DNA of 64,000 nt from Ferroplasma acidarmanus Fer1 (GTDB lineage: Archaea > Thermoplasmatota > Thermoplasmata > Thermoplasmatales > Thermoplasmataceae). This document shows positions 1 to 64,000 of the stretch, one piece after another; position 1 is the first letter of the stretch, and every line of letters starts with the position of its first letter. The notes below the pieces were generated by a model. The model ran no database searches. It was not told where the DNA came from and saw only the letters and a program-made list of their open reading frames with translations. The position numbers and the translations under genes are program-made. The stretch spans positions 1,798,001 through 1,862,000 of the forward strand of contig NC_021592.1 of NCBI RefSeq assembly GCF_000152265.2. The letters run 5' to 3'.

Positions 1-463
1 GGAAAAGCCCTGCAATTATGGCACTTCCAATATTGTCAAAATCAGATATTATTGTTAGCCATTTTGCTCTCTGGGATATTGGGGAATCCTCAGAAACGAG
101 GGAAAGGGAAGGAATTTCTTCTCCACCAACCCCGAATTCAGCAAGCATAAGCCCTATAATAAGAGGGATAAATGTATAGCTTAAAGATATTATTACAATG
201 CCGATGCCATACATAATCATGGTGATTAAAAAAATCTTCTTTCTTCCAATACGATCTGTGAGTATCCCCATTGTAAAGTTTCCGAAGGGCACAAACAATG
301 GGCCTATGAGAAGAACAAGAACCTTATAACTATGTGGAAGAACACCTATGATGGAACCAGCCGCAGCCAGTGGCCCCAATGTAGCGACTATGCCCCAGAA
401 AGTAAGTCCGGATGCGCTTGACATTAACATGAAGCGCTGCTTCGAACTTAGCGTATTATACAC
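1..463 (-). CDS. MFS transporter, N-terminal part (riboswitch-controlled, predicted thiamine-related uptake)
   Basis: This is the first 154 codons of a major facilitator transporter; the C-terminus lies outside the window. I chose the GTG at 463 because the frame is closed by a TGA just upstream and the protein then begins MYNTLSSKQRF, before the first hydrophobic segment. The MFS signature between TM2 and TM3 reads GILTDRIGRKK. A TPP riboswitch lies about 27 nt upstream on the same strand, so a role in uptake of thiamine or a precursor is likely. TPP-controlled transporters of this kind (called ThiT1/ThiT2 in comparative work) are known from Thermoplasma relatives. The substrate is inferred only from the riboswitch. 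Confidence 0.85.
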   Translation of the reverse strand, partial: MYNTLSSKQRFMLMSSASGLTFWGIVATLGPLAAAGSIIGVLPHSYKVLVLLIGPLFVPFGNFTMGILTDRIGRKKIFLITMIMYGIGIVIISLSYTFIPLIIGLMLAEFGVGGEEIPSLSLVSEDSPISQRAKWLTIISDFDNIGSAIIAGLF

Positions 464-489
464 CTTTCATTTATAAACTGTTTATTCGT

Positions 490-572
490 ATCCATCTCCC
501 TCCGCCGGTATTGTCCGGATCAGGTTGCACGGGTCGATCCTTATCCTCTCAGCATTTTAGCTCCCCGGTATA
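490..572 (-). promoter_or_regulatory. TPP (THI-box) riboswitch
   Basis: Read on the minus strand, the conserved THI elements occur in order: GGGGAGC, then GCTGAGAGG, then GACCC, then the sensor core AACCTGATCCGG, then CCGGCGGAGGGAGA. This is the thiamine-pyrophosphate aptamer. It lies between a minus-strand TATA box and the GTG start of the MFS gene. Control is probably at translation initiation, because the aptamer ends only about 27 nt before the start codon and no terminator hairpin is visible. Confidence 0.93.
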
Positions 573-585
573 ACTCTATTTTTAG

Positions 586-600
586 AAAATATAAATATTT
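586..600 (-). promoter_or_regulatory. TATA box for riboswitch-MFS transcript
   Basis: The minus strand reads AAATATTTATATTTTC here. The spacing places transcription start close to the 5' edge of the TPP aptamer at about 565-572, so the mRNA would begin almost directly with the riboswitch. Confidence 0.5.
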
Positions 601-700
601 ATCCATTGATACTAGGGTAATTATATTCCATTAACTAATTATTTTTTATACCATTTTATAGTATATAGGTTGTGTATGTAATTTTGTGTAAATATAAACC

Positions 701-737
701 CCCTGTTATCAATGAATTTAATCATTAAATAACAGGG
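701..737. repeat. Inverted repeat upstream of IS256 transposase
   Basis: CCCTGTTAT and ATAACAGGG form the outer arms, and AATGA/TCATT add inner pairing. The hairpin sits 36 nt before the transposase start. It may limit expression into the element from outside or mark part of the element's end; neither can be decided here. Confidence 0.55.
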
Positions 738-772
738 AAGGATACCTCTTTTGATCAGGGAGGTAATAAAAT

Positions 773-1759
773 ATGGAAAATACACATATAAACATATCGG
801 CTCTTGATAATGTAGATATAGATAAAATACTGAAGCAAACAATAAAAGAGAAAATAGAGAAATTAATGGAAATAGAGTTAAATGCATATTTAGAGGAGAA
901 TCCAGGAGTAAAGAATGGAAAATATAAGAGAGACCTAAAAACAAAGTATGGTGAAATAAAACAATTAAATATCCCAAGGGACAGGGATAGCAATTTCCAT
1001 ACACAGGTAATAGAACCATATAACAGGTCTATAGGAATGGAAGATCTTATAGTATCAATGTATTCCAATGGCATATCTACAAGGAGAATAGCAGGTATAC
1101 TTGAAGATATTTTAGGAAATAAATATTCTAAATCCACAGTATCAAGAATAACAGATTTAACCATGGAAGAGGTTTATAAGTTTATTAACAGGCCACTGGA
1201 TAAAAGGTATATAGCAGTATTTTTAGATGGTTTATTCTTCTATTTAAGAAGGGGGAATGTAGATAAAGAACCCGTAATATTTGCATTAGGAATTAAAGAA
1301 ACAGGAGAGTATGAGTTATTAGGATTCTATTTAACAGTTAAAGAATCACATAATGCATATAAGGATGTACTGGAAGACCTCTATAATAGAGGATTAAAGG
1401 AGCCATTGTTAATTGTAGCAGATGGAATAAAGAATTTAGATGAAGAAGTAATGGAAATATATCCCGGATCAGAGTTCCAGCTATGTACAATACACTATGC
1501 AAGAGGATTAAAATCCAATGTAAGGGAGAAAGATATTGAGGAAATAACTATAGACGCAAATAAGATGTTTAAATGTGATAATAAGGAAGAAGCTATAATA
1601 AGATTCAATGATTTTAAATACAAATGGGAGAATAAGTATAGTGCGCCCCACTTACATTTGGACACTTTGAATGATATAGTTAGATTAATGAAATCCTTTA
1701 TTTTACTATATCTACATAGGCAAACACTATCATCATATTTTTGCAGTATATCCTTGTGA
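773..1759 (+). pseudogene. IS256-family transposase, C-terminally truncated
   Basis: The first ~290 residues match an IS256 (mutator-type) DDE transposase. They include the N-terminal helical region, the first catalytic Asp in VFLDGLFFY, the second in LLIVADGIK, and the following QLCTIHYARG block. After KYSAP (about base 1645) the sequence stops resembling the family and a random-looking tail of about 38 residues runs to the TGA. The segment with the TTNxIE motif and the catalytic Glu is missing, so the protein should be inactive. Family members are about 400 residues; this frame gives 328. No target duplication was found. Confidence 0.85.
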
Positions 1760-2104
1760 TTTTTACTGGGTTGCCAGATATTTTAAGTTCCTAGAATGGT
1801 TAACCTGCATATTCTATATATGGCAATAATCATTAATATAGCAGACTCTTAGGATATTGTCATATCTTTATATATTCTCAATGATAACTGTCCTAAATTA
1901 AGTGGTGCAGATCACCTTTATAAATACACAGAATTCTGGACACAATCAAACAATTCTCAATTTCAGGTAATCATATACAAATATATGAAATTATGAAGCA
2001 ATTCCGTTTTAAGGAAAATTCCATTATTACCCTTATTTATACATCGGGCTATAATTACCATGGGATACAGCATAAATATATTATAATATATTTAATAATC
2101 CCCA
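1760..2104. other. Intergenic region, no gene seen
   Basis: This 345-base AT-rich spacer separates the broken IS256 transposase from cbiG. I see no convincing reading frame and no remainder of the transposase in any frame. The last ~40 bases hold the likely cbiG promoter, AT-rich TATA-like sequence around 2075-2095. Confidence 0.6.
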
Positions 2105-3094
2105 ATGGAAAAATACGGGTTGGCAATTGTGGCAATCACTGAAAATGGCCTGGAAATTAGCAGGAAGATTTCAGAGAGTTTTCCGGCAGATATTTTTGCA
2201 AGCCAGAGATTCCAGCCTGAAAATAAAGTAAAGATATTTGTTTCATTGAAAGAAACAATAAAGGAGTTATTCACCGGTTATGAAACTATAATATTTATAA
2301 TGGCACTGGGCGCGGTTGTCCGCCTTATAAGCCCATATATCAAAAATAAATTTGAGGATCCCTGTATAATTGTCATAGATGACGGGGGTAAATTTGTTAT
2401 TCCGGTTATCGGGGGGCATCATGGTTCAAATGAACTTTCAAAGGGTATTGCAGGAATATTGAATGCTTCAGCGGTGATAACCACTGCTTCCGATGTAAAT
2501 GGAGTTCCATCACTGGAAATGCTGGCGAAAAAATATTCAATGTCTATAAAAAATACTCAAAATCTCCCTGCGGTTTCCATGGATCTGATAGACGGCCTTC
2601 CAGTACAGGTAACAAATAATACAAATATTGTGATACCTGAATTGAATAATTCAGGCAGTGGTAAAAGGATAACAGTTTCCTATGAAATAGAGGATAATAA
2701 ATATGGAATAATATTGATTCCAAAAGTGCTTGATGTTGGTATCGGCTTTTCCACAGATGCCACGTATACTGATATGAAAAACGCTATAGAATCAGTTTTC
2801 AGGAAGTACAGTCTCTATCTTGAAGCAATAAGGTCCATTTCAACCATTACAATTAAAGAAGGGAATACAGACCTTAAAGTGCTTGCTGGAGATTTAAATT
2901 GTATGCTCAATTATTATCCACCGGAAAAACTCAATGAAAATTCAGTAACCCGGTCTGCGGCAGTTTACAGGGCAACAGGCGCATACTCTGTTAGCAACGC
3001 ATCTGCAAGGATATCCTCATCAGGCGGTAAAGAGCTTGTATCAAAGGAAATTATTAATAACACAACAATATCGGTGTTTTTGCATGGGCATTAA
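2105..3094 (+). CDS. cbiG: Cobalt-precorrin 5A hydrolase CbiG
   Basis: CbiG opens the ring of cobalt-precorrin-5A and releases acetaldehyde in anaerobic cobalamin synthesis. Residues ~1-130 carry the family core: ALGAVVRLISPYIKNKFEDP, IDDGGKFVIPVIGGHHGSNEL and ITTASDVNG. Residues ~205-310 match the CbiG C-terminal domain (VGIGFSTDATY, then ISTITIKEG). Length 329 is normal for the archaeal form. A TATA-like stretch ends about 20 nt before the ATG. The 3' end overlaps the cbiA start by 11 nt, so the two are co-transcribed and probably translationally coupled. Confidence 0.9.
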   Translation: MEKYGLAIVAITENGLEISRKISESFPADIFASQRFQPENKVKIFVSLKETIKELFTGYETIIFIMALGAVVRLISPYIKNKFEDPCIIVIDDGGKFVIPVIGGHHGSNELSKGIAGILNASAVITTASDVNGVPSLEMLAKKYSMSIKNTQNLPAVSMDLIDGLPVQVTNNTNIVIPELNNSGSGKRITVSYEIEDNKYGIILIPKVLDVGIGFSTDATYTDMKNAIESVFRKYSLYLEAIRSISTITIKEGNTDLKVLAGDLNCMLNYYPPEKLNENSVTRSAAVYRATGAYSVSNASARISSSGGKELVSKEIINNTTISVFLHGH

Positions 3095-4445
3095 GGGATT
3101 GATGATAGCTGCACCTTCCAGTGGTACGGGCAAAACTACAGTGTCAATTGGAATCATGAAGGCATTAACCGATATGGGGCTGAAAGTACAGCCATTCAAG
3201 GTTGGCCCGGATTATATAGATACAGGATTCCATTACTTTGCTTCAGGAAATGAATCACATAACCTTGACAGTGTCATGGGAAGCAACAATACCGTGAAGG
3301 AAATATACTATCATAATTCAGAAGGAAAGGACATATCAATTATTGAAGGAGTCATGGGCCTATTTGATGGAAAGGCAGGCAATTCACTGAAAGGCAGTTC
3401 CTTCGAGATATCACGCATTCTGGGAATTCCCATTGTAATGGTAATAGATATTTCAGCTTCAGGAAGAAGTGCAGCCGCAGTGGTAAAAGGGTTCAGGGAT
3501 TTTGATAAAAGAGCCCTCCTGAAAGGGGTTATCCTCAACAGGGCAGGTTCGGATTACCACTGTAGCATGGTAAAGGAGGCAATTGAAACAACAACCGGGA
3601 TAAAAGTTCTGGGGTGCATAAAGAGAAATAATGAATTAAAACTCGGTTCCAGATATCTGGGGCTTGTAACCGCTGCTGAAAATCAAATAAACGATGCATA
3701 TTTAAAAAATTTATCATCCCTTATAAGAAAAAGTATTGACCTGGAACAGATTGTAAAAATTTCATCTACGGCATCTAAACCATCAAAATATAAGCCAGTT
3801 ATTTATAATCGCCGGGAGAAGGAAAAGTGCACAATAGGAATAGCATACAATAAGGCATTCACATTTTACTATCCAGAAAATATTGAACTGTTGAAAAAAT
3901 TTGGTGCGAAAATCATATATTTTGATCCAGTAATTGACAGAAAACTACCACATATGGATGGAATTTACATCGGTGGCGGCTATCCTGAATTATATGCAGG
4001 TGAACTCTCTGGCAACAGTGCATTGCTTGCCGAAATTAAAGAAAAAATTGATGATGGCATGCCTGTATTTGCTGAATGCGGGGGTTATATGTACCTATCT
4101 GAATCCATAAATTATGGCGATGCTGAATATCCAATGGTCGGGGCAATACCTGCAAGAACACATATGGAGGGATTATCACTGGGATACCGGAAAATATATC
4201 CTGCAGCACCGGGAGAAATACTGAAAGAAGGTGAGAAAGCAATGGGGCACGAATTTCATTATTCACGTATAGTTTTCAATAAAAGCCATAGTGAAGCATA
4301 TAAATTTGAGAATGGGAAATCAGAGGGCTACTCCTCTAAAAACATACTTTCAGGATATGCACATTTATATTTCCCTTCCAACCAGAACGTTCCGAAAAGA
4401 TTTGTAAAGCAGTGCGTGGAATATAAAAATAAAACCGTGGAATAA
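3084..4445 (+). CDS. cbiA: Cobyrinate a,c-diamide synthase CbiA
   Basis: CbiA is the ATP- and glutamine-dependent amidase that converts cobyrinate to its a,c-diamide. I start at 3084 because MGIKGLMIAAP leads directly into the P-loop APSSGTGKTT (residues 10-19); an upstream in-frame extension would lie wholly inside cbiG. The N-terminal dethiobiotin-synthetase-like domain is followed by a class I glutamine amidotransferase-like domain with Cys332 in FAECGGYMY. The C-terminal GYAHLYFPSNQ motif carries the expected His. Length is 453 aa. The gene forms an operon with cbiG and probably with the phosphohydrolase starting 24 nt downstream. Confidence 0.92.
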   Translation: MGIKGLMIAAPSSGTGKTTVSIGIMKALTDMGLKVQPFKVGPDYIDTGFHYFASGNESHNLDSVMGSNNTVKEIYYHNSEGKDISIIEGVMGLFDGKAGNSLKGSSFEISRILGIPIVMVIDISASGRSAAAVVKGFRDFDKRALLKGVILNRAGSDYHCSMVKEAIETTTGIKVLGCIKRNNELKLGSRYLGLVTAAENQINDAYLKNLSSLIRKSIDLEQIVKISSTASKPSKYKPVIYNRREKEKCTIGIAYNKAFTFYYPENIELLKKFGAKIIYFDPVIDRKLPHMDGIYIGGGYPELYAGELSGNSALLAEIKEKIDDGMPVFAECGGYMYLSESINYGDAEYPMVGAIPARTHMEGLSLGYRKIYPAAPGEILKEGEKAMGHEFHYSRIVFNKSHSEAYKFENGKSEGYSSKNILSGYAHLYFPSNQNVPKRFVKQCVEYKNKTVE

Positions 4446-4469
4446 TATATTAAAAAAACATATGGAAGC

Positions 4470-5570
4470 ATGGATAAAAATTTTATTTTGCCGGAAGAAA
4501 AGACACTGGTAAACCTTTCAAGCGATATATTCGGGCATTTTGGATTGCGTACAGAATCGGAGGGCATTGGCCTGAATTATAAAAATAAAAAACTCTGTTT
4601 CATATTGCTGGATGGCCTTGGGTGGAATATATACAGGCAAACAGGCATTGAGTTTAAAAATGAGATTAAAGGCACATCAGTTTTTCCTTCAACCACATCA
4701 AATGCATTGTCATCATTTTTTCTGAATAAATTTCCAGGGCAACACGGGATTATAGGATATCAGCTGTATATCAAACAGCTGGGCTCTATAGTGAATATAC
4801 TGGGCTATACTTCATCCGCTGCATATATGCGGGATTCAATGGAAAAGGCATATCCAATGAGCAGCATATTTAATTTTGAGTCTAAGGTAACATCATTAAA
4901 TCGTGCAGGCTATTCTACCGTTAATATTATTCCGGGGTTTATTAACAAAACATCATTCTCAAATATTTTATATGGAGACAATACAACCGACACATATGCA
5001 AATATGGTGCACAGCTTCTATGTCCTTGAAGAAAATTTAAAGCAGGGAAGGGATTTCATTTCCTATTATGCAGCTGATGTTGACCAGATAGCACACAAAC
5101 TTGGTCCGAACAATCCATATACCATTGAAAACGCGAGGTATATACTTCAGCAGCTTTCTATGATCATGAAAAAATATCCTGAATATGATTATGTTATAAC
5201 AGCTGACCATGGCCATGTTGAGGTTGGAAATACAATAAATCTCGGCAATGATTCCGGGCTCAGGGACATCTCGATACTCCCACCATATGGAGATTCACGT
5301 GCATTATTCCTGGAAAACAGGAAGGATATTAAAGACTATCTGGAAGAGCATTATACCAACCTGGAATTAGTGGAAAAGGGAAGCCAGAATTACTACCAGC
5401 TTCTTGGAAAAGTGGATGCAAATACACTGAGCAACCTTCCGGGGGTAATTGGGATTGCTAAAAACAATGACATATACCATTTTCCCCTCAATCAGAGAAA
5501 ATATACGATGAAGGGTGCACATAGTGGCCTTTTAAGGGAAGAAATGGAGATTCCTGTACTCGTCGTATAA
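4470..5570 (+). CDS. Alkaline-phosphatase-superfamily phosphodiesterase/phosphatase
   Basis: This 366-aa protein is a metal-dependent phosphohydrolase of the type I phosphodiesterase/nucleotide pyrophosphatase group. Visible metal and catalytic residues are Asp48 (ILLDGLGWN), the Thr nucleophile at 75/76 (FPSTTSN), Asp203/205 and His209 (AADVDQIAHK), Asp246-His247 (TADHGH) and His351 (GAHSGLL). No signal peptide is seen, so it is probably cytoplasmic. It lies 24 nt after cbiA on the same strand. A role in cobamide phosphate handling is a guess from context only; a housekeeping nucleotide pyrophosphatase is equally possible. Confidence 0.8.
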   Translation: MDKNFILPEEKTLVNLSSDIFGHFGLRTESEGIGLNYKNKKLCFILLDGLGWNIYRQTGIEFKNEIKGTSVFPSTTSNALSSFFLNKFPGQHGIIGYQLYIKQLGSIVNILGYTSSAAYMRDSMEKAYPMSSIFNFESKVTSLNRAGYSTVNIIPGFINKTSFSNILYGDNTTDTYANMVHSFYVLEENLKQGRDFISYYAADVDQIAHKLGPNNPYTIENARYILQQLSMIMKKYPEYDYVITADHGHVEVGNTINLGNDSGLRDISILPPYGDSRALFLENRKDIKDYLEEHYTNLELVEKGSQNYYQLLGKVDANTLSNLPGVIGIAKNNDIYHFPLNQRKYTMKGAHSGLLREEMEIPVLVV

Positions 5571-5649
5571 AGTCTTAATATTGAATTTATTTATCAAATT
5601 TTTTAATATTGAATACGGATTTGTATTGTTTCGTTTTAAAAAATGTTTA

Positions 5650-5667
5650 TTTATAAATTTTATATAT
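5650..5667 (+). promoter_or_regulatory. TATA-like promoter of MFS gene
   Basis: Overlapping TATA-like sequences, TTTATAAAT then TTTTATATAT, precede the MFS gene. An upstream in-frame ATG at 5643 falls before this promoter and is rejected as start. The second box suits a leaderless start at 5676 or at the ATG at 5691. Confidence 0.5.
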
Positions 5668-5675
5668 GCAAACAT

Positions 5676-7109
5676 ATGTCTGAAATTAAAATGTCTAAGA
5701 GATCAATAAATATCACCATTGCATTAATGGCTTTTTCCGGCCTGCTTATCATCTATGTAGAGACTATGATTGTCCCTGCAATTCCTGTATTTATAACATT
5801 TTTCCACTCTACCTACAGCAACGTTTCGTGGATACTTACTGCTTATATTATTACAGGTACCGTATCCGCTGCTATTTTCGGGAAGGTGGCTGATATAGTG
5901 GGAAAGAAAAAAGTTTTCCTGCTTCTAGGAATAATATATACAATTGCCATATCATTCGGCGGGTTTGCACATACGCTGGATGAGCTCATAGCTGTAAGGG
6001 CTGTTCAGGGGATCGGCTTTGGAATGATTCCAATAGCCTTTGCCATAATAAATGACGTTGTTCCAAGGGAAAAACTTGCACTTGCACAGGGAATAATGAG
6101 TGCAACTTTTGCAATAGGGTCAGGCATAGGGCTGGTTCTCGGGTCATACATAACAGAAACCCTTGGATGGCAGTGGGATTTCCATACAGCAATACCTGTA
6201 GCAATAATTCTCTTAATATTAACGTACATATTCATACGGGAAAACACTGTAACAGGCAAGCAGAAGATCGACTTTGCCGGTGTTTCAATGCTGGGTGCAG
6301 GGCTTGTGTTGCTTATATTCGGATTGTCCGAAGGTGAACATTATGGATGGTACTCACATCTTATAATTGGAATGTTTATCCTGGCATTCATCCTCTTCGC
6401 GGCATTTACATATTTTGAAAGCCATTACAAATATGCTTTTATAAACATGAAACTATTGAAGAAACGGAACATATTCCTTTCCAATATAGTAGGATTATTT
6501 GCAATGGCTGCCATGTATTTCCTTTTCTTTACCGTTCCTACGCTTCTGCAGGATCCGTCTCCTGTGGGATTCGGGAAGACCGTATTTTATTCCGGCTTGA
6601 TAATGTTTCCTGCTACAGTTATGAATATGGTTTTTGCACCCGTTGCCGCCAGAATTATAAAGCACAGGGGCCCCCGGCTATCCATCATTATAGGCCTTTC
6701 AGTTGACATTGTAGGATTCTGGTTGCTGTACTTATACCGGGCAACTATACCGGAAATTCTGCTGGACACCATGTTCGTTGGCGCAGGGATTTCTTTAATG
6801 CTGGTAGGAATTATAAACGTACTTTTAACATCCACGCCAAGGGCAAATGCCGGAGAAGCTACAGGAATGAATACGGTATTCAGGGATATTGGAATGTCCA
6901 TTGCTCCAGCTGTGGGAGGAGCACTTGAAACAATGTATACACTAAAGGTAACTGTTGGTGTACAGATAATAAATGGCATACCGACAAAAATCCAGCTACC
7001 TTTCCCTGATAGTACGGCGTATAATTATATATATCTAATCGGTGTAATATTCGTTATCCTCGGATTTATATTTACTGCTTTTATGAAGAAAACTAAAATA
7101 GAAAGTTAA
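5676..7109 (+). CDS. MFS drug-efflux transporter (DHA2, 14-TM type)
   Basis: This is a multi-drug type proton antiporter of about 477 aa with roughly 14 hydrophobic segments. Typical blocks are ETMIVPAIPVF in TM1, the TM2-3 loop GKVADIVGKKK, and AVQGIGFGMIPIAFAII. The start at 5676 (MSEIKMSKRS) is preferred over 5643, which would lie upstream of the promoter; 5691 is also possible. The protein resembles the transporter at 28110-29582. Substrate unknown. Confidence 0.85.
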   Translation: MSEIKMSKRSINITIALMAFSGLLIIYVETMIVPAIPVFITFFHSTYSNVSWILTAYIITGTVSAAIFGKVADIVGKKKVFLLLGIIYTIAISFGGFAHTLDELIAVRAVQGIGFGMIPIAFAIINDVVPREKLALAQGIMSATFAIGSGIGLVLGSYITETLGWQWDFHTAIPVAIILLILTYIFIRENTVTGKQKIDFAGVSMLGAGLVLLIFGLSEGEHYGWYSHLIIGMFILAFILFAAFTYFESHYKYAFINMKLLKKRNIFLSNIVGLFAMAAMYFLFFTVPTLLQDPSPVGFGKTVFYSGLIMFPATVMNMVFAPVAARIIKHRGPRLSIIIGLSVDIVGFWLLYLYRATIPEILLDTMFVGAGISLMLVGIINVLLTSTPRANAGEATGMNTVFRDIGMSIAPAVGGALETMYTLKVTVGVQIINGIPTKIQLPFPDSTAYNYIYLIGVIFVILGFIFTAFMKKTKIES

Positions 7110-7153
7110 TTTTCGCCTATAAAGTTTTAAATATAGATATATCTTAAGCCTCT

Positions 7154-8569
7154 ATGGTTGAAGTGGATCAATTAAAGAGAAATTCACTTGGAGGTTTCAG
7201 ATTAGTGTGGCAGGCGATGGGTACTCTCTCTGTTGCAGCAGATGCTGCATATTTATTAACTGGAGTAGTAGAATATGCACTGGGGGCCACTCCACTTGCA
7301 CTGTTGCTTGGCGTTTTTGCATACCTCTTTATTATGAATACCGGTTATCAATTTTCCAAGCATGTGAATTCAGCCGGGTCGTACTATACATTTGCCGGGA
7401 AAGGCCTGGGAGGGATAGCCGGAACATTTCAGGCGTGGAATATGGCTTTTTACGGGTTAATTGGATATGGCAGCTTCGGATTTCTGGGGCTTGCAGCTTT
7501 TATAACCCTGCTCGACCCTGCTTATAAAGGCATTGTTTTCTGGCTTCCTGTTGCCTTTTTTGCTGCCCTTATATCATTTATTTTCACCCATCGGGGCATG
7601 AAGGTATCCACGGATTACCAGATAGCAGGAGGCGTGATAGAAGTTGCAGTTCTTCTTATTGGCTCTGCTCTTATAATAATTCATGCAGGAAACCTGAATA
7701 CTCTGGCTGTCTTTACAACAAAGTATGTTTCAGGTGCATCTCAGCTTCTTTTTGCCATGATTTACTCCATGATTCTTTATTTCGGCACCACTGTTTCTAT
7801 AACTGCAATGGGAGAAGAGGCAGTATCGCCACAGAAGACAATTAAAAAGGCCCTTATAGGAACAGTAATACTCTCAGGAATAACACTTATCATTGTATCA
7901 TATGCATTTACAATCGGATGGGGACCATCTGCTATGGCATCATTTGCAACCAGCCCTGACCCCGGTATCATTCTCTTCAGGAAACTCAACCCTGTAATAT
8001 ACATCCTGCTGATTCTGGTTACTGTGAACAGTTTTATGGGATATAATATATCTGTAAGCAATGCGGATTCCAGAATTTTTTACAGTTTTGCAAGGGATGG
8101 AATTCTCTTTCTCCCTGAAAGTATAGGGAGGATTCATAAAAAATACAAAACTCCATCAAATGCCGCACTTGCAATATTTGCATTTTCTCTTGTAATTGCA
8201 ATAATCTTTGGTGTATTATTCGGGCCTGTGAAGGGTGGACTTATGATGCTGCTTATCAATGCCTATGCAGCTTATGTGGAGCATATTATAGCTTCAATAT
8301 CACTGCCTGTAATGATGAGGCGCATACACAAATTTAAGGTGATTGAGCATTTAATTATTCCTGTTATTGGTATTGTAATTCTCGTTATAATAATGGCAGG
8401 CACAGTAATATCGCCAGGTAAATACCCGGAGAATCTTGCCGTTTATATTGGAATTTCATGGATTCCCATTGCCGGGATTTTAACCTTTATTGAGTACAAA
8501 ATACATCCAGATAAGGTAAGAAATGCAGCTAAAATGTCCATAGAGGAGGAGGCACTGGAACCAAAATAA
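7154..8569 (+). CDS. APC-superfamily amino acid permease
   Basis: This is a 471-aa membrane protein with about 12 hydrophobic segments and an APC-type start (SLGGFRLVWQAMGTLSVAADAA). The YYTFAGKGLGGIAG block recurs in the permeases at 12057 and 46412. A TATA-like GTTTTAAATATAG is centred 25 nt before the ATG, implying a leaderless transcript. It follows the MFS gene by 44 nt on the same strand but has its own promoter. It is probably an amino-acid:proton symporter; substrate unknown. Confidence 0.85.
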   Translation: MVEVDQLKRNSLGGFRLVWQAMGTLSVAADAAYLLTGVVEYALGATPLALLLGVFAYLFIMNTGYQFSKHVNSAGSYYTFAGKGLGGIAGTFQAWNMAFYGLIGYGSFGFLGLAAFITLLDPAYKGIVFWLPVAFFAALISFIFTHRGMKVSTDYQIAGGVIEVAVLLIGSALIIIHAGNLNTLAVFTTKYVSGASQLLFAMIYSMILYFGTTVSITAMGEEAVSPQKTIKKALIGTVILSGITLIIVSYAFTIGWGPSAMASFATSPDPGIILFRKLNPVIYILLILVTVNSFMGYNISVSNADSRIFYSFARDGILFLPESIGRIHKKYKTPSNAALAIFAFSLVIAIIFGVLFGPVKGGLMMLLINAYAAYVEHIIASISLPVMMRRIHKFKVIEHLIIPVIGIVILVIIMAGTVISPGKYPENLAVYIGISWIPIAGILTFIEYKIHPDKVRNAAKMSIEEEALEPK

Positions 8570-8688
8570 TTGTGACATTATTGCTATGAGGCTAAATACA
8601 GGAAATTAATATTAACATCATGTATTAATTTTTTAGATTGTGAATTTCTTATTTTTCTAAAATATATAATGTTATTAATGTTGATAAT

Positions 8689-9903
8689 TCAGGTTTTTGT
8701 TCCCCTTGCAATGTATGTATTTCCAGATTTATTGTAGCTTATTGCAAATATTACAATGACAATCGCAGAGAATACGCCAAATATAGCTATGAGAGACCAT
8801 GTTGCCAGCCCGTTATAATGGAATGTATACATTATATATGTTCCCATGGATGGCCCGAATGCCCGCCCTATGGAATTTACCATTGAGTTAAATCCCATAT
8901 ACCTTCCTGTTTTTCCAGGAGGAGACATTTTTGATATAACAGTATTAATTGTAGGTGTAGTCAGGTTTTCTCCCATTGTTATAATAACCATATCAAACAT
9001 TAACCCGTATAAATTGGTTGAAAATGCTATTATAAAATAACCTAGGGCATAAAAAAGTGCCCCGGCTATGAAGGTAATGAGATCCCCGAAACGGGCAAAT
9101 AGCTGAATTAAGGGATACTGGCCGATAACCACAACCAATCCGTTAATCGCGTAAATATAGCCAAGGTCTGCAACGTTAATTTTTATTGCAATCTCGCTGT
9201 ACAATGGAAGTGAGACCGAAAACTGTGAGGAAAGCAGTATTATGAAGAAAGTTGCAATACTGAAAATAAACAGGTATTTATCATACACAAGAAACGGGTT
9301 TCTCGTTCCTTTTCCTGTTTTAAGCACATTCTGTTTCTTTACAAAAAGAATTATTATAGTCTGCAGGATGCTTGCCACAACTAAAGCATAAAATATGTAA
9401 ATAATGCCTGTAGAATAAATAAAAGAACCCATCAACGGCCCGACAGCCCATCCCACATTGGACAGTATCCTGTATATTGAATAACCGCCTTCCCTGCTTT
9501 CCGGGTTAGTTACATCTGCAATAAGGGCACTGGCCGAAGGGTAAACAAGAGACCCTGAAAATGATGAGAATATAAATAATATAATGGTTAAAGTATAGAT
9601 GTGGAACAGAAATGTTAGGGCAATGGAAAGGTAAATAAAAATACCGGAAATGCTTCCAAGCATAAGTGTAAATTTTCTGCCCTTCAGATCTGCCAGATAC
9701 CCTCCCAGGATACTGAATACCATTGACATCAGTGAAAGAAGTGTAAATATGATTCCCACAATGTAAACAGCTAGATGGATATACAGGCTCAGGAAGATGG
9801 CCATAAAAGGCCATGAAGCACCCATGCCCAGGGATCGCATCATAGAAGAAAGGCTTACTATGACTACCTGCCTGTTGCGTATATCTGATGAAAATGAAAC
9901 CAT
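8689..9903 (-). CDS. MFS transporter (12-TM)
   Basis: This 404-aa integral membrane protein has about 12 hydrophobic segments. The MFS loop GGYLADLKGRKFTLMLG follows TM2, and PSASALIADVTNPESREGGYS follows TM4. It is related to the partial transporter at 63038-64000; both carry a FGDLITFIAG- or FGYIKSFSVG-like loop in the second half and an NRSKISPxxKxG-type segment. Substrate cannot be inferred. It converges on the APC gene at 7154-8569 across a 119-nt gap. Confidence 0.8.
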   Translation of the reverse strand: MVSFSSDIRNRQVVIVSLSSMMRSLGMGASWPFMAIFLSLYIHLAVYIVGIIFTLLSLMSMVFSILGGYLADLKGRKFTLMLGSISGIFIYLSIALTFLFHIYTLTIILFIFSSFSGSLVYPSASALIADVTNPESREGGYSIYRILSNVGWAVGPLMGSFIYSTGIIYIFYALVVASILQTIIILFVKKQNVLKTGKGTRNPFLVYDKYLFIFSIATFFIILLSSQFSVSLPLYSEIAIKINVADLGYIYAINGLVVVIGQYPLIQLFARFGDLITFIAGALFYALGYFIIAFSTNLYGLMFDMVIITMGENLTTPTINTVISKMSPPGKTGRYMGFNSMVNSIGRAFGPSMGTYIMYTFHYNGLATWSLIAIFGVFSAIVIVIFAISYNKSGNTYIARGTKT

Positions 9904-9980
9904 TCCGTGACATTACTAAATATTATAATAATATTATTCCAGGCACGTTAAGGTAATCATGGACTATAGTATAATATGCG

Positions 9981-10017
9981 GTGAACTACCTCATGGCAAA
10001 TCATAGAGGCTTCCTGG
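9981..10017 (-). mobile_element. Relic of a tnpB (IS200/IS605-type) right end
   Basis: This matches the right terminus of the intact tnpB elements, including the terminal GTTCAC (read on the minus strand), the GAGG and CCTC hairpin arms and CCAGGAAG. The first 15 bases are identical to element C at 56114-56128, then a few changes occur in the hairpin loop. The rest of the element is missing. It is either a deletion remnant or a tiny non-autonomous derivative; a degenerate left end near 10060-10090 is possible but weak. Confidence 0.6.
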
Positions 10018-10250
10018 TATAAGGTTAAACAGAATGTGGAAAACAAGTCCAGCAGCTATAAGGCTTTATCAGGAAATAAAAGGCAGGGTGTAAGGTTAGA
10101 TTATAAATTATTTCATTAAATGATAGAACTTTTCAAACAATAACCTCACAACATTGTCCATAATAAAACGTTTCGCCTCAACATTTCACCGAGGCCGGAG
10201 TTTATATTATGAATAATACTATTGCCAACATATGTCTGGCAGTTACAGGG

Positions 10251-10265
10251 AAAATATTATATTAT
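10251..10265 (+). promoter_or_regulatory. TATA box of APC permease
   Basis: AAAATATTATATTATG is centred 26 nt before the ATG at 10284. This supports a leaderless start there rather than at the upstream in-frame ATG at 10209. Confidence 0.55.
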
Positions 10266-10283
10266 GTTTTTCCATACTTTCAA

Positions 10284-12008
10284 ATGCGCGATACTGATAG
10301 CCTGCATTCAGGTTCTATATCCAATGATAAAAAATTAAAGAAAGTGCTTACTTCATGGGATTTATATTTCTTAAGCCTTGGCGCTATAATTGGATCAGGA
10401 TGGCTCTTTGCCGAATCAGCAGCTGCTGGCACAGCTGGCCCTGCTGCTATACTGTCCTGGATAATAGGGGGTGCTATAGTCCTGGTTCTGGTACTTGTAT
10501 ATGCCGAAATAGGTGCAATGATACCCAGAAGTGGATTTATAACAAGATACGGGCATTATTCCCATGGAGGCATTGCAGGGCTTTTTTTTGGATGGGGATA
10601 TTTTGCGGCAAGGGTTGCAGCACCCGCCCTGGAAGCTGAAGCCGCTATAACATATGCCGGATCATATATAACAAAACCAGCACTCATATACTACGCAAAA
10701 AATCCACTTGACCCCTCGTCAAGTGTTACCCTATTATCAGGCTACGGCATTCTTATTGCAGCTGCACTGATAGCGGGTTTTTATTTTCTGAACTATTTTG
10801 GCGTAAAGTTAATGGGGAAGACAAACCAGGGCATCACCTGGTGGAAACTCATCATTCCATCAATTACCATAATACTGATGGTTTTCCTGTTATTCCATGC
10901 AGGGAACTTTAACAATCCTGCATTAGGTGGATTTCTTCCACATAACAATATTTCATTAGTGTTTGAAGCCATATCAACTGATGGGATAGTCTTTTCATAT
11001 TTAGGATTCAGGCATACATTGAATTTTGCAGGGGAGGCAAAAAATCCACAGAGGGACATACCGAGGGCATTAATTTATGCTATGCTGACATCTATAGTAG
11101 TTTATGTGCTGCTACAGTTTGCCTTCATTTCCGCCATCAACCCATCACTGTTAACTGCATCAGGTGGGTGGCTGGGGCTTTCGTCAGCTTCTGCCGGAAC
11201 ATACGCAAAAAGCATTGATAGCGCTCCTTTTGCATTCCTGGCAAAATCCTCCAGCCTAGCCATTCTGGCTGTGTTAACATACCTTCTCTATGCAGATGCA
11301 TATATATCACCTGCCGGAACACTTAATATTGCAGCAGGGACCGCTACCCGATCTCTGTATGGCCTGGCAGAAATTGGATATTTTCCCCGTACGTTTGGAA
11401 AGGTAAGCAAAAGGACAGGGGTTCCAGTATTTTCATTATTAATAAGCCTTGTTCTGGGTTTAATTTTCCTGGTGCCATTGCCAAGCTGGTATGTGGTTGT
11501 TGGCCTTGTTTCCGGTGTGGCAGGCTTTACTTATATACTGGGTGGTTCAACATTAATGGTACTGAGGCGAGAGGCATCTGATCTGAAGAGGCCATTTAAA
11601 CTGCCATACGCACGTATCCTCTCACCTGTTGCTTTTATAGGTGCTTCCCTGATAGTCTACTGGACCGGGTGGCCAACCGTTGCGTATATCGCTATAATAT
11701 TATTTGCCGGCTTCGCTGTTTATCTGGTATTCCTTGCATTTCATCATGTTGACAATATATTCACAAAGGAAAATATACAAGGCGGATACTGGGTGCCACT
11801 TTTAATAATTGCATTAACTATTCTCTCATACCTTGGTGAATCCAACTTTGGAGGAATAAATCTGTTTCCATTTCCATATGATTTCCTTGTAGTAATGGTG
11901 GTATCCCTGATATTTTACTTCCTTTCTGTAAAATCAGGATTCAGGACATCTGAAATTACCGATATGATCGAATCTGGAGAACAGTATATTGATGAATACG
12001 CTGAATAG
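10284..12008 (+). CDS. APC-superfamily amino acid permease
   Basis: This permease of about 574 aa has a classical APC first helix (LSLGAIIGSGWLFAESAAAG). It continues with YAEIGAMIPRSG, FGWGYFAARVAAPALEAEA and the conserved FSYLGFRHTLNFAGEAKNPQ in the middle. At ~575 residues it is longer than the other three permeases here, with two extra hydrophobic segments at the C-terminus before an acidic tail (DMIESGEQYIDEYAE). The ATG at 10284 is chosen by TATA spacing; the frame is open from 10209. It is 48 nt from the next permease on the same strand. Substrate unknown. Confidence 0.82.
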   Translation: MRDTDSLHSGSISNDKKLKKVLTSWDLYFLSLGAIIGSGWLFAESAAAGTAGPAAILSWIIGGAIVLVLVLVYAEIGAMIPRSGFITRYGHYSHGGIAGLFFGWGYFAARVAAPALEAEAAITYAGSYITKPALIYYAKNPLDPSSSVTLLSGYGILIAAALIAGFYFLNYFGVKLMGKTNQGITWWKLIIPSITIILMVFLLFHAGNFNNPALGGFLPHNNISLVFEAISTDGIVFSYLGFRHTLNFAGEAKNPQRDIPRALIYAMLTSIVVYVLLQFAFISAINPSLLTASGGWLGLSSASAGTYAKSIDSAPFAFLAKSSSLAILAVLTYLLYADAYISPAGTLNIAAGTATRSLYGLAEIGYFPRTFGKVSKRTGVPVFSLLISLVLGLIFLVPLPSWYVVVGLVSGVAGFTYILGGSTLMVLRREASDLKRPFKLPYARILSPVAFIGASLIVYWTGWPTVAYIAIILFAGFAVYLVFLAFHHVDNIFTKENIQGGYWVPLLIIALTILSYLGESNFGGINLFPFPYDFLVVMVVSLIFYFLSVKSGFRTSEITDMIESGEQYIDEYAE

Positions 12009-12056
12009 AAATGTAATTTTCAGAAAGCCTTAAATTAATAATAAAATACGGGATTC

Positions 12057-13490
12057 ATGGAAAGAATTTCTGAAGGCAGAACCCTGAAAAAGGGGGCGGC
12101 TGGATTTTACTCGTTGCTCGGGCAATCCATCGCTATGATTTCTCCGCTCGGTGCAGTGGCAGCCACAATGACAGGTGCAGCCGAATTCGCGAAGGGTTCA
12201 TTGCCACTTGCTTATATAATTTCTATTTTTGGTGTTTTAATATGGATTAATACACCCTACCAGTTCTCAAAAAAGATAAACGGCGCAGGCGGGTTTTATA
12301 CATTTAACTCCCAGGGTGCAAGCCCAACTTATGGTTTAATAATAGGTTATATGATGTGGTTCAGTTATTTTATGGTCATAACAAACGCCATACTATTTAC
12401 ATCCGGGGTGTTTATACCCGGAACCATATCCTACTTCCTGCATTTTAACATAGGGTCATATACCTGGATTCCAATTATGACAGCATTTATAGTAATATTG
12501 ACTGTAATTGCCTATCTTGGAATAAAGCCATCACTGGCATATAGCTTTACAGCATCCGTTATAGAAATAGCCCTGCTTGTTATTACATCGGTGGTTATAA
12601 TTGTAGCACTGGGTTCAAAAAACACATATGTACCATTTACCGCGGGGCCTGCAGATGGCTTTGCCGCAGTAGCAGTGGGAATGGTGCTTGCAATATTTTC
12701 CATGTCAGGCTCATCTGCAGTCGTAACACTGGGCGAAGAGGCACAGCAGCCAAGGAAAAATATCAAAAAGGCATTGCTGATCAGTTTCATTATTACCGGG
12801 GTTGTATTTGTTCTTACTTCATATGCGCTTACCGTTGGATGGGGTGTATCGAAGATGTCCACCTTCTTTACATCCAGCGTACCCGGGCTCATCGTGTCAG
12901 ATAAATATCTGGGGCTGCCATTTACCATAGTGCTCTTCGTATTTATCATAAATAGTTTATTTGCCGGTTCCCTTGCACCATTAAACACAAGTTCAAGGAT
13001 GATATTTTCCATGAGCCGGGACGGCCTTGGCCCTTCCATGTTTTCTAAAGTGCATCCTGTACACAAAACTCCATATATAGCAATAATAACAATGGCCGGG
13101 GTAGCCTATGTAGTGTCTCTGGCAGCGGGATTGCTTATTGGCCCGGAAGACGGTTTCCTTTATCTTGTTACCGCATCATCTGCAGCACTTTTCGTAGGCC
13201 ATATACTGAGCAATTTCGGCCTTGGCGTGACCTATAAAAAATTAAAGGAATTTAAAATACTAACACATGCTGTGATTCCGGCTATTGCAACGGTAATACT
13301 TGCAATTGCAATGTTTTACAGCTTCGTGCCTCCGGCATACCCTGTTGACTATTCCATAATAACTGCGGTGGTATTCATAATTATTTCAGCAATAGCCATA
13401 GTCATCTACGCAATTAAACATCCGGAAGCAATAAAGAGAGCAGGGTCTACAGATATGGAAGTACAGAATGATATATACAGGGAAAAATAA
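12057..13490 (+). CDS. APC-superfamily amino acid permease
   Basis: This 477-aa permease with about 12 membrane segments is a paralogue of the one at 7154-8569. Shared blocks are TPYQFSKKINGAGGFYTFNS and the middle motif VVTLGEEAQQPRKNIKKALL, where the conserved GEE precedes helix 6. The start at 12057 follows an AT-rich box by about 23 nt. It stands in tandem with the permease at 10284 and converges with the transposase-like gene at 13504. Substrate unknown. Confidence 0.85.
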   Translation: MERISEGRTLKKGAAGFYSLLGQSIAMISPLGAVAATMTGAAEFAKGSLPLAYIISIFGVLIWINTPYQFSKKINGAGGFYTFNSQGASPTYGLIIGYMMWFSYFMVITNAILFTSGVFIPGTISYFLHFNIGSYTWIPIMTAFIVILTVIAYLGIKPSLAYSFTASVIEIALLVITSVVIIVALGSKNTYVPFTAGPADGFAAVAVGMVLAIFSMSGSSAVVTLGEEAQQPRKNIKKALLISFIITGVVFVLTSYALTVGWGVSKMSTFFTSSVPGLIVSDKYLGLPFTIVLFVFIINSLFAGSLAPLNTSSRMIFSMSRDGLGPSMFSKVHPVHKTPYIAIITMAGVAYVVSLAAGLLIGPEDGFLYLVTASSAALFVGHILSNFGLGVTYKKLKEFKILTHAVIPAIATVILAIAMFYSFVPPAYPVDYSIITAVVFIIISAIAIVIYAIKHPEAIKRAGSTDMEVQNDIYREK

Positions 13491-13503
13491 ACTCATATAA
13501 TAT

Positions 13504-14850
13504 TTACTTTTTATTATTTAACTCACTGAACAGGTCCTTAGAAAATATTTTATCAGCAATACCGCCACCAACTGAATTCAAATCGGACATTATTGATTTT
13601 CCTATGCGGGGCAGGTACAGTTCACCCTTTACAAGATACATATTTATCGTGGACAGTTCGATCATAAGTGAATCCACCAGTTTGTGCCTCCCGGGATTTG
13701 GAATAATAGTATTCCTGTACAGTGACATATAGAATTTCATGGCAATAATGTTAAAAAGTACATATCCATCCAGTTCCATTTTACCTGATATCATCTTTCT
13801 GTCTGAATCCAGGCGGTATTTAGAACTTGATATGGATGAATACATGAATCTTTTAATATTAATTGCCTGGTACACCAATCCCTGGTCTATATCCATATTG
13901 GACAGTGCAACCATAATAGAGCTGTTGCCGGATACTTTGATGGACTCACTTTCCCCGTGATATGCATCATCCATGATAAAATAATGAAGGTTGCCCATGC
14001 TGATTCTGTAATAATAAATTGACCTGTTCAAAAGCGAATTAAAAGACCTTCTTAGCATTGTTTTCCCTGACGGGTCTACCTTATCCAGAAATTTTTTTGT
14101 TTCATCCGGCGAAAGTTCCACAATAAAAAATTTATTTTCCCGTATTAAAAGGTTAATGTCCTTTTTAGTAGAATGTAAGGAGTCCAGTATAAGAACCCCG
14201 TCATATTTTGCGGCTTCTTCAGTCCTTGAAATAAATCTGGAAAGCATATACTCGGACCCAGTAAAATATTCCACATTCAGTATCCGCATCTGGGCAGGCT
14301 CAAAAACTATGTCCAGTGTGATGTTATCACGTGCATATCTGCTTTTTCCATTAAATGCGTATACAGGTATTACTATTTCAACGTGCATTATTAATGAACT
14401 ATCGTCATATTCCTCAAGATTCTCAAATGCAAGTTTGTTATATGCCAGATACCTTAGCATTGAGGTAATATTTTTTGGTTCAAGTTTCAATTTTGGCCAG
14501 TAATGGTAGAGTATGGTTTTTCTGTAGTATCCCTTTACATATTCAAGTGGAATGCGCCCTACTATTGTTATCAAGGCAGATGTAATAATTTCTTTCCAGT
14601 ATTTATCGTAATTTTCCGATATTTTTTTAATTAAGTTATAGTTCATTGAAACCAGAAATGCCACATCACCGTACTGGTATGACCTGTCGGGGAGGTTCAC
14701 CTTTCTTATGATCTCATTATTTCCATTTACTTTACCGATATACTTGCTTATTTTTATCTCTTTTTTATTTTCCCTGTCCCAGAGGTTAACTGTACTGTAA
14801 GCGTAATTCTGGCCCTTGATTTTTTTAATTTCCAGATGCTCTGTGGCCAT
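13504..14850 (-). CDS. IS4/IS1634-like transposase homologue, possibly domesticated
   Basis: This 448-aa protein begins like IS1634-type transposases (KKIKGQNYAYSTVNLWDRENK, then SKYIGK). It has candidate catalytic Asp residues in NITLDIVFE and GVLILDSLHSTKKD and a late acidic MELDGYVLFNIIAM block where the DDE Glu is expected. The reading frame is intact. A TATA-like AATATTTATTAG lies about 27 nt upstream, as for normal host genes. No terminal inverted repeats or target duplication are visible, so it may be a stationary or domesticated descendant. The assignment rests on pattern similarity and the catalytic triad is not certain. Confidence 0.55.
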   Translation of the reverse strand: MATEHLEIKKIKGQNYAYSTVNLWDRENKKEIKISKYIGKVNGNNEIIRKVNLPDRSYQYGDVAFLVSMNYNLIKKISENYDKYWKEIITSALITIVGRIPLEYVKGYYRKTILYHYWPKLKLEPKNITSMLRYLAYNKLAFENLEEYDDSSLIMHVEIVIPVYAFNGKSRYARDNITLDIVFEPAQMRILNVEYFTGSEYMLSRFISRTEEAAKYDGVLILDSLHSTKKDINLLIRENKFFIVELSPDETKKFLDKVDPSGKTMLRRSFNSLLNRSIYYYRISMGNLHYFIMDDAYHGESESIKVSGNSSIMVALSNMDIDQGLVYQAINIKRFMYSSISSSKYRLDSDRKMISGKMELDGYVLFNIIAMKFYMSLYRNTIIPNPGRHKLVDSLMIELSTINMYLVKGELYLPRIGKSIMSDLNSVGGGIADKIFSKDLFSELNNKK

Positions 14851-15567
14851 AAACTAATATATAGAATACACTAATAAATATTATTGAAAAAAACAATAGA
14901 AATATTGCCGGGGAACATAGTTAACTAAGAGGAAATCAATTAGATAATGGTAAGTATAGCATTAAAAATGATACTGGTGGGAGTTCCGGAATAATTGCAT
15001 AGAGCTAACAACATTTATGTGTTCTGTTTGACCGGTCAGGTAATAAATAATATGGGGGTTCTCAAAATCCTTTATTTTACAAATCATTCTACCAGAAAGA
15101 AAGCCACTGAGTTTAAGATGTGGATGGATTTCTGGAAATAAAGAAATAAATGGAAATAATTTATATATTAAATTGATATAATAAAATTAATAGAAGAAAG
15201 TATGATAGAAGAAAAGAGAAACAAAATTAAAAATTCCTTAAGAATAACAAGAGAAAGAAGAAAAACACAGGATGTAATAATACTTAAACTAAAAATAGAC
15301 AATGATAAATTAAATAATAATACTATAAAGGCATTAAACACAATCTTTTTAGAAGCTAAATGGCTATATAATTATGTTATAAACAAAGAATTCAACAATG
15401 ATATTTTTAATATAGACCCTAAAATAAAGAATGTAAATGTATATGTAAAAGACCATTATGAAACAAGGAAATTAAATTATTTATCATCACAGATGAAGGA
15501 GGAAATTATTAACAGGGCAATGGACAATATAAGAGGCCTCCATAAATTAAAAGAGAATGGCTTTAAA

Positions 15568-15582
15568 GTTGGAAAATTGAAA
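15568..15582. repeat. Target-site duplication of nested IS, left copy
   Basis: GTTGGAAAATTGAAA occurs here and again at 16565-16579, directly flanking the nested element. Fifteen base pairs is within the range reported for IS481-type elements. Confidence 0.9.
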
Positions 15583-16564
15583 TATATTGTCCCGTAAATA
15601 TTTCCTATATATACCCTCTAAAAATATAATAAAAGAATATAAGCCCAGAATGAAGTTAAATGAGAAAAAAATAAAATATATAATAAGGGAGAAAAATAAG
15701 AGAAGATCATCTACAGAAATAGCTAAGGAAATGAAAATAACAACAAGGTATGTAAATTACATATACAAAAAATACAGGGATAATGGAGAATATACAATAG
15801 GTAAAAGGAAACATAGGGAATTAAACAGCAAGGATATAGAAATAGTTAAAAAAATAAGATATGAATACCCTATGTCAGGACCTGAAAGAATAAGGAAATA
15901 CCTTAAAAGAAAGGGGATAATAATAGCTAAAAACAATATATACAGAATACTGTTATTATTAAATATGGTTGATAACAGCAATAATAAGAAGAAACAGAGA
16001 AAATATATAAAATATGAGAGGAAACATAGCAACTCACTATGGCATATGGACTGGACTAAATACAGTGACAGTGAGAAGTTAATAATAATAGAAGATGATG
16101 CTTCAAGGTTCATAGTAGGAATGGGAATATACGGTGAGGAAACAATAGATAATACAATAGAAGCACTGGAAATAGCAATAAACACTTACGGTAAGCCTGA
16201 AGAGATATTAACAGACCATGGAACACAGTTCTTTTCAAATGGTAAGAATGGAATACCTGGAGATCACAATAAGTTCCAGGAATACTTAGATAACAGTAAT
16301 ATAAAACACATACTTGGAAGGGTAAAACACCCTGAAACAAATGGAAAACTGGAGAGATTAAACTATACCATAAAACGTTTAAGGCCATATTTCAGTACCT
16401 GGGAAGAGGTAGTATACCATTACAACTATGAAAGGATGCATGACTCACTGTCAGATGGTGATAATATAGTTACACCAGCAATGGCATATAAAAATAAAAT
16501 GGTGGTAAAATGAAAAAATATAAATTCATACAGTATATAAAGGAAATAATAATGGGACAGTACA
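15583..16564 (+). mobile_element. IS481-like insertion sequence nested in tnpB
   Basis: This 982-bp element has imperfect terminal inverted repeats. The left end reads TATATTGTCCCGTAAAT and the reverse complement of the right end reads TGTACTGTCCCATTATT; both go on to TATTTCC. It is bounded by a perfect 15-bp duplication and encodes one rve-type transposase. Excision restores the TnpB reading frame. Confidence 0.9.
15650..16513 (+). CDS. IS481-like DDE (rve) transposase
   Basis: This integrase-type transposase of about 287 aa starts at the ATG at 15650. The upstream in-frame TTG at 15587 lies inside the terminal repeat and is not favoured. An N-terminal helix-turn-helix (residues ~10-60: STEIAKEMKITTRYVNYIYK) and a second HTH region (YPMSGPERIRKYLKRKG) precede the catalytic core. 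The DDE residues lie in WHMDWTKY, LTDHGTQFF and ETNGKLERLN. The frame is intact, so this element may still be active. Confidence 0.88.
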   Translation: MKLNEKKIKYIIREKNKRRSSTEIAKEMKITTRYVNYIYKKYRDNGEYTIGKRKHRELNSKDIEIVKKIRYEYPMSGPERIRKYLKRKGIIIAKNNIYRILLLLNMVDNSNNKKKQRKYIKYERKHSNSLWHMDWTKYSDSEKLIIIEDDASRFIVGMGIYGEETIDNTIEALEIAINTYGKPEEILTDHGTQFFSNGKNGIPGDHNKFQEYLDNSNIKHILGRVKHPETNGKLERLNYTIKRLRPYFSTWEEVVYHYNYERMHDSLSDGDNIVTPAMAYKNKMVVK

Positions 16565-16579
16565 GTTGGAAAATTGAAA
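16565..16579. repeat. Target-site duplication of nested IS, right copy
   Basis: This is the second copy of GTTGGAAAATTGAAA, followed at once by the resumed tnpB coding sequence. Confidence 0.9.
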
Positions 16580-17499
16580 TTTAAATCATTTATAACATCA
16601 ATACCATTGAATCAATATACTATAACATATAAAATAATAAACAATAATTATATTAAAATACAGAATATAAAGCAGTTGTTAAAAGTAAATGGCCTGGATA
16701 ACTTAGAATGCTATTATGAACCGGCAAGTGCATTGTTAATCAATAATAACAATAATTATTATATCAACATAACAGCGTATAAAAATAAATACATTTTAGA
16801 AAAACCTGTCAATAATCAAAAAATAATATCATTTGACTTAGGAATAAAGAACCAGTTGACATGCTCTAATGGATCAATATTAAACTATAATATACCAAAA
16901 TCCAAAAAAGAAATAAGATTGCAGAGGTCATTGTCAAGGAAAGCCAGATATGCAGAAGGAACTAAAAAACTAAGTAGAGGGCAATCCAGGAATTATTATA
17001 AAAACAAAAATAAATTAAACAAAGAACAGAATAAGACAATGAACAGAAGAAAAGACACTATTAACAAAATAACCCATTATCTAACATCCAATTATGATAT
17101 AGTAATAACACAGAATGACAATATAAGAGGATGGAAGCATCTCTTTGGCAGGAAAATAGAATCTACAGGTATAGGTGGAATAATCGATGCACTTAAACAT
17201 AAGGCATCAACACTTATATTACTGGATAAATTTATTCCTACCACAAAGGAATGTTCTAATTGCCATAATAAATATGATATAAAATTAGATGAAAGGATAT
17301 ATCAATGCCATAACTGTGGTTTTATAATAGATAGGGATTATAATTCTGCATTAAATGATATGTATTATGGAATTAAAAAATTAAATGAATTATTAAAAAT
17401 TAAAAATAAAAAATTAAATAATTATTTTAAGAAATATAATATAAATTTAAATGTACCTATGGAGCGTAGGGAATTAACGCCTGTGGAGATTATTGCCTC

Positions 17500-17591
17500 T
17501 GGCTTTGAAGGGCTTAATATAAGCCCATATGTGAAGTTAAGCATGGTCAGTGAAGCAGGAAGCCTCTATGCTTTAGCATGAGGTAGCTCAC
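17500..17591 (+). ncRNA. Predicted reRNA (omega-RNA) scaffold of element A
   Basis: In characterised IS200/IS605 elements the guide RNA is transcribed from the tnpB 3' end through the right end, and the guide is the flanking DNA. Here a CCTC/GAGG stem with an ATGC/GCAT inner stem (17563-17583) overlaps the tnpB stop codon, and GCTCAC ends the element. The guide would begin at 17592 with TTCCCACAGG. Predicted by structure and position only. Confidence 0.4.
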
Positions 17592-17826
17592 TTCCCACAG
17601 GTACACCTTATCACGCATTTCTACCTTGTGTTCTTATAATTTATGCTAGTTTAATAGGCAAATTAAGCTACAGGAAGAATTGATATGCAGATTCATGAAG
17701 TGATTAATTAACCTGTATATAACTAACTGAAGTTAAAGAGCCCGTAGCCTGATTGCCTGAAACATATCATATTGAATATTATCCGGTAATGGGCTATTTT
17801 TTTATAGAATCGTATAATGCAATAAG

Positions 17827-19182
17827 ATGAAATCATTCGATGTGGTAACAATAGGGGCAGGTGGAGCATCTTACCCTGCAGCTTTCAGGCTCAAAAAGGC
17901 GGGATTCTCTGTCATTATGATAGATGATAAGGGAATAATGTCTGGAAATTGCCTAGCTGAAGGATGTGTGCCTTCAAAAGCAATCATAGAAACAGTCCAC
18001 ACTTATAAGCGTATAAGCGATTTTGGCGACTTCAGGATAAATTACAGGGATATTTTAAAAAGAAAGGACAAAGTTCAAATTTTAAGAAACGGGCTCCACA
18101 GAAAAGAACTGGAGGAAGCAGGAATAGAAATCTTAAAGGGTGTTGCAAAAATTATAGATTCCAGCACAGTAGAGGTAAAAACTGAGGCTGGCAATATAAA
18201 ACTCAATTATAAGCACTTAATCATTGGAAGTGGGGCATACACATATATGCCGCAAATAAAAGGGATTGAATACGCAATAACAAGTGCAGACCTTTTCAGG
18301 ATTGACCCTAAAATCAAGGACCTTCCAGAGTCTATAGCTATTATAGGCGGAGGCTACATAGGTGTAGAAACAGCTTCATACATGTCTATCATGGGTTCCC
18401 GGGTAGAGCTTATTGAACGTTCTGATAGAATCCTGATGGACATGGATCCGGAGATAGTTGGAAAATTAGAGCCATTATTGCCTGATATGAGGGTACATTT
18501 TAACAACAGTGTAATTTCAATAGAACCAGATGGGGATGGCTACAAAACTACTATAATTGATAATAACGGAAAAAGTGACAGTGTTATTACTGCCTGTGTA
18601 ATGATGGCAACTGGCCGTGAACCACTTATTCCGGAAGGAACTGAAGAAGCGGGCATTAAATTTAACAGAAAGGGAATTATAGTAAACTCATCAATGCAGA
18701 CGAATATACCGAATATATATGCAACAGGCTATGTGAATGGCATTGCACCATTATTTCATGCCGCAAAAAGGCAGTCACTGATAGCCGCAAACTGCATCAT
18801 GTCAGGAGATATGCCTGTTGATCGCTTCCAGGACAATTGTGTACCATTTACCGTATACACTATTCCAAATATGTCTTTTACCGGAATTACACCGGAGAAG
18901 GCAAAAGAACTGGGCATAAAATACATAAAGTCAAAATATAAAATGGCGGATGATTCCCTTGCAGAGATATACAATGAGCCAGGAGGGGAGCTAGATTTAA
19001 TTTTTGATGAAGATATGAAAATAATAGGTGGGTATGTTATCGGAAATGATGCGGGGAATATAATCAATGAAATATCGATGGGACTTTCAAAGGGATTAAC
19101 AGCCAGGGATTTCGCAGAACTGCCACACCAGCACCCTATGACCTTCGAAGGGCTGGACAGCGCCGCAAGAAAATTGTTTTAA
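17827..19182 (+). CDS. Dihydrolipoamide dehydrogenase-like flavoprotein disulfide reductase
   Basis: This 451-aa class I pyridine-nucleotide disulfide oxidoreductase binds FAD at TIGAGGASYPAAF. The redox disulfide is GNCLAEGCVPSK (Cys-x4-Cys). The NAD(P)-binding motif is IIGGGYIGVETAS, with an acidic residue after the second strand (VELIER), which favours NADH. The dimer interface carries PHQHPMTFEG near the C-terminus, supplying the catalytic His and Glu. No lipoyl-complex genes are adjacent, so the partner is unknown; lipoamide, mercuric or another disulfide substrate is possible. A TATA-like TTTTTTTATAG lies about 24 nt upstream. Confidence 0.85.
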   Translation: MKSFDVVTIGAGGASYPAAFRLKKAGFSVIMIDDKGIMSGNCLAEGCVPSKAIIETVHTYKRISDFGDFRINYRDILKRKDKVQILRNGLHRKELEEAGIEILKGVAKIIDSSTVEVKTEAGNIKLNYKHLIIGSGAYTYMPQIKGIEYAITSADLFRIDPKIKDLPESIAIIGGGYIGVETASYMSIMGSRVELIERSDRILMDMDPEIVGKLEPLLPDMRVHFNNSVISIEPDGDGYKTTIIDNNGKSDSVITACVMMATGREPLIPEGTEEAGIKFNRKGIIVNSSMQTNIPNIYATGYVNGIAPLFHAAKRQSLIAANCIMSGDMPVDRFQDNCVPFTVYTIPNMSFTGITPEKAKELGIKYIKSKYKMADDSLAEIYNEPGGELDLIFDEDMKIIGGYVIGNDAGNIINEISMGLSKGLTARDFAELPHQHPMTFEGLDSAARKLF

Positions 19183-19189
19183 GAGGATA

Positions 19190-19211
19190 GAATGGTATTT
19201 AATTACCATTC
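19190..19211. repeat. Inverted repeat between flavoprotein and MFS genes
   Basis: GAATGGTA and TACCATTC are perfect 8-bp arms around a 6-nt centre. The repeat begins 7 nt after the flavoprotein stop and ends directly before the TATA-like sequence of the MFS gene. It may be an operator or a 3'-end stem. Confidence 0.45.
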
Positions 19212-20150
19212 CAATATAAATTTAATATATATTGTTTAGTCCCATTTCATATGAATTACCATGCAAGGGCAGGTTTAATCTATAATGCTAGGGCATTGTA
19301 TGCCCTTAACTGGATGGACATTGCCCCGGCACTTAAATACATAAAATCCAGCTTCGATATTGACTTAATTGCACTGGGTGCCCTGGTTACCTCATTCTAT
19401 CTTGGCATAGCTATATTTCAGGTAGTGGGTGGGTTACTTGCATCCTATATAGGTGATAAAAAAACATCGTTAACAGGATTGCTGCTCATGGGGATATTCG
19501 CAATTATCTCCGGTCTCTCTACCAACTTCACCGAATTAATTATTTCAAGATTTTTTTCCGGATTATCCGGAGCTTTTTTCTTTTCATCGACCTTAAGCCT
19601 TCTACTCTCTGTTATACCGGAAAACAAATCTGCATTCCATATTGGTGTTTACAATGGGGCATTTGCTGCAGGCGGTGGTATCGGAATATTTGGATGGGCT
19701 ATACTTGACCAGTACATAGGCTATAAAATTCCGTTCATAATAGCAGGGATAATAACACTGGCTACATTTATTCTGGTTGAAATTTCCTTCAGAGATGTAA
19801 GGAAAATAAAGACAGATAGGGCAGCACTGAAAAAAGGGTTGAAGCATGTGCTCACATCTAAAGTTATAATATTTATAGCATTAATCGGGATCGGTGCCAG
19901 AATATCAGAAACAATAATAGGGCAGTTTTTTGTATATTACAAATCTCTCTACCAGAAAGAAAGTCACTGAGTTTACGGTGTGGATGAATTTCTGTAATTG
20001 TTAAATATTCAATAATTAATTAATATTTAAACAATTTTCAAATCTAATGAATGGCATAATTTTTAAAATAACAATAAATTAACTATTTTTAAGATAATTA
20101 TACTATATGCATATATAATAGCAAGGTTTATTCAATAATATCATATACAT

Positions 20151-21539
20151 ATGAGAAAAAGAGCCATGATGTCTGAAGAACGGAGAAATAAAATTAAAAA
20201 TTCGTTAAAACTAACAAAGGAAAAAAGAAAAACACAGGATGTAATAATACTTAAACTAAAAATAGACAATGATAAATTAAATAATAATACTATAAAGGCA
20301 TTAAACACAATGTTTTTAGAGACAAAATGGCTATATAATTATATTTTAGATAAGGAATTCAACAATGATATTTTTAAATTTGATTATAAAACAAATTATG
20401 CAAATGTATATGTAAAAGACCATTATGAAAGGAGAAAAATAAATTATTTATCAGCACAGATGAAACAGGATTTATTAAAAAGAACTGAAAATAATATAAG
20501 CGGGCTACACGAATTAAAAGAGAATGGCTTTAAAACAGGCAAATTAAAATTTAAAAAAGAAATAAATTCTATACCTCTAAGACAATTCGGCAAAGGTAAA
20601 ACATATAATATAATAAATAATTTTAATTATATTAAAATTCAGAGAATAGAACAACCATTAAAAGTAAACGGTTTTTATGAAACTTTTACTGATAATGAAA
20701 ACATAAAGCATAAAGAATTAAAATATGATTTTAATAATTTAGATTTTGGAAATGCTATGCTAATACATAAGAACAATAATTATTATATCAATATAACAGC
20801 ATATACAAAAAAGGAAGAAAGAAATAATAATAGAATAATAGGCATAGATTCAGGGATTAAAACTCAACTGACATTATCAAATGGACTAAAATTGGAATAT
20901 AATATACCAAAATCTAAAAGGGAAATAAGATTGCAGAGAGAGTTATCAAGAAAAGCTAAATATGCAGAAGGATCTAAGAAAAAACTAAGTGGAGAGCAAT
21001 CTAAGAATTATAATAAAAATAAAAACAGATTAAACAGGGAACAGCAAAAGAGAAACAATAAGAAAAGAGATGTAAAAAATAAAATAGTCCATTATATAAC
21101 ATCTAACTACAATATAATAATAACGCAGAATGACAATATATCCGGATGGCAAAAACTATTTGGCAAAAAAATAGAAAATACAGGTATAGGAAGCATTATT
21201 GAAGCACTTAAAAGTAAGGCTTCAAATCTTATACCTGTAGGCCGTTTCATTCCTACAACAAAGGAGTGCAATAATTGCCATAATAAATATGATATAAAAT
21301 TAAATGAAAGAATTTATAAATGCAGTAACTGTGGCTATATCATTGACAGAGATTATAATTCTTCATTGAATATGATTTATTATGGAATGAAAACAAAAAA
21401 GTTTAAAAATACAGTACCTGAGGATAGCAGGGAATTTACGCCCGGGGAAACATTAACCGATACCTTCGAAGGACTTAATACTCCATATGTGAAGGCAAGT
21501 TATGTCGATGAACCAGGAAGCTTCAATGCTTTAGCATGA
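20151..21539 (+). CDS. tnpB: TnpB RNA-guided nuclease family protein (RuvC-II Gln variant)
   Basis: This 462-aa TnpB has an intact frame, starting MRKRAMMSEERRNK. RuvC-I Asp233 lies in GIDSGIKTQLTL. The zinc finger is CNNCHNKY...CSNCG. RuvC-III Asp399/401 lie in IDRDYNSSLN. At the RuvC-II position, where family members have Glu in a motif like IEDLNV, this protein has TQNDNISGW with Gln326. Elements A and C share the change. The C-terminal tail (FEGLNTPYVK...ALA) is conserved with A and C although the preceding ~30 residues differ, as expected if that DNA also encodes guide RNA. Activity is uncertain. Confidence 0.9.
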   Translation: MRKRAMMSEERRNKIKNSLKLTKEKRKTQDVIILKLKIDNDKLNNNTIKALNTMFLETKWLYNYILDKEFNNDIFKFDYKTNYANVYVKDHYERRKINYLSAQMKQDLLKRTENNISGLHELKENGFKTGKLKFKKEINSIPLRQFGKGKTYNIINNFNYIKIQRIEQPLKVNGFYETFTDNENIKHKELKYDFNNLDFGNAMLIHKNNNYYINITAYTKKEERNNNRIIGIDSGIKTQLTLSNGLKLEYNIPKSKREIRLQRELSRKAKYAEGSKKKLSGEQSKNYNKNKNRLNREQQKRNNKKRDVKNKIVHYITSNYNIIITQNDNISGWQKLFGKKIENTGIGSIIEALKSKASNLIPVGRFIPTTKECNNCHNKYDIKLNERIYKCSNCGYIIDRDYNSSLNMIYYGMKTKKFKNTVPEDSREFTPGETLTDTFEGLNTPYVKASYVDEPGSFNALA

Positions 21540-21549
21540 AGTAGTTCAC
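21461..21549 (+). ncRNA. Predicted reRNA (omega-RNA) scaffold of element B
   Basis: The hairpin at 21521-21541 has CTTC/GAAG outer and ATGC/GCAT inner stems. Elements A and C have CCTC/GAGG at the same place, which is a compensatory pair change. The guide would start at 21550 with CTTGAAACAA from the disrupted MFS gene. Prediction only. Confidence 0.4.
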
Positions 21550-22074
21550 CTTGAAACAATACGGTTCAGTCCATCATCAGCAGGCCTGGTGTCATCAATA
21601 TATTTGCTCGTAGGGTTTTTAGGCGGCATACTTGGAGGATACCATTTTTCCAGGACACGACATAAAATAGCAATGTTTGTCATAATTAATTTAATGCTGT
21701 CTTTTCTTCTTATATCACTGGGGTTCGTCCACAATTACATAATTATTGTATTCATTACTATTGCCCTGGGAATGCTTACAATATATGGTTTCTCTGTCAT
21801 GTATACTTTTATCAGGTATATTTCAAGGAGAGACTTAGTATCCTTATCTTTATCCTTTAACAACTCCATACAGCTAGCAATTGCTGCCATAGCCCCCATT
21901 ATTTTCACAGGTATTGCATATAGCTACAGTTACCGCGTATCCTGGATCGTTACAGGCATTATTCCACTTGTTACCCTTCCGTTGATTCTGCTTATCAAAA
22001 ATGACCTTAAGAACTCTATCTCGGCATTTAATTGACTTTGCTATTGCCATAATTCTTTTTCAAACCTATACAAA

Positions 22075-22560
22075 TCAAACACTTTTGCTCATATTTACTA
22101 TTTCTTTCCACGAAGAATCGTAATAATTTTCCCCCGTTTCCTCATACCCCAGCGAATTATAATAATCTTTAAGGCTTTTAACCGCTTCAATATCTATTCT
22201 TTTAATGTGCAGAGCTCTGGCAACATTGTTTTCTATGACTTTTAGCAAATCATATCCTGAACCAGAACTCCCGGCACTGGCAAAATTCCTTGCAAGCATT
22301 TCTACCACTATTCTCTTTGGATGATATATATTTGGCACCAGCCGGAACATAACGACTCCACTGAGTTTGCCATCGGGGGATTCATGGACTATGACAATGT
22401 TATTGTCCTCCTTGCTCCAGTCATAAAAATAAGATATTTTGTAATCACGCATTTTTCGATCTTCAGAGATAAATTCTTTCCCTGTATCGGATGCCTTTAT
22501 TAATCTGAAACCATGTGGCAACTGCACAGTTATTGAATGGCCTATAACTACTTCTGGCAT
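22075..22560 (-). CDS. GNAT-family N-acetyltransferase
   Basis: This 161-aa protein has the GNAT acetyl-CoA site pattern in its second half: VEMLARNFASAGSSGSGYDL (glycine/serine-rich P-loop replacement), then a helix, then IDIEAVKSLKDYYNSLGYEE, the typical C-terminal strand and YYxxLGF-like motif. The family transfers an acetyl group to an amine; the substrate is not visible. It converges with the broken MFS gene and diverges from glycerol kinase. Confidence 0.75.
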   Translation of the reverse strand: MPEVVIGHSITVQLPHGFRLIKASDTGKEFISEDRKMRDYKISYFYDWSKEDNNIVIVHESPDGKLSGVVMFRLVPNIYHPKRIVVEMLARNFASAGSSGSGYDLLKVIENNVARALHIKRIDIEAVKSLKDYYNSLGYEETGENYYDSSWKEIVNMSKSV

Positions 22561-22720
22561 TGTTCCACCCTATAATTAATTATGAAATCACTATTTATAA
22601 GCCTTTTGTATCAGTTATATTCAACTTAAATTGTAAATATCTGGCATCAAATTAAGGTAGTTATGTTTAAAAATTAAGAAAGCGATGAAAATTTCGAATT
22701 ATTCTATTTTTTTGTAAAAA

Positions 22721-22730
22721 CTTATAATAA
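22721..22730 (+). promoter_or_regulatory. TATA box of glycerol kinase gene
   Basis: CTTATAATAA is centred 26 nt before the ATG at 22751. This selects that ATG over the in-frame TTG at 22736 and implies a leaderless mRNA. Confidence 0.6.
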
Positions 22731-22750
22731 TTGATTTGTATTGTAAAGGT

Positions 22751-24220
22751 ATGGCAGGAGAATACATATTATCTATAGATGCAGGAACTACAAATTGCAA
22801 AGCCGTTATTTTTGATAGAAGTGGTGAAATAACTGGCAAATCATCCATACGCATGGTATCATATTATCCCAGGGAAGGTTGGGTAGAACAGAATCCATAT
22901 TTTATTATTTCTGCAGTGAAAAAAGTTATCTCACAGGCAATAAAAATAGCTGGCATTGATCCTGGAGATATTGAATCGGCAGGAATTACAAACCAGAGGG
23001 AAACTACTGTTATCTGGAACAGGAAAACTGGTGTTCCGATTTACAATGCAATTGTATGGCAGGACAGGCGTACTGAAAATGTTATGAGAAAAATGGAAAA
23101 TTATATAACCGTTATAGAGGAAAAAACAGGCCTCAGGCCAGATCCATATTTCAGCGCTGGAAAAATACAATGGCTCCTGGATAATGTGGAAGGTGCGAGG
23201 GAAAAAGCATCGAAGGGAGAATTAGCATTCGGCACCGTAGATTCATGGCTCTTATTCAATATGGCGGGGTCAGGGCCCCACGCTACCGATTATACCAATG
23301 CATCAAGGACAATGCTATACAATATCCGTAAACTGGAGTGGGATAGTGAAATGCTGGAATTATTCAATATTCCAGATTCCTTGCTCCCTGACGTTGAGCC
23401 ATCGCTCAATGATTTTGGATCAATTTCTATTTCTCCAGGAAAGGAAATACCTGTATACGCAATTATAGGAGACCAGCAGTCTGCCCTGTTCGGTCATGCT
23501 GCCATATCAAAAGGCATGGCAAAAAACACATACGGTACAGGTTCATTTATGCTGGCTAACACAGGAAATAACATCCCGGCAACCGGTTCCCTGATCGGGA
23601 CTATAGCATACGGGTTAGAATATAAAAAAGTGAGTTACGCTGTTGAAGGAAGCATTTTCAGTGCGGGTTCTTCTATTGACTGGATGAAGAATATTCTTAA
23701 TGTGAAATCTTACGATAAACTGGAAGAAATGGCATTGAAGGCGCACAGTTCCAATGCATACCTTGTCCCTGCCTTTACAGGGCTTGGCTCTCCATACTGG
23801 GATCCTACGGCCAGGGGAACTATTGTTGGATTGACCCATTCCACCGGCAGGAATGAGATGGCACGGATGGCATACGAATCAGTAGCTTACCAGACAGAGG
23901 ACGTTTTGCAGGAAGTTAAAAAAGTAACACCGGTGAAGGAATTAAAGGTGGATGGGGGATTGACCCGCAGCCAATTTCTTATGCAACTCCAGTCAAATCT
24001 TTCCGGCTTAAATATTATAAAAACTAATACCACTGAAATTACAGCTACAGGTTCTGCATATATAGCAGGGCTTGCATCAGGTTTCTGGAAGCTGGACCAG
24101 CTGGGTGCCATGTCATCGACTGAAAGAAAGTTTTCTCCTGATAATAGTTCTGGAGGTGCACACTCAGGATATTTTGGCTGGAAACAGGCAGTAGCTATAT
24201 CCTTTGGATGGGAAAACTAG
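22751..24220 (+). CDS. glpK: Glycerol kinase
   Basis: This is an FGGY-family kinase of 489 aa that phosphorylates glycerol to glycerol 3-phosphate. Diagnostic blocks are SIDAGTTNCKAVIFDR at the N-terminus (phosphate-1 loop), GITNQRETTVIWNR, the glycerol-site segment IVWQDRRT, GDQQSALFGHA, KNTYGTGSFML and the C-terminal KVDGGLTRSQFLMQLQ. Length and motif order are normal for GlpK. No glpD, glpF or regulator lies next to it. In this group glycerol 3-phosphate is not the archaeal lipid backbone, so it probably serves glycerol catabolism. Confidence 0.93.
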   Translation: MAGEYILSIDAGTTNCKAVIFDRSGEITGKSSIRMVSYYPREGWVEQNPYFIISAVKKVISQAIKIAGIDPGDIESAGITNQRETTVIWNRKTGVPIYNAIVWQDRRTENVMRKMENYITVIEEKTGLRPDPYFSAGKIQWLLDNVEGAREKASKGELAFGTVDSWLLFNMAGSGPHATDYTNASRTMLYNIRKLEWDSEMLELFNIPDSLLPDVEPSLNDFGSISISPGKEIPVYAIIGDQQSALFGHAAISKGMAKNTYGTGSFMLANTGNNIPATGSLIGTIAYGLEYKKVSYAVEGSIFSAGSSIDWMKNILNVKSYDKLEEMALKAHSSNAYLVPAFTGLGSPYWDPTARGTIVGLTHSTGRNEMARMAYESVAYQTEDVLQEVKKVTPVKELKVDGGLTRSQFLMQLQSNLSGLNIIKTNTTEITATGSAYIAGLASGFWKLDQLGAMSSTERKFSPDNSSGGAHSGYFGWKQAVAISFGWEN

Positions 24221-24273
24221 CCTTATACCATACGGTTAACAAATATTTTTATAAAAGCCCGTTATAGGAAGGA

Positions 24274-26229
24274 ATGGAAGAAGCTGAAAGTATTTTAAAA
24301 AGAGATATTGGTTTCTCGGTCAAATATATAGATAGGTCTAAAAATCCTGCAAAAGATTTTTATGGATATTGCAACGGGAAATGGCTTGAAGAGACAACTA
24401 TACCCGAAGATAGATCAAGATATGGGGCTTTCGACATGCTTTACGAAAAAAATATGTATATATTGAAAAGCATACTTGAAGATCTTAAAAAGAGTTCCCA
24501 TAACAGCATGGAAAAACAGCTTGGCGATTTTTACACATCCGCTATGGATACAGAGAGGATAGAAAAATTAAAATTCGGCCCCATTAAGGGTGAGATGGAT
24601 AATATTAATAATGTTACAAAGGAAAAACTTCCCGAACTCTTCGCAGAATTAACCATGAAAAGCGTCCAGATTCCCTTCGATATAGGAAGTGCAGAGGATG
24701 CAAAAAATGCAGAAATATATTCACTATATATTGGCCAGGGTGGGCTATCTCTTCCCGATCGGGATTATTATTTAAACGAACAGATGAAACCAATCCTGGA
24801 TGCATATAAAAAGCATATAGCCAGGATGTTTACCTTATATGGCTATACTCAGAATGATGCAGAAAATACGGCAGAGAGAGTTGTTTCACTGGAAACAGAA
24901 CTGGCTAAGTTTAGCAGGAGCAAAACTGATTTAAGGGATGTAGAAAGGGCATACAACAAATATAGTATGGAGGAACTTTTCCAGAAATTCCCAGAACTAG
25001 GCTTTGACCGGTATTTTAAAATAATCGGTTCAGGCAATATGAATTATGCCATAATGGATGCACCGGAGTTCTTTGAACAAGCAGGTGCATTGTTGAAAAA
25101 TACAGCAATTGAAAATATTGTTTCCTATCTAAAGTGGAAGGTATTAGCCGGCAGCGCAATGTTTCTGCATAAGGAAGCAGTTGATGAGAACTTCAACTTT
25201 TTCAAGAAAACACTGCTAGGGCAGGAAAAGATAGCTCCAAGGTGGAGAACGGTAGTCAATGTAGTAGATGCCTCTATTGGTGACTCTCTGGGGCAGGTTT
25301 ATGTTGATAAGCATTTCGGAAAGGAAGCTGTTGAAAAAATAACCGTACTGGTCAATGATATAAAAGCCATTTTTAAAGAAAGGCTGGAAAACAATCCCTG
25401 GATGAGTAAGGAAACAAGGGAAAAAGCTTTGCTAAAATTCTCCAAATTCAATGCCAAAATAGGATATACTGAAAAATTCAAGGATTATTCTTCCATTGAA
25501 ATTAATCCAGATGACTATATAGGCAATGTTGAACGTGCAGCATCATTCGAACTGAACAGGCAGCTCAAAAGAATTGGAACCAAGGTAGATAAAACAGAGT
25601 GGTACATGACCCCTCCCACGGTTAACGCATATTTCAATCCCATGGGCAATGAAATAGTATTCCCTGCAGGAATAATGCAGCCGCCATTTTTTGACCCTGA
25701 AATGGATGATGCGGTAAACTATGGTGGAATCGGTGGCGTAATATCACATGAAATAACACATGGATACGATGACCAGGGAAGCCATTTCGATGAAAATGGA
25801 AATATGGTGAACTGGTGGACAGACGAGGATAAGAAGCGTTTCGATGAGATGGCTGAAAAAGTAGTCAAACTTTATTCCTCCGTGGAAATCCTCCCGGGCC
25901 TGAACGTGAATGGGAAATTAACCCTGGGTGAAAACATTGCTGACCTTGGGGCCGTTTTGATAGCCTATGAGGCACTGCAGAAAAGGCTTAAGGCTGAACC
26001 GGCTAAGAACATAAAAATAGATGGTTTAACACCTGAGCAGAGATTTTTCATATCATGGGGGCAGGTCTGGAGGACTAAAATTAGGGATAACGAAGCAAGA
26101 AGGCTTGCGACCATAGACCCGCATTCACCAGGCTCTGTAAGGTCTGAACTTCCACCATGGAACCATCCGGATTTCTGCAAAACTTTCGGGTTACCATCCT
26201 CTACAAAGGAAAAAATATTAATGTGGTGA
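24274..26229 (+). CDS. M13-family (neprilysin/PepO-like) zinc endopeptidase
   Basis: This 651-aa metallopeptidase carries zinc motif HEITH at His492-Glu493-His496 (VISHEITHGYDDQGSHF). The third ligand region is GENIADLGA at Glu553-Asp557, and the substrate loop NAYFNPMGNE lies upstream. The N-terminal M13 helical domain covers about residues 15-400. There is no signal peptide or membrane anchor, so it is probably a cytoplasmic oligopeptidase, as for bacterial PepO. A TATA-like AAATATTTTTATA is centred about 27 nt before the ATG. The role is likely peptide turnover. Confidence 0.92.
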   Translation: MEEAESILKRDIGFSVKYIDRSKNPAKDFYGYCNGKWLEETTIPEDRSRYGAFDMLYEKNMYILKSILEDLKKSSHNSMEKQLGDFYTSAMDTERIEKLKFGPIKGEMDNINNVTKEKLPELFAELTMKSVQIPFDIGSAEDAKNAEIYSLYIGQGGLSLPDRDYYLNEQMKPILDAYKKHIARMFTLYGYTQNDAENTAERVVSLETELAKFSRSKTDLRDVERAYNKYSMEELFQKFPELGFDRYFKIIGSGNMNYAIMDAPEFFEQAGALLKNTAIENIVSYLKWKVLAGSAMFLHKEAVDENFNFFKKTLLGQEKIAPRWRTVVNVVDASIGDSLGQVYVDKHFGKEAVEKITVLVNDIKAIFKERLENNPWMSKETREKALLKFSKFNAKIGYTEKFKDYSSIEINPDDYIGNVERAASFELNRQLKRIGTKVDKTEWYMTPPTVNAYFNPMGNEIVFPAGIMQPPFFDPEMDDAVNYGGIGGVISHEITHGYDDQGSHFDENGNMVNWWTDEDKKRFDEMAEKVVKLYSSVEILPGLNVNGKLTLGENIADLGAVLIAYEALQKRLKAEPAKNIKIDGLTPEQRFFISWGQVWRTKIRDNEARRLATIDPHSPGSVRSELPPWNHPDFCKTFGLPSSTKEKILMW

Positions 26230-26375
26230 ATATATCATTATTTACCAGTTTACAATATATAAAGCTGGCGTTCTATAATTTTATCAGAATGAAATAAATT
26301 TTTATCATGTTACCATTGCAACACTTATTATCTAATGCAATTGTAATTTATAGCTATATAGTATATATAACAAAT

Positions 26376-26732
26376 TTACCATGAATTAATACTAATATTG
26401 GCAATTCCAAAATCATCCCTCAATACTATTCCCTGGCTAAATGCATCCTTTATAAATTTGTTATTCTTACCTGCCATTTTTTTTATTTCATCCGGAGTTA
26501 ACAATACAGTTTCATAACCCGCAGGAAAATCAATATTTTTTAGTCTTTTTAAAGGATTAGCATCAAAATGCCCTATAATTAATATATCAATATCACTCCA
26601 CAAATTGAAATCTCCGCGGGCGTAGGAGCCTATTAATATCACAGTACATTTAAAGTCAAGGGTTTTTGCATACTCGCCTGATTGATTTATTACACTATTC
26701 CTCTCCTTTATTCTTTTTTCAATGATTTCCAT
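26376..26732 (-). CDS. MNT-domain nucleotidyltransferase (antitoxin of HEPN/MNT pair)
   Basis: This 118-aa minimal nucleotidyltransferase carries the signature LIGSYARGDFNLWSDIDILI: Gly35-Ser36, then ten residues, then Asp47-x-Asp49. In HEPN/MNT (HepT-MntA, type VII) systems the MNT protein modifies a Tyr of the HEPN RNase and neutralises it. The gene starts inside the last 25 nt of the HEPN gene, so they are coupled. Antitoxin function is inferred from family and context. Confidence 0.85.
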   Translation of the reverse strand: MEIIEKRIKERNSVINQSGEYAKTLDFKCTVILIGSYARGDFNLWSDIDILIIGHFDANPLKRLKNIDFPAGYETVLLTPDEIKKMAGKNNKFIKDAFSQGIVLRDDFGIANISINSW

Positions 26733-27115
26733 TTGCTTTCTACCTCCTCTATTATTATTCCTGCATTAGCTATGGCTTCATTTGCTTCATCGAGTGTATA
26801 ATAATCTTCAGGCACACCTTCTGTCCAGGCATCTGTGTATCGGGTTGGTATATAATACTTATCTAGAACCTTGGCAATATTAACTAAATTCTTATCAAAC
26901 CCTGCTTTATTTAATAATAAGGATACTGAATGTCCAAATGAATCGCTTCCCGTACCTCTTATGTACGCTTTAACTGCATATTCAGTAGCCTGCTGTGCTT
27001 TAAAACATGCCCAGTTATAAAATTCCGCTGACTTATCATTTTCTGCAGACTTCAAAGTATATTTTGCATTAGACATCCATCTCGCATATTCGTCTTCGTC
27101 TAGATAAGTGACCAT
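26708..27115 (-). CDS. HEPN-domain protein (toxin of HEPN/MNT pair)
   Basis: This 135-aa all-helical protein matches archaeal HEPN proteins: FYNWACFKAQQATEYAVKAY, the active-site region with Arg53 and His62 (YIRGTGSDSFGHSVSLLL), and the conserved DKYYIPTRYTDAW. HEPN proteins are often RNases. The R...H spacing is a little longer than the strict R-x4-6-H motif, so catalytic activity is not assured. It is first in the two-gene operon. Confidence 0.85.
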   Translation of the reverse strand: MVTYLDEDEYARWMSNAKYTLKSAENDKSAEFYNWACFKAQQATEYAVKAYIRGTGSDSFGHSVSLLLNKAGFDKNLVNIAKVLDKYYIPTRYTDAWTEGVPEDYYTLDEANEAIANAGIIIEEVESKWKSLKKE

Positions 27116-27366
27116 CTCAATTAACTTAATATGATATTATTATTAATATTATCTCTATGTTCAGGCTTTTTACCTGTCTCATGGTTGTACAAAATATCAA
27201 TAATTTGGGAACATAAAGGATTATTTTATTTCATATTTCTCCTGAAGGGGATACCAATATTGTTTTATGGTGTACAGAACTTATGGATTTGAAAAAATTA
27301 TCAGAACTAATCTAGAAGGCCAAAACACTCACTGTAGCAGGAGGCTTGTGTTTAGTTGGAAGGGTT

Positions 27367-27990
27367 TCACCGCCATTTTAGCGTTTCAATTATTTTTATA
27401 ATATCACCTATTTCGGATATTTCATAATCCTTGTGTTCTGCTCGTTTTTGAGTCCCATGTGAAACCAGAACCGCTACGCATCCCAGCAATTTAGCAGGGA
27501 CAAGGTCATTGTCAATATCCCCCACAACTATTGTTCTTTCCGGTGTGCCATCCATAATTTTGATAGCCTTCTTATATGGCTCAGGGTCTGGTTTACCTTT
27601 TTCCACATCATCCATGGTTACTATAGCTTCTGCATGGACATTGATTTTTTCAATCATATCCCTTCTGGATGAGGTAACTATTGCAATTTTAAATCCCATA
27701 TTTCTAAGCTGTGAGAATGTACCTTCCACATCCGGATAAAATTTAACATCCGGCAGCATTTTTTCGAAATACATCTCTTCCCTTTTTTCTATTGCAGGGT
27801 CGCGTGCGTTCATTTTTTTAATCAGCATGGAGCCAGAATAGCCTATCATCAGGCGAATTACTTCAGGGTCCGTATCTATTCCGTAATCTTTAAACGCCAG
27901 CTGCCATGCCTTTATCCTGTATATTATTGAATTCCATATTGTACCATCGAGGTCAAAAATTATGGATTTATTAGCAGAAACTGTAGCCAT
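27367..27990 (-). CDS. HAD-superfamily phosphatase (phosphoglycolate-phosphatase-like)
   Basis: This 207-aa enzyme has motif I FDLDGT (nucleophile Asp13, acid/base Asp15), motif II IAIVTSSRRD, the KGKPDPEPYKKAI lysine and motif IV VVGDIDNDLVPAKLLGC. The helical cap after motif I marks subfamily IA, as in phosphoglycolate or beta-phosphoglucomutase enzymes. The substrate is unknown. It stands alone between the HEPN/MNT pair and an MFS gene. Confidence 0.85.
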   Translation of the reverse strand: MATVSANKSIIFDLDGTIWNSIIYRIKAWQLAFKDYGIDTDPEVIRLMIGYSGSMLIKKMNARDPAIEKREEMYFEKMLPDVKFYPDVEGTFSQLRNMGFKIAIVTSSRRDMIEKINVHAEAIVTMDDVEKGKPDPEPYKKAIKIMDGTPERTIVVGDIDNDLVPAKLLGCVAVLVSHGTQKRAEHKDYEISEIGDIIKIIETLKWR

Positions 27991-28092
27991 AGATGTGTAA
28001 TGTAAAAAGGTTAATTAAATTTACAGAAATATAAATTATGTGGCTATAACTCAATATAAAATTTAATAAAATAACTAAACTATTTTAGAAAT

Positions 28093-28129
28093 TAAAAAAG
28101 TTAAAAAACTTACTCCTCAGAAGGAGTAA
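28093..28129 (-). terminator. Hairpin plus T-tract terminator of MFS gene
   Basis: Read on the minus strand, TTACTCCT and AGGAGTAA form a perfect 8-bp stem around TCTG, overlapping the stop codon. It is followed by TTTTTT and a second T-run. This resembles an intrinsic terminator. Confidence 0.65.
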
Positions 28130-29582
28130 CGGTGCTTTTTTTCACAACTTCCATCCTCCTTCCAAGAACCTCCTTTGACAGGAGTACTACAAATGCAGAA
28201 ATCACGAATGTGAAGGCACCTATCATGAATGCATATTTGAATGCAGTCGCATCAGGGAAGGAAAATATCACATTTCCAGTAGCAGAATGTACAACGTCAA
28301 CTGCAGTATACAGTGAAAGTACTGTTCCTGCTATGGGAGCCCCTATACTGCTTCCTATGTATCTGAATGTGCTGTTCATAGATGTGGCAAGCCCCATATC
28401 CCTTGCTTCTACCGATAATACAAGGAGGTTGATAATTGAAGCATTCATTATTGCCATTCCTGACCCTATTATGGCTTCATCGGCAAGTGTCATAACAAGC
28501 CCCGGGGATGCTGAGAGCATGAAAAATCCTATTGCTGAAACAATTGATCCTGCTATTGCCAGCGGTTTTATTCCAGTCCTGGAAATAAGTTTTCCAGTGA
28601 CAATGGAAAATACTATCATTCCTGCAGCAAATGCCACCATTGAAATTCCTGTTTCCAGTATAGAAAAGCCAAATCCGTATGGTTCCGGTGTTTCAAAGCG
28701 GTATGACAATGCCTGCATTGACAGATACATTCCTATTCCTGATATCGTAAGTGAAATATTTGCAATAAGCACATTCCTCTTTGATAGTAATTTCATATCG
28801 AATATGGCTTCTCCACCATGGTGGTAATAATGCCTTTCGTATATAAACATAGGAATAAGCAGTACAATACCTGTTATGGCCATGCCCAGGAATAGTAATG
28901 AATGCCATCCCCATGATGAACCTTCTGACATTGCCAGGACTATTAATGCCAGTGGCACACCGAGTGCTATAGCTCCTACATAGTCTACCTTAACATCAGG
29001 CCTTCTGTATCTGGATTCCTTAACTTTCCACAGTGTGAGTATAGCCAGGGCTACTATAAATGGTATAGCAGTATGGTATGTCATTCTCCATCCATAATAA
29101 TTGGATATGAATGACCCCAGTGGAAGGCTAACAGCAAATCCAACACCGAACATTCCACTAATCAGCGCCTGGGCTTTTGGAACCATTTTTCTTGGAAACT
29201 CTTCCCTTACCATAGCCATTCCAAGTGGCATTATAGTAAGTCCTACGCCCTGGACTGCCCTGGATATCACCATAAATGTAAAATTGGGAGAAAATCCTGT
29301 TACGGATACAGCTCCGGCATAAATCAACATTACTATTGACATCATTTTCTTTTTCCCATAGAGATCTGCAAGTTTTCCAACGATAGGGCTTAGAGCCACA
29401 CCGGTTAACAGATATGTGGAAAGTACCAGGCTCACCTGGTCAACTGTAATATGAAAACCCTCTGCTATGGATGGAAGTGATGGAGTCAACATTCCCTCAA
29501 CATACATAACAGCAACGATTATCATAGCGAACAATGCCAGTACGAATCTGGCATATTTTTTATCATATGTTTGTTCTTCCAT
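28110..29582 (-). CDS. MFS drug-efflux transporter (DHA2, 14-TM type)
   Basis: This 490-aa transporter starts at the ATG at 29582 (MEEQTYDKK); an in-frame TTG 15 nt upstream is less likely. Blocks include YVEGMLTPSLPSIAEGF in TM1, GKLADLYGKKK in the TM2-3 loop and RAVQGVGLTIMPLGMAMVR. It is paralogous to 5676-7109. Weak SD-like GAAGGG lies before the ATG. A hairpin terminator overlaps the stop. Substrate unknown. Confidence 0.87.
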   Translation of the reverse strand: MEEQTYDKKYARFVLALFAMIIVAVMYVEGMLTPSLPSIAEGFHITVDQVSLVLSTYLLTGVALSPIVGKLADLYGKKKMMSIVMLIYAGAVSVTGFSPNFTFMVISRAVQGVGLTIMPLGMAMVREEFPRKMVPKAQALISGMFGVGFAVSLPLGSFISNYYGWRMTYHTAIPFIVALAILTLWKVKESRYRRPDVKVDYVGAIALGVPLALIVLAMSEGSSWGWHSLLFLGMAITGIVLLIPMFIYERHYYHHGGEAIFDMKLLSKRNVLIANISLTISGIGMYLSMQALSYRFETPEPYGFGFSILETGISMVAFAAGMIVFSIVTGKLISRTGIKPLAIAGSIVSAIGFFMLSASPGLVMTLADEAIIGSGMAIMNASIINLLVLSVEARDMGLATSMNSTFRYIGSSIGAPIAGTVLSLYTAVDVVHSATGNVIFSFPDATAFKYAFMIGAFTFVISAFVVLLSKEVLGRRMEVVKKSTVTPSEE

Positions 29583-29741
29583 TTTATTACCCTTCAATAC
29601 ATTGTTCTATATCCCATTTAGTTGCTATAGGACAATACTTATAGTTAATGATAATAGAGTATTTAATAGTTACTAAAACAAACAGTTTATCTATAAAGTA
29701 TATTTATGGCTTTAGAATTATCAGTGTAATAAAAAAAGGAG

Positions 29742-30707
29742 CTAATAACCCAGTAATTTCAATCTTTTTTTGTAGGTAACACCATATTTTTCCGCTGTAA
29801 GGATGGCTTCCTTCATGCTAACATAATCTGCCATATTCTTTCCCGCTATATCAAATGCGGTTCCATGATCAACAGATGTTCTCAGAAATGGAAGGCCGAT
29901 ATTCATGCTTACAGTGTGGGCAAAATCATAGGTTTTTGCAGCTATATGGCCCTGGTCATGGTACAGTGAGAGAACTGCATCATATTTCCCCTTTGATGCC
30001 AGGTAAAAAACAGAGTCAGCTGGAACCGGCCCTGTGACTTTCATAGTTTCCCTCGCCTTTTCAATTGCAGGAATAATCTCATTCTTTTCTTCCATGCCAA
30101 ACATGCCTCCTTCACCAGCATGTGGATTAAGTGCAGCAACAGCAATGTCAGGTTCCATGAAGCCGAGAAGTTTAAGGCTTTTTTCAGTGTCAATTATAGC
30201 ATTGTACACATTTTCATACTTTACAAATTTAACTGCATCCATTAAGGACATATGTTTTGAAAGAAAGGTTATCCTCAATTTTTTTACTTCAAATAAAGTT
30301 GTGGTGAATTTTGAATTTGTCAATGCCTTGAGCATGGTTGTATGGTCTATGTATGGCGATCCGGCTTTTATTATAGCCTCTTTGTTTATGGGGGCAGTTG
30401 AGATGACATCAACCTTTCCAGCTAATGCAAACTGCACAGCTGTTTCTATGCTTTTATACGCAATTTTCCCGGCATTTGCAGTTACCTTGCCAGTTTCAAC
30501 CGGTTCACCTGTTCCTGTATTTATAAAATTAAGATTTTTCTGGTTTTCCATATGCAGGCTGCAGTAATCAAGTGTTTTATTGTAATTGTCCATGTCACCG
30601 AATAAAGTTATTTTGAATTTCCTGTTCTTTATTGCGTTAATTGATTTTGCAACAATTTCCGGGCCTATTCCAGCAGGGTCGCCCAGTGTAATCCCTATAT
30701 TAACCAT
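29742..30707 (-). CDS. PdxA-family dehydrogenase, probably PdxA2 (four-carbon acid sugar phosphate dehydrogenase)
   Basis: This 321-aa protein starts IGITLGDPAGIGPEIVAKS, the PdxA signature. It has metal-ligand His residues in PYIDHTTML, LYHDQGHIAAK and VDHGTAFDIAG. PdxA makes a pyridoxal precursor, but PdxA2 paralogues oxidise and decarboxylate D-threonate or D-erythronate 4-phosphate to dihydroxyacetone phosphate. The gene follows, 12 nt downstream, the two halves of a DUF1537 four-carbon acid-sugar kinase on the same strand, which is the classic partner of PdxA2. The catabolic role is inferred from that context. Confidence 0.85.
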   Translation of the reverse strand: MVNIGITLGDPAGIGPEIVAKSINAIKNRKFKITLFGDMDNYNKTLDYCSLHMENQKNLNFINTGTGEPVETGKVTANAGKIAYKSIETAVQFALAGKVDVISTAPINKEAIIKAGSPYIDHTTMLKALTNSKFTTTLFEVKKLRITFLSKHMSLMDAVKFVKYENVYNAIIDTEKSLKLLGFMEPDIAVAALNPHAGEGGMFGMEEKNEIIPAIEKARETMKVTGPVPADSVFYLASKGKYDAVLSLYHDQGHIAAKTYDFAHTVSMNIGLPFLRTSVDHGTAFDIAGKNMADYVSMKEAILTAEKYGVTYKKRLKLLGY

Positions 30708-30719
30708 GGCATGTTATTT

Positions 30720-31133
30720 TTACATTGTATTTATAGATAGATGTTGAATCAATTTTATATAGATATCATCGTCGCCCAGGCTGCCTCCTTTGATCACATA
30801 TCTCTTCCCATCAAGCATACCGCCATGCACAGTTCCTGTGGAGATAAGTGGCAATATCTGTTCTTCACTTTCAAGGTAGTTAAAACCGGAAGTATTCAGT
30901 ACACAAAATGCTGTTTCTCCACCGCTCATAATTAATGCATTGCATTCCATGAGCAATGATATGAAGCCCATATCCTTTACAGTTGAAAAATCTGTTTCCT
31001 GGAGATAAAATAATTTAATTTCCGGGCAATTTTTAATATTCAAGCTATCTGAGCGCAAAGTACGTTTCAGATACTCCACCTGCTTTTCTGTTATGACGGT
31101 GAGACTGCCTATAATAATTCCTATTTTATCCAT
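30720..31133 (-). CDS. Four-carbon acid sugar kinase (DUF1537), C-terminal half
   Basis: This 137-aa ORF matches the nucleotide-binding C-terminal domain of DUF1537 kinases: IIIGSLTVITEKQVEYL at the start, MSGGETAFCVLNTSG at residues 69-83, and VIKGGSLGDDD near the end. Its ATG follows immediately after the TAA of the N-terminal half and is in the same frame. It therefore is either a separate subunit restarted at the stop or the second half of one gene broken by a nonsense codon. It overlaps nothing and is 12 nt before the pdxA-like gene. Confidence 0.85.
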   Translation of the reverse strand: MDKIGIIIGSLTVITEKQVEYLKRTLRSDSLNIKNCPEIKLFYLQETDFSTVKDMGFISLLMECNALIMSGGETAFCVLNTSGFNYLESEEQILPLISTGTVHGGMLDGKRYVIKGGSLGDDDIYIKLIQHLSINTM

Positions 31134-31658
31134 TTACTTCATCTCCAGATAATATTTAATCAGCACACCAGGATCTACAGGCATTAAATTTTCGTCCACG
31201 CATTTTTTAGCCAGTTTTTCAATATCTCCATAGGATTGCGAATCCGCAATTTTAACATAGGGGCTTAAGTTGTCAGGTAGCATTTTAATTATATTTATGC
31301 TTCCATTTCTGTTTATACTGGAACCATTGAAGGTATACATGCCGTATTCAGGAATTGTATCTGTGAGGAGTATATTTCCGTATTCTGCAATAAATGCCAC
31401 AAAATCCAGTGTGCTACCCCTGAACAGGCTATCAATTCGTGCCAGAATGCGTGCACCAGGAAATGTGTGTTTAACCATATCCAGTCTTGGCCGCGGATCT
31501 TCTAAATTCCTGGTCTCCAGATCAATGGAAACAATTTCTGAATCCGGTTTGCCGTGGTCATGTAATCTGTTATATGGCACCACAGGAATATGGGGGGCGA
31601 TTAAGGATGCCATACCAGCCGCGCCGCTCAGGTCATCAGAAATAATTATAGTAAGCAT
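31134..31658 (-). CDS. Four-carbon acid sugar kinase (DUF1537), N-terminal half
   Basis: This 174-aa ORF matches the substrate-binding N-terminal domain of DUF1537 kinases: IIISDDLSGAAGMAS (usual form ADDLTGA), RIDSLFRGSTLDF at residues ~74-86 (usual form KiDSTLRG), and TDTIPEYGMYTFNGSS. Together the two halves make only about 311 residues against roughly 400-430 for fused homologues, so the N-domain is compact. The predicted reaction is phosphorylation of D-threonate or D-erythronate. A TATA-like AATACTTATATC lies upstream. Confidence 0.85.
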   Translation of the reverse strand: MLTIIISDDLSGAAGMASLIAPHIPVVPYNRLHDHGKPDSEIVSIDLETRNLEDPRPRLDMVKHTFPGARILARIDSLFRGSTLDFVAFIAEYGNILLTDTIPEYGMYTFNGSSINRNGSINIIKMLPDNLSPYVKIADSQSYGDIEKLAKKCVDENLMPVDPGVLIKYYLEMK

Positions 31659-31677
31659 CCGGAAATAATACCGGAAA
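31659..31677 (-). repeat. Direct repeat at start of sugar-acid operon
   Basis: On the minus strand TTTCCGG occurs twice, 12 nt apart, between the TATA-like sequence and the ATG at 31658. This position suits a repressor site covering the transcription start. Confidence 0.4.
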
Positions 31678-31774
31678 GATATAAGTATTTTTAGAAATAT
31701 ATAGAGTATAAAACCCGGAGGATTATAATAGTTTAAAAGAAAATTATGTATAATTATTGATTACTACCATAGAG

Positions 31775-31790
31775 TAATTATATATATACC
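31775..31790 (+). promoter_or_regulatory. TATA box of 31808 gene
   Basis: TAATTATATATATACC is centred about 26 nt before the ATG at 31808, which implies a leaderless transcript and selects that ATG. Confidence 0.55.
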
Positions 31791-31807
31791 GGTATAATTA
31801 ATCATTG

Positions 31808-32758
31808 ATGGATAGAAAAGATGTCAATTTAAAGATGGATATGAAGATGAAACTTGTCATATCCGGTAATGCAGATATTTTTCGATGGTCAAAGTTGCAT
31901 AACATAACTATGAGCATTTTTATAAAAGAGGATTCACAGAATAGTGGAGATTATTATTTCGAGGCATTTATAGCAAAAGACCAGGAAATTGCTGGATTCA
32001 AGGAGCTTATAGACGCATATGGCGCTATAGAATCAGAACATTTCTTTCTTGTCGTACGCCCACTGGTAAACCAAAAAATATTAAATTTCATCAAGGAGTT
32101 ATGGACTGTACCATCTATTTCCTTCAGTGAAACTACAGTTGAGAATGGAAAACTAATCCTGCGCATAATATTCCACAGCAATTACAAAAAAGATTTATCC
32201 CTGATACTGAATAGATACCTTGTAATTCCATATTTTATTGATGACATCATACTAACTAAAAATGAAGGATTCACATATTTGCTCGAAAAAAAGAATAAAA
32301 GAGTGCCACTATCCATAATTCAGTATTCACTCCCCCTTTCTATCCATGATGGAGATGATATCTCAAGAATACTTGAAGAAAATAATGGAATAGCAGAGGT
32401 TGTGGAAAGCCCATATGATAGGGACAATTTTAAGTTACACCTGTTTTTGGAAAATCCTGTAGAAGAAAATGACAAAATCCGTGTTATATCACGCGAAGAT
32501 AAAATTTATGAGGCATATTCCACAAATAAGTTACTCAGTACAATAAGGAATAAGGCAAATGAAAGGGGAATATTCAGGAATCAGCTATTTATTAAGATAA
32601 AGGATGGAAGAATTTATTCAAGTTCCTCCGTTAATACATATAGAGCGATGGAATATTTAAAATTAACATTTGCTTCCTCTATGGGCCTGTATGGGAAAAA
32701 TTTTATCAGATTAGAAAACTGTACCGATTTTGACCCCTCTCTGCATGACTCCCTATAA
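31808..32758 (+). CDS. Conserved hypothetical protein, paralogue of 33150-34088
   Basis: This is an unrecognised 316-aa soluble protein. It and the next gene are diverged paralogues: both have an (E)xEHFFLV-like block near residue 80, a RVISREDKIYEA / TVISERDHIYET block near residue 235, and a TYRAMEYLK / TYRAKDYFK block near the C-terminus. There are no membrane segments, zinc motifs or obvious HTH. It is preceded by a good TATA box. It could be a Thermoplasmatales-specific sensor or regulator, but nothing in the sequence proves that. Confidence 0.7.
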   Translation: MDRKDVNLKMDMKMKLVISGNADIFRWSKLHNITMSIFIKEDSQNSGDYYFEAFIAKDQEIAGFKELIDAYGAIESEHFFLVVRPLVNQKILNFIKELWTVPSISFSETTVENGKLILRIIFHSNYKKDLSLILNRYLVIPYFIDDIILTKNEGFTYLLEKKNKRVPLSIIQYSLPLSIHDGDDISRILEENNGIAEVVESPYDRDNFKLHLFLENPVEENDKIRVISREDKIYEAYSTNKLLSTIRNKANERGIFRNQLFIKIKDGRIYSSSSVNTYRAMEYLKLTFASSMGLYGKNFIRLENCTDFDPSLHDSL

Positions 32759-33149
32759 ATATAGCCGTAATAATTTTATACTTAATTGATTTGAATTAGT
32801 TTTATTTAATAAATAACTGGATTTCCCGCCAGAATATTCCGGTAAATACTATAACATTGTAAAATTTGCCCCCTATGGATTTTAGCCCCATAATACTTTA
32901 AACGTGCAATAATTACCATTATCATTATTTATCCAATCTCCTGTTTATTATAAGCCTGATTAAACTGAATTTCAACCTGCTGTTTCTAGACCCTTCTCCA
33001 CTTTCCTATTGAAAAGTTAAATATTGCCACTATTGCATATTTTATAAAATAAACAACCAGGTATGGCAAATCCCGGCAATTTGAAATTTCATAATCGTCC
33101 GGGAAAGATGATAAGAATATTTTTATATACATATATATTATAAAGATAA
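32759..33149. other. Intergenic region, no gene seen
   Basis: This 391-base AT-rich stretch separates the two paralogues. No frame looks coding. The only clear signal is the TATA-like TTTTATATAC at about 33121-33130, centred 25 nt before the next ATG. A long leader, small RNA or decayed third paralogue cannot be excluded by eye. Confidence 0.5.
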
Positions 33150-34088
33150 ATGAAACTCTCCCGTATTGATACAAAACTTAACAAATATTTCGAAATTGCA
33201 CTTAACTTTAAATCAAATCACCTTGCATTAAGCCAGGCAACAGGATATGAGGGGGCTGGTGCCCTTTTCAGGGATGGCGATGATTTATTTTTTGATTTTT
33301 TTATACTTAAATCAGAAGATATCGGGAGGCTAAAGCCTTTATTTCAATTAGCCGAGGTAAATGAAAGGGAACACTACTTCCTGGTAAGGGAAAAAATGAC
33401 AGACCCTGCACTGGTGGAATTTTTCACTGACCTTGACAACATAAATGGGCTTGTAATTTCCTATGCCGGGATAGAATCCGGAAATATGATAATAAAAGGC
33501 TTTATGCATGAGAATTCTGAAATGGATTTTTCCAACCTGATTTATAAATATAACTATACAGAGTTTAATATTGTACAAATAACATTAAAGCCATCACCTG
33601 GTTTTTACTACTTCATGAAAAATACAGACACAGCTCTTCAAAGCATAATTGTAAGCCTTCCAGTTGCCGAATTTTCACAATACAGGGTAATTAAAATTTT
33701 AAAAGAAACAAATGCTACCGTGCAGTTTGTGGATAATAATCCGATCCATGGCTCTTTCAGGGCCATCATCTATTCAGATAGAGATTTAAGCAGTGTTGAG
33801 AACATGACTGTAATATCAGAAAGAGACCACATATATGAGACAAAGACAAACGATAGCATACTGCTTTTGCTTGCATCTAAAGCTATGAGTAATAATCTTA
33901 CATTAAATTTTATGTTTCTGTATGTGTATGGTGACAGACTAGTTATTAATTTTATTCTGCCGACCTACAGGGCAAAAGATTACTTTAAGCAGATAATAGA
34001 TACTGAAATTGATTTAAATAATTTTGCATGGCTTACCCTGGAATCCTATGGCCCGGTAAATGATGGAAATATGGAATCAGACCCGTAA
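33150..34088 (+). CDS. Conserved hypothetical protein, paralogue of 31808-32758
   Basis: This 312-aa protein aligns along its length with the preceding gene through scattered blocks (REHYFLV, TVISERDHIYE, TYRAKDYFKQ). It is acidic, with no transmembrane segment or known catalytic motif that I recognise. It has its own TATA box, so the two paralogues are separate transcription units despite the tandem arrangement. Function unknown. Confidence 0.7.
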   Translation: MKLSRIDTKLNKYFEIALNFKSNHLALSQATGYEGAGALFRDGDDLFFDFFILKSEDIGRLKPLFQLAEVNEREHYFLVREKMTDPALVEFFTDLDNINGLVISYAGIESGNMIIKGFMHENSEMDFSNLIYKYNYTEFNIVQITLKPSPGFYYFMKNTDTALQSIIVSLPVAEFSQYRVIKILKETNATVQFVDNNPIHGSFRAIIYSDRDLSSVENMTVISERDHIYETKTNDSILLLLASKAMSNNLTLNFMFLYVYGDRLVINFILPTYRAKDYFKQIIDTEIDLNNFAWLTLESYGPVNDGNMESDP

Positions 34089-34219
34089 CTATTTTTCTAT
34101 ATTAACAAAATTTCTTATTATCAATGTTTTACTGGCTGATACATCCATTACACTGTATAAAAATAATGGTTTAAAACATTATATTTTAATATGGAATTCG
34201 TTTATCCCTACTAATTAAT

Positions 34220-35515
34220 ATGGATTCTCAACATAAAAGTTTACCTCACAGAAACTGGAGCCGGATTGACACATGGGCATTTATCTCATTTGCCATGGGA
34301 ATGTTCATAGAATCATATATATTCGGAATGTCTTCTATAGCCACTACCTGGGTTAAAATTCCAGACAGCTATAAGGCATTGCTATTATCAAGGTCTCCCT
34401 TATGGCTGATAATAGGCATAGGAATAGCAGGCCCTGTATCCGACCGCATTGGGAGGAAACAGGTTTTCTATATTACAATGAGTTTGTACGCTATCGGCGC
34501 AATAGGGATAACATTCAGTTACACATTTTACCTTATATTAATTTTCCTTGGAATTTTGCTCTTTGCCTCAGGAGGGGAAATGAATACAATTATGGCGTTA
34601 TCGCAGGAAATTATGCCCAGGCAGCACAGGAGTTCAACTATGCTGCTGGAATTAAATTTTATTCCACTTGGCGGGCTGGTTCTTGCTGCGGTTGCATTTT
34701 CAAGTTTATACAGTTCTATTTATTTCCAGAGGCTTATGGTAGCCCTGACAATAATTATAGTCCTGGTTGTCCTTGTTGCTTCCCGCCGTTATTTGCCGGA
34801 GAGTTTTCTATGGCTCGCAAGCAAAGGGAAAAACGAACAGGCAATAGCTGATGCAAAGAAATATTATGGCGAAGCAGGCTATCTGGAAAGGACAGACAAC
34901 ACAAAGGATCTCTCGGATAGCAGAGATCTGAATAAAACCAGCCACTTCTGGCTTAAGTTCTTTGCCACATTGACAACAGCATTTGCAGGAACCACAGGAT
35001 TCGGGCTCATAGCCTATGAACTGGGGCCTATAATCTTTCCAAACCTCACAGATCTGATACTTCTGGTTTCCAGTGTAGCAGCCTTCGCAATGGGTTTAAT
35101 AGGATTTTTCGGCGAAAAAATCAGCAGGAAATCAATGCTGCTATGGGGAAATCTGGGTGCACTTGCTTTTACTATTATAACGTATGAACTTATAGGCACC
35201 TGGTCTAAATATATTATACTGTTCTGGGCTCTCGTCGTTATATTGAATGCCTTTGTACAGTTAGGTTACCTGGCTGAGGATACATTAAAATCTGAAGTAT
35301 GGGCTACAAAATCCAGAGGGAGCCTTACTGCTCTTGTAAGATTTCTTGGCATAGGCCTATATATCCCTACAATTTATATTACCTATACATACAATATATA
35401 TCAGTATATGTTATTCAATATCCTTGTATGGGTTATAGGTTCTGCAGGTGCTGTTGCATGGTATATTCTGGGCAAAGAAACAGGCAAGGGAATACCTATT
35501 GAACTAGCAGACTGA
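34220..35515 (+). CDS. MFS transporter (sugar/metabolite-type)
   Basis: This 431-aa protein with 12 predicted membrane segments starts WSRIDTWAFISFAMGMFIE. It has the classical loop GPVSDRIGRKQVFY after TM2 and the PESFLWLASKG motif after TM6 that marks the sugar-porter/metabolite group. It is similar in type to the riboswitch-linked transporter at 1-463, but no THI element lies upstream here. Substrate unknown. Confidence 0.85.
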   Translation: MDSQHKSLPHRNWSRIDTWAFISFAMGMFIESYIFGMSSIATTWVKIPDSYKALLLSRSPLWLIIGIGIAGPVSDRIGRKQVFYITMSLYAIGAIGITFSYTFYLILIFLGILLFASGGEMNTIMALSQEIMPRQHRSSTMLLELNFIPLGGLVLAAVAFSSLYSSIYFQRLMVALTIIIVLVVLVASRRYLPESFLWLASKGKNEQAIADAKKYYGEAGYLERTDNTKDLSDSRDLNKTSHFWLKFFATLTTAFAGTTGFGLIAYELGPIIFPNLTDLILLVSSVAAFAMGLIGFFGEKISRKSMLLWGNLGALAFTIITYELIGTWSKYIILFWALVVILNAFVQLGYLAEDTLKSEVWATKSRGSLTALVRFLGIGLYIPTIYITYTYNIYQYMLFNILVWVIGSAGAVAWYILGKETGKGIPIELAD

Positions 35516-35565
35516 ATGCCATGGAATAATTTAAATGATATTTGCTATTTCTAATATTGAGATTC

Positions 35566-36258
35566 ATGGAAATAAATATTGGCATTATAGGTGGCATGGG
35601 CCCAAAGGCAACAAACCAGTTTCTGGACCGAATTACTGAATTGACAGATGCAGCGAATGACCAGGAACATGTAAGATATATACTTTACAGTGATCCTGAG
35701 ATTCCTGACAGGATAGGCGCTTATTTCAACGGTACCAAAAGCCCGGTGGATGCCATAAACAAAGGCATAGATTTTCTTGAAAGGAACGGCATAACAACAA
35801 TAGCTATACCCTGCAATACGGCACATATATGGTTCAGTGAGTTTAAAGCAGGTGTCAATCTGCTAAATATGGTTGACCTTACAGTAAAAGCTATACTAGA
35901 CTCTGGATACAAACATCCAGGATTTCTGGCAACTACTGCAACTATCAAATCCAGGCTTTACATTAAAAATCTGGAAGAAGCCGGTATCTCTGCCATAATT
36001 CCGGAACAGGAGGATACAGTAATGCAAGCGGTGAAGCTGGTGAAACTTGGAGAGATTTCCAGGGCAAAGGCTACCTTGAAGCCAGTGGTTAAAGAACTTG
36101 AAGATAATGGCTCGGATTCTATTATTATGGCATGCACTGAAATACCTGTTATACTGAATAGGGAGGATACAGAACTGCCATTGATAGATTCAGACCGCAT
36201 CCTTGCTGAGAAAATAATATTATCTGCGGGAAAACGGCTCAAGCCTTATAATAAATAA
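35566..36258 (+). CDS. Aspartate/glutamate racemase family protein
   Basis: This 230-aa enzyme starts at the ATG at 35566 (MEINIGIIGGMGPKATNQF), giving the family's usual N-terminus. The two catalytic cysteines are Cys83 in IPCNTAHIW and Cys190 in IMACTEIPV. The family interconverts L- and D-aspartate or glutamate without PLP. It lies 43 nt before a PLP decarboxylase on the same strand, but that gene has its own AT-rich box, so co-regulation is uncertain. Confidence 0.88.
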   Translation: MEINIGIIGGMGPKATNQFLDRITELTDAANDQEHVRYILYSDPEIPDRIGAYFNGTKSPVDAINKGIDFLERNGITTIAIPCNTAHIWFSEFKAGVNLLNMVDLTVKAILDSGYKHPGFLATTATIKSRLYIKNLEEAGISAIIPEQEDTVMQAVKLVKLGEISRAKATLKPVVKELEDNGSDSIIMACTEIPVILNREDTELPLIDSDRILAEKIILSAGKRLKPYNK

Positions 36259-36301
36259 ACTTTGCCGGAAAATATTTTAAACTTTGCACGGATATTAAAT
36301 T

Positions 36302-37702
36302 ATGTTAAAACAGTTTCCGGAGAATGGCATGGACATACAGAAAATCCATGAAACGCTTGATGAACTTGGAAAAAATGATATAAAAAATAGCAGGGGAAGA
36401 TTATTTACATATTTCTATGACCCGGGAATAGATGAATTAAATAAACTCCAGGATATTTTCCTGAAATTTTCAAACAGGAATGGAATGGATTACCATGCAT
36501 TTCCCAGTACATTGAAACTTGAAAATGATGTAATAGCCATGATGGCTTCATTGTTGCATGGCAAAGAAGGAAGCGCCGGGACATTTACCACCGGTGGAAC
36601 GGAGAGCATTATTCTGGCAATGAAAGCTGCAAGAGATAGATTTTTTGAAAAGCACCACGGTGTTCCTGAGGTAATATTGCCTGTAACGGCACATCCATCA
36701 TTCAGCAAGGCTGTTGAATACCTGGGGCTTAAGGAAATACGCCTGCCTGTTGATGAACACTATCTGGCTGACCCGGAACTCATGAGAAAAGCAATTACAG
36801 AAAATACAGCAATGATAGTAGGTTCAGCACCTTCTTTCCCATATGGCACAATTGATCCTGTTAAGGAATTATCAGATATTGCCCTTGAAAATAATTTATG
36901 GCTGCATGTTGATGCCTGTGTTGGTGGAATGATTCTTCCATTTCTTAAAAGGCTTGGCCACAATGTCCAGGATTTTGATTTCACCCTTCCTGGTGTATCA
37001 TCCATTTCCGTCGATCTGCACAAATACGGGTTTACTCCTAAGGGTTCATCTGTTATTATGTATAAAAACGAGGAACTTAGAAAGCACCAGATCTATGTAA
37101 ACGCAAAGTGGCCAGGCTATCCCATGTCAAACGCAGGGATGCAGGCAACAAAATCTGCAGGGCCTTTAGCAGGCACATGGTCAATTATGAACTATCTCGG
37201 GTATAAAGGATATACTGATCTGGCTTCAAAAACATTATCTGCATATAAAACACTGACAAAAGGAATAGAAAATATTGGCTATGAAATTACAGGAAAACCG
37301 GATGCAACCATCTTCGCATTCCAGGACAACAACAATAGCATATTTACCACAGGAGTAAATATGATTGAAAAGGGATGGTATCCACAGATCCAGCCTTCAA
37401 ACCTGGAACTTGGATTACCCTCAACTATCCATCTAAACGTATGCCCTGTGCATGTGGAAGTAGCAGATGAGTTCCTTTCAGACCTGGAAAATATACATAA
37501 GAATGCCGGAAAAGATTCCGGTTCACGGGAGCTTGCAGTTGAATCCAGGGATAAGGCTGTAGATTATCTGGTTAACCTGATTGAACAGAACCCTGAAAAG
37601 AAAACATTGTTCTTCCACATGATATACAATCTTGATCCTGAAAAAGGGGAAGAAATATTCAGAAAAATTACAGACATGGATTTTCATGCGGCCGAAGAAT
37701 AA
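36302..37702 (+). CDS. PLP-dependent group II decarboxylase / sphingosine-phosphate-lyase-like enzyme
   Basis: This 466-aa fold-type I PLP enzyme has TTGGTESIILAMKAA (phosphate-binding loop), HVDACVGG with Asp204 (pyridine N contact) and the Schiff-base Lys241 in SVDLHKYGFTPKG. This subgroup covers glutamate, aspartate and tyrosine decarboxylases and sphingosine-1-phosphate lyase. The GFTPKGSS form and a ~90-residue C-terminal extension resemble the lyase-like archaeal branch. Proximity to the Asp/Glu racemase suggests an acidic amino acid substrate, but this is inference. Confidence 0.83.
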   Translation: MLKQFPENGMDIQKIHETLDELGKNDIKNSRGRLFTYFYDPGIDELNKLQDIFLKFSNRNGMDYHAFPSTLKLENDVIAMMASLLHGKEGSAGTFTTGGTESIILAMKAARDRFFEKHHGVPEVILPVTAHPSFSKAVEYLGLKEIRLPVDEHYLADPELMRKAITENTAMIVGSAPSFPYGTIDPVKELSDIALENNLWLHVDACVGGMILPFLKRLGHNVQDFDFTLPGVSSISVDLHKYGFTPKGSSVIMYKNEELRKHQIYVNAKWPGYPMSNAGMQATKSAGPLAGTWSIMNYLGYKGYTDLASKTLSAYKTLTKGIENIGYEITGKPDATIFAFQDNNNSIFTTGVNMIEKGWYPQIQPSNLELGLPSTIHLNVCPVHVEVADEFLSDLENIHKNAGKDSGSRELAVESRDKAVDYLVNLIEQNPEKKTLFFHMIYNLDPEKGEEIFRKITDMDFHAAEE

Positions 37703-37717
37703 ATATTTATAAAAAAA

Positions 37718-38671
37718 TTAAAATTTATAGAGGTCGGAGGAAAGGTATTTCAATCCACTGTCAGGCAGTACCGTTACAACAATTGAACCACGATCCATTG
37801 TTTTATCAAGCTTCATGGCAGCAGCAACATTTGCACCGCCGGAGAAACCTGGAAATATGCCTTCCTTTGATGCAAGATGCCTTGCTGTATCAATAGCCTC
37901 ATCATCGGTTACACTGAGATATCCATCGACAAGTGATTCATCCCAGTATGGTGGTTTCACGGCATGCCCGCCACCCTGAATTTTATGCCTGGTTGTTATA
38001 ACCTGCTTTCCTGCTAAAAACTGTGCCGAATCAGGTTCAACCGGGTAACATTTTATATCTTTGCGGAATTTTTTAAGTGCACTTGATATTCCTACAAATG
38101 TTCCACCGGTGCCAACAAAGGCAACAAAGGCATCTATGTTTCCATCAGATTGCTTTATAATTTCACTTCCAGTTGTGTATTCATGGATTAGGTAATTTAC
38201 AGGGTTTATGTACTGGTTCGGCCTGTAGGCGTGGAGCTCCTCTGTCAATTCATCTGTTTTCTTCTCAACAGCTTCATTATCCTTCCGTGATACAACATAC
38301 GGCCCTTCTCCCGGCTGCTGCGGTACAAGAACAACTTCAGCCCCAAGTGCCTTTAACATTACTGTTTTCTCCATGGAATTGCCGGCAGACATTACAGTAA
38401 TAAATTTATATCCCTTGACTGCACATGCAATTGCAAGGCCTATGCCAGTATTTCCAGATGTTTTTCCTATTACCGTATCGCCCTTTTTAAGTATGCCTTT
38501 CCGTTCTGCATCCTCAATCATTCCTATTGCTATCCTATCCTTAATGCTGAAACCGGGGCTATAGTACTCCAGTTTAACATAAATTTCTATGTTTCTGCAG
38601 CCGGTCCTGTTAAGCTTAACCAGGGGAGTATTCCCGATGGTGCTCAGGACGCTTGCTCTAACATCGTCCAT
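37718..38671 (-). CDS. Cysteine synthase family enzyme (CysK/CysM-like)
   Basis: This 317-aa fold-type II PLP enzyme carries IGNTPLVKLNR, the PLP lysine Lys44 in FSIKDRIA, the phosphate loop TSGNTG at 71-76 (usually preceded by EP, here GK), FVGTGGTFVG and a C-terminal VLPDSGLKYLS. It should make cysteine or cystathionine from an activated serine plus sulfide or a thiol; the donor is unclear. It converges with the decarboxylase across a 15-nt gap. A pair of direct repeats flanks its TATA box. Confidence 0.87.
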   Translation of the reverse strand: MDDVRASVLSTIGNTPLVKLNRTGCRNIEIYVKLEYYSPGFSIKDRIAIGMIEDAERKGILKKGDTVIGKTSGNTGIGLAIACAVKGYKFITVMSAGNSMEKTVMLKALGAEVVLVPQQPGEGPYVVSRKDNEAVEKKTDELTEELHAYRPNQYINPVNYLIHEYTTGSEIIKQSDGNIDAFVAFVGTGGTFVGISSALKKFRKDIKCYPVEPDSAQFLAGKQVITTRHKIQGGGHAVKPPYWDESLVDGYLSVTDDEAIDTARHLASKEGIFPGFSGGANVAAAMKLDKTMDRGSIVVTVLPDSGLKYLSSDLYKF

Positions 38672-38688
38672 TTAAATCATTTATTAAT

Positions 38689-38719
38689 GCCCAATTACTA
38701 TATAATATGTGCCCAATTA
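38689..38719 (-). promoter_or_regulatory. Direct repeats flanking the TATA box of the cysteine-synthase gene
   Basis: TAATTGGGC (minus strand) occurs at 38689-38697 and 38711-38719, two helical turns apart. ATATTATATAG sits between them, about 31 nt before the ATG. This arrangement suits a regulator binding both sides of the TATA box. Confidence 0.5.
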
Positions 38720-38725
38720 GCAAAT

Positions 38726-38784
38726 TATGGCTTTATAGGATGATTCCGGGGTTACTAATTATTTGAATGCTCTATAGAGCCATA
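38726..38784. repeat. Long-spaced inverted repeat
   Basis: TATGGCTTTATAG at 38726-38738 pairs with CTATAGAGCCATA at 38772-38784, with one mismatch in 13 and a 33-nt spacer. The right arm also contains the perfect palindrome GCTCTATAGAGC. It lies in the divergent region between the cysteine synthase and glycosyltransferase genes. Confidence 0.45.
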
Positions 38785-38897
38785 GGAAAAGATCGCCGTA
38801 ATAAAGAAAGGGCAAACAGCAGCAAAGTTGAATTTTTAATCATGTACTGCCTTTACAGGAAAAGAACTTTTAAATATATCAGTCAATATCAACCTTA

Positions 38898-40007
38898 ATG
38901 GCCACGATTAAAATCCTCCAGCTTTCCCATGGGAAAATAATCCCTGATTACATATCTGCATATGCCATGAGGGTCAACCATCTTCTGGACGGCAATTCAT
39001 GGAAGATATGTTCTGTTGGCGGCTTAATACTCCATGATGAAAAAGAAAACAACGTTGAGGAATACAGGTCATTGATGTCAACAGCCTATTCCGTACTAAA
39101 AGGAAACAGGTCGCTGGAAATTGCCATATCGAAAGGGATACTTTTAAGGAAGAAATATATCAATTCGGTTAAAGCCCTGATTTCAGAGGCTGATGCAATT
39201 ATTTTTGAAGGGCCATGGGAATACTCTCTATTTGAAAAGTCACTGGAAAATAAATTTGTAGTATACGATGCCCATAATGTGGAAAGCCTTCTCAGAAAAG
39301 GAAATAAATACCATGATTATACAGAGGAGATTGAAGGGAAACTCGTTCAAAGGTCAAATTTATTAATTTCTGTATCTGAAAATGACCTTAAATATTTCAA
39401 AGAAAAATTTAATCCAGGAAATGCAATACTTTTAACACATTTGCTAAAAAACATTGAATACCAATGGAATGGAGAGAATTCAACTGATATAATATTTATA
39501 GGGTCGATTTATGGGCCGAATATAGAAGCTGCGGAGTTTATTTTATCACTGGCGAAAACAATGCCGGACTTTCAATTCCATATAATAGGAAATGTAAATA
39601 CACATGGATTTCCCCACAAACCGGGAAACGTAAAATTTCACGGGCTGGTTCAGGATGCAGAAAAGGATAATCTCTTCAGGAATTCCTGTATTGCACTGAA
39701 TCCTATATTTACCGGAGGGGGGAGGAATGTGAAGATGATCGATTACATTATGCACGGGCTGCCTGTTATATCCACAGAGATCGGCATAAGGGGGTTATCA
39801 CAGTATGATTTGTCCGGTGCTGTGGTAGTTGAAAAATCAGAAAATTTCAGGGAAGCAATATTGAAACTTACAGGAAACAGAGATAAATTAAAATCAATGT
39901 CGGATAACACACTTAAACTAAAGGAAAAAATTTTAGCCACCGAGAGTTCATTTAATGCATATAGTATCATATCAGGAGAATATGAAAAGTGGAAGTCCGG
40001 GCATTAA
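38898..40007 (+). CDS. Glycosyltransferase, GT4-like
   Basis: This 369-aa GT-B fold protein has a C-terminal domain typical of GT4/GT1: DIIFIGSIYGPNIEAAEFIL, FHIIGNV, VKFHGLVQDAE and the nucleotide-sugar contact region NPIFTGGGRNVKMIDYIMHG, ending in LPVISTEIGIRGL. The N-terminal domain contains FVVYDAHNVESLL. It probably adds sugars to surface glycans or lipids. A TATA-like TAAATATATC is centred 25 nt upstream. Substrates unknown. Confidence 0.85.
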   Translation: MATIKILQLSHGKIIPDYISAYAMRVNHLLDGNSWKICSVGGLILHDEKENNVEEYRSLMSTAYSVLKGNRSLEIAISKGILLRKKYINSVKALISEADAIIFEGPWEYSLFEKSLENKFVVYDAHNVESLLRKGNKYHDYTEEIEGKLVQRSNLLISVSENDLKYFKEKFNPGNAILLTHLLKNIEYQWNGENSTDIIFIGSIYGPNIEAAEFILSLAKTMPDFQFHIIGNVNTHGFPHKPGNVKFHGLVQDAEKDNLFRNSCIALNPIFTGGGRNVKMIDYIMHGLPVISTEIGIRGLSQYDLSGAVVVEKSENFREAILKLTGNRDKLKSMSDNTLKLKEKILATESSFNAYSIISGEYEKWKSGH

Positions 40008-40323
40008 CTTAATTATAACCGCCCTGGATTATATATAGAATAACTATATTTAATCCATAATGAATTATTTTTTACATGTTTTGCCGGGATGATGCAATAA
40101 AAGCCGTTATCCTGGATGCCACCATGGATAAGTGGTTTAATATTCCTGTTTCTGGATCGCAAATGCCACAGATATAATGAAATGCTATAACATAGGATTC
40201 CCCTAGAATAATTTTTTAAGCGAAAAGCTCCAAACAAATGTAATAGAAAACACAGCAGACACTTATTGTCCGACAGGTACCCATAGAAAGAATTATATAT
40301 GTACAGGCTATTGCTTTGATATT
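40008..40323. other. Intergenic region, no gene seen
   Basis: This 316-base gap has no convincing reading frame. The last part carries AATTATATAT (40291-40300), a good TATA box for the ATPase at 40324. Confidence 0.5.
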
Positions 40324-41466
40324 ATGGATATTACGATAAGTAAATATAAAATCAAGAAAATAGTGTCAGATGTATTTGATGTAACCGTAAACAATATACA
40401 TAAAAACTATGAAATACAGGGTAAAATCATACCTCACAAATTTGATTATGTTGCCTTAAATGATGTATATATTCCTATTAAAATTATTAATGAACAGGAC
40501 GCAGTACATGATTTGATGGGATTTTATGCCGAGTTGGAAGATTGCAATATTAAAAACAGTATAGCAATCACTGACAGAGAATTAAATGGCGATGAGCAGA
40601 AAGTTTTAAAGGCTTATAATATAAAAGCCGTCGATTATAGGAATTATATGGGTCTAGACGATCGTTATAGTTTTGGAATACATAAAATAGACATGGCTAT
40701 TTCAGGTGGCTTGCGCCCGGGTTTTGTTTATTTAATATCAGGGAAAACAGGTTCAGGAAAAACAACACTATCAAGCATTTTTCTTGCCGAAGGTGCAAAA
40801 AATGGTGAGAAAGGCCTGATTATTTTAACAGATACATTTCCTGAGGCATTTGTTGAAAATATAAGGACAATGGATATAAATTTCTATGAGAGCTATAAAA
40901 ACGACATGATAGAAATTATGGAAATTTCTGACAAGACAAAATCATTGAAACTGGAAAATATGAAAAATAAAGCAGATTATAGAGAATTTATCACAAAAGT
41001 TATTTCCGGGTTAAAAAAAGTTATAGTGGCAAATAACATTAAAAGGGTGGTTATAGATATGGTAATGCCATTACTTATCCCGGATGATGATTATATTAAT
41101 TTATTTATAAATAGCCTTGCCATGGAAGGTGTAGTAGTAATTATAACAAGCATTTTAAAGAATTCCGATTTAAGTGTTTATGGTTCTGAAGAGAACTATG
41201 TAGCTGGCATAATAAAACTGGACTATAAATTAAGCACAAAAGGGATTGATAGGACAATGATGATACCTAAAATGCCCGTTCCACTGAACAATACTATGCC
41301 TATGCATTTTGCCATAACTTCCAGCGGAATAGAAATCACATCAAAGGTAAATTACGTAGTTAACCAGAATAAGCTAAAAGTTACCAATCAGGTTAATGCC
41401 GTAAATAATTATACTAAGAAGGAAGAACCTGTTGATGAATATGCCTTTTTTAAATCATATAAGTGA
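40324..41466 (+). CDS. KaiC-like RecA-superfamily ATPase
   Basis: This 380-aa protein has a RecA/KaiC core from about residue 115: FGIHKIDMAISGGLRPG, Walker A SGKTGSGKTT (139-148), a LIILTDTFPEAF strand, and a Walker B-like strand RVVIDMVMPLL. The first ~105 residues have the strand-helix pattern of a degenerate restriction-endonuclease-like domain (DYVALNDVYIPIKI, then SIAITDRELNGDEQKVLKAY) without a full catalytic set. It ends 6 nt before a cellulose-synthase-like gene, so the two are an operon. It is probably a signalling or regulatory ATPase; the N-terminal fold is a guess. Confidence 0.75.
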   Translation: MDITISKYKIKKIVSDVFDVTVNNIHKNYEIQGKIIPHKFDYVALNDVYIPIKIINEQDAVHDLMGFYAELEDCNIKNSIAITDRELNGDEQKVLKAYNIKAVDYRNYMGLDDRYSFGIHKIDMAISGGLRPGFVYLISGKTGSGKTTLSSIFLAEGAKNGEKGLIILTDTFPEAFVENIRTMDINFYESYKNDMIEIMEISDKTKSLKLENMKNKADYREFITKVISGLKKVIVANNIKRVVIDMVMPLLIPDDDYINLFINSLAMEGVVVIITSILKNSDLSVYGSEENYVAGIIKLDYKLSTKGIDRTMMIPKMPVPLNNTMPMHFAITSSGIEITSKVNYVVNQNKLKVTNQVNAVNNYTKKEEPVDEYAFFKSYK

Positions 41467-41472
41467 GGGTAT

Positions 41473-43146
41473 ATGAAAAAATATTCTTTTTTAATGAATA
41501 TAATCACATTATTGTCCATTATTTTCATATTTATCGGCATATTTTCTCTAGGTTACTCTATTATAATATTGCATTATAAAAATAGCATTATAACCTTTTT
41601 ATTTTCATTTTACTTCTGGCTTGCAACCTTATTTTTCGGAATACAGAGTTTAGCGCTAATGCTTTCTTACAGGAGGAGCAAATATAAATATAGTAATACA
41701 GTGCCAAAGTCAAACATTTTTTTAAGATCACATGTAAAAAAAATAGCAGTTCTTGTTCCCATATATAATGAGGATAAAGATATGGTAGCAAGGAATTTAA
41801 TGGCGATACATAGCAGTGCATCGCAAATGGTTAATTTATATATTTTAGATGATTCAACAAATAACAGTTCGGAAGCAATAAAAGAAATAGCTGGTAGAAT
41901 AGGCGCTGTTTATATACACAGAACAGACAGGTCAGGATATAAAGCCGGTGCCCTGAATAATGCATTAAAAAATTTTGTAAATGAGGAATATGTATCTGTA
42001 ATAGATATAGACCAGATGCCGTCACATGATTTTATAAAGGAAGTTGTCACGTTGCTTGACAATAATGAAGATATAGCCTTTGTCCAGGTTCCACAGTATT
42101 ATGCAAATACAGATGCAAACGTTTTAGCTGAAATGGCACAGGCGCAGCAGTTTATGTTTTATGAAATCTTGACAGAGGGTAAAAGTATTTCCGGTTCATT
42201 ATTCTCATGTGGCACAAATGTTATATACAGGAAATCTGCACTGGCAGCAGTAAATTATTTCGATGACACCAACCTTATAGAAGATATGGCAACATCGATT
42301 AATATGATTTCCATGGGATATAGAGGCCTATATTATAATAAAAAGCTGGTTTATGGAAGGGCACCTGTAACAATGGAAGGCTATGTAAACCAGCAATATA
42401 GATGGGCTGCCGGCTCCATAGGGTTAATAAAGAGAATTTTTAAAAATATTCTATTTAAAAAGAAATATAGTTTAGGAATGAAAATAGATTGGCTGGCCAC
42501 TTCCCTGTGGTATTTATATGGCTGGTTTTATCTGGTATTTTTGCTTTCTCCACTGTTCAACATTTTTGGAATATACGTATCAGCACTGAACATTTATGTA
42601 TATTTGCTGGCATGGATACTATATCCCTTAATTCTAACCATGAGTTTTGTGCTGGTATATATGGATAGAGGTGCGCCATTAAAAACCGTTTTTTATAATT
42701 TAGCTGCAAATTTAATACTGTTTCCCATCAGTATATCTGCTACTTTTGGGGTCATCTTCAAAGGTGGGAGGTCTTTTAAAACCGCAAGAACCGGTGGCAA
42801 ATTGCCATGGTATAAATTTTCCCCACAGATAATAATAATGATAGTTCTATTTGTTGCATCAACAATGCTCGTGTATAAAGGCGGGATATTAGATTTTATA
42901 ACGGCATTCTGGGGATTCTACCAGTTTGTGCTGTTAATGCCAGTATTTGTATTGAACAGAACGTCTAAGGAATCTTCACTGGATTCCTCAGTCCTTAAAA
43001 CCTCACCTAAATTTATAAACGATCTTAATACTGGAAAAAATTATGCCAGCGGCTATAAGAATAACAATTATGCGGGCAATCAAAGTATCCATGCGAATAA
43101 AATAGATTCCGTCAAGGATGATGAATTATTTACAAGATTTAAATGA
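41473..43146 (+). CDS. Cellulose-synthase-like membrane glycosyltransferase (GT2)
   Basis: This 557-aa processive GT2 has two N-terminal membrane helices and then a cytosolic domain with VPIYNE, Asp126-127 (LDDSTNN), DID at 178-180, Glu270-Asp271 (LIEDMATS, the TED-like motif) and QQYRW at 307-311. It ends with at least four further helices and a polar tail of about 60 residues. This motif set defines BcsA-like polysaccharide synthases. No PilZ domain is present, so c-di-GMP control is unlikely; the coupled KaiC-like ATPase may regulate it instead. It probably makes an extracellular polysaccharide. Confidence 0.87.
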   Translation: MKKYSFLMNIITLLSIIFIFIGIFSLGYSIIILHYKNSIITFLFSFYFWLATLFFGIQSLALMLSYRRSKYKYSNTVPKSNIFLRSHVKKIAVLVPIYNEDKDMVARNLMAIHSSASQMVNLYILDDSTNNSSEAIKEIAGRIGAVYIHRTDRSGYKAGALNNALKNFVNEEYVSVIDIDQMPSHDFIKEVVTLLDNNEDIAFVQVPQYYANTDANVLAEMAQAQQFMFYEILTEGKSISGSLFSCGTNVIYRKSALAAVNYFDDTNLIEDMATSINMISMGYRGLYYNKKLVYGRAPVTMEGYVNQQYRWAAGSIGLIKRIFKNILFKKKYSLGMKIDWLATSLWYLYGWFYLVFLLSPLFNIFGIYVSALNIYVYLLAWILYPLILTMSFVLVYMDRGAPLKTVFYNLAANLILFPISISATFGVIFKGGRSFKTARTGGKLPWYKFSPQIIIMIVLFVASTMLVYKGGILDFITAFWGFYQFVLLMPVFVLNRTSKESSLDSSVLKTSPKFINDLNTGKNYASGYKNNNYAGNQSIHANKIDSVKDDELFTRFK

Positions 43147-43317
43147 ATAAACACGGATAAACATATTTTTATCTCTTATTTTTCGTTTATTGCTAAATTT
43201 ATTTAATATTTCCAGGTGCGGTAGCATAATATAAAGAATGTAGGTTTGACTCATCATAGATATAATATCTACTGGATTATACATTAAATTTATTTATAAT
43301 CTGCTGATTACAACAGG

Positions 43318-44688
43318 ATGATAATTCATAATACACTTGGCCAGAAAGATGAGGATTTTAAACCAATGCATCCAGGCAGAATTAATATGTTTGTTTGCGG
43401 CCCCACAGTATATGACCATTCACATATAGGCCATGCCCGGACGAATATATTCTTTGACGTTATAGCAAAGTATCTCAGGGCCAGAGGATATTCTGTATTT
43501 TACCTGCAGAATATTACAGATATAGATGATAAAATTATTAACAGGGCAGCTGAGGAAGGCAAAAAATACAGTGAGGTTGCTGATCATTACTTCGAAGAAT
43601 ATAAGGAAATTATGGGCAAACTGAGAATAGACAGTATCAATTACTACGCAAGGGCAAGCCTGTATATAGATGAAATTATAGGTCAGATCAAAAAAATTAT
43701 GGAACACGGGTACGCATACGAGACCGCTGATGGTGTATACTTCAATGTAAGGAAATTTTCTGATTACGGTGAATTATCAAATCAGAATATGGACCAGATA
43801 AGGGAAAATGCCAGGGGTGTTATAAAGGAAGAAAAAAAGTCCCCTGAAGATTTTGTTCTCTGGAAAAAGATGAAGCCAGGTGAACCATTCTGGGAATCTC
43901 CATGGGGAAAGGGTCGCCCGGGCTGGCATATAGAGGATACAGCTATAACAGAGGCATATTTTGGCTCTGAATATGATATACACGGCGGTGGAAACGACCT
44001 TATTTTCCCGCACCATGAGGCAGAAATTGCACAGATGAGGTCTGTAAGTGGAAAGAGATACCTTGCTAGGTACTGGATCCACACAGGCATGGTAAACATT
44101 AATAAGGAAAAAATGTCCAAATCATTAAAGAATTTTATCCAGACAAAAGACATACTGAAGAGCTATAAACCGGAAGAATTGCGGTTTGCCATGATTAATT
44201 CCAATTACAATACAGTTATAGATTATTCCGCGCAATTAATGGAAAGCTCAAAGGATGCAGTGGAAAGGATTAACATATTTTATAACAAAATGAAAGAGCT
44301 TAATTCTACGGAAGGAAGTTATAATATAGATGCAGAGGAAATTATAAACCATTTCAACGCTGTTATGGACAAAAATTTTGATACCAGGTCACTTATCAGG
44401 GAATTTCTTGCTTTTATTTCAGATGCAAATAAGAACATGGAAAATATTTCATCTGCTGCTGCTTCTAAACTTATACATATTGTGGAATATGTAGACTCAT
44501 TTCTCAATATAATCTACAGGAAGCAGAATCAGGAATCAAATATTATGGACATTATAATAGATATAAGAAACCATGCAAGATCGCAGAAGGACTATGCAAT
44601 ATCGGATTACATAAGGAAGAAACTGGAGGAGAATAATATCTACATAGAGGACAATGGAAATAAAACGATCTGGTGGATAAAGAATTAA
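43318..44688 (+). CDS. cysS: Cysteinyl-tRNA synthetase
   Basis: This 456-aa class I synthetase charges tRNA-Cys. It has FVCGPTVYDHSHIGHAR (zinc ligand Cys27, HIGH at 36-39), NITDIDDKIINRA, WGKGRPGWHIEDTA, FPHHEAEIAQ (His233, Glu236-type ligands) and KMSKS at 265-269. The second zinc Cys of bacterial enzymes (GWHIECSA) is Asp207 here. The C-terminal anticodon domain is short, as in other archaea. A TATA-like TATTTATAAT lies about 23 nt upstream. Confidence 0.95.
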   Translation: MIIHNTLGQKDEDFKPMHPGRINMFVCGPTVYDHSHIGHARTNIFFDVIAKYLRARGYSVFYLQNITDIDDKIINRAAEEGKKYSEVADHYFEEYKEIMGKLRIDSINYYARASLYIDEIIGQIKKIMEHGYAYETADGVYFNVRKFSDYGELSNQNMDQIRENARGVIKEEKKSPEDFVLWKKMKPGEPFWESPWGKGRPGWHIEDTAITEAYFGSEYDIHGGGNDLIFPHHEAEIAQMRSVSGKRYLARYWIHTGMVNINKEKMSKSLKNFIQTKDILKSYKPEELRFAMINSNYNTVIDYSAQLMESSKDAVERINIFYNKMKELNSTEGSYNIDAEEIINHFNAVMDKNFDTRSLIREFLAFISDANKNMENISSAAASKLIHIVEYVDSFLNIIYRKQNQESNIMDIIIDIRNHARSQKDYAISDYIRKKLEENNIYIEDNGNKTIWWIKN

Positions 44689-44713
44689 TATATATTTCCT
44701 ATAACAGTAAATA

Positions 44714-45256
44714 ATGGATAAAACTAAAAGTTGTGTTCTTGTTGTGGACATGATCAATGATTTTGTTACAGGGAAGTTTGGAAACAGTAATGCAGTTGAG
44801 AGTTTAAAACTTGCAGAAATAGCATTAAAACAGCTAAAGGGCAATATTCCTATAATATTTGCAAAGGATTCTCACATAAAGAATGACCCGGAATTCGAAG
44901 TATGGGGGGAACATGCCATAGATGGAACATGGGGCTCTGAAATAGTAGATGCGCTAAAGCCATTTCCTGACTATATTCTAAAGAAGCGCCATTACGATGC
45001 TTTTTTCGATACTGATCTCGATTCTCTCCTCCGTGCATCTGGCATAACCAATATTTACATCTTCGGAATAAGCACAGATATATGTGTTGAGCACACATGT
45101 GCAGGTGCATTTTACCGTTATTACAATGTGAAAGTTATATCCGACCTCTGCGCGTGCATTGACGCGTCACACCAGATTTCCGCCTTAACCAACATTAAAA
45201 TAAATTATGGATATACCAGTATAAAATCAGAGGAACTATTAAAAGAGGTTATATAA
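44714..45256 (+). CDS. pncA: Nicotinamidase
   Basis: This 180-aa isochorismatase-fold hydrolase converts nicotinamide to nicotinate. The catalytic triad is visible: Asp12 (VVDMINDF), Lys91 (YILKKRHYDAF) and Cys124 (GISTDICVEHT). Likely metal ligands are Asp52, His54 (KDSH) and His68. The stop is directly followed by the ATG of nicotinate phosphoribosyltransferase, which supports the substrate. TATA-like sequence overlaps the end of cysS about 24 nt upstream. Confidence 0.9.
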   Translation: MDKTKSCVLVVDMINDFVTGKFGNSNAVESLKLAEIALKQLKGNIPIIFAKDSHIKNDPEFEVWGEHAIDGTWGSEIVDALKPFPDYILKKRHYDAFFDTDLDSLLRASGITNIYIFGISTDICVEHTCAGAFYRYYNVKVISDLCACIDASHQISALTNIKINYGYTSIKSEELLKEVI

Positions 45257-46417
45257 ATGAACAGGTTCACCATGGCAAACGACTCGGATATAATGAATGG
45301 ATCGGTCACCGATGTGTATTTTGAAAAAACTATGGAATATCTTACCATGCTTAAAAAAAATCCCTATGTAACAATGGAGGTTACTACACAGTCATCAACA
45401 TATGGATATATAAATTTTACAGGGCTAAATGATGTACTGTCATTACTTGAATCTCACAATGTGGATGTCCATGCAATTCCAGAGGGTACAGTATTAAAGG
45501 CAAGGGATATAAATGGAATTCCTGTTCCTTTTTTAAGAATATCCGGGAAATACTTAGATTTCGCCGAGCTTGAAACACCATTGCTTGGATTCCTCTGCCA
45601 GGCATCCGGGATATCATCATATTCGTCACTGCTTAAAAAATCACTGGGGAATATACCATTTATATCATTTGGAATAAGGAGAATGCACCCTGCTATATCA
45701 CCAATGATAGATCGTTCATCATATATTGGCGGTGCTGCAGGCGTTTCCGGGGTACTCAGTTCTAAAATCCTTGGCATTAAACCATCAGGTACAATGCCAC
45801 ACGCACTCTCATTGATCCTTGGAGACCATGATGCATGGAAAGTACAGCATGACAATGCAAGTTTCAGGGTATTTCTGATTGATACATTCATGGATGAAAA
45901 ATTTGCCGCAATAAAGGCAGCGGATGAATTCCCGGACATAGATTTTATCAGGCTGGACACACCATCATCAAGGCGTGGGAACTTTCCAAACCTTATAAGG
46001 GAAATCAGGTGGGAGCTTGACATCCGCGGCCATAAAAACATTAAAATTATGGTATCAGGCGGAATAAAGCTCGAGGATATACCTGAACTCATATCTGCAG
46101 GTGTCGAGTCATTTGGAATAGGCACATCAATATCATCCGCAAAACCGGTAGATTTTGGAATGGACATAGTAAATATAGATGGCACAGATATAACAAAGCG
46201 TGGAAAATTTTCAGGCATTAAAAGTGTTTACCGCTGCAAGAATTGCAATGATGTTATTGCTGGATATTCTGATACTAAACCAATCTGCCATTGTGGTGAG
46301 ACAATGGAAAATATATTGAAGCCATATATGGAAAAGGGCAAAATTATAAAAAATGAAGATATAGAAACAGTCAGGCAAAGATCTCTGGCGCAGATAGAAA
46401 ATATTATGAATTTATAG
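45257..46417 (+). CDS. pncB: Nicotinate phosphoribosyltransferase (Thermoplasma type)
   Basis: This 386-aa type II phosphoribosyltransferase forms nicotinate mononucleotide. Blocks: FGIRRMHPAISPMIDRSSYI (PRPP/nicotinate site), PSGTMPHALSLILGDHDAW, FIRLDTPSSRRGN, KIMVSGGIKLEDI and ESFGIGTSIS. A C-terminal zinc knuckle CKNCND...CHCGE at about 330-355 is typical of the small archaeal enzyme known from Thermoplasma acidophilum. It is translationally coupled to nicotinamidase. The 3' end overlaps the convergent permease gene by 6 nt. Confidence 0.92.
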   Translation: MNRFTMANDSDIMNGSVTDVYFEKTMEYLTMLKKNPYVTMEVTTQSSTYGYINFTGLNDVLSLLESHNVDVHAIPEGTVLKARDINGIPVPFLRISGKYLDFAELETPLLGFLCQASGISSYSSLLKKSLGNIPFISFGIRRMHPAISPMIDRSSYIGGAAGVSGVLSSKILGIKPSGTMPHALSLILGDHDAWKVQHDNASFRVFLIDTFMDEKFAAIKAADEFPDIDFIRLDTPSSRRGNFPNLIREIRWELDIRGHKNIKIMVSGGIKLEDIPELISAGVESFGIGTSISSAKPVDFGMDIVNIDGTDITKRGKFSGIKSVYRCKNCNDVIAGYSDTKPICHCGETMENILKPYMEKGKIIKNEDIETVRQRSLAQIENIMNL

Positions 46418-47923
46418 GGAAAAATTCCCTATATCATCAAGATTTTTGTTATACTTTGTATACATTATTATAACCACAATTGCTATTACAATTACCCATA
46501 CAAGGGCACCGTAAACACCGTATATGTATGGTGCGCTGAGGTCAAAATATACTGCAGCAATTATTGCTCCAACAAGTGTTATGCTGGAAATTCCAGGTAT
46601 AATAATATGCCTGAATATGTGTGTTTTCATTTTTCTTTTTTTCAGGTACATATGCAGTGATGTGTTTGTAAGAATGTGTACTATGTATGAAATCGGGGAT
46701 TCAAGTACCAGTAAAAATACAGACGAATATAGCAAAGCATCAATTATTTTTCCGGGATACAGCAATTCAAAGGATATTCCTGTAGCCAGGACAATCACCA
46801 GTGAGACTATTGTAATAAATAAAATGGCATATACCGGAACTCCTCTTGTGTTTGTCCTTGATAGCTTTTCAGGAATTACGCCTTCCCTTGATAGTGAAAA
46901 TATTACCCTGGATGCGTTTGTACCCAGTGAGACTGTAGCTGTGAAAAAGGAATTTATTACAATTATAAGCAATACTGCGAAGGGAACAAGCCCCATGCCC
47001 GAGAATCCATATTTGTATATGGAGAGTACCGGATATGCGCCTATGCCACTCCCTGTCCCGAATGAAGCCATATTTCCATATCCCCATGAAATAACCTCAG
47101 CATATGCTGCTAAAATAATGGTTACACCCAGAATTGCTATACTTGCTATAATGGATCTGGGAACTGTTTTTTTTGGATTTTTAGTTTCCTCTGCTATGGG
47201 TATTGAACCGCCAACACCAACAAATGAACCAATTGCGTAAACCATCATAGCCGCCAGAATTATAAAATTTCCACCAACCGGAATAGCTGTAAATGGCTTG
47301 ATGCTGATTTTAGTATGGTTCACGCCTATGAGATAGACTGAGCTGGCAATAAAGAAAATTACCTCAATAAGGATGGCATAGGTGACATATTTCAGGGAGG
47401 GCTTGATTCCCTTATAAATAAGAAAACTCACAAATAAAATAAAAATAATGGTAACAGGAATCCATAATATGTTAACATAGGGAACTGTAATGCCAAGGCT
47501 GGGAAGAATTGCATAGGCAAATCCAATAAAACCCAGTATTCCAAAGCCTGTAAAACTCAAAATCTGGTAACTTATATAAGATAATGCCGTGGTAAGGCCG
47601 AAACCCTTTCCAAGTCCATTTGCCACAAATGTGTAATATCCACCGGAACTTGAAAGGTATTTTGAAAATTCAAAGGATGAATAACTCATCATTGAATAAA
47701 CAATAAGGGCTAGCAACAATATTAAAGGAATTGAGAAAGCACCATCAGGATATTTGGAAAATGTAAAGGTCAACAACGCTGCCGTTCCGGCCACGTAAAG
47801 GACGATCGTCCCTCCAGGCGCATTAAGCCCAACAGCCTGAGACACAGCGTGCCTCAGTGATAGCTGATTATATCCAAGATGTTTATATTCCTTTTTGGGA
47901 CGAAAAACTTCTTCCTTTATCAC
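46412..47923 (-). CDS. APC-superfamily amino acid permease
   Basis: This 503-aa permease with about 12 membrane segments has the LSLRHAVSQAVGLNAPGG start, FSKYLSSSGGYYTFVANGLG and IPIAEETKNPKKTVPRSIIA blocks. The start is a GTG at 47923. A TATA-like AAAATATAATTC is centred about 25 nt upstream, which supports a leaderless GTG start. A perfect 13-bp palindrome covers the region between the TATA box and the start. Substrate unknown. Confidence 0.85.
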   Translation of the reverse strand: MIKEEVFRPKKEYKHLGYNQLSLRHAVSQAVGLNAPGGTIVLYVAGTAALLTFTFSKYPDGAFSIPLILLLALIVYSMMSYSSFEFSKYLSSSGGYYTFVANGLGKGFGLTTALSYISYQILSFTGFGILGFIGFAYAILPSLGITVPYVNILWIPVTIIFILFVSFLIYKGIKPSLKYVTYAILIEVIFFIASSVYLIGVNHTKISIKPFTAIPVGGNFIILAAMMVYAIGSFVGVGGSIPIAEETKNPKKTVPRSIIASIAILGVTIILAAYAEVISWGYGNMASFGTGSGIGAYPVLSIYKYGFSGMGLVPFAVLLIIVINSFFTATVSLGTNASRVIFSLSREGVIPEKLSRTNTRGVPVYAILFITIVSLVIVLATGISFELLYPGKIIDALLYSSVFLLVLESPISYIVHILTNTSLHMYLKKRKMKTHIFRHIIIPGISSITLVGAIIAAVYFDLSAPYIYGVYGALVWVIVIAIVVIIMYTKYNKNLDDIGNFSL

Positions 47924-47927
47924 GTAA

Positions 47928-47940
47928 CAGTTAATAACTG
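47928..47940. promoter_or_regulatory. Palindromic operator candidate of APC permease
   Basis: CAGTTAATAACTG is a perfect odd-centred palindrome with 6-bp arms. It lies between the minus-strand TATA box (about 47941-47952) and the GTG start at 47923, a position where a bound protein would block transcription initiation. Confidence 0.45.
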
Positions 47941-48105
47941 AATTATATTTTAATTTTTGTTATGAATCCGGATTTTAACTGGTTACGGATTTCGCAATAA
48001 ATGTAGAATATATAGGGAACCGGGCATATCTCAGGTTGCACTGTCTAGAATTCAGGCATATTGCCCTATTGAAAAAAGTTAAAACCACCGGTAATATATA
48101 TCACT

Positions 48106-49377
48106 ATGCAGATTCTTAACATGGATAATATTGGAACAAATTCAAGAAGGGTATATGCACTGGAAAAAATTCAGAATGCTATTAATAATCTTCATCCATC
48201 AGCTGCAATGTCAAGGAATTTCAATGTGGACACAGAAAAATTTGACCGTGTCTATGTAATTGGATTCGGCAAAGCTTCATTTAGCATGTACTCCGGAATA
48301 CGTGAACGGGTGCTCAAAAAACTATCATACGCTGGAATTATTATACCAGATGATGAAGTACACAATGAGTCATATCCGGAACTGGAGGTTTTGCGTGGTA
48401 CGCATCCATATGTTAGCAGTTTATCTGTAGAATCTTCAAAAAAATTGCTTTCACATTTAGATAGGCTGAATCAAAATGACCTTGTCATTGTTTTGATCTC
48501 AGGGGGAGGTTCATCCCTATTCGAGATACTGGAAACCGGAATAGATGTCAATGACCTCAAGGATATATCAGCTGAAATCATGGAAAATGATGGTGACATA
48601 TACGTATTGAACCGTCTCAGGTCATCGCTCTCGGCAGTCAAAAACGGCAAACTGGCGAAGTATCTATACCCAGCATCTGTGGCTGGCTATATTATTTCAG
48701 ACGTGGTTTACGATAACCTGAACATAATCGCTTCCGGGCCTCTGGTAAATGTTCCAGCACCAGCTAACTTGAAAGAACTGGCAAAGAAGTACATTAAAGA
48801 TAATAGATTGAGAGATATAATCGAAAAAGTAGATATTTCAGAAACACTGGATAGTAAATATTTTACTAATGTGAAAAACACAATTGTTTTAAAAAATCGT
48901 GATTTTGTGGATTATATTTATTCTGAACTTGATGGTGAAAAGATAAATCTTGGAAGCAATATCAACGGAGATGTTAAGGTAGTTTCCAGGGATATAACTG
49001 ACATTCTAAAGAATATACTGGAAATCAAGGGAGAACCTTTCTGGTTTGTATGTGGGGGTGAGACCACTGTAACAGTAACAGGAAACGGCAGCGGGGGGCG
49101 AAACCAGGAACTCGCAGTGAGGATAATGGAAGATATAAGTAATAATGATTTTCTTTTTATTTCCATGGGTACGGATGGCATAGATGGAAAGAGCATTGCA
49201 GCGGGAGGGATAGTGGACAATTCCACAAGAATTGACAATTTAGAAGAGTACCTTGCCAATAATGATACATATACAGCTTTATCAAAAGCCCATGGCGCTA
49301 TAATAACTGGTAGGACCGGAAATAATGTATCTGATATAATGCTCGGGTTCTTCGGGCGTGCCAATAACAATTTTTAA
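48106..49377 (+). CDS. Glycerate 2-kinase (MOFRL family)
   Basis: This 423-aa kinase makes 2-phosphoglycerate from glycerate, as in the non-phosphorylative Entner-Doudoroff route of Thermoplasmatales. Motifs are GFGKASFSMYSGI, LISGGGSSLFE, LNRLRSSLSAVKNGKLA, IASGPLV, the MOFRL block GGETTVTVTGNGSGGRNQEL and MGTDGIDGKSIAAGGIVD. The ATG at 48106 is used; a TATA-like GTAATATATATC would suit the ATG at 48121 and TTAAAA further upstream would suit 48106. Confidence 0.9.
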   Translation: MQILNMDNIGTNSRRVYALEKIQNAINNLHPSAAMSRNFNVDTEKFDRVYVIGFGKASFSMYSGIRERVLKKLSYAGIIIPDDEVHNESYPELEVLRGTHPYVSSLSVESSKKLLSHLDRLNQNDLVIVLISGGGSSLFEILETGIDVNDLKDISAEIMENDGDIYVLNRLRSSLSAVKNGKLAKYLYPASVAGYIISDVVYDNLNIIASGPLVNVPAPANLKELAKKYIKDNRLRDIIEKVDISETLDSKYFTNVKNTIVLKNRDFVDYIYSELDGEKINLGSNINGDVKVVSRDITDILKNILEIKGEPFWFVCGGETTVTVTGNGSGGRNQELAVRIMEDISNNDFLFISMGTDGIDGKSIAAGGIVDNSTRIDNLEEYLANNDTYTALSKAHGAIITGRTGNNVSDIMLGFFGRANNNF

Positions 49378-49406
49378 ATACCACAGGTAATTATGGAGTG
49401 ATTGGC

Positions 49407-49568
49407 ATGGAAGAGCTACTTTGCAATATTGAATTTGAAAAGGATGAAAATGGATTTAGCGCCAGGTTGCGAACCGACATGGGTGGCTTGCGTGAATACA
49501 ACGGTATGACATTAGAAGAAGTATTAAATGAGGTAATACTTGAGCTTCAGGAGGAATTTTCACCTTAA
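49407..49568 (+). CDS. Small conserved-looking protein (53 aa)
   Basis: This is a short frame starting MEELLCNIEFEKDENGFSAR and ending EVILELQEEFSP. It is acidic, with a strand-strand-helix pattern: a C-terminal amphipathic helix MTLEEVLNEVILELQEE and no membrane segment. It lies 29 nt after the glycerate kinase stop on the same strand and could be co-transcribed. Codon use looks like the neighbours. Function unknown; I recognise no family. Confidence 0.6.
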   Translation: MEELLCNIEFEKDENGFSARLRTDMGGLREYNGMTLEEVLNEVILELQEEFSP

Positions 49569-49715
49569 ATTTATTTTAATTGAAAACAATAAGTAATGGC
49601 AAATTTTATTGGTCATTTGTGTGCATTATAGTTATCAACTAATATTTGCAATGGATAATATATGCGCTAGAAAATATTCGAAGAATGAAATATATATACG
49701 TTTATTTAATGATGA

Positions 49716-51812
49716 ATGGTGCACGGAAAAAAACCAAAGTGGAAGAAAATACTTCCCATAGCAATTGCACTGTTATTTGTTTTAATATCCTTCTCTTCTA
49801 TAACGAATCAGGATACTCATTTTCTTTCATCATCTGTTAATTCGCATACTTCTGAGGGCTCCGGGGTAACAAACAGTTCATTAGGATTGCCCTCAAATGA
49901 AAGTAATTATTCCTCTGTAAACCCGGAGAATTTATACAGGAATGAGCCTGCCCCTGTGGGCATGGCTGATTACGGACTTGGTACCGAGACCCTACTTGGC
50001 GGGTATACTCCATATGAATACAATACAACATCATTCCTAGGCTCAGCTAAAATCTATAATCTGTCTGTAGCTAACAGTTCATCAGGAAATAAATGCATGT
50101 CAGTCCAATTCAATATCAATCTTGTTTTTAATAATAGCAATAATAAATATGTATACTGGGTCCAGGACGTTGCGTTCATTAACACATCCTCCAGGGCTAT
50201 CACTTTTATTGACAATATCTGGAATATGACATCCAGTGGTGCAAGCATGTACAATTCTACTGTTAATGGGGCCGGAAAAGTTGGCAATTATTCAGATTCC
50301 GGTTATTATTATTCAATAGCATCCTGTACTTTACCGGGCAATGATATTAAATTACCAAATCCGGCAACCATAAATTTTATGGTAAATAGCACCATGAAAA
50401 ACGGAAGTCCTGAAGTAGAGCTTATGTATAATGATGGATACAGATGGATGACCTATGACAGCCCGGTTTTTATCTTTGCAACAAATGTAACTTCAGATCA
50501 GAGTTTTGTTGTTGATGGCTATAATTATGAACCGGACGGTTATTCTTTCTATGATGCAGAACTCATTCTTGGAGGACCCGGCGATGGTTCTTCAACCGTA
50601 GATATGTCTTCAAACATTCAACTAGGGATAGAATACTGGAATGGGCATAATTACCAGGAAATAACAAATGCCTTTAATTATGGCAGTGATACTGCAGAAA
50701 TCATAAGCAACGTTCAATCCAGCGCAGAGTACTACACTTCAAACGGAACTATTTTCGAAAATGTGACTGCGGGAGACGGTTCTCTATCACAGGTATACAG
50801 TTCAGCAGATATATCATTATTGAATATCTCAACACCATTTTCAAGCGGGAGTATAAGTGTGAACGGAACGGAATATAGTTTCGTAAAACACGAAGTTAAC
50901 CTGACTCTTGCTCCTGGTGAATATAATTTATCTATTTATAATGGGACTATACTTTATAAAAATTTAACAGTTAATCTTACAGCTGGAGAATATTTGCCAT
51001 TAAATGTGGCGCCAAAATACAATATTAGCTTTACACAAACAGGATTGCCTGCAGGAACAGCATGGTCAGTTACTATTAACGGAAAGACAGAATCATCCGA
51101 TACTAATACCATTGTATTTGTACTGGCTAACGACACATACACATATATGGTAGAAACGCTGGACAAGATCTATAAAGCCGAACATTATTCTGGGGATATC
51201 ATAGTAAATGGTTATTCCTATAAGAGCATAATAAAATTCTCTAAGGTAACCTATGAAGTTAAATTTATAGAGGTGGGACTTCCGGGCGGATCAGTATGGT
51301 ATGTCAATTTATCCAGTACAGTGAAATCAGGCCCAATAACAGGGAATTCATTTTCATTTGCACTTATAAATGGCACGTATACATATAGAACTTCCATTGC
51401 AAATGAACCATATGAACCCGTACCATCCTCTTCCGGAATAGTTGTAAATGGGGGCAATATTTCAACAACGCTAACATTCTCCAGAATTTACACTGTAAAA
51501 TTTGTTGAAAACGGGTTGCCTGCTGGAACAACATGGTTAGTTACACTTAATGGAACTACGGAATTGTCCGATAACAATACTATACTGTTTGCCTTGCACA
51601 ATGGAACATATGCATACACCGTAAGCGGGGTAAATGGAAATAAAATATCCGGCAGTTCAGGAAATGTAGATGTAAACGGTAAAAATGTTACAGTTAATAA
51701 TATTAAATATACACCGGAACACAATTATAGCCTATATTATGGGATTGGAGTGGTAGCAGCAATTGCAATAATCATTTCTGCCGCAATAGTAGCAATAAGG
51801 AGAAAAAAGTAA
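49716..51812 (+). CDS. Thermopsin-like (A5) surface peptidase with repeat domains and C-terminal anchor
   Basis: This 698-aa exported protein has a signal peptide at residues ~10-30 (KKILPIAIALLFVLISFSS). The thermopsin domain covers about residues 70-340 (PVGMADYGLG, YWVQDVAFINTSS, IWNMTSSG, YDGYRWMTYDSP-like and DAELILGGPGDGSS blocks). Three beta repeats of ~80 residues follow, each opening like FTQTGLPAGTAWSVTING, FIEVGLPGGSVWYVNL and FVENGLPAGTTWLVTLNG. A membrane helix with an RRKK tail ends the protein. Many NxS/T sites suggest glycosylation. Thermopsins are acid peptidases of thermoacidophiles. A TATA-like AAATATATATACG lies upstream. Confidence 0.9.
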   Translation: MVHGKKPKWKKILPIAIALLFVLISFSSITNQDTHFLSSSVNSHTSEGSGVTNSSLGLPSNESNYSSVNPENLYRNEPAPVGMADYGLGTETLLGGYTPYEYNTTSFLGSAKIYNLSVANSSSGNKCMSVQFNINLVFNNSNNKYVYWVQDVAFINTSSRAITFIDNIWNMTSSGASMYNSTVNGAGKVGNYSDSGYYYSIASCTLPGNDIKLPNPATINFMVNSTMKNGSPEVELMYNDGYRWMTYDSPVFIFATNVTSDQSFVVDGYNYEPDGYSFYDAELILGGPGDGSSTVDMSSNIQLGIEYWNGHNYQEITNAFNYGSDTAEIISNVQSSAEYYTSNGTIFENVTAGDGSLSQVYSSADISLLNISTPFSSGSISVNGTEYSFVKHEVNLTLAPGEYNLSIYNGTILYKNLTVNLTAGEYLPLNVAPKYNISFTQTGLPAGTAWSVTINGKTESSDTNTIVFVLANDTYTYMVETLDKIYKAEHYSGDIIVNGYSYKSIIKFSKVTYEVKFIEVGLPGGSVWYVNLSSTVKSGPITGNSFSFALINGTYTYRTSIANEPYEPVPSSSGIVVNGGNISTTLTFSRIYTVKFVENGLPAGTTWLVTLNGTTELSDNNTILFALHNGTYAYTVSGVNGNKISGSSGNVDVNGKNVTVNNIKYTPEHNYSLYYGIGVVAAIAIIISAAIVAIRRKK

Positions 51813-51883
51813 GATATATCCAGTAATCCTGTATATATAGGTGTATCTATTTGGTGAATTCCATATTTAAAGTATAAACTATT

Positions 51884-52633
51884 TTAGATGTTAATCCATG
51901 ATGATACAATTTCAATTATTTTTTGTATTTCCGGTATTTCTCCCATTACTATTGGTTTTAATTCATTACTGAATATTTTTTCCTGTTTTAATATTTCATT
52001 AATAAATTCCATTTTATCGAAAATTATATTGTAAAACTTTAGCTTCATATTAATTAATTCTGGATCAAAAATTACTTTTTTAAAATAAATTAAATAATAT
52101 AAATCATATATATCTCTCGCTTTTTTCCTTGTATATATTGCCCTTACTTTTTCTGCTGCCACTTCATCAACATTCATTCCTGATAATATTCTTATTGGCA
52201 AATTATATTCTGGAAAATCAAAATTTAATGCCATTGCCTGTTTAATAATTTTCTCTCTTCTACTTATTTCAACATAAACAGGAACCATACTCAAAATATT
52301 TGTATACAATGGCCCTTCTGAAAGGAGCCTGAATGATAATGTTATATTATCATTTTTAACAATTTTTAACTCATTATTAATCCCCTGTAATTTCAGATTC
52401 TCCGAAACTTTATCAGGCAAATTACCTTTTAACATTGAATTTTCTGTAAAATCAAGATCCTCTGAAAATCTTCGTAAACCATGGAAAAGCCATAAATATG
52501 TGCCACCTTTAAATATCAAAGGCTCACCATAAATTGCATTTAAGACTACTGAAAGCATATACCTTTTTTCCTCCTGCCATGGCCTTAGACCATGCAATTT
52601 TGATAGTTTAATTATATCATCCTTATCAATCAT
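51884..52633 (-). CDS. AbiEii-family nucleotidyltransferase toxin (module 1)
   Basis: This 249-aa protein has the AbiEii signature FKGGTYLWLFHGLRRFSEDL (Gly43-Gly44, acidic residues 58-61) and the downstream VAAEKVRAIYTRKKARDIYD block. In AbiE systems this protein transfers nucleotides and arrests growth. It overlaps the upstream AbiEi gene by 4 nt (ATGA), the usual arrangement. The toxin role is inferred from the family; archaeal copies are less studied. Confidence 0.85.
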   Translation of the reverse strand: MIDKDDIIKLSKLHGLRPWQEEKRYMLSVVLNAIYGEPLIFKGGTYLWLFHGLRRFSEDLDFTENSMLKGNLPDKVSENLKLQGINNELKIVKNDNITLSFRLLSEGPLYTNILSMVPVYVEISRREKIIKQAMALNFDFPEYNLPIRILSGMNVDEVAAEKVRAIYTRKKARDIYDLYYLIYFKKVIFDPELINMKLKFYNIIFDKMEFINEILKQEKIFSNELKPIVMGEIPEIQKIIEIVSSWINI

Positions 52634-53205
52634 TTTAATATCTCCATGATTTTTTTTATTTTTCTTATCTTAATATTCTTTAAATTCCGAATAAGATCTG
52701 AAAAGTCTATATTATTTTTGAATTCATTAATATCATTTTCTGAAAAAATATTCAGATATAATCCATCAAAGACTGCTTTATCTGGATTCGCAACAAAAAT
52801 ATAGCTATTATTATAATTATACCGTTTATATCCGAAAAATAATTCAGGCTTTATTTTATGATATGATATTCCTAATTTATTGTAATTTATTGAGTTTATC
52901 GTAGTAACACATTCCACCTTACCAGGAACCTGCTGCGCCAATTTATGGAATAGTAATGCAGAATTTATAGAGATATACGATGGATAAATTAATTGCGATG
53001 CCATAATAAAATCGTCATTAATAAATGAAATTTTCCCGTTTACAGGCTTAGTTGCAAGGTTATTCCTAACTAATCTATTCATGTATACAATAGCTACTTT
53101 ATTGTTTTTCTGGATTAGATTTGCAAATTCATTTACATTATATACCGAAACATTATTTTTCAATGCCATATCTCTGATTTTGTATAATGTCAATTCTTTC
53201 ATCAT
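52630..53205 (-). CDS. AbiEi-family antitoxin/regulator (module 1)
   Basis: This 191-aa protein has an N-terminal winged-helix region (NEFANLIQKNNKVAIVYMNR, LVRNNLATKP) followed by the AbiEi core YPSYISINSALLFHKLAQQV and FVANPDKAVFDGLYL. AbiEi proteins bind inverted repeats in their own promoter and repress. Such a repeat overlaps the TATA box here (53212-53227). The ATG at 53202 fits the TATA spacing slightly better than 53205. Confidence 0.85.
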   Translation of the reverse strand: MMKELTLYKIRDMALKNNVSVYNVNEFANLIQKNNKVAIVYMNRLVRNNLATKPVNGKISFINDDFIMASQLIYPSYISINSALLFHKLAQQVPGKVECVTTINSINYNKLGISYHKIKPELFFGYKRYNYNNSYIFVANPDKAVFDGLYLNIFSENDINEFKNNIDFSDLIRNLKNIKIRKIKKIMEILK

Positions 53206-53211
53206 ACCACA

Positions 53212-53227
53212 ATAACAATATTGTTAT
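53212..53227. promoter_or_regulatory. Palindromic operator over promoter of AbiE module 1
   Basis: ATAACAATATTGTTAT is a perfect 16-bp palindrome that overlaps the minus-strand TATA box TATATAACAA. It is the natural binding site for AbiEi autorepression. Confidence 0.65.
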
Positions 53228-53349
53228 ATACACGTGACTTAAATATTTTTTCCCTGATCACTCGTAAAATTACATATTCTTCATGTATAATAATTTTCAA
53301 AAATATAATAAAAAATTGGCAAATGTTAAAATTTTATATCGTAATTGTT

Positions 53350-54144
53350 TTATTTAATTACATAACCAATAACGGTATCTTTAACAGTATCAAACGGAAC
53401 AATTACATTCAATAAACTTTCCATTTCTGTATTCCAGATCTCACCTATTGAAATTACTTTTTCCAGGAATTCATCTATATTAAATCCTTGAACTTGCGTA
53501 TATTTTTGCAGTTTATAATTTATCATTTGTATATTTATTTTAACATTATATTTTGTGATTAGTAGCCATAAGTCGTATAAATCCCTGGCAACCGGTGTCG
53601 GTCTTTCCATAATAGCTTTTATTTTTTCTGCTGCGAATTCCTCGGTATCCAGAGTAAAAAGAAAATAGGGCCTTAATTCCTGATAAATTGTAGTTCTTAA
53701 AACCTTTTTAGGATTATAAAATGGACGTACATACAAATTTATATCCAGTTTTATGGTCTGTATTGCTCTCACACTATGGGACATTTCATAAAAAGGCCCT
53801 TTAATTTTTAAATTATATCTAAGCATATCCCTCCTTTTACTTTTAACGTATTCCATAGAATAAAAATTATTTATTTCATCGATAGCTTTTTTAACTCTAT
53901 TTTCTACAACATATACATCATAACTTTTATCAAAAATAAAGTCAAGATCTTCCGAAAATATTCCGGAACCATAAACTTTTGAAATAGCAGTGCCACCGAT
54001 AAATATTATATCATTAACTGGACTAATATAAAAAAGACTGTTTAGAACAATTTCTTGAAGATAATCCTTTTCTGTACTGTACGAATTTTTAAATCCCATA
54101 ATTTTTGTGTAATCTTTCCATTTCTTGATTTCAATATTATCCAT
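53350..54144 (-). CDS. AbiEii-family nucleotidyltransferase toxin (module 2)
   Basis: This 264-aa protein has the signature IFIGGTAISKVYGSGIFSED (Gly50-Gly51; SEDLD at 64-68). It also has FAAEKIKAIMERPTPVARDL, where the ARDLYDLWLL motif matches module 1. It differs strongly from module 1 elsewhere, so the modules are not a recent duplication. It starts 4 nt after the AbiEi stop of its pair. Confidence 0.85.
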   Translation of the reverse strand: MDNIEIKKWKDYTKIMGFKNSYSTEKDYLQEIVLNSLFYISPVNDIIFIGGTAISKVYGSGIFSEDLDFIFDKSYDVYVVENRVKKAIDEINNFYSMEYVKSKRRDMLRYNLKIKGPFYEMSHSVRAIQTIKLDINLYVRPFYNPKKVLRTTIYQELRPYFLFTLDTEEFAAEKIKAIMERPTPVARDLYDLWLLITKYNVKINIQMINYKLQKYTQVQGFNIDEFLEKVISIGEIWNTEMESLLNVIVPFDTVKDTVIGYVIK

Positions 54145-54148
54145 AAAA

Positions 54149-54745
54149 TTACCGCCTTTTATTAATTAATGCCAGAATTATTTCATATGTTTTTTTTGAG
54201 TGTATTTTTTCTGAATAAAATAATAATCTATCTATATTTATTAATTTATTTTCAATACCGTTATCAAGAGCTTCTTCTATATATGAGATTGGTGGGTTTG
54301 CTAAATACACAGAATCAACTATTGCTTTTTCCGGATTGGAAATAGATATGTATGTGTTTTTATCTATATGGTAACCGTAAATTTTTGTATTCTTTAATGT
54401 TATAAATTTTATTCTATACCCTTCAATTTCTATATCTTTATGCCTTTTTGGTGAAATAACGTATATTATATCGTATATCTGGGTTACCAGGTTATAATAA
54501 GAAAAAGCAGACGATATCCCTATATAGGATGGTTCCAGAATATTAGAGGCTATTGCAAATATATCTGTTCCTGGCAGATAGAACTTATTCCTGCCTGCTC
54601 TTTTTGCATAGCCGTGTTCTACTAAACGGTTCGCCACCAGTGATGAATACTTTATATTGCTATTTTCTATTATTTCTATATCATATGTTCTGAACACGCC
54701 TTTATAGTCATTTTTAATTGTATCAAGTAAGTTTATTGTATTCAT
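54149..54745 (-). CDS. AbiEi-family antitoxin/regulator (module 2)
   Basis: This 198-aa protein has an N-terminal wHTH (FRTYDIEIIENSNIKYSSLV, NRLVEHGYAKRAGRNKFYL) and the AbiEi core EPSYIGISSAFSYYNLVTQI and ISNPEKAIVDSVYL. A TATA-like CTATATAC is centred about 24 nt upstream, and an 8+8 inverted repeat lies just beyond it. Confidence 0.83.
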   Translation of the reverse strand: MNTINLLDTIKNDYKGVFRTYDIEIIENSNIKYSSLVANRLVEHGYAKRAGRNKFYLPGTDIFAIASNILEPSYIGISSAFSYYNLVTQIYDIIYVISPKRHKDIEIEGYRIKFITLKNTKIYGYHIDKNTYISISNPEKAIVDSVYLANPPISYIEEALDNGIENKLINIDRLLFYSEKIHSKKTYEIILALINKRR

Positions 54746-54779
54746 ATTTCAATATTTTAATTAAGTATATAGCACCATT

Positions 54780-54799
54780 GTTTATCATAATTGATAAAC
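54780..54799. promoter_or_regulatory. Palindromic operator upstream of AbiE module 2
   Basis: GTTTATCA and TGATAAAC are perfect arms around TAAT. The site lies directly upstream of the TATA box, about 35-54 nt before the start codon. Its sequence differs from the module 1 site, so each regulator probably has its own site. Confidence 0.6.
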
Positions 54800-56113
54800 T
54801 ATATGTTATAATATTTTTTTAAAATATGTTGTCTATTGAATATAGAAACACTGCAATTCACGGTAAAAACATCCGGAAGTAATGTATACCCATGGTTTTC
54901 AAATTATGATTTGTTACAATAATAAAAATAAATTTAACTTTTAACAGTGATATCACTGCTTCTCCTTTCCTCTTTCCCCCGCGAGAATGATAGAAAAGCA
55001 CCGAACAGTAGTATTGCCATAGAAACATATAACGAATAATGTATTCCTGACATAAATGATGTAGATACACCTCCAACAAGTTTGCCAACACCTGCAAAAA
55101 CTTCAAATGCAACACTTCTGGGTACGCTCAGGCTTGCAATGGAGACCGAGATAACAAAACTTCCCAGCATGCCTATATTTGCCAGAGTGCGAAGGAAACC
55201 GGAAGACATCCCATAAAGTTCTTTTGGGGAATTTGCCATAACCGCACTGTTGTTAGCAGGGAAGAACATTGATGATCCAGTACCTGAAATCCCTGATGCA
55301 ACTAAAACTATGTAAAGCGTAGAATTAACAGTAATTAGTGAATAAACTATAATGGCACCAGCCATCATTAAAAGCCCCACAGTTGCCGGTATACGGGAAC
55401 CTATCCTGTCCGCAAGCCTTCCAAAATATGGGCCAAGCATGCTACCTATTACATATCCTGGCAATAACAGCAATGCACTATCAAACGGGGACAATCCCCT
55501 CACACCCTGCAAATACATTATAATAATAAAAACAACTGCTAAAAATCCAAGGCTCTGGAAAAAGGATGCGAATAATGAATATGACAATATTTTAATCCTG
55601 AATACTTTTAATGGCAATAATGGCTTTGCAACCTTCGTTTCTATGTATATGAACAGTAAAATCAAAAGCGCTCCAAAACCCATTAATGCGAGGTTAAATG
55701 TTGTAATGCCGGAAGTTGAAATATTTACACCCGCATATGATATGGATATTAAAGCAACTCCAAGTGTTGACATGCCAGGCAAATCAAGTTTGTTCCTTAC
55801 CGGTGTGCTCCTGTTAATGAATTTAATCGCGTAATAGATAGCAAATATGCCTATTGGGACGTTTATGTAAAATATATATCTCCACCCAATAAATGTGGTA
55901 ATTACTCCACCTAAAACTATTCCGAGCATTGCACCGACATTGTGACCTACCGCTGTATACCCATACACTCTTCACCTTTTGTTTGGAAGAAAATTATCAG
56001 CTATTATTGCGCCACCGTTTGACTGGACCATAGCTGTTCCAACACCCTGTATAACCCTGAAAAATATGAGTTCTATTATATCTGCTGATGCACCGCATAG
56101 TGCAGATCCAACG

Positions 56114-56205
56114 GTGAACTACCTCATGCTAAAGCATAGAGGCTTCCTGCTTCATTGACCATGCTTAACTTCACATAGGGGCTTATATTAAGCCCTTCAA
56201 AGCCA
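56114..56205 (-). ncRNA. Predicted reRNA (omega-RNA) scaffold of element C
   Basis: The CCTC/GAGG plus ATGC/GCAT hairpin at 56122-56142 overlaps the tnpB stop codon, and the element ends in GTTCAC at 56114. The guide would be CGTTGGATCT and onward, from the disrupted MFS gene. Prediction only. Confidence 0.4.
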
Positions 56206-57530
56206 GAGGCAATAATCTCCACAGGCGTTAGTTCCCTACGCTCCATAGGTACATTTAAATTTATATTATATTTCTTAAAATAATTATTTAATTTTTTATT
56301 TTTAATTTTTAATAACTCATTTAATTTTATTATTCCATAATAAATCATATTCAATGCAGAATTATAATCCCTATCTATAATAAAACCACAATTAGGGCAT
56401 TTATATATTCTTTCATCCAATTTTATATTATATTTATTATGGCAATTAGAACATTCCTTTGTTGTAGGAATGAAACGATCTATAAGTATAAGTGTTGATG
56501 CCTTATGTTTAAGTGCATCTATTATTCCACCTATACCTGTAGATTCTATTTTCTTTCCGAATAGCCTCTGCCATCCGGATATATTGTCGTTCTGTGTTAC
56601 TACTATATCATAATTGGATGTTAGATAATGGGTTATTTTGTTAATAGTGTCCTTTCTTTTGTTTTTTGTCCTATCTTGTTCTCTGTTTAATCTGTTTTTA
56701 TTTTTATAATAGTTCTTGGATTGTTTTTTACTGAGTTTATTCTTAGAACCTTCCACATATTCAGCTTTTCTTGACAATGACCTTTGCAGTCTTTTTTCTT
56801 TTTTGGATTTTGGTATATTATAGTTTAATATTAACCCATTAGAGCATGTCAACTGATTCTTTATTCCCAGGTCAAATGATAATATTTTCTGGTTATTTAC
56901 CGGTTTTTCTAAAATGTATTTATTTTTGTATGCTGTTATGTTAATATAATAATTATTGTTATTGTTATTAATTAACAATGCATTTGCCGGTTCATAATAG
57001 CATTCTAAATTATCCAGGCCATTTACTTTTAATAACTGCTTTATGTCCTGTATTTTAATATAATTATTGTTTATTATTTTATATGTTATAGTATATTGAT
57101 TCAATGGTATTGATGTTATAAATGATTTAAATTTCAATTTTCCAACTTTAAATCCCTTTTCTTTTAATTTGTGTAATCCATTTATATTGTCCTTTGCCCT
57201 ATTGATTATTTCCTGCTTCATCTGTGATGATAAATATTTTAATTCCCTTGTTTCATAATGGTCTTTAACATATACATTTACATTCTTTATTTTAGAATCT
57301 ATATTAAAAATATCATTGTTGAATTCTTTGTTTAGTATATAATTATATAGCCATTTAGCTTCTAAAAACATTGTGTTTAATGCCTTTATAGTATTGTTAT
57401 TTAATTTATCATTGTCTATCTTTAGTTTAAGTATTATTACATCCTGTGTTTTTCTTCTTTCTCCTGTTATTCTTAACGAATTTTTAATTTTATTTCTTCG
57501 TTCTTCAGGCATCATGGCTCTTTTTCTCAT
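56124..57530 (-). CDS. tnpB: TnpB RNA-guided nuclease family protein (RuvC-II Gln variant)
   Basis: This 468-aa TnpB starts MRKRAMMPEERRNK. It has RuvC-I Asp in SFDLGIKNQL, the four-Cys finger CSNCHNKY...CPNCG and RuvC-III IDRDYNSALN. RuvC-II reads VVTQNDNISGW, with Gln in place of the catalytic Glu, as in A and B. The C-terminal tail carries an Asn/Lys-rich insert (LLKIKNKKLNNYFKKYN) absent from B. The frame is intact. AT-rich codon use is stronger than in host genes, as expected for a mobile element. Confidence 0.9.
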   Translation of the reverse strand: MRKRAMMPEERRNKIKNSLRITGERRKTQDVIILKLKIDNDKLNNNTIKALNTMFLEAKWLYNYILNKEFNNDIFNIDSKIKNVNVYVKDHYETRELKYLSSQMKQEIINRAKDNINGLHKLKEKGFKVGKLKFKSFITSIPLNQYTITYKIINNNYIKIQDIKQLLKVNGLDNLECYYEPANALLINNNNNNYYINITAYKNKYILEKPVNNQKILSFDLGIKNQLTCSNGLILNYNIPKSKKEKRLQRSLSRKAEYVEGSKNKLSKKQSKNYYKNKNRLNREQDRTKNKRKDTINKITHYLTSNYDIVVTQNDNISGWQRLFGKKIESTGIGGIIDALKHKASTLILIDRFIPTTKECSNCHNKYNIKLDERIYKCPNCGFIIDRDYNSALNMIYYGIIKLNELLKIKNKKLNNYFKKYNINLNVPMERRELTPVEIIASGFEGLNISPYVKLSMVNEAGSLYALA

Positions 57531-58077
57531 ATGTATATAATATTATTGTATAAATCTTGCTGTTATATATGCATATGTTATAATTATCTTAAAAATATTC
57601 AATTTATTGTTATTTTAAAAATTATGCCATTCATGGGATTTGAAAATTGTTTAAATATTAATTATTGAATATTTAACAATTCCAGAAATTCATCCACATC
57701 GTAAACTCAGTGGCTTTATTTCTGGTAGATAGATTTGTAAATATAGCAATTCCCGATATAAAAATATTTTTTCTTGCCAGGATATCACCCAGCCTCCCCA
57801 GCTGTGTTGTACCCACAGCAATAACCAGCAGATAAATCAGAATAATACATATTGATAGGGAAAGCTGGGTTTTTAAACTATCTGTTATGGTGGGAAGTGA
57901 AAGCAGGACTATGGTAGAAGAATCCACAGCACCCATTAGAACTGCAAGCAAAAGTGATATAATTAACTTGAAAGAAGCATCCATTGAGATAAAATTATAA
58001 TGAGGTATTAAAATATTTAGTAATTAACTGGATAGAACTGGAAATAAAAGGACTCAAGAACTAAGTTATAAACTCTT

Positions 58078-58584
58078 CTATGAACTTTTTATCATCCTTT
58101 TTTCATATTCTAGAAATTTTACTTTATCAATCTTTTTTCTTATTGACTCCCGTGTTTCATTGCTCAGTTTTATATGATAATAGTTAAAATCAAGCAGGGT
58201 TTTTTCTAAATCTGAAACGGGAACAAAAACCTCTCCGTAATTAACGTACTCGAAACCAAAAAACTTGGCTCTATCTATTCTGTGCAGGATTACCCTTGTA
58301 TCCATGATTTCCCTGGCTCCTGGATTGGCTTTGCCTGTTGTCACAATGGCGGGAACAGATTGCTGGGTCCAGATTTTTCTTATGATGAGCGCGTATTGAA
58401 GCCCGTAGTCAAAAGGCCTGAATTTAAATCCAATTGCAGCTTCATTTCTATGAAACGTATATGCATCTTTACCAATACTGTACAGGCTTCCAGACTCAAC
58501 AAGATAATGCAGCATCAGGCGTATATAAAATTCATCAGCCCCCAGTTTTGTGAGAAATCTCCGGGCATCACCCGTAGTGAACAT
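58078..58584 (-). CDS. AbiEi-like regulator (module 3)
   Basis: This 168-aa protein has a winged-helix N-terminus (FTTGDARRFLTKLGADEFYI, LVESGSLYSIGKDAYTF) followed by the AbiEi-type core RPFDYGLQYALIIRKIWTQQ and a late VFVPVSDLEKTLLDFNYYH block. It lies 34 nt downstream of the damaged AbiEii-like gene, so the order is toxin then antitoxin, the reverse of modules 1 and 2. Whether it is still expressed and functional is unclear. Confidence 0.7.
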   Translation of the reverse strand: MFTTGDARRFLTKLGADEFYIRLMLHYLVESGSLYSIGKDAYTFHRNEAAIGFKFRPFDYGLQYALIIRKIWTQQSVPAIVTTGKANPGAREIMDTRVILHRIDRAKFFGFEYVNYGEVFVPVSDLEKTLLDFNYYHIKLSNETRESIRKKIDKVKFLEYEKRMIKSS

Positions 58585-58618
58585 TATCTGGTTTGAAAAA
58601 AATTCAATAAAAGAGGAT

Positions 58619-59246
58619 TTATATTTCGTTGACCCACCTCCTGATATAGTCTACCATTCTATGAAAATTTAAATTGCCAGAACCTGCATAGAGCAATGAA
58701 GGCAATATATTTTCATCCACAGGTGCCTGTATTCCATGCAGAAAATTGGAAATTTTTGATTTTACCATGTAGGCTGACCTATCCAGCCAATTTGTCAAAA
58801 CATAGAGGTCATAAATATCCCTAACAAAACCTCTGCTCTGATAGGCCTCTATTTTTCTGGACATCAATTCAGTAGCGCTGAGGACACTTATCGTTTTAAC
58901 GCTCCCATCAACGCGTGAATAAGCCCTTATTTCATTTTCTGCAATACCTGGCTTTGATTCTATAAGGAGATCTGCTTCATCCCCGGCAACCCTGATTCTG
59001 GTTGGTAACTCCGGATACTGCCAGATTAACTTTAAGCTATACTCATCAAGCGAGCGAAGAAATTTATCAAATTCCTTTCTATCAAGGTAAATATCACTGC
59101 CTTCAGAAAATCGCATTCCTCCAAAGCATCTCCAGATAGCAGTACCGCTGTATAGAAATGTATCCTTCCCGGAATATTCGTATATAATATCTATTACATA
59201 ATCCTGTAACTCCGCAAGTTTTAATCTCTGGCCGCTAAGGAATCAT
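58619..59246 (-). pseudogene. AbiEii-like nucleotidyltransferase with N-terminal frameshift (module 3)
   Basis: The frame contains the AbiEii core LYSGTAIWRCFGGMRFSEGS and a later SRKIEAYQSRGFVRDIYDLY block. It is open upstream to about 59240 without any ATG, GTG or TTG before Met at 59116, which is inside the core. An ATG at 59246 with a promoter at the right distance reads M-I-P and hits TAG; removing one base there joins it to LSGQRLKLAELQDYVIDI. I infer a one-base frameshift near 59238-59243. A sequencing error would look the same. Confidence 0.65.
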
Positions 59247-59274
59247 CCAATGGGTTTCGTGTTAGTAAGTGAAT

Positions 59275-59287
59275 GTTATATTATAAC
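59275..59287. promoter_or_regulatory. Palindrome at promoter of AbiE-like module 3
   Basis: GTTATATTATAAC is a perfect odd-centred palindrome that overlaps the likely TATA box, roughly 29-41 nt upstream of the ATG at 59246. Confidence 0.45.
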
Positions 59288-59475
59288 TTTTACTTATTTA
59301 TTTGATATTTTTGTTGTAATTAAGGTGCGGGAACAATTATAAACGAACTGAAAATCAGCTTTGTACTATCGATAAAATAAGACACACTTATATCAAGACT
59401 TATATAATTATTTTAAAATTTTGTTATTTTATCCCTTAGCTGAAACCCTATATACTGTTTAACATATTTTTATCT

Positions 59476-60372
59476 ATGGCAATATGCCCTGTATGCAACT
59501 TAAAATTCGGCAATAATGATTTTCTGGCACTATCGGAACATTTCATAGGGAAAGCTAAAGACAGCGATCCCCTGCATGTTATGTGGCTGAACAGGAACCT
59601 TACAAAAACAAAGGCAGATAAAAAAGGATTAGAGCCCTTATTTAGAAACCTTTATGATCTCAATGGTGGAGGAATAAAATCCTGGATCATTAACCGGTTT
59701 GTTTCAGAATACAGGGGAAATAATCCACACCCGTTTATAATAAAAATGCAGGATTATAATAAATATATTCTGCAAGGCTATGCTGTGGAACATTACTTTT
59801 TCCTGAAGCAATGGGTAAGGTCATGTTCCGCTATAATATCCAAAACAGATTATAATGATGTCCAGACATATGAAATGGAGAATATGGTTACAGAATATTT
59901 TGGAAACGGCAAAAAGCCACATATTGAACTTTTGCTGGACATGGCTGAGGGATTTGGAATAAGCAGAAAAAAGATTATGGAAACAAAACCACTAAAAAAC
60001 ACAGAAAACGCAATTAACAGGTGGCGTGAAATAGCACAGAATAATGGGTGGATAGAAATTATGGCTGCAATGCATTCCCTTGAACTTATAGCTAATAGTG
60101 CATTAAGGCCATACGGAGCCAGATATGATTATTTCAATCTTGGTGCCTTTGACAACAATAATGTGCCGGAAACTGTTAAAGCATTCCTTATGGAAGGTTA
60201 CCATAGTGATAATGCGCATTCCATAGAGGCATTAAATATTATAGAAAAATACAGCAGGGATTACAATATTGAAAATATACAGGACGCCTATCTGGCTTCC
60301 ACCTATGTGTTTTATAACTATCTTGAGGCAAGGATTGAAAGGGGCGAAATGATTGAAAACAAACAATACTGA
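59476..60372 (+). CDS. TenA/PqqC-like (haem-oxygenase-fold) protein with N-terminal zinc finger
   Basis: This 298-aa protein begins with a C2H2-type finger: Cys4, Cys7 (CPVCNLKF), His22 and His34. It is followed by an all-helical domain with TenA/PqqC/diiron-oxidase features: LQGYAVEHYFFLKQWV, ENMVTEYFGNGKKPHIELLL, MHSLELIAN and EGYHSDNAHSIEAL, giving several conserved Glu and His. It could be a diiron oxidase-like or TenA-like enzyme. The last 20 nt overlap the next gene. TATA-like CCTATATACTG is centred 24 nt upstream. Substrate unknown. Confidence 0.7.
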   Translation: MAICPVCNLKFGNNDFLALSEHFIGKAKDSDPLHVMWLNRNLTKTKADKKGLEPLFRNLYDLNGGGIKSWIINRFVSEYRGNNPHPFIIKMQDYNKYILQGYAVEHYFFLKQWVRSCSAIISKTDYNDVQTYEMENMVTEYFGNGKKPHIELLLDMAEGFGISRKKIMETKPLKNTENAINRWREIAQNNGWIEIMAAMHSLELIANSALRPYGARYDYFNLGAFDNNNVPETVKAFLMEGYHSDNAHSIEALNIIEKYSRDYNIENIQDAYLASTYVFYNYLEARIERGEMIENKQY

Positions 60373-60646
60373 AGGATGCGCATTATGCAACGCAACCTGG
60401 GGAGAATACTACAGGGAAATAGAAGGAGAAAAGATGTTTTTCTGCTGCAATATATGTGCAGATATACTGGAAGGCATGTTAAACAAGGTTAAGGATGAAA
60501 CGGGATGGAATAAAATAGATTACCTGGAACTCCATGGAAATTATAGCAGTGGAAGGACATGTACAGCGAAATCCGGAAATGAAGAATTCAAATATTATTA
60601 CAGGACATACGGCGATGGAAGGGTAATGGAATATAAAAAATTATGA
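60353..60646 (+). CDS. Ta0938-like zinc-binding protein
   Basis: This 97-aa protein has two Cys pairs, CALCNATW and FFCCNICADIL, suited to one zinc site, then a basic C-terminal half (SSGRTCTAKSGNEEFKYYYR). It resembles the small Ta0938 family of Thermoplasma. The only start is a TTG at 60353, preceded by a stop and by a purine-rich GAAAGGGGCG 6-7 nt away. This points to translational coupling with the TenA-like gene. Partnership with that gene is likely; function unknown. Confidence 0.7.
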   Translation: MKTNNTEGCALCNATWGEYYREIEGEKMFFCCNICADILEGMLNKVKDETGWNKIDYLELHGNYSSGRTCTAKSGNEEFKYYYRTYGDGRVMEYKKL

Positions 60647-60833
60647 ATTTGTATGCCCGGTACTTTAATAATTTTTGAAATAAATCTGGTAGACTCCTGT
60701 AGAATTAAAAAGTTCATAGAAACAGATAGAAATTGAAGAGTCTTCGATTCTTGATCTTTTTTATTTTTGAAGTAATATGACATAAAGTAACACTAAGATA
60801 ATATTTAAATATTAATTTAAAATTTGTTTATAA

Positions 60834-62171
60834 ATGAATATTGAAATAAAGAAAATTATAATTAAAAATTTTAAGAGTATTAAAAATATTACTTTAAATA
60901 TTAATGATTTGATAGTGATGGTTGGAAAAAATGGCTCAGGAAAAACAAACATAATTGAAGCTATAAATTTTAATAAAGTCCTTTTTAAACCGGAGCCTAT
61001 TAAATCTCCCTTTACAAAATGGTGGGGGTATTCAAATCTAGTGTATAATCACAATATAGAAGAGCCAATATCGTTTTCTTTTAACTTTACAGTGGATGGC
61101 CATAAACTATTCTATGAATATGACATAATGGATAATAATGGACTTCCAAATTTTATATCAGAACACATTGTAATTGAGAATTATGTAGATATATTGAGGG
61201 AAGGTTCAAAAGTCGAAATTAAGCACCTTGATAATGCCATAGAAAAACTCTCAAAAACAGATTTTGGTAATATTCAGTATTTAAATATAGATGAGGCAGA
61301 AATATTCTCCAAAATCAAAAAAACGCAGTATATAAATGATATAAGTACCAATCAAAGCATTATTTCGATGACCCTGGTTGGTTCATCCATGAACGCTGGG
61401 GGTTCTGGAATTTCCAGATTAAATATAAACAGAAATATGGGAACTCAAAATTTTTTTGATATGAAAAATTACATAATTGTCGCTTCACCTATTTTAAAAC
61501 CTGATAATAAAAATATGTATAATAATTTGGCAGATTTCGTATTCTTCTCAGGACTAAGAAATATTTTTAACAATATAATTGCAGCCGGGCCAATAGATTA
61601 TAAGGCTATAAAAAACCGTGTGCCGGTTGCAGGCCCATCATTAATTTCCGAAGATGGCAGTGGATTGGTTAGAATGCTATATCAATATTTCTTAAAAAAC
61701 AGGTCACTGCCAGAACTGGTCGAGAATGGAATAAAAACCTTTTTCCCCGGATGGGAATTAAATTTTGAAGCAATGCCAGATGGCACCGTAACTCTTGTTG
61801 TCAAATACGGCGATGGTTATTTTTATCCCCCCAATCTTCCCCTTGGTTTCTATAAATTAATTATGGTACTCGAACTTATAGAACAAAAACCCGAACTTCT
61901 TATAATAGATGAGATTGAGAATTCTTTTCATGAAAAAATGATAGAATATATTCTAGATGCAATAAGTGCTAGAGGCATAAAAACTATAATTAGCACACAT
62001 TCCCCAATGGTGGTTGACCTTGTTGACCTTAAAAATATATTAATAGTAAAAATGGTTAATAATCAGACAAAGGTAGAACGTATATCAAATCCACGGCGGA
62101 AAGCGGAAAGTTTGATTAAGGAAGGGATAACGCCCAGTGAATCCCTGCTTTATGGTGGTATAGATCACTAA
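60834..62171 (+). CDS. AAA/ABC-type ATPase (OLD/RloA-like)
   Basis: This 445-aa ATPase of the SMC/ABC-like AAA group starts IKKIIIKNFKSIKNITLNI. Walker A is VGKNGSGKTN at residues 30-39. Walker B is LLIIDEIENSFHEKM with Asp359-Glu360, and the switch region is TIISTHSPMVVDL. This architecture is shared by OLD nucleases, RloA and PARIS AriA. The adjacent gene encodes a TOPRIM-like protein and the reading frames overlap, so the pair is a likely two-component defence system. A TATA box is centred 26 nt upstream. Confidence 0.85.
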   Translation: MNIEIKKIIIKNFKSIKNITLNINDLIVMVGKNGSGKTNIIEAINFNKVLFKPEPIKSPFTKWWGYSNLVYNHNIEEPISFSFNFTVDGHKLFYEYDIMDNNGLPNFISEHIVIENYVDILREGSKVEIKHLDNAIEKLSKTDFGNIQYLNIDEAEIFSKIKKTQYINDISTNQSIISMTLVGSSMNAGGSGISRLNINRNMGTQNFFDMKNYIIVASPILKPDNKNMYNNLADFVFFSGLRNIFNNIIAAGPIDYKAIKNRVPVAGPSLISEDGSGLVRMLYQYFLKNRSLPELVENGIKTFFPGWELNFEAMPDGTVTLVVKYGDGYFYPPNLPLGFYKLIMVLELIEQKPELLIIDEIENSFHEKMIEYILDAISARGIKTIISTHSPMVVDLVDLKNILIVKMVNNQTKVERISNPRRKAESLIKEGITPSESLLYGGIDH

Positions 62172-62670
62172 AATCTGTATTATTTATGAGGATGCTTTTG
62201 GCAGCGAATTCTTTAAAAATATCATAAAAGACCTGAAAAATAAAAATATAATTAAAAAAAATATTAAGGTAGAGTACCTGGCACAGCTAACACTAAACAC
62301 TAAATTGAAGCGTATTATCAGGTCTGTGACAGCAGGTAAAGAGGAATGTAATAAAATTATAATAGAGTATGATTGTGATGGTAATTGTAGCAGGATAACA
62401 AAACAGATAAAAAATATTCTTGGCCAGGAGTACCAGAATAATATTTATTTGCTTGGAATAGAATTTGAAATAGAAGAATGGATATGTGATTCATTAAAAA
62501 TTAAATATAGTGCTAAGAGACCCCCTGCTAAGGCTTTAAACGATTTTGAAAAAGAGCATTCTGGTAAATACAGGAAGGATAAATTACCATCCTATAGCAG
62601 CAAACTGGATTATAACAGGTTAAATAAAAATAAAAGTTTTCAGGCATTTCTGGGATTAATGGAAGAATAA
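62164..62670 (+). CDS. TOPRIM-like predicted nuclease, start codon non-standard or lost
   Basis: The frame is open from 62164 and encodes about 168 residues. It begins (I/M)TKICIIYEDAFGSEFFKN, where Glu9 matches the first TOPRIM acidic residue, and Asp70-x-Asp72 (IIIEYDCDGN) matches the second. No ATG, GTG or TTG occurs before 62305, which would remove the first motif. The first codon after the upstream in-frame TAG is ATC, overlapping the end of the ATPase gene; a single base change from ATG would explain it. It may use ATC/ATT, be read by +1 frameshift from the ATPase, or be inactive. Confidence 0.65.
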   Translation: MTKICIIYEDAFGSEFFKNIIKDLKNKNIIKKNIKVEYLAQLTLNTKLKRIIRSVTAGKEECNKIIIEYDCDGNCSRITKQIKNILGQEYQNNIYLLGIEFEIEEWICDSLKIKYSAKRPPAKALNDFEKEHSGKYRKDKLPSYSSKLDYNRLNKNKSFQAFLGLMEE

Positions 62671-62711
62671 CAGTATATTATGTTTCAGGCACATGGATGT
62701 AACTTCTCTGT

Positions 62712-62975
62712 TTAATTGGCAACTATTAACTCAACTAATGACCTTATGTCCAGTTGTTCCATGACACTCTCTATATCCCTGATGTCTAAAGCCAGTGTTT
62801 TAGAATCAATTCTACGATCCGTCAGAAGTAATTCAATATCTTTACGCCTTTCCTGGACAATATCTGCGCGCAGGAGGTTTAGACCCTAGCTTCCAAATAA
62901 CATAGCTATCTCTTTTCGGACTCCAGAACTGGCCCCGGCTATAATTTCAATTTTGTCTTTTAAAACGTTTTCCAT
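62712..62975 (-). pseudogene. Small ORF interrupted by an in-frame TAG
   Basis: The frame reads MENVLKDKIEIIAGASSGVR...AMLFGS, then TAG at 62888-62886, then continues GLNLLRADIVQERRKDIELL...VELIVAN to a TAA. The full length would be 87 residues, highly charged and helical. The sequence after the stop still looks coding, so this is probably a recent nonsense mutation. I do not recognise the family. It fills most of the gap between the TOPRIM gene and the last MFS gene. Confidence 0.5.
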
Positions 62976-63037
62976 ATATAACAATTCATACCTGTAATGA
63001 AAAGGAATATAATGGAATTGAAAGAATGCTGCTCTAA

Positions 63038-64000
63038 TCAACTGTGCGATAAATTACCGAGCTGGCGTTCCCTGCTCTTTATGGATTTTCTCGCTACCAG
63101 AGAAATAATGGCCAGAGAGGCATTTATAGCGAAAAACAGTGCCCACATTAAGATTTGTGGATTAAATAGATATGTCAGGAAAATTGTTCCCACAAGAGGC
63201 CCCAGTGGAAAAATGGTTCCAATAAGCGATGAACTAAAACCGAAATATTCTCCCCTTTTATTGGCAGGAGATATCCTTGATATTGTTACTGAAAGGAACG
63301 GATTGCAAAGGCATTCTCCAACAGTAAGCATAGCAGTGTTTCCAGCAAGCAATACCAAATTTCCTGTTGCCGCAAACCCGAGGAAGGAGAATGCGTAGAG
63401 GAGCATGCCCACAGAAAAGCTCTTTATATAGCCAAATCTTTCCCCTATCGAATTAAGCCTGAACTGCAGCAGGATCACAACAAGCGCATTCACACCATAA
63501 ATCAGGGTTATATAAAATTCAGTTATGTGCCTGTAAGTCTCAAGATATAGTGGAAGGGTTGGCATTTCAAACTGGTCAGCAAACAACATGGATATTGCCA
63601 TAAATATGGAAACAGCTACAAGGAGCCTATCCCTGTGCACCGTAAACTTCTTTTTTATGGTATTCAGCTTCTCCAATACTCTATTTAGCGATTCAGGCAC
63701 AAACCGGTAAAATATGTAAAATTCAAATATTGAAGCTATTACAGGAACTATGAAGAATACATAGGGCGATATCAATGACATAACACCTGCTATAACTAAG
63801 CCTATGCCAACCCCTGCATTTGCAGCCACGCGGATGAGGCTGAATGCACTTAGCCTCTCCTGGTCAATAGACATATCCGTTGTTATTGCGTTTATAAGGA
63901 CGTTCTGTACAGAAAGAAGAGTTGTTGAAGCAACAGTCTCAATGATTATGTATATGAGTTGCAGTTCCCGGTATGCCGTATAAAATAAAAGAAAATATGT
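63038..64000 (-). CDS. MFS transporter, partial (N-terminus outside window)
   Basis: The frame is open to the window edge and gives about 320 residues of a 12-TM transporter lacking its first segments. It includes MSIDQERLSAFSLIRVAANA in the TM4-5 region, a central cytosolic loop (PESLNRVLEKLNTIKKKF) and FGYIKSFSVGMLLYAFSF in the second half. It is related to the MFS protein at 8689-9903. Substrate unknown. Confidence 0.85.
   Translation of the reverse strand, partial: TYFLLFYTAYRELQLIYIIIETVASTTLLSVQNVLINAITTDMSIDQERLSAFSLIRVAANAGVGIGLVIAGVMSLISPYVFFIVPVIASIFEFYIFYRFVPESLNRVLEKLNTIKKKFTVHRDRLLVAVSIFMAISMLFADQFEMPTLPLYLETYRHITEFYITLIYGVNALVVILLQFRLNSIGERFGYIKSFSVGMLLYAFSFLGFAATGNLVLLAGNTAMLTVGECLCNPFLSVTISRISPANKRGEYFGFSSSLIGTIFPLGPLVGTIFLTYLFNPQILMWALFFAINASLAIISLVARKSIKSRERQLGNLSHS

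What the first reader, a model, noticed from the sequence alone, without database searches (positions are those of the whole stretch)
20841..21355. TnpB family with Gln replacing the RuvC-II catalytic Glu in all three elements
Elements A, B and C all read TQNDNI(S/R)GW where TnpB proteins normally have a motif like (I/V)EDLNVxGM. The flanking RuvC-I Asp, the zinc finger and the RuvC-III Asp are kept. The glutamate is part of the metal site in characterised TnpB nucleases. Its loss is known from nuclease-dead TnpB-like repressors, yet these proteins sit in elements with intact ends that disrupted genes recently. Either another residue supplies the carboxylate, or DNA cleavage is dispensable here, or TnpB acts in another way.
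Basis: partly seen in the sequence, partly recalled or inferred. Interest (0 to 1): 0.62.

Follow-up and report, generated by a model that had tools for sequence, protein, structure and literature searches.

The report
TnpB clade with shifted catalytic acid
These jumping-gene proteins really have lost the usual acid at one position of their DNA-cutting centre, but every relative found carries a replacement acid exactly two residues further on, so they are probably working RNA-guided DNA cutters with a rearranged active site rather than dead ones.

Summary
The TnpB genes of elements A, B and C read TQNDNI(S/R)GW at RuvC-II. Sequence alignment to ISDra2 TnpB (Gln aligns with E278) and AlphaFold2 secondary structure (Gln ends the strand that E ends in a canonical control) put the Gln at the catalytic Glu position. 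RuvC-I Asp, RuvC-III Asp and the zinc finger are intact.

It is not a local loss. The Gln defines one deep monophyletic TnpB clade (support 100/100) in a Ferroplasma-like archaeon and its genus, a second Thermoplasmatales genus, Micrarchaeota, Synergistota and Bifidobacterium plasmids, a Thermus phage and IMG/VR viral contigs. In 21 non-redundant members the residue two places after the Gln is always Asp or Glu (11 D, 10 E). In 77 canonical TnpBs it is never acidic (76 L, 1 I). It switches between D and E at least three times and is never lost.

The proteins sit in IS200/IS605 elements (Y1 TnpA in related copies, TTAC/TCAC ends, precise empty sites in a sister genome), keep a covarying right-end RNA, and show dN/dS 0.09-0.24.

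Best reading: an active RNA-guided nuclease whose RuvC-II carboxylate moved two residues toward the lid. Nuclease-dead repressor is unlikely. Cleavage and metal geometry were not shown. The 2023 PNAS TnpB census could not be read, so precedence is open.

The parts
19941..21549 (+). Element B, 1609 bp, from AAATC (directly after TTAC) to GTAGTTCAC; interrupts an MFS gene
   Evidence: Flanks join in frame; empty site 98% identical over 240/240 bases in sister genome G060
20151..21539 (+). tnpB of element B, 462 aa, Q-type
   Evidence: NCBIfam guided_TnpB 116 bits, cut-off 100
20847..20849 (+). RuvC-I Asp (D233 of B)
   Evidence: invariant in the aligned TnpBs wherever the column is present
21126..21128 (+). 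Gln at the RuvC-II position (Q326 of B; equals Q313 of C)
21132..21134 (+). Candidate relocated catalytic carboxylate, Asp at Gln+2 (D328 of B; equals D315 of C)
21351..21353 (+). RuvC-III Asp (D401 of B)
21425..21549 (+). Right-end RNA (reRNA) scaffold region of B; guide expected from 21550 onward (CTTGAAACAATACGG...)
   Evidence: 12 of 24 pairs change on both sides and stay paired; slid controls 0-1
56114..57736 (-). Element C, 1623 bp, same ends; interrupts another MFS gene
   Evidence: empty site 93% identical over 240/240 bases in G060
56124..57530 (-). tnpB of element C, 468 aa, Q-type (Q313 at 56592-56594, D315 at 56586-56588)
15081..17591 (+). Element A, same ends, carrying a nested insertion
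15202..15597 (+). 5' part of element A tnpB
   Evidence: 88% identical to C
15587..16513 (+). Nested rve-family (DDE) transposase that splits element A tnpB
   Evidence: Pfam rve 56.7 bits; GTTGGAAAATTGAAA on both sides at 15568 and 16565
16574..17581 (+). 3' part of element A tnpB, with Q at 17111-17113 and Asp at 17117-17119

Best explanation
These are TnpB proteins of IS200/IS605 elements that belong to a monophyletic clade in which the RuvC-II catalytic Glu became Gln and a carboxylate (Asp or Glu) was installed two residues later, at the base of the lid. The protein most likely still binds its right-end RNA and, at a TTAC-flanked target matching the RNA guide, cuts DNA with a metal site made of RuvC-I Asp, the Gln+2 carboxylate and RuvC-III Asp, the Gln staying as a neutral ligand or second-shell residue. 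This would keep the element in place by cutting the emptied donor site, as proposed for other TnpBs. Shown here: the motif, its phylogeny, exact co-occurrence of Gln with the +2 acid, conservation of the rest of the catalytic and transposon machinery, and the covarying RNA. Inferred: that the +2 acid binds metal, that DNA is cut, and the role in retention.
For: In 21 non-redundant Q-type proteins position +2 is acidic in all (11 D, 10 E); in 77 E-type proteins in none. At least three D/E exchanges and no loss on the Q-clade tree, while +1, +3, +5 and +6 vary. RuvC-I and RuvC-III Asp invariant. Q clade monophyletic, 100/100, with motif columns left out. L119, L122, L124, L125 and L127-L130 were found without the Q motif as a search pattern, and all show QDD or QDE. 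dN/dS 0.09-0.24. Complete element with Y1 TnpA in G068; TnpA adjacent in G041, G043, viral and Bifidobacterium loci. Precise empty sites. Covarying right-end RNA. Best fold matches are TnpB structures 8iaz and 8h1j.
Against: No coordinates were available, so side-chain to metal distances were not measured. In both models the +2 residue lies in the linker between strand and lid helix, and in canonical TnpB that position is hydrophobic. Q and the +2 acid arose on one long stem branch (1.13), so the pairing is one evolutionary event and not repeated coevolution. Gln is itself invariant, which suggests a direct role. E278A inactivates ISDra2 TnpB in vivo (PMC8612924).
Confidence: 0.62

Rival explanations
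1. The nuclease is active but uses the Gln itself as a neutral metal ligand (a D-Q-D site); the +2 acid serves the lid or RNA/DNA contacts.
For: Gln is invariant. GtFz1 Fanzor is active with a natural Asn in place of the third catalytic Asp (PMC11423790).
Against: It does not explain why an acid is always present at +2 only when Gln is present. In ISDra2 TnpB and Cas12 comparable Asp-to-Asn changes did not raise activity.
Confidence: 0.17
2. The proteins are nuclease-dead or nickase-like RNA-guided DNA binders (as TldR or Cas12m) and act by blocking or by helping transposition without cutting.
For: Loss of the canonical Glu. Cas12m clades with HQK and HDD sites exist, and the HDD-type Cas12m2 binds without cutting (PMC10442227).
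Against: Both other catalytic Asp are invariant over a very divergent clade, an acid is kept at +2, and the genes stay in transposons, in several cases beside TnpA.
Confidence: 0.13
3. A Glu on the helix between RuvC-I and RuvC-II (E284 of C) supplies the carboxylate, as helix A Glu does in RNase HI.
For: Glu in 17 of 20 non-redundant Q-type proteins against about 3% acidic in E-type.
Against: Replaced by Ala, Val or Ile in L129 and the L136/L138/L140 lineage, at least two losses.
Confidence: 0.05
4. The Gln column is not the RuvC-II position, and a Glu lies elsewhere, for example the Fanzor-type site seven residues before the first zinc-finger Cys.
For: Fanzor-type relocation is known (PMC10711439).
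Against: Ungapped alignment of the motif with canonical clade proteins; the same strand end in both models. The Fanzor position (F353 of C) is not among the acidic columns of the clade.
Confidence: 0.03

Closest known systems
ISDra2 TnpB (D191, E278, D361) and other canonical TnpB
   Same: Fold, RuvC-I and RuvC-III Asp, zinc finger, IS200/IS605 setting, target motif before the left end, right-end RNA
   Different: Gln instead of Glu at RuvC-II; Asp/Glu at +2 where canonical proteins have Leu; Trp at +7 instead of Met
Ealt TnpBs, pro-Fanzors and Fanzors (relocated RuvC-II Glu; PMC10711439)
   Same: RuvC-II carboxylate relocated in a monophyletic clade
   Different: There the Glu moved far, to a fixed place before the zinc finger, with a DPG motif in Fanzors. 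Here the move is two residues and that place is not acidic
TldR, TnpB-like nuclease-dead repressors
   Same: Canonical RuvC-II Glu missing
   Different: Other catalytic residues kept, an acid at +2, still in transposons with TnpA relatives and precise ends
Cas12m (HDD, HQK and other sites; PMC10442227)
   Same: Non-canonical RuvC triad, including Gln at the second position in one clade
   Different: CRISPR effector; first Asp replaced by His in the non-cutting type. Here both Asp are invariant
TnpB branches with rearranged catalytic sites in the census of Altae-Tran et al., PNAS 2023
   Same: Same general phenomenon, by my recollection of the abstract
   Different: Unknown: the paper is not held, so this clade may already be in it

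Membership tests
TnpB (RNA-guided endonuclease family) | Sequence family: NCBIfam guided_TnpB, Pfam OrfB_IS605 and Cas12f1-like_TNB above cut-offs | tested here: met
   C 142 bits and B 116 bits (cut-off 100); Pfam. Viral-contig member L142 falls just short at 92.7
TnpB (RNA-guided endonuclease family) | TnpB fold | tested here: met
   Foldseek best PDB hits 8iaz and 8h1j, E about 1e-16; low whole-chain TM (0.3-0.4), so domains match rather than the whole arrangement
TnpB (RNA-guided endonuclease family) | RuvC D-E-D triad | tested here: not met
   D-Q-D with Asp/Glu at Gln+2. Filed as a variant of TnpB, not as a canonical member
TnpB (RNA-guided endonuclease family) | RNA-guided DNA cleavage | not testable with these tools
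   Needs biochemistry
IS200/IS605 element | Y1 (HUH) TnpA in the same element | tested here: met
   Absent from A, B and C, present in complete relatives: G068 2025-bp element with the same ends, also G041, G043 and others
IS200/IS605 element | Insertion 3' of a fixed short target, no target duplication, hairpins near the ends | tested here: met
   TTAC before the left end of every copy whose left end is held; right end TCAC; empty sites without duplication. Left-end hairpin z -3.2 in C, but not significant in B and a G043 copy
TldR (nuclease-dead TnpB-like repressor) | Degraded RuvC centre | tested here: not met
   RuvC-I and RuvC-III Asp invariant, acid at +2
TldR (nuclease-dead TnpB-like repressor) | Domesticated beside non-transposon genes | tested here: not met
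   Multicopy, precise mobile elements with TnpA relatives
Fanzor / Ealt TnpB | Glu seven residues before first zinc-finger Cys; DPG at RuvC-I for Fanzors | tested here: not met
   F353 in C, an aromatic residue (F, W or Y) in the other A2 rows read by eye; column not acidic; RuvC-I is DLG, DSG or DFG in the archaeal copies

The most novel reading that the evidence does not exclude
An undescribed TnpB clade has moved its RuvC-II catalytic carboxylate two residues, onto the base of the lid, keeping Gln in the old place. Metal-site assembly would then be tied directly to lid opening, giving an RNA-guided nuclease with different activation or less collateral ssDNA cutting, carried by living transposons in archaea, bacteria and phages.
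Probability: 0.3. Interest if true: 0.65.

Novelty: new variant of a known kind. Interest (0 to 1): 0.5.

Why it matters
Genome surveys commonly call a TnpB dead when the RuvC-II Glu is missing. This clade suggests that such a call can be wrong: a two-residue shift hides a likely active site. It gives a compact, testable case of catalytic-residue migration within an RNase H fold, with small acidophile and thermophile proteins (about 420-470 aa) as possible tools, and natural D/E swaps as built-in controls.

Tried and rejected
Helix acid D338 of C (IIDAL): acidic in both archaeal genera but S, A, N or G in many members, rejected. E284 on the RuvC-I/II helix: lost at least twice, kept only as a weak rival. 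Fanzor-type Glu before the zinc finger: not acidic here, rejected. Nuclease-dead repressor: weighed and held unlikely. Search of bacterial phyla centred on the plasmid and Micrarchaeota loci: not accepted as centres. Helicobacter suis and Cyanobacterium plasmid hits looked like possible new members but are canonical E-L types. Altae-Tran 2023, Wiegand 2024 and Altae-Tran 2021 papers: not held. None of the PDB relatives whose alignments were shown has the Q motif.

Full report
The observation. The three tnpB genes were translated and located. B (20151-21539 +) and C (56124-57530 -) are intact; A is split by an rve-family transposase gene (15587-16513) flanked by a 15-nt repeat. All three read TQNDNI(S/R)GW, and RuvC-I Asp, RuvC-III Asp and the zinc finger are present. 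phmmer aligns C with ISDra2 TnpB (8bf8, 8h1j; E about 2e-14), with Gln313 on E278, the residue whose Ala mutant is inactive in vivo (PMC8612924). An AlphaFold2 model of C (63-row alignment, mean pLDDT 86) ends the RuvC-II strand at Q313 and starts the lid helix at 317. A canonical control, L159 (pLDDT 91), ends the same strand at its catalytic E268 and starts the helix at 272. So the Gln occupies the RuvC-II Glu position.

How far it reaches. The own genome holds four full-length near relatives of C (93, 90, 90 and 72% identical, the last being B) besides five TnpBs that match the TNB profile more strongly. In Thermoplasmatales the Q type was found in the window's genus and one other genus (G043, 44-48% identity); a profile search of 293 genomes of the phylum added no further genus. 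Outside, it occurs in a Micrarchaeota contig (L115), viral contigs (among L119-L126 and L133-L146), Thermus phage phiLo (L127), a Thermovirga plasmid (L128) and Bifidobacterium plasmids (L129, L130).

The key pattern. In the alignment of 141 proteins plus two references, 45 rows have Gln and 96 have Glu at the column. After reduction at 80% identity (21 Q, 77 E), the column at Gln+2 is acidic in 21 of 21 Q-type (11 D, 10 E) and 0 of 77 E-type (76 L, 1 I). It is the only column that is always acidic in one group and never in the other. Trp at +7 is likewise invariant, where E-type has Met in 69 of 77. A maximum-likelihood tree without the motif columns puts all Q-type on one side of one branch (100/100; stem 1.13). 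Within the clade the +2 residue changes between D and E at least three times and never leaves the acids, while neighbours +1, +3, +5 and +6 change to other kinds of residue. Some search patterns contained the Q motif, but the members were found without it and agree.

The rest of the machinery is kept. RuvC-I Asp and RuvC-III Asp are invariant in the clade. dN/dS between copies, with the right-end RNA part left out, is 0.09-0.24. Every copy whose left end is held starts directly after TTAC, and the right end is GTAG(C/T)TCAC in both genera. B and C each sit in an MFS gene whose joined flanks read in frame and exist uninterrupted, 98% and 93% identical over 240 bases, in sister genome G060. A, B and C lack tnpA, but G068 carries the complete 2025-bp element with the same ends, a Y1 TnpA and a Q-type TnpB, and similar TnpA genes lie beside Q-type tnpB in G041, G043, viral and Bifidobacterium loci. 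The last 125-130 nt of the element hold a conserved RNA structure: 96.9% of cells paired, 12 of 24 pairs with changes on both sides against 0-1 in slid controls. Part of this region is coding, which the slid controls do not fully discount, but it fits a right-end guide RNA scaffold.

Interpretation. Two defining signs of nuclease-dead TnpB derivatives, decay of the catalytic centre and domestication away from the transposon, are absent. The simplest account is that the third carboxylate moved two residues along, so the site is D-(Q-x-D/E)-D, and the enzyme still cuts. Two residues is the repeat of a strand, so the side chain could point the same way if the strand continues; in both models, however, +2 lies in the short linker before the lid helix (canonical lid boundary at P282, four residues after E278; PMC11844463). 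Lid movement might therefore bring the carboxylate into place; this is inference. Alternatives are Gln as a neutral ligand, a dead binder, and E284. E284 is weakened by natural losses in members that keep the +2 acid.

Known precedents. Fanzors and Ealt TnpBs relocated the RuvC-II Glu to a place before the zinc finger (PMC10711439); that place is not acidic here. GtFz1 works with Asn as third catalytic residue (PMC11423790). Cas12m has HDD and HQK sites, and Cas12m2 (HDD) does not cut (PMC10442227). By recollection, the abstract of the 2023 PNAS census of TnpB and Cas12 reports rearranged catalytic sites in several branches; the paper is not held, so precedence for this clade is unknown. No PDB relative whose alignment was shown has the Q motif.

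Verdict. New variant of a known kind. Cleavage, metal geometry and the role in transposon retention remain untested.

Noticed in passing
15001-15080 and 19653 onward; L065 (G060): In sister genome G060 one element has the left flank of element A (80/80) and the right flank of a second TTAC site inside the MFS gene (77/80), so the stretch between, with an FAD-dependent oxidoreductase-like gene, is missing there: probably recombination between two copies or an adjacent deletion.
   Followed up: partly
15568-16579: rve-family (DDE) insertion inside element A tnpB, with GTTGGAAAATTGAAA repeated on both sides.
   Followed up: partly
L062, G068:C1:534500-538900: Complete autonomous version of the element (2025 bp, Y1 TnpA plus Q-type TnpB); the window's copies are tnpA-less and would need TnpA in trans. 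The only intact TnpA found in the own genome is 55% identical and lies beside a different TnpB.
   Followed up: yes
column 180 (C) of the clade alignment: A second column is acidic in all Q-type members (16 of 21 Glu) and in 19% of E-type, in the region before RuvC-I; role unknown.
   Followed up: no
column 320 (C), Gln+7: Trp is invariant in the Q clade in the lid helix where canonical TnpB has Met; it may pack differently against the lid or heteroduplex.
   Followed up: no
L067, L080 (G062): The first Asp of the DRD motif is Asn (INRD) in G062 copies; the catalytic second Asp is kept.
   Followed up: no
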